DNA from: Roseburia sp.
Lineage (GTDB): Bacteria > Bacillota > Clostridia > Lachnospirales > Lachnospiraceae
Direction: 5' to 3'
Assembly: GCA_017626625.1 (NCBI GenBank)
Contig: JAGAIK010000291.1
Location: 1 to 10,233 of the forward strand
Length of the DNA: 10,233 nt
Each line of letters opens with the position of its first letter. Positions within the stretch are counted from its first letter, which is position 1. The translations under genes were made by a program, and so were the position numbers. Of this stretch, positions 1 to 10,233 are shown in pieces. Below the pieces are notes generated by a model, which saw only the letters and a program-made list of their open reading frames with translations, searched no databases and was not told where the DNA came from.

Positions 1-729
1 ACCAATGTGAATACAATATTTCTTGGGATAGGCGGTGTGTTGGTTGTTATTTTTTTCCTCATGGGATTTTGTGCGGACAGTGTGGATATCAAGCAGGACT
101 TCCGCCTGGAAAATATCCTTCGGATGTTCTTAAAACTATCGCTGGCAGAATTTTTTGTAATAAATTCCATGACGATTGTGCAGAAATTATTTGCCTTGTC
201 TACGGGTGTTATCGGAAAAATCAGTGGAAGCGGCACCTCTTTCCGATATACAGTACCGACAGAAGTTACAGAAATTTTAAATTTGCCATTAACAAATGAT
301 ATCAGCGGACTGGGTGGGGTTTTTATAATGGCATTATTGTTTATTGTTACGATTATTTTTATGATGGTGACCGCAGGCTGCGGAATGCTGATGCTATTTG
401 AGGCATTTCAGCGTTTTTTGAAAATATTAATGCTGGTGCCCTATGGGACACTGGCAAACAGTACCATTGCAGGAAATCATATGCTGTCAAGGTCGGCAGA
501 ATCCTTTTGGAAATATGCACTTGGAACAATTTTGGAAGCAGTCACAATGTATATGGCAATGGTTTTAAGTGCCGTGGTAACTTCCAGCGGTGTTGTTAAT
601 CTTACTAATGGACAGACCGGAGGATTTTACATTTTAGGATGGATTTTACAGAGCAGCTTTATTTGTATGCTGACGCTTGGCACAGTAAAAGGTTCCGGGA
701 TGATTACACAAAAAGCACTGGGACTTTAA
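1..729 (+). CDS. VirB6/TrbL-like conjugal transfer membrane protein (5' partial)
   Basis: Polytopic membrane protein, probably the VirB6/TrbL-type channel component of the T4SS. The frame is open from the first base and a GTG at 7 is the first possible start seen. With only about 240 residues, and at most one short hydrophobic stretch before the first loop, the true N-terminus probably lies upstream of the window. Counting from the GTG, hydrophobic segments lie at about residues 3-22, 37-70 (long, possibly broken), 104-132, 136-155, 170-192 and 206-228. The loop at about 70-103 is polar and carries no recognisable catalytic motif. Assignment rests on the multi-span pattern and on position directly before PrgI and VirB4 genes, the usual order in clostridial elements. 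The stop is followed by a 20-nt gap to the PrgI gene, which fits a shared operon. An unrelated polytopic protein cannot be excluded. Confidence 0.7.
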   Translation, partial: TNVNTIFLGIGGVLVVIFFLMGFCADSVDIKQDFRLENILRMFLKLSLAEFFVINSMTIVQKLFALSTGVIGKISGSGTSFRYTVPTEVTEILNLPLTNDISGLGGVFIMALLFIVTIIFMMVTAGCGMLMLFEAFQRFLKILMLVPYGTLANSTIAGNHMLSRSAESFWKYALGTILEAVTMYMAMVLSAVVTSSGVVNLTNGQTGGFYILGWILQSSFICMLTLGTVKGSGMITQKALGL

Positions 730-749
730 AAGACTGGAGGAGAAATTTT

Positions 750-1220
750 ATGTTGTCTATCAATATTAATCAGGATGTAGAACAATATCAGGAGCCGGTG
801 GCGGCCGGAATGAATGCAAAGCAGACCATAGCGGCAATTCTGTCGATAGCGGCAGCAGCGCTTGTGACATGTATTGCTTATTTTGGTTTTGGAATACCGC
901 TCAAGGCAGCTATCTACATAGCAATACCGGTTTGTGTTCCCATCATGCTGCCGGCATTAGGAAAACAGTATGGCTTAACCGTAATGGAACGTTTTCGGGG
1001 AAGCAATAAGAGAAAACAGGTGGTGGCATTTGCCACCACACGTACCCTTCGGATAGAAGATATTTCACAGAAGGCAGATGATAAAAATGCAAAAAAGAAA
1101 AGGGGAATGATTTTTGGAGTTGTCAGAGGAAGGAAAAAGGAGCGGAAGATAAATGAAAAAACGGAGACAGAACGGACAGGAGAAGAGGGTTCGGAGGAGA
1201 GACAGGTTTCACAGGATTAA
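750..1220 (+). CDS. prgI: PrgI family protein (VirB3-like T4SS inner-membrane component)
   Basis: A 156-residue protein matching the PrgI family, the Gram-positive counterpart of VirB3, which works beside VirB4 at the membrane. The family-typical start (ININQDVEQYQEP) is followed by two membrane spans at about residues 25-46 and 50-70. A short basic segment (MERFRGSNKRKQ) and a charged cytoplasmic tail complete it. The start at 750 is chosen because GGAGGAG lies at 736-742 and the family N-terminus begins exactly there. An in-frame upstream TTG at 639 would lie deep inside the VirB6-like gene and has no family support. The last 68 nt overlap the next gene in another frame, and this tail (about residues 135-156) is charged and low in complexity. 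The tail may therefore be conserved less for its own function than for the overlapping start region. Confidence 0.88.
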   Translation: MLSININQDVEQYQEPVAAGMNAKQTIAAILSIAAAALVTCIAYFGFGIPLKAAIYIAIPVCVPIMLPALGKQYGLTVMERFRGSNKRKQVVAFATTRTLRIEDISQKADDKNAKKKRGMIFGVVRGRKKERKINEKTETERTGEEGSEERQVSQD

Positions 1221-2301
1221 AAACAAGCAGGAACAGGTATATAAGTCTCCTGCATTTTTTAATGGGAATTTGGGAGTCAGCAGGATTTCAGAAAGCGGGA
1301 TTTTTGAAGTAGATCATTGTTTTACCAAAGCATATTGTGTCACAGAACTCCAGGATAAAGAATGGGAACAGTTGATTGGGGCATGGAGAGAATCCGGGAC
1401 GGAGTGCGGTATTTTGCAGGGAAAATATTTGAATGAGACATATCTTCTGTTACGGGAAGGATATTGCGATATATCGGAAGCAATAGAGAAGTTTGCAGAG
1501 ATGGAGCGGAAGTTAAAGATTACAGGTCTTTCGGCAGAGCAGAGGATAGAGAGGTATGGTAATTATCTATCGAAGGTTTTAGGAGGAGCGTATCCGGCAG
1601 ATTCCTACCTTTCAGAAACACCTGCATGGAAGGAAGCAGCTTCCATGAACAAGTTAAGAACGTCAGAAAAGGAGATTGCAGCGGAATCAGAATATTTTGC
1701 GGTAATGGCAATTCGCAGATTTCCTGGAAAAATAAAAAGGGGAATGCTTCAAAAACTGGCTGATAAGGAATATTGTGCAGCGTCGTATTTGTCTGCCTTA
1801 AGAGTTGCGGATAAAAGAATCCGTGAATCCGTTGAAGAAGAGTATCTTGGGGTGGATGGGGTGCTGCCGAGAATGAAACGAAAAGCCCCATTGCTATACG
1901 ATATTTTAAAAAATGAGGACGGAAACAGGGAGGACACCGGAAGCTTTATGAGCGCCAGTGCTTATTTTCTGTTACATGCAGAAACACTTGAAGAATTATA
2001 TGAAAATATGTCTGATTTTTCCCTGACAGCGGCAGAAAGCGGAATACGGACAGAAAAAATTCCATTGGCAGAATTAAAAAGACCGGGAGAGCTAAAAGAA
2101 ACATTGGCTATGTTTGGGCTTATGGGAAGCAGTCAAAAACGATATGGGAATTTTCTTACGGCAGAAGACACCTTAAAGTTTCTGGTGTATGGAAATTCCA
2201 AAGAAGAGGTCAAAGGACAGGCATATGATGTAGAGGAAATGCGGGCACTGTTTTTTGGTGAAAGCGGAAGGAGGGAAGAAAAAGGAAATGAACAAAAGTA
2301 A
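1153..2301 (+). CDS. VirB4 N-terminal-domain-like protein lacking the ATPase domain
   Basis: A 382-residue soluble-looking protein with no Walker A or B motif and no membrane span. By eye it parallels the N-terminal half of the VirB4 encoded next to it. Its ESGIFEV...K.Y segment (about residues 47-60) matches PNGIFQV...KSYY in VirB4. LSAEQRIERYGNYL (about 124-137) matches MNADERFRVLHAFY. The region around YFLLHAETLEEL (about 271-282) matches the VirB4 stretch just before its ATPase domain. The protein ends about where the ATPase would begin, so it looks like a stand-alone VirB4 N-domain. I infer a structural or regulatory role with VirB4 or PrgI. The start at 1153 has AAGGAG at 1137-1142, and no later ATG occurs before 1501. 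It overlaps prgI by 68 nt and virB4 by 14 nt. The N-terminal 25 residues are strongly basic. Confidence 0.6.
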   Translation: MKKRRQNGQEKRVRRRDRFHRIKNKQEQVYKSPAFFNGNLGVSRISESGIFEVDHCFTKAYCVTELQDKEWEQLIGAWRESGTECGILQGKYLNETYLLLREGYCDISEAIEKFAEMERKLKITGLSAEQRIERYGNYLSKVLGGAYPADSYLSETPAWKEAASMNKLRTSEKEIAAESEYFAVMAIRRFPGKIKRGMLQKLADKEYCAASYLSALRVADKRIRESVEEEYLGVDGVLPRMKRKAPLLYDILKNEDGNREDTGSFMSASAYFLLHAETLEELYENMSDFSLTAAESGIRTEKIPLAELKRPGELKETLAMFGLMGSSQKRYGNFLTAEDTLKFLVYGNSKEEVKGQAYDVEEMRALFFGESGRREEKGNEQK

Positions 2302-4720
2302 AATGCCCAAAAAGCAGTCCGGTATGTCAAAACGTAAGATTTTTATGTCACTGAAAAATCCGGATAAAGTGAGATACAGTAATGCGAAAAGTACACAGGA
2401 TAAAATTGAAATATGGAAAGTTGCGCCTAACGGAATTTTTCAGGTAGGGAAAGAAAAATGGTCAAAAAGTTATTACCTGATGGATGTGAATTACACAACT
2501 CAGATATATGATGAGCAGCTTGCATTTTTTTATGATTGGTGCAAGACCATCAATTCCTTTGATATTTCAGTGAAGATTACAGTATTTAATGAGAACAGAA
2601 ATATGGAGGAAATCCGTGAAAAAATTCTGTATCGTTATAAAAATGATGAATATGACTGGCTGCGAGAGGCTTACAACGACATTATAGAAAGTAAAATTGT
2701 GGAGGGGCGCAAAGGTATCCGGCAGGAAAAATTTCTTACGATTACAGTGGAGAGAAAGGACTATGAGGCGGCAAGAGCCTACCTGTCCTCACTGGAAGGA
2801 AGTTTTATCAGTAACTTTGCGGCGCTTTCTTCCGTATTGCTGCCAATGAATGCCGATGAGAGATTTCGGGTACTGCATGCTTTCTATCATATGGGACATG
2901 AAGCGGAATGTGATTTCCAAATGGAAAGGGAAATGATGAAAGTACGCAGTTTTAAAGATGAACTGGCACCTGCAGTTATGGATTTTGACAGAGCGATAGA
3001 CAGATTTTATATGGAAGATAAGGTGTGTTCCATGCTCTATCTGGACCCTGCATCTTATCCGACGTCACTGTCAGATACATTTTTTAAAGAGCTTACAGGA
3101 CTGCCTATGCGTTCGGTATTTTCTATTGACTATGAACCGATTCCCCAGGATGTGGCATTAAAAACTCTGGAAGATAAGTTGATGGGGGTAGAAAATACAA
3201 TCGCAAAGCAGCAGGAGAAGAGAAATAAAAGAGGAGCATTTTCCAGTGATATTTCTTACAAAGTGAGGAGGGAAAAGAAGGAACTGGAGCGTATGCTGGA
3301 TGAATTGCGGGATAATGACCAGAAGATGTTGTGGGTTGGTGTTACTGCAGGAATTATTGCAGATAATGATGAAAAAATGGACGAAGCCCTTACTGCCGTA
3401 AATCAGGTAGTAGAGAAAGCAACCTGTAATATTATTCCTTATTATATGCGTCAAAGGGAGGCTCTTGCCACGGTGCTTCCTGTGGGAGGAAGATATGTAG
3501 ATATGATGAGGGCACTATTTACATCTTCGGCTGCGGCATTTGTACCATTTAATGTGGTGGAAATGCAGATGATGAATAAGCCTTTATATTATGGAATTAA
3601 TCAGGTTTCCAAGGAACCAATTTGGGCAAACAGGAAATTACTTTTAAATGGGAATGGATTTGTGTTTGGAATACCGGGCGGAGGAAAGAGTTTTACCGGA
3701 TGTAAGATGGAAGCAGGTGGAGTGTTCTTAAATACAGAGGATGACATCATTTTTGTAGACCCCACGATGGAATATTTCGATGTGGCGGAGGCCTACGGCG
3801 GAGCTATTATTAATCTTGCCACTTATGCGGAGGATTATCTAAATCCATTGGAGGTAGATTTGACGATTTTAGATGTTGACGATAAAGCCGGACAGGTCAG
3901 GGAGAAATGCGGTTTTATGCTTGGTATCTGTGAACAGGCAATGAATGGCGGTATTAAGCCGGAGTACAAATCTATCATAGACCGTTCTGTGCGGAGGATG
4001 TACAAAAAGATAGCAATGATGCCGGTGGAAGAAAGGCAGCAGCCGATTATGGGTGATTTTATCCGGATACTTGAAGAACAGGAAGAGCAGGAGGCAAGGA
4101 AGATAAAGCTGGTCCTTGAAATTTTTGTGGACGGTTCTTTAAATATCTTTAATCACCAGACCAATATTGATGTTGATAACAGAGTACTTGTCTATGGAAT
4201 GCGGGATTTGTCGGAAGATTTATCGGGAATGGCAATGCTTGTCATGTTAGAGAACATCAAGCAGAGGATTATTAAAAATGCGAAGAAGGGACGTGCAACC
4301 TGGTTGTATGTGGATGAACTTCATGTACTTCTTGGAAAACCATTTTCCAGGGATTATCTGATTGCATTGTGGAAACAGGTTAGAAAACTGGGAGGATTAT
4401 GTACAGGAATTACCCAGAATGTGGTTGAGGTTTTAAAGGACCCGATGACCTCTACATTAATTTCTAACAGTGAGTATACGGTTCTGTTAAAGCAGGCTGC
4501 ACCGGATGCAGCGGCGCTTGGAAAAGCATTAGGTGACATTAGTGAGGCACAGATTAAATATACCACCAATGCAGAACCCGGTACCGGACTGATACGTTTT
4601 GGAAATACAATTATTCCATTTAATAATAAGATAGCAAAAGATAATCCGGTTTATGATGTTTACAATACAAACCTGCATGAAAAGGCAGCAAAAAAGAAAG
4701 CTGAAGTAGGGATTCTATGA
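2288..4720 (+). CDS. virB4: VirB4-like T4SS ATPase
   Basis: An 810-residue VirB4/TraE-type ATPase that would power substrate movement and assembly of the conjugation channel at the inner face of the membrane. The N-terminal domain (about residues 30-440) has the family pattern, with PNGIFQV near the start. The C-terminal RecA-like domain has Walker A GIPGGGKS at about 461-468. Walker B is WLYVDELH at about 672-679, with the catalytic-position Glu at 677. A downstream GLCTGITQNV motif also fits the family. The length is normal for Gram-positive VirB4. The ATG at 2288 is chosen because AGGAGGG at 2269-2275 serves it, although the 12-nt spacing is somewhat long. An in-frame TTG at 2255 would sit before that site and is less likely. 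The start overlaps the preceding gene by 14 nt. The stop overlaps the next start as ATGA, indicating translational coupling on both sides. Confidence 0.93.
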   Translation: MNKSKMPKKQSGMSKRKIFMSLKNPDKVRYSNAKSTQDKIEIWKVAPNGIFQVGKEKWSKSYYLMDVNYTTQIYDEQLAFFYDWCKTINSFDISVKITVFNENRNMEEIREKILYRYKNDEYDWLREAYNDIIESKIVEGRKGIRQEKFLTITVERKDYEAARAYLSSLEGSFISNFAALSSVLLPMNADERFRVLHAFYHMGHEAECDFQMEREMMKVRSFKDELAPAVMDFDRAIDRFYMEDKVCSMLYLDPASYPTSLSDTFFKELTGLPMRSVFSIDYEPIPQDVALKTLEDKLMGVENTIAKQQEKRNKRGAFSSDISYKVRREKKELERMLDELRDNDQKMLWVGVTAGIIADNDEKMDEALTAVNQVVEKATCNIIPYYMRQREALATVLPVGGRYVDMMRALFTSSAAAFVPFNVVEMQMMNKPLYYGINQVSKEPIWANRKLLLNGNGFVFGIPGGGKSFTGCKMEAGGVFLNTEDDIIFVDPTMEYFDVAEAYGGAIINLATYAEDYLNPLEVDLTILDVDDKAGQVREKCGFMLGICEQAMNGGIKPEYKSIIDRSVRRMYKKIAMMPVEERQQPIMGDFIRILEEQEEQEARKIKLVLEIFVDGSLNIFNHQTNIDVDNRVLVYGMRDLSEDLSGMAMLVMLENIKQRIIKNAKKGRATWLYVDELHVLLGKPFSRDYLIALWKQVRKLGGLCTGITQNVVEVLKDPMTSTLISNSEYTVLLKQAAPDAAALGKALGDISEAQIKYTTNAEPGTGLIRFGNTIIPFNNKIAKDNPVYDVYNTNLHEKAAKKKAEVGIL

Positions 4721-7044
4721 GACTTGAAGATTGTAGAAAAAAAGAAAAACTCCATGCGGTAAAACCTAAATTTCAAGTGACGGGCGTTTCTTTTGGAGGG
4801 TACGGCAGCCAATATGCCGGGAAACAGAAAAGAGACGCCCTCTTTGGAAGAAATGCAAAGTTTCAAAGCGAAGTCAGCGAGGGTTCTGATTCCAGACAGG
4901 CATTATATGAAAATATGGATATCGTGTACCGGGGAAGGATGGCAGGCACAGGATATTATCCCAGGGAAGCCAAAAGCACACGGAGTTATGGTGAAAATTT
5001 AGGAGTGAAAGCAAGGAAAAAAACTGGTGTTATATCAGAAGTTCATTTTCCTAAAGAAGGCTCGGTGCAGGGGATTGTCAGACAGAATTTAAAACCACAG
5101 GAAGAAAGTCCGGACAGAAATGAGGAATATGAAGAAGCAAACAGTGCTATGAGCAATAGCGAACGGGCTTATTTTGCTGTCATTGCATTGGCAGAGGCAC
5201 GGAAAAGAAGTAAAAGCAGCAAGGTTCAGGATAAAAAAACGAAAGCGGAAGATTTTACTGCTAAAAAGAAAAGTGGAGACATGCCGGAGAAAAAAGTTGC
5301 TGCTGAAAAAAAGGAGCGATTATTAGACCAGCAAAAACGGGAAGGTTTCCAGAAAGAGCGTGTGCTAGACCAGCAGAAAAGGGAAAGGTTTCAGAAGGAG
5401 CGTGTGTTAGACCAGCAGAAGCGGCAGGGTTTCCAGAAAGAGCGTGTGCTAGACCAGCAGAAAGGGGAAAGATTTCAGAAAGAGCGCACCTTAGATAAAT
5501 GGAAACAGGAAGGGACAGCCGGGAGATATGCAGGGGGGAATTTATCACAGGATGAATTAACCAGGCTATGTAATGTACGTCCGAACCAGATGGGAGATGT
5601 TTCAGGTGTCAGAAGCAGAACAGATATGGCAGAAAATTATACCGCAGAAAATGAAGAACCGGAGCCATTGGTCTGTTCTGAGAAAGAACGCGAAAAGATA
5701 AGGCAGAAAAAAGCGGATAAAACAGAAAACAGCAAAGAGAAAAAGGATGAAGAACGTTCAAAAAAGCACAAAATTGATAAGGTAAAGTGGAAACTGCTAA
5801 AAAGGTATGTCATTCGTGAAATGATACATGAAGAGGGAAAGCAGGATCCGAATGCTCATTTCCGATTGGCGGGGCAAATCATCGGTCATGATATGGCAAG
5901 GCTGGCTGTCTTTATTGGAAAGCTTATTTTAAAACTGCTATTGCAGCTTTTTATAGCGTTGTTGCCGATTATCCTGATAGCCGCTATTATCATTATTTCC
6001 ATTATGGCAGGGTATTCGTACATTATCAATCCGGTATCTTATTATGACAATATTTATGATATGGAGGAAGAAATAGCTGAAAATCCCTTATATCTGAAAA
6101 ATGTCGTACAGGAAAAATGCCGGGATTTTGCAGGGGAAATGCAGACACTGGAAGATAATTGGAGACATGACGTCAGTTATCCTTATGAGAACTATCCGGA
6201 TGCGGATATTGTAACCATTGTGTATCTGGCGCAATTATGTACGGCAGATAATTATAAAGACAGGACAACAAATAGAGAGGACGGATATCCGCCATATCTT
6301 CTGGTAGATACAGAGGAGGAAAATACTCTGCTTGATTCGGTATTTTCACAATTTAATTATATCACGTCAACATTTACGATTATCAGCATTCAGGGAGCAA
6401 ACAATGTATCACATCCGGTCGCAGGTTTTGATACCAAAATCTATTGCCTGACACTGCAGAATTGGAAATCGGCACATGAGAACGAGTTATCAGAGGATGC
6501 AAAAAAACTGTTGGAAGAACTGGAAGAAAAAATCGGGGAAACCGGGGGAACTTCCGGGGATTTTGTCGGCAGTGTGGATGCAGTGCCGGTGGAGGATTTG
6601 GAGATACCGGATGGGGTTGATGAGAATCTTATTTATATGGCGGGCTTTATCAAAGCAGAAGCCGGAAACCAGCCGGCACTCGGAAAGACAGCGGTAGCAT
6701 ATGTTATTTTGAATCGTGCAGGAGGACCATCCGGGAATATTAAGGGCGTACTCTTAGCACCGTATCAGTTTTCCTGTTACATACCATACCACACCGTAGA
6801 GCAATATCTGACAGCTTATGCTTCCATGACGCAGGAGCAAAGAGAGGCGGATTCCTGTTACCAGGCTGCCGCAGGAGCCTACTATGGAACGTCTGCAAAT
6901 CCCATTGGAGACATGAAATATTACTGCAATCCGAAGTATTGCAGCGCAGGAGAAACAAAGCAGTGGGAAAAAATCCGGGCGAAAAACAGTTCGGACGAAA
7001 TTATTATTATCGGAGATCATGTATTCTGCAAAAATTGCTGGTAG
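4717..7044 (+). CDS. Membrane-anchored SleB-type cell-wall hydrolase (VirB1-like; CD1108 family type)
   Basis: A 775-residue protein likely to open peptidoglycan for the transfer channel. Residues 1-398 are very polar and basic, predicted cytoplasmic, and contain four 14-residue repeats (about 200-255) likely to form helix or coiled coil. One long hydrophobic segment lies at about 399-434 with no signal peptide, so the C-terminal part should be outside the cell. Residues 435-620 are an unassigned extracellular region. Residues 636-775 match the SleB/CwlJ hydrolase domain (Hydrolase_2): E648 in KAEAGNQP is the likely catalytic acid, followed by GKTAVAYVILNR, APYQFSCY and a final IIGDHVF. The layout resembles proteins annotated as CD1108 family mobile element proteins, a name I recall and could not check. 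The start forms a 4-nt ATGA overlap with virB4. The protein ends with Cys-rich CKNCW, and further Cys lie in the hydrolase domain, so disulfides are possible. Confidence 0.82.
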   Translation: MRLEDCRKKEKLHAVKPKFQVTGVSFGGYGSQYAGKQKRDALFGRNAKFQSEVSEGSDSRQALYENMDIVYRGRMAGTGYYPREAKSTRSYGENLGVKARKKTGVISEVHFPKEGSVQGIVRQNLKPQEESPDRNEEYEEANSAMSNSERAYFAVIALAEARKRSKSSKVQDKKTKAEDFTAKKKSGDMPEKKVAAEKKERLLDQQKREGFQKERVLDQQKRERFQKERVLDQQKRQGFQKERVLDQQKGERFQKERTLDKWKQEGTAGRYAGGNLSQDELTRLCNVRPNQMGDVSGVRSRTDMAENYTAENEEPEPLVCSEKEREKIRQKKADKTENSKEKKDEERSKKHKIDKVKWKLLKRYVIREMIHEEGKQDPNAHFRLAGQIIGHDMARLAVFIGKLILKLLLQLFIALLPIILIAAIIIISIMAGYSYIINPVSYYDNIYDMEEEIAENPLYLKNVVQEKCRDFAGEMQTLEDNWRHDVSYPYENYPDADIVTIVYLAQLCTADNYKDRTTNREDGYPPYLLVDTEEENTLLDSVFSQFNYITSTFTIISIQGANNVSHPVAGFDTKIYCLTLQNWKSAHENELSEDAKKLLEELEEKIGETGGTSGDFVGSVDAVPVEDLEIPDGVDENLIYMAGFIKAEAGNQPALGKTAVAYVILNRAGGPSGNIKGVLLAPYQFSCYIPYHTVEQYLTAYASMTQEQREADSCYQAAAGAYYGTSANPIGDMKYYCNPKYCSAGETKQWEKIRAKNSSDEIIIIGDHVFCKNCW
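5314..5514 (+). repeat. In-frame 42-bp tandem repeats in the hydrolase gene
   Basis: Four full 42-bp units at 5314-5355, 5356-5397, 5398-5439 and 5440-5481, plus a degenerate partial unit at 5482-5514. Each encodes a 14-residue segment of the type ERVLDQQKRERFQK. Units alternate between a G-F-Q-K and an R-F-Q-K ending. The first 36 bases from 5344 and from 5428 are identical, so a two-unit (84-bp) block was probably duplicated. The repeat number keeps the reading frame. Confidence 0.9.
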
Positions 7045-7062
7045 GTAAATCAATAAAAGAGA

Positions 7063-7098
7063 GGTCAGATAAACTTCCGGACAAGCTGACCGGAAGTT
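7063..7098 (+). promoter_or_regulatory. Two mutually exclusive stem-loops before the DUF5688-like gene
   Basis: AACTTCCGG at 7072-7080 and CCGGAAGTT at 7090-7098 form a perfect 9-bp stem with a 9-nt loop. GGTCAG at 7063-7068 can instead pair with CTGACC at 7086-7091, which uses two bases of the first stem's right arm and encloses its left arm. No T-run follows, so it is not a standard intrinsic terminator. It lies in the only gap after the coupled T4SS block, 4 nt before a purine-rich ribosome-binding site. An attenuation, processing or translation-control role is inferred. Confidence 0.5.
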
Positions 7099-7111
7099 AG
7101 AAGGGAGGGCT

Positions 7112-8041
7112 ATGGAAAGAAGAGATGAATTGAAAATGGAAAATTTAAAGCGGTTTGCAGAAAGATTAAAAATGGAAGGATTCCTTTATTTGCCGGCTGC
7201 TTATGCTGTAAATTCCCAGAGCCTCTTGATAGAAGAAGGAAAAAATGGATGGACAGTGCGGTTACGGGATGATAAAGACCACCTTTTTCCCATGCCCTGT
7301 CTGAATCTGGAAGAGATATACCTAAAGTGCGGGGGAAAAATAGATACGCAAATATTGCGGACATTATTTTCAGAATATGTACAGCAATATGAAAAGGCGG
7401 AAAGTGAGGAGCAGGAGGAAGGAGAGAAACTGGCAGAGATAATGGGACATTTTCCGGATAATAAGCTAATGACTCTGCTGTTGCCCGATAGGGATAACAT
7501 GTGGGAAAAAAATTTCCCAGGCAGGCATATAGGAAATACATATATGCTTTATGGAGTTTGCTTGTTAAAGGATAAACAGGTGAAAGTGATGGCGGTTACA
7601 TGGGAACTGATGGAGAAGTGGCAGGTTCGTGAAGAAATTTTGTATCAGGCGGCGGGAAAGGCAATGGCGGAATTGTTTCCCTATGAAATTCTGGATATCT
7701 GTCATCCTATGGGTGGAGATTTTTATATTGTGAGCAGTAAGCAGCATTGTTTTGGACTGGGAACGCTTTTATATGAAGAAAGTCCGTTGAAAGAATTGGC
7801 GGAGCAAAAGGAAGAGGATTTATTTGTTTTTCCCTTATCCGTCCATGAAGCGGCAGTATTCCCTGTATCTGGCTGGCAGCAGGAAATGTTAGGGGAACTG
7901 GAGGGAGAAATATCACCGTTTGGGAATGAATTATGGTATTACAGCAGGAATTTAAAGAAACTGGCATTTACAAAAAAAGAGTATGAACAATTTCAGATAC
8001 TGAAAAAATTTGGCACGGATAAAGGAGAGACAGGAAGGTGA
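7112..8041 (+). CDS. DUF5688-like protein
   Basis: A 309-residue protein without membrane spans or a known catalytic motif. Its pattern recalls DUF5688, a family of unknown function common in Lachnospiraceae. An N-terminal part reads LNLEEIYLKCGG, a middle region has NKLMTLLLPDRDN, then comes an L..A...A..ELFP segment. The C-terminal part combines FYIVSSKQHCFGLGTLLYEE, FVFPLSVHEAAVFP and a final E-W-Y-Y region (about residues 205-285). The family match is from memory of its residue pattern, not a search. The start at 7112 follows AAGGGAGGG at 7101-7109, which lies unusually close (2 nt from its end). ATG 7136 is the alternative but lacks a good site. The HTH gene begins 4 nt after its stop, so the two are almost certainly co-transcribed. 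A role in controlling or assisting transfer is only suggested by position. Confidence 0.65.
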   Translation: MERRDELKMENLKRFAERLKMEGFLYLPAAYAVNSQSLLIEEGKNGWTVRLRDDKDHLFPMPCLNLEEIYLKCGGKIDTQILRTLFSEYVQQYEKAESEEQEEGEKLAEIMGHFPDNKLMTLLLPDRDNMWEKNFPGRHIGNTYMLYGVCLLKDKQVKVMAVTWELMEKWQVREEILYQAAGKAMAELFPYEILDICHPMGGDFYIVSSKQHCFGLGTLLYEESPLKELAEQKEEDLFVFPLSVHEAAVFPVSGWQQEMLGELEGEISPFGNELWYYSRNLKKLAFTKKEYEQFQILKKFGTDKGETGR

Positions 8042-8045
8042 AAAG

Positions 8046-8426
8046 ATGCAGATAACAGATGAAACTATGAATCTGATTCTAAAAGAAGTAAGTCGGAATA
8101 TTAGCATGGAGCGAAAAAGGCGTGGAATTTCCATGTCACAGCTTGCGGATATGGCAAATCTTTCGGTGAGCCATATTTCAAAGTTGGAGAGGGCACAGTG
8201 TGATATTGGATTAAAATCATTGCTCCGCATTGCGGCAGCATTTGAGATGGAGGCTGCAGAATTTATTCCGGAAGAACCGGAGACAGATTTTAGCTCTGTG
8301 GAGGTAAAGACAACAAATGGAGAAAGGTTTGAACGTATTGTACGGGATGCGGACCCACGTGTAGTAGAGATTATTTTAAAAATGGCGCTTTGTTTAAAGA
8401 AGAATTATGAACATACCTTTTCCTAA
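8046..8426 (+). CDS. XRE-family helix-turn-helix transcriptional regulator
   Basis: A 126-residue DNA-binding protein, presumably a repressor or regulator of the element's transfer genes. The HTH_3 (Cro/C1-type) domain spans about residues 12-70. It has the signature RKRRGISMSQLADMANLSVS (helices 1-3), then HISKLERAQCDIGLKSLLRIAAAF. The C-terminal 50 residues are acidic then helical (DPRVVEIILKMALCLKKNY) and could mediate dimerisation; I do not recognise them as a ligand domain. The ATG at 8046 has AGGAAGG at 8032-8038. An in-frame TTG at 8010 would overlap the previous gene and lacks a site. It lies 4 nt behind the DUF5688-like gene and is followed by a 120-nt gap before the pilin-like gene, the nearest likely target. 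Confidence 0.88.
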   Translation: MQITDETMNLILKEVSRNISMERKRRGISMSQLADMANLSVSHISKLERAQCDIGLKSLLRIAAAFEMEAAEFIPEEPETDFSSVEVKTTNGERFERIVRDADPRVVEIILKMALCLKKNYEHTFS

Positions 8427-8485
8427 AAGAAACAAAATTCGTGAAAACTTTTCTTTTATTCCGTCGAAATGAGGAAAAAAGATAG

Positions 8486-8513
8486 TTACAATAGCATATG
8501 CAACTGATAAATA
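8486..8513 (+). promoter_or_regulatory. Possible promoter for the pilin-like gene
   Basis: TTACAA at 8486-8491 is a reasonable -35 box. A 16-nt spacer leads to TAAATA at 8508-8513, a weak -10 box in an A+T-rich stretch about 35 nt before the pilin-like ATG. The gap of 120 nt after the HTH gene and the very strong downstream ribosome-binding site favour a separate transcript. The match is imperfect and alternatives a few bases away are possible. Confidence 0.28.
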
Positions 8514-8529
8514 TAGAGCATAAACAGGG

Positions 8530-8538
8530 AAAGGAGGT
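8530..8538 (+). promoter_or_regulatory. Consensus Shine-Dalgarno site of the pilin-like gene
   Basis: AAAGGAGGT, complementary to the 16S rRNA 3' end over its full core, sits 8 nt before ATG 8547. It is the best ribosome-binding site in the window and predicts strong translation of this small protein relative to its neighbours, as expected for a structural subunit. Confidence 0.8.
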
Positions 8539-8546
8539 ACAGTCCA

Positions 8547-8729
8547 ATGGAGCAAGTAATGAAACACTATGGTAATGCGATTCTTGCAGTTATCGTGTTG
8601 TTGGCGCTCGGAGCAATCATTGTTGCAGCTTTGGCATCTGACGGGTATGTGGCAAGTGAATTTAAGTCAGCTTTAACCGGATTTTTCAGTAGCATGAGCG
8701 GATTAGGAGCACCGACACCTACACCGTAG
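8547..8729 (+). CDS. Small single-pass membrane protein, candidate Tad-type pilin
   Basis: A 60-residue protein: a short N-terminal stretch, one hydrophobic helix at about residues 11-31 (AILAVIVLLALGAIIVAALA), a short amphipathic segment (EFKSALTGFFSSM) and a proline/threonine tail ending PTPTP. This layout resembles small Flp-like pilins found before CpaF/TadB genes, but the classical Flp cleavage motif with Glu at +5 is absent. G9 followed by N10 is the only Gly before the helix, with Ala at the Glu position. The gene has a consensus ribosome-binding site and ends in tandem in-frame stops (TAG TGA). A strong stem-loop follows, then the CpaF-like gene. I infer a major subunit of a Tad-like fibre. 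A small membrane accessory protein of the T4SS is the alternative. That the gene is real is much surer than its role. Confidence 0.72.
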   Translation: MEQVMKHYGNAILAVIVLLALGAIIVAALASDGYVASEFKSALTGFFSSMSGLGAPTPTP

Positions 8730-8745
8730 TGAAAGTGGTAGTAGC

Positions 8746-8803
8746 AGGAATAATCAATGTTCCGGCATTCAGTGGTCTCTGGGCCGGACGTTGATTTATT
8801 CCT
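8746..8803 (+). terminator. Long stem-loop after the pilin-like gene, candidate attenuator
   Basis: Left arm 8746-8765 and right arm 8784-8803 pair over about 19 positions. AGGAATAA pairs with TTATTCCT, TCAA with TTGA, and TCCGG with CCGGA, with a T-G wobble, one G-C pair and two single-base bulges (8760 and 8795). The loop is about 16-18 nt. A clean T-run is missing after the stem (AGTTTATTG follows), so full termination is doubtful. A partial terminator or an mRNA-stabilising 3' structure for the pilin message fits better. Confidence 0.55.
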
Positions 8804-8863
8804 AGTTTATTGTGGAGAGACAGGAGGGAGAAAGTAGCACGTAAGGAGCTGCGGTAAAAGAAA

Positions 8864-9928
8864 ATGAGTGAATTAATGAGTTTTACACCTACGGAAGAAC
8901 AATTCGGGGTGTTTTGGAAATATATTGAAAATCCGACAGTAACGGATATTGATTACAATGGAAAATCATTGTGGATTACGGATTTTGAAAAAGGGAGATA
9001 CAGGGTGGAGGAAGAAATAACAGAAAGTTTCTTATCTGCCTTTACACATAATATTGCAAACAGCGTTAATAAACAATTTAATAACGCTAACAAAGTATTG
9101 GAGGCCGATACAAGGGAGTTGCGCATTAGCATTCTTCATGAATCCGTAACCTCTGGTGGTATTTCGATATGTATTAGAAAATCCCCACCATTAATCCGTA
9201 ATACTATTCAGGGAATGATAAAAAGTGGCTACTGTCCAGAAAAAATACTGCATTTGCTGATAAACTGTGTTCTGGCAAAAATGAATTTTGTTTTTGGCGG
9301 AGAACCGGGAGCCGGGAAAACGGAATGTGCAAAGTTTTTTATGCAGTTTATCCCGGCGGAAGAACGAGTTATCACGGTGGAAGATTCCTATGAAATTCAT
9401 TACGCAGACATTAATCCAGAAGCGGATGCAGTGGAGCTTCGTGTCTCCCGGGGATTTGATTATACAGATGCCATCAAGGCGTGTTTAAGACAAGACATGA
9501 AATGGCTGATGTTGTCGGAAGCCCGTTCCGTGGAAGTAACTTCTCTATTAGAACAGTGGAGCACTGGAGTAAAGGGTTTTACTACTATTCATTTGGATGA
9601 TTTGAGGAAGTTGCCAGATCGTATTCAAAACATGATGGATAATGTCAATGATGCTGACCGCATGGAAAAACGGATTTATCGTTATGTGAATGTGGGAATC
9701 TTAATAAGAAAAATAGGGAATCCGGATGGAAGTATCAGACGTTATATCGACCAGCTCTGTTTTTATACAAGGGAGGAGCATAAAAACAAAATTTACATGA
9801 TTATGAAAGATGGGGAAATCATTTCCGAAGAATTGCCAAAAGACATCCAGCAGATGTTTAAATATGCTGGGATTGATAATCAGTATCATTGTAAAAATAT
9901 GAAATCTTATATTGAGGAAGGAAAGTAA
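8864..9928 (+). CDS. CpaF/TadA-like secretion ATPase (T2SS/T4P/T4SS family)
   Basis: A 354-residue hexameric-type ATPase expected to power assembly of a Tad-like pilus at the cytoplasmic membrane. Walker A is GEPGAGKT at residues 146-153. The Asp box is VEDSYE (172-177), the Walker B glutamate is E219 in LMLSEARS, and the His box is TTIHL (240-244). The N-terminal part contains the ELRISI...SGGISICIRK pattern just before the core. It is shorter than typical CpaF (often over 400 residues), lacking the usual N-terminal extension. The normal GE of the Walker B region is SE here, and the TTxHA His box ends in Leu, so it is divergent but should be active. ATG 8864 is the first start after an in-frame stop at 8855. 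Its best ribosome-binding site, AAGGAG at 8843-8848, is 15 nt away, suggesting weak translation. It abuts the next gene. Confidence 0.9.
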   Translation: MSELMSFTPTEEQFGVFWKYIENPTVTDIDYNGKSLWITDFEKGRYRVEEEITESFLSAFTHNIANSVNKQFNNANKVLEADTRELRISILHESVTSGGISICIRKSPPLIRNTIQGMIKSGYCPEKILHLLINCVLAKMNFVFGGEPGAGKTECAKFFMQFIPAEERVITVEDSYEIHYADINPEADAVELRVSRGFDYTDAIKACLRQDMKWLMLSEARSVEVTSLLEQWSTGVKGFTTIHLDDLRKLPDRIQNMMDNVNDADRMEKRIYRYVNVGILIRKIGNPDGSIRRYIDQLCFYTREEHKNKIYMIMKDGEIISEELPKDIQQMFKYAGIDNQYHCKNMKSYIEEGK

Positions 9929-10233
9929 ATGAAAGAAACCAGAACAGGAAAATGGAGAAAGGTAAAGCTGTTAAATCCCAAAAATCTGGAAAAAGAAGTG
10001 CATATTTATGGATATAACTGGTCTGTGAAATCGCATGTGTTACTGATGTTGTGCTCTTTGATTGGGATAGCGGCAATCGGTATTCTGTTTCAGTTAAAGC
10101 CAGTATTTTTAACAATGACGGTAATTGCCATGTTTCTTGTGCTTCCGGTGCTGGTATTAGACGTATTTGTAAAAATGTTTGAACAAAAGCGTTTTTCGGA
10201 TACGGCGACATATATGGAACAGATGTTATATTC
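9929..10233 (+). CDS. TadB-like (T2SS F domain) membrane protein, 3' partial
   Basis: The start of a gene that runs off the window, with 101 complete codons seen. ATG 9929 follows the CpaF-like stop without a gap and has AGGAAGG at 9916-9922. The N-terminal 30 residues are basic (TRTGKWRKVKLLNPKNLEKE). Two hydrophobic segments follow at about residues 38-53 and 56-77. Then comes a charged segment ending KRFSDTATYMEQMLY, which is typical of the point where the TadB cytoplasmic F domain begins. TadB-type proteins form the inner-membrane platform that partners the CpaF ATPase, so position and sequence agree. A TadC-like gene would be expected downstream, outside the window. Confidence 0.75.
   Translation, partial: MKETRTGKWRKVKLLNPKNLEKEVHIYGYNWSVKSHVLLMLCSLIGIAAIGILFQLKPVFLTMTVIAMFLVLPVLVLDVFVKMFEQKRFSDTATYMEQMLY

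Follow-up and report, generated by a model that had tools for sequence, protein, structure and literature searches.

The 382-residue protein encoded between prgI and virB4 in a T4SS operon of Roseburia sp., referred to here as X, is a homologue of the N-terminal domain of VirB4 that lacks the motor. The operon lies in the window, which is the whole 10,233-nt stretch of DNA analyzed and represents contig C94 of a source genome that is 81% complete and comprises 723 contigs. It is partial, with genes for a TrbL-like protein, PrgI, X, VirB4, and a SleB-type hydrolase, and its features are as follows.

1..729, forward strand: open reading frame of a presumably VirB6/TrbL-like multi-transmembrane protein, its 5' end beyond the window
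750..1220, forward strand: prgI, VirB3-like (Pfam PF12666, E 1.7e-9)
1153..2301, forward strand: X, motor-less VirB4 N-domain protein of 382 aa (profile, HMM, alignment, and Foldseek evidence)
1153..1236, forward strand: basic N-terminal leader of X, residues 1-28, with 13 K/R and 3 D/E
1192..1572, forward strand: X residues 14-140, similar to the first half of the VirB4 N-domain (VirB4 14-201; hhalign E 4e-10)
1624..2079, forward strand: X residues 158-309, similar to the second half of the VirB4 N-domain (VirB4 about 221-391; hhalign E 6.4e-8)
2227..2259, forward strand: C-terminal DVEEMRALFFG of X, aligned by MAFFT with VirB4 NVVEMQMMNKPLYYG (about 422-436), immediately ahead of the motor; a less certain match, lying beyond the hhalign match and in a low-confidence part of the X model
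2288..4720, forward strand: virB4 of the CD1110 family, complete (NCBIfam NF045971, 762.5 bits), with Walker A at residue 461
4717..7044, forward strand: membrane protein with a SleB-type cell wall hydrolase domain (Pfam PF07486, E 1.9e-11)

The name of the first product is our assumption from its position and hydrophobicity, and this frame had no match in Pfam. The SleB-type hydrolase may have a VirB1-like role. A VirB11/CpaF-like ATPase followed by the start of a TadB-like protein was also observed 3' of the T4SS genes (window 8864-10231); the ATPase matched VirB11 of NCBIfam with an E of 1.1e-25, under the cut-off of that family, and T2SSE of Pfam with an E of 1.2e-16. Gram-positive T4SSs are said, in the relevant passages of one review (PMC12857230), to be universally without VirB11.

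The X gene starts with ATG, preceded by an AAGGAG box 10 nt 5' of it. A P-loop motor was not found in X, as [AG]xxxxGK[ST] is absent from all seven X proteins known, in agreement with the claim of the earlier note that X has no nucleotide-binding motifs. The leader is basic throughout the seven proteins (11-16 K/R vs 3-4 D/E). Searches of family libraries up to an E of 1 gave no Pfam family and three sub-threshold NCBIfam matches, namely MbfA (E 0.003, 17 bits vs a cut-off of 450), the CD1110 VirB4 family NF045971 (E 0.035, 12.4 bits vs a cut-off of 325, which does not make X a member), and a kinase (E 0.039), so that these libraries leave the identity of X undecided.

The homology to the VirB4 N-domain, which had been proposed from landmarks in the sequence, was borne out by profile-profile comparison. 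Using hhalign, seven X rows matched 41 VirB4 rows across VirB4 14-391 with a probability of 98.5 and an E of 1.9e-15, where the VirB4 profile, used for both X and Y (the second family described below), contains the VirB4s of the X loci and two of those of the Y loci; with six X rows and seven VirB4 rows, the probability was 96.8 and the E was 2.6e-10. None of 100 column shuffles scored above 29.0, and reversing the profile gave 14.2, both far below the actual score of 127.6. Taken alone, either half of the VirB4 N-domain matched X (E 4e-10 and 6.4e-8), whereas the motor half, as a control, gave an E of 0.34 and a score of 16.2. Together, the shuffled, reversed, and motor-half controls rule out chance similarity. 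The HMM of X also picked up the N-domains of many other VirB4s. For the remotest X proteins, single-sequence hhalign was weak (E 0.19 for P0017 and 5e-4 for P0015), and the membership of P0017, of genome G083, is based on the X HMM (E 2e-6) and gene position. As to the landmarks themselves, GIFEV at X 49-53 does correspond to GIFQV at VirB4 49-53, and the proposed L.A..R motif holds in part, LSAEQR in X being aligned with MNADER, in which the L is replaced by M in this VirB4.

In the MAFFT alignment, X and VirB4 are colinear as far as the N-domain extends, and X ends immediately ahead of the motor. X is without the VirB4 stretch of about 99-140, which holds two predicted helices according to a VirB4 AlphaFold model that, with a pLDDT of 44.9, is a rough guide to secondary structure only, and a helical hairpin is shorter in X than in VirB4. 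An interface could involve this missing stretch and the shortened hairpin. For X itself, the AlphaFold model was of moderate quality, with a pTM of 0.73 and a pLDDT of 69 (pLDDT 48-54 for the remaining four models). A Foldseek search with this model gave 20 PDB matches at E≤0.001, of which the first 14 were chains of the R388 T4SS (E 8.9e-10 to 7.1e-8, TMq 0.46-0.52, rmsd 6-9 Å), four of them titled TrwK/VirB4 and 10 belonging to larger complexes and assigned to VirB4 by chain length (457-808), and those after them were oxidoreductases at 4e-4 or weaker. At this model quality, X therefore has the same fold as solved VirB4. By sequence, the PDB search with X had a best E of 0.21, to an unrelated entry, and that with A2 returned nothing up to 0.01.

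We then determined the distribution of X. Seven distinct X sequences were found in at least three genera, with the frame open in all of them, and the gene lies between prgI and virB4 at every one of the seven loci; the X proteins of loci L012 and L013 are identical. Within the genus, X was present in 5 of 62 genomes, and a CD1110-type VirB4 was present in 25 of 62 (E≤1e-60); outside it, X was found in G252 and G689, with equal scores, and in G083, adjoining its VirB4. A single-sequence search of 299 family genomes gave three matches (the window, a stand-alone protein in G252, and a match within a VirB4 in G282) and missed G083, which was in the sample, so that the X counts are lower bounds. 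With the X profile, nine of 392 order genomes had matches, which were stand-alone in three (the window, G252, and G689), confined to ORFs of 789-834 aa in five, and in an ORF of 1136 aa in G658 that is SMC-like by reading. Among 371 class genomes, 24 had matches, stand-alone only in the window; 22 had a match in ORFs of 516-852 aa (the sequences of three of these, G940, G807, and G1048, were not retrieved), G781 had a weak match only in a 93-aa ORF, and a second match in G799 was a 173-aa VirB4 fragment. Neither the viral contigs scanned nor plasmids and phages, searched by tblastn with X up to an E of 1, contained X relatives. The X element of G317 (L094 and L095) also encodes a MobA/VirD2-type relaxase, a NikA/MobC-like protein, VirD4, and a ParA-like ATPase, and hence looks conjugative. 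A large adhesin-like protein, recognized by reading of its sequence, was observed in the same element.

The 45 VirB4 rows of a tree of the motor include seven with X and 26 with prgI within 250 nt, and the remainder include two with a longer gap holding other cargo and 10 without a PrgI match. X was not detected for 38 of the 45, two of which have Y, indicating that X is not generally needed. Longer gaps between prgI and virB4 were considered as possible X loci and rejected by reading of the ORFs, without a family search: L063 and L066 hold a toxin-antitoxin-like pair on the opposite strand, and L073 holds an anti-restriction-like protein and L076 and L077 cytosine-methylase-like ones. L076, with its methylase-like ORF, is also among the rows without a PrgI match.

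On motor columns alone, the seven VirB4s that are partners of X formed one clade among the 45 rows (100/100). The X rows also formed one clade (100/99), and their branching order is that of the N-domains of their VirB4s, from which the motor tree departs at one node (L010 with L011, 92/73). The N-domain tree, which was built without L034, L037, and L038, has no firm place for X among the VirB4s. The proposal that X arose as a duplicated VirB4 that lost its motor is sustained as far as X being a motor-less N-domain relative; duplication of the adjacent VirB4 in particular is plausible only, as the tree cannot place X among the VirB4s, and the mixed VirB4 assembly and the bridge to PrgI that the earlier note proposed are conjectural.

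X diverges much faster than its partner. The identity to the window X was 95, 58, 35, 33, 19, and 18% in its relatives, and for VirB4 of the first five of the same relatives it was 98, 89, 79, 75, and 60%. By the Nei-Gojobori method, the dN/dS of X was 0.32 for the window and L008, the sole unsaturated pair, and 0.11 for the window and L009, where synonymous sites are saturated, compared with 0.022 and 0.015, respectively, for VirB4. This high divergence, and a dN/dS of 0.32 against 0.022, would be in line with X being a functionless, decaying remnant of a duplicated virB4, but we consider this very improbable, because the frame is open at all seven loci in at least three genera, the dN/dS is below 1, which also disfavors a pseudogene, and Y is placed likewise. 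Between the window and L008 (1153-4720), the synonymous divergence of X (0.074) was far under that of VirB4 (0.41), a pattern that suggests mosaicism by recombination between these near relatives.

Y, the second motor-less N-domain family, lies directly 5' of virB4 of another clade at seven of seven loci (L140-L143 and L147-L149; the G299/G103 pair is 99% identical). For five of the 10 rows that had no PrgI match (L026, L034, L037, L038, and L087), we compared the ORFs 5' of virB4 with the VirB4 N-domain, and two rows matched, L037 with an E of 4.5e-9 and L038 with an E of 6.8e-6, through ORFs of 333-335 aa directly 5' of virB4. Seven more stretches of DNA revealed Y in four (G299, G308, G342, and G325, of which G299 and G308 hold the L037 and L038 loci) and not in the other three (two of G316 and one of G336). 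A profile of four Y sequences matched VirB4 25-418 with an E of 7.1e-20, in both halves of the N-domain and not in the motor, and with a score of 155 against a maximum of 26.8 in 50 shuffles. By tblastn, some Y proteins also matched the VirB4 N-domains of Y loci. A search for Y in 338 family genomes gave matches in nine, stand-alone and directly 5' of virB4 in three (G197, G663, and G103) and within ORFs of 775-803 aa in five; the match in G162 (454 aa) was rejected because hhalign did not identify it as an N-domain, in spite of 57 matching residues. Walker A is kept in the VirB4 of all seven Y loci. PrgI was undetected beside Y in L140 and L141, the two Y loci with upstream sequence. In L141, a 418-aa ORF 5' of Y (5153-3900, reverse strand) has the look of a VirB11/CpaF-type ATPase, with GRGGSGKT, and it had no tblastn match to the window CpaF at 1e-3.

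It is conceivable, although we are inclined to doubt it, that X and Y descend from a single ancient family, which most VirB4 lineages have lost or which moved between elements, instead of from two separate truncations. The AU test did not reject X and Y as one clade (p 0.47), and hhalign aligned X with Y with a probability of 92.7 and an E of 4.4e-7. Against this, Y joined its own partner VirB4s in a quick N-domain tree (SH-aLRT 94), with X apart from it, and the partner VirB4s belong to different clades of the motor tree. These trees of X and Y, both built without the X row of L060, are limited by long branches, as the tool also warned.

As for the role of X, the R388 system serves as a comparison. 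According to PMC9259494 and PMC12857230, the VirB4 dimer of R388 is formed wholly by N-domains, VirB3 binds the central copy only and VirB8 the outer copy only, and what the outer copy does is described as unclear. The dimer-making domain of VirB4-outside (TrwK) is thus the domain that X has, although VirB4-outside and VirB4-central are copies of one full-length protein and X is a separate, motor-less gene product. As an N-domain alone, encoded directly 5' of virB4, X would fit the outer seat. It may be that X is a structural VirB4-type subunit of a mixed assembly, where the VirB4-outside seat is its most likely position, a reading to which we give a little less than an even chance. Coupled translation would link the synthesis of X to that of VirB4; X would bind the N-domain of the motor-bearing VirB4 via the surface by which VirB4s pair in R388 and would replace VirB4-outside, fixing the ring to the membrane, with ATP hydrolysis performed by the central VirB4s only.

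A structural subunit is supported by the N-domain homology and fold, the complete partner VirB4, the position at seven of seven loci, the single partner clade, the shared branching order, the dN/dS below 1, and the existence of Y. In the window, the X ORF shares 68 nt with prgI, whose stop is at 1220, and 14 nt with virB4, whose ATG is at 2288, and the latter overlap suggests matched production; it is also present in L008, L010, and L011 but, as a point against a structural subunit, missing in L009, L013, and L060. Also against the outer seat, VirB8, the R388 partner of VirB4-outside, was absent from the Pfam matches of 10 window and 10 G317 proteins. The divergence of X (35 and 33%, compared with 79 and 75% for VirB4 in the same two relatives) is odd for a core seat, and the missing VirB4 stretch, the shortened hairpin, the lack of an X match for 38 of the 45 VirB4 rows, the moderate model of X, and the lack of PrgI beside Y in L140 and L141 count against a structural subunit as well.

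The fast evolution of X, the loss of N-domain parts, and the gene order prgI-X-virB4 could alternatively reflect an assembly or regulatory factor that binds PrgI or the VirB4 N-domain transiently, for example, by holding PrgI until VirB4 comes or by capping VirB4 against premature rings. We regard this as rather unlikely, since the overlap with virB4 in the window suggests matched production and Y is placed likewise at virB4, yet PrgI was not found beside it in L140 and L141. X might also have been redirected to another partner, such as the downstream CpaF/VirB11-like ATPase with its Tad-like module. A CpaF is encoded 3' of virB4 in four of the five X loci that are sufficiently long (the window, G317, G252, and G338), and none was matched, nor TadBC, by tblastn (E 1e-4) in about 16 kb 3' of 16 related VirB4 loci without X. 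Such a redirection nevertheless seems improbable, as G083 has X and no CpaF within 9.8 kb up to the contig end, and X and CpaF may merely mark one clade. In the Y loci, the window CpaF had no match in the 0.4-5.3 kb covered 3' of virB4.

If X is a structural subunit, two VirB4 lineages of Lachnospiraceae conjugative elements might each use a mixed assembly of a motor-bearing VirB4 and a dedicated motor-less protein, X or Y, with a purely structural second seat. We hold this broader view to be doubtful, but were it true, outer VirB4 copies in other T4SSs might do without ATPase, and evolution would have taken away the outer-seat ATPase more than once. With X beside one VirB4 lineage and Y beside another, there is a natural route to the question of why T4SSs keep VirB4 copies whose motor is possibly dispensable; and because a complete VirB4 and a motor-less whole N-domain occur in one element, the two roles are separated genetically and the question becomes testable.

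Several known systems resemble X in part. X is homologous to the N-domain of the CD1110-family VirB4 (NF045971), of which the neighboring gene is a full member, but that family has a motor and X is far under its cut-off. In Rickettsia, a VirB4 duplicate, VirB4b, is thought to be unable to act as an ATPase, with a gate or stabilizing role suggested in the part of PMC2653234 that concerns it; as described there, VirB4b has full VirB4 size and an altered NTP cleft and lies away from the vir genes, whereas X is motor-less and adjoins virB4. In Sulfolobales, according to the pertinent text of PMC11868833, the function of the VirB4 N-domain is spread over two proteins, CedB and CedD, for which a hexamer of dimers is proposed; each of these has its own ATPase domain with a different part of the N-domain, unlike X. 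A whole N-domain protein beside a complete VirB4 was not found in our literature search, whose coverage was partial, so that absence from the literature is not proven.

The nearest relative in kind is TrsD, of the pGO1 subclass of plasmids and also reported in Patescibacteria, which is remotely related to the N-terminal part of VirB4 and, in the portion of PMC12102498 dealing with it, has no assigned function. The earlier note was aware of no described function for a protein of this type in Gram-positive T4SS, and TrsD, though described, likewise has none assigned there. Like X, which follows the VirB3-like prgI, TrsD is small and motor-less, has VirB4 N-domain homology, and is encoded directly 5' of virB4, and this shared position is what would favor X being the TrsD-like half of a split VirB4. 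We compared four TrsD/TrsE loci (L088, L089, L090, and L092; TrsD of 193-227 aa, labeled by annotation in two and by position and alignment in two). TrsD matched VirB4 only at 27-201 (E 3.8e-5, or 1.7e-6 vs the first half; probability 70.8-89.9 with the large alignment, and no match, probability 0.7, with the small one), and TrsE matched 218-777 and not the first half (E 0.3). TrsD thus has the first half of the N-domain only and its partner is without it, whereas X matches VirB4 14-391, both halves, and its VirB4 is complete with both; X and TrsD aligned with an hhalign probability of 0.3, using small alignments of seven and four rows, which does not show similarity. This tiling test refutes X as a member of TrsD and makes a split VirB4 a very improbable account of X. 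Accordingly, a motor-less VirB4 N-domain protein is already in print as a kind, from which X and Y differ as additional whole N-domains. TrsD and TrsE together are one VirB4 split into two pieces without overlap, and the test thereby gives a simple reading of this pair, a single VirB4 in two pieces.
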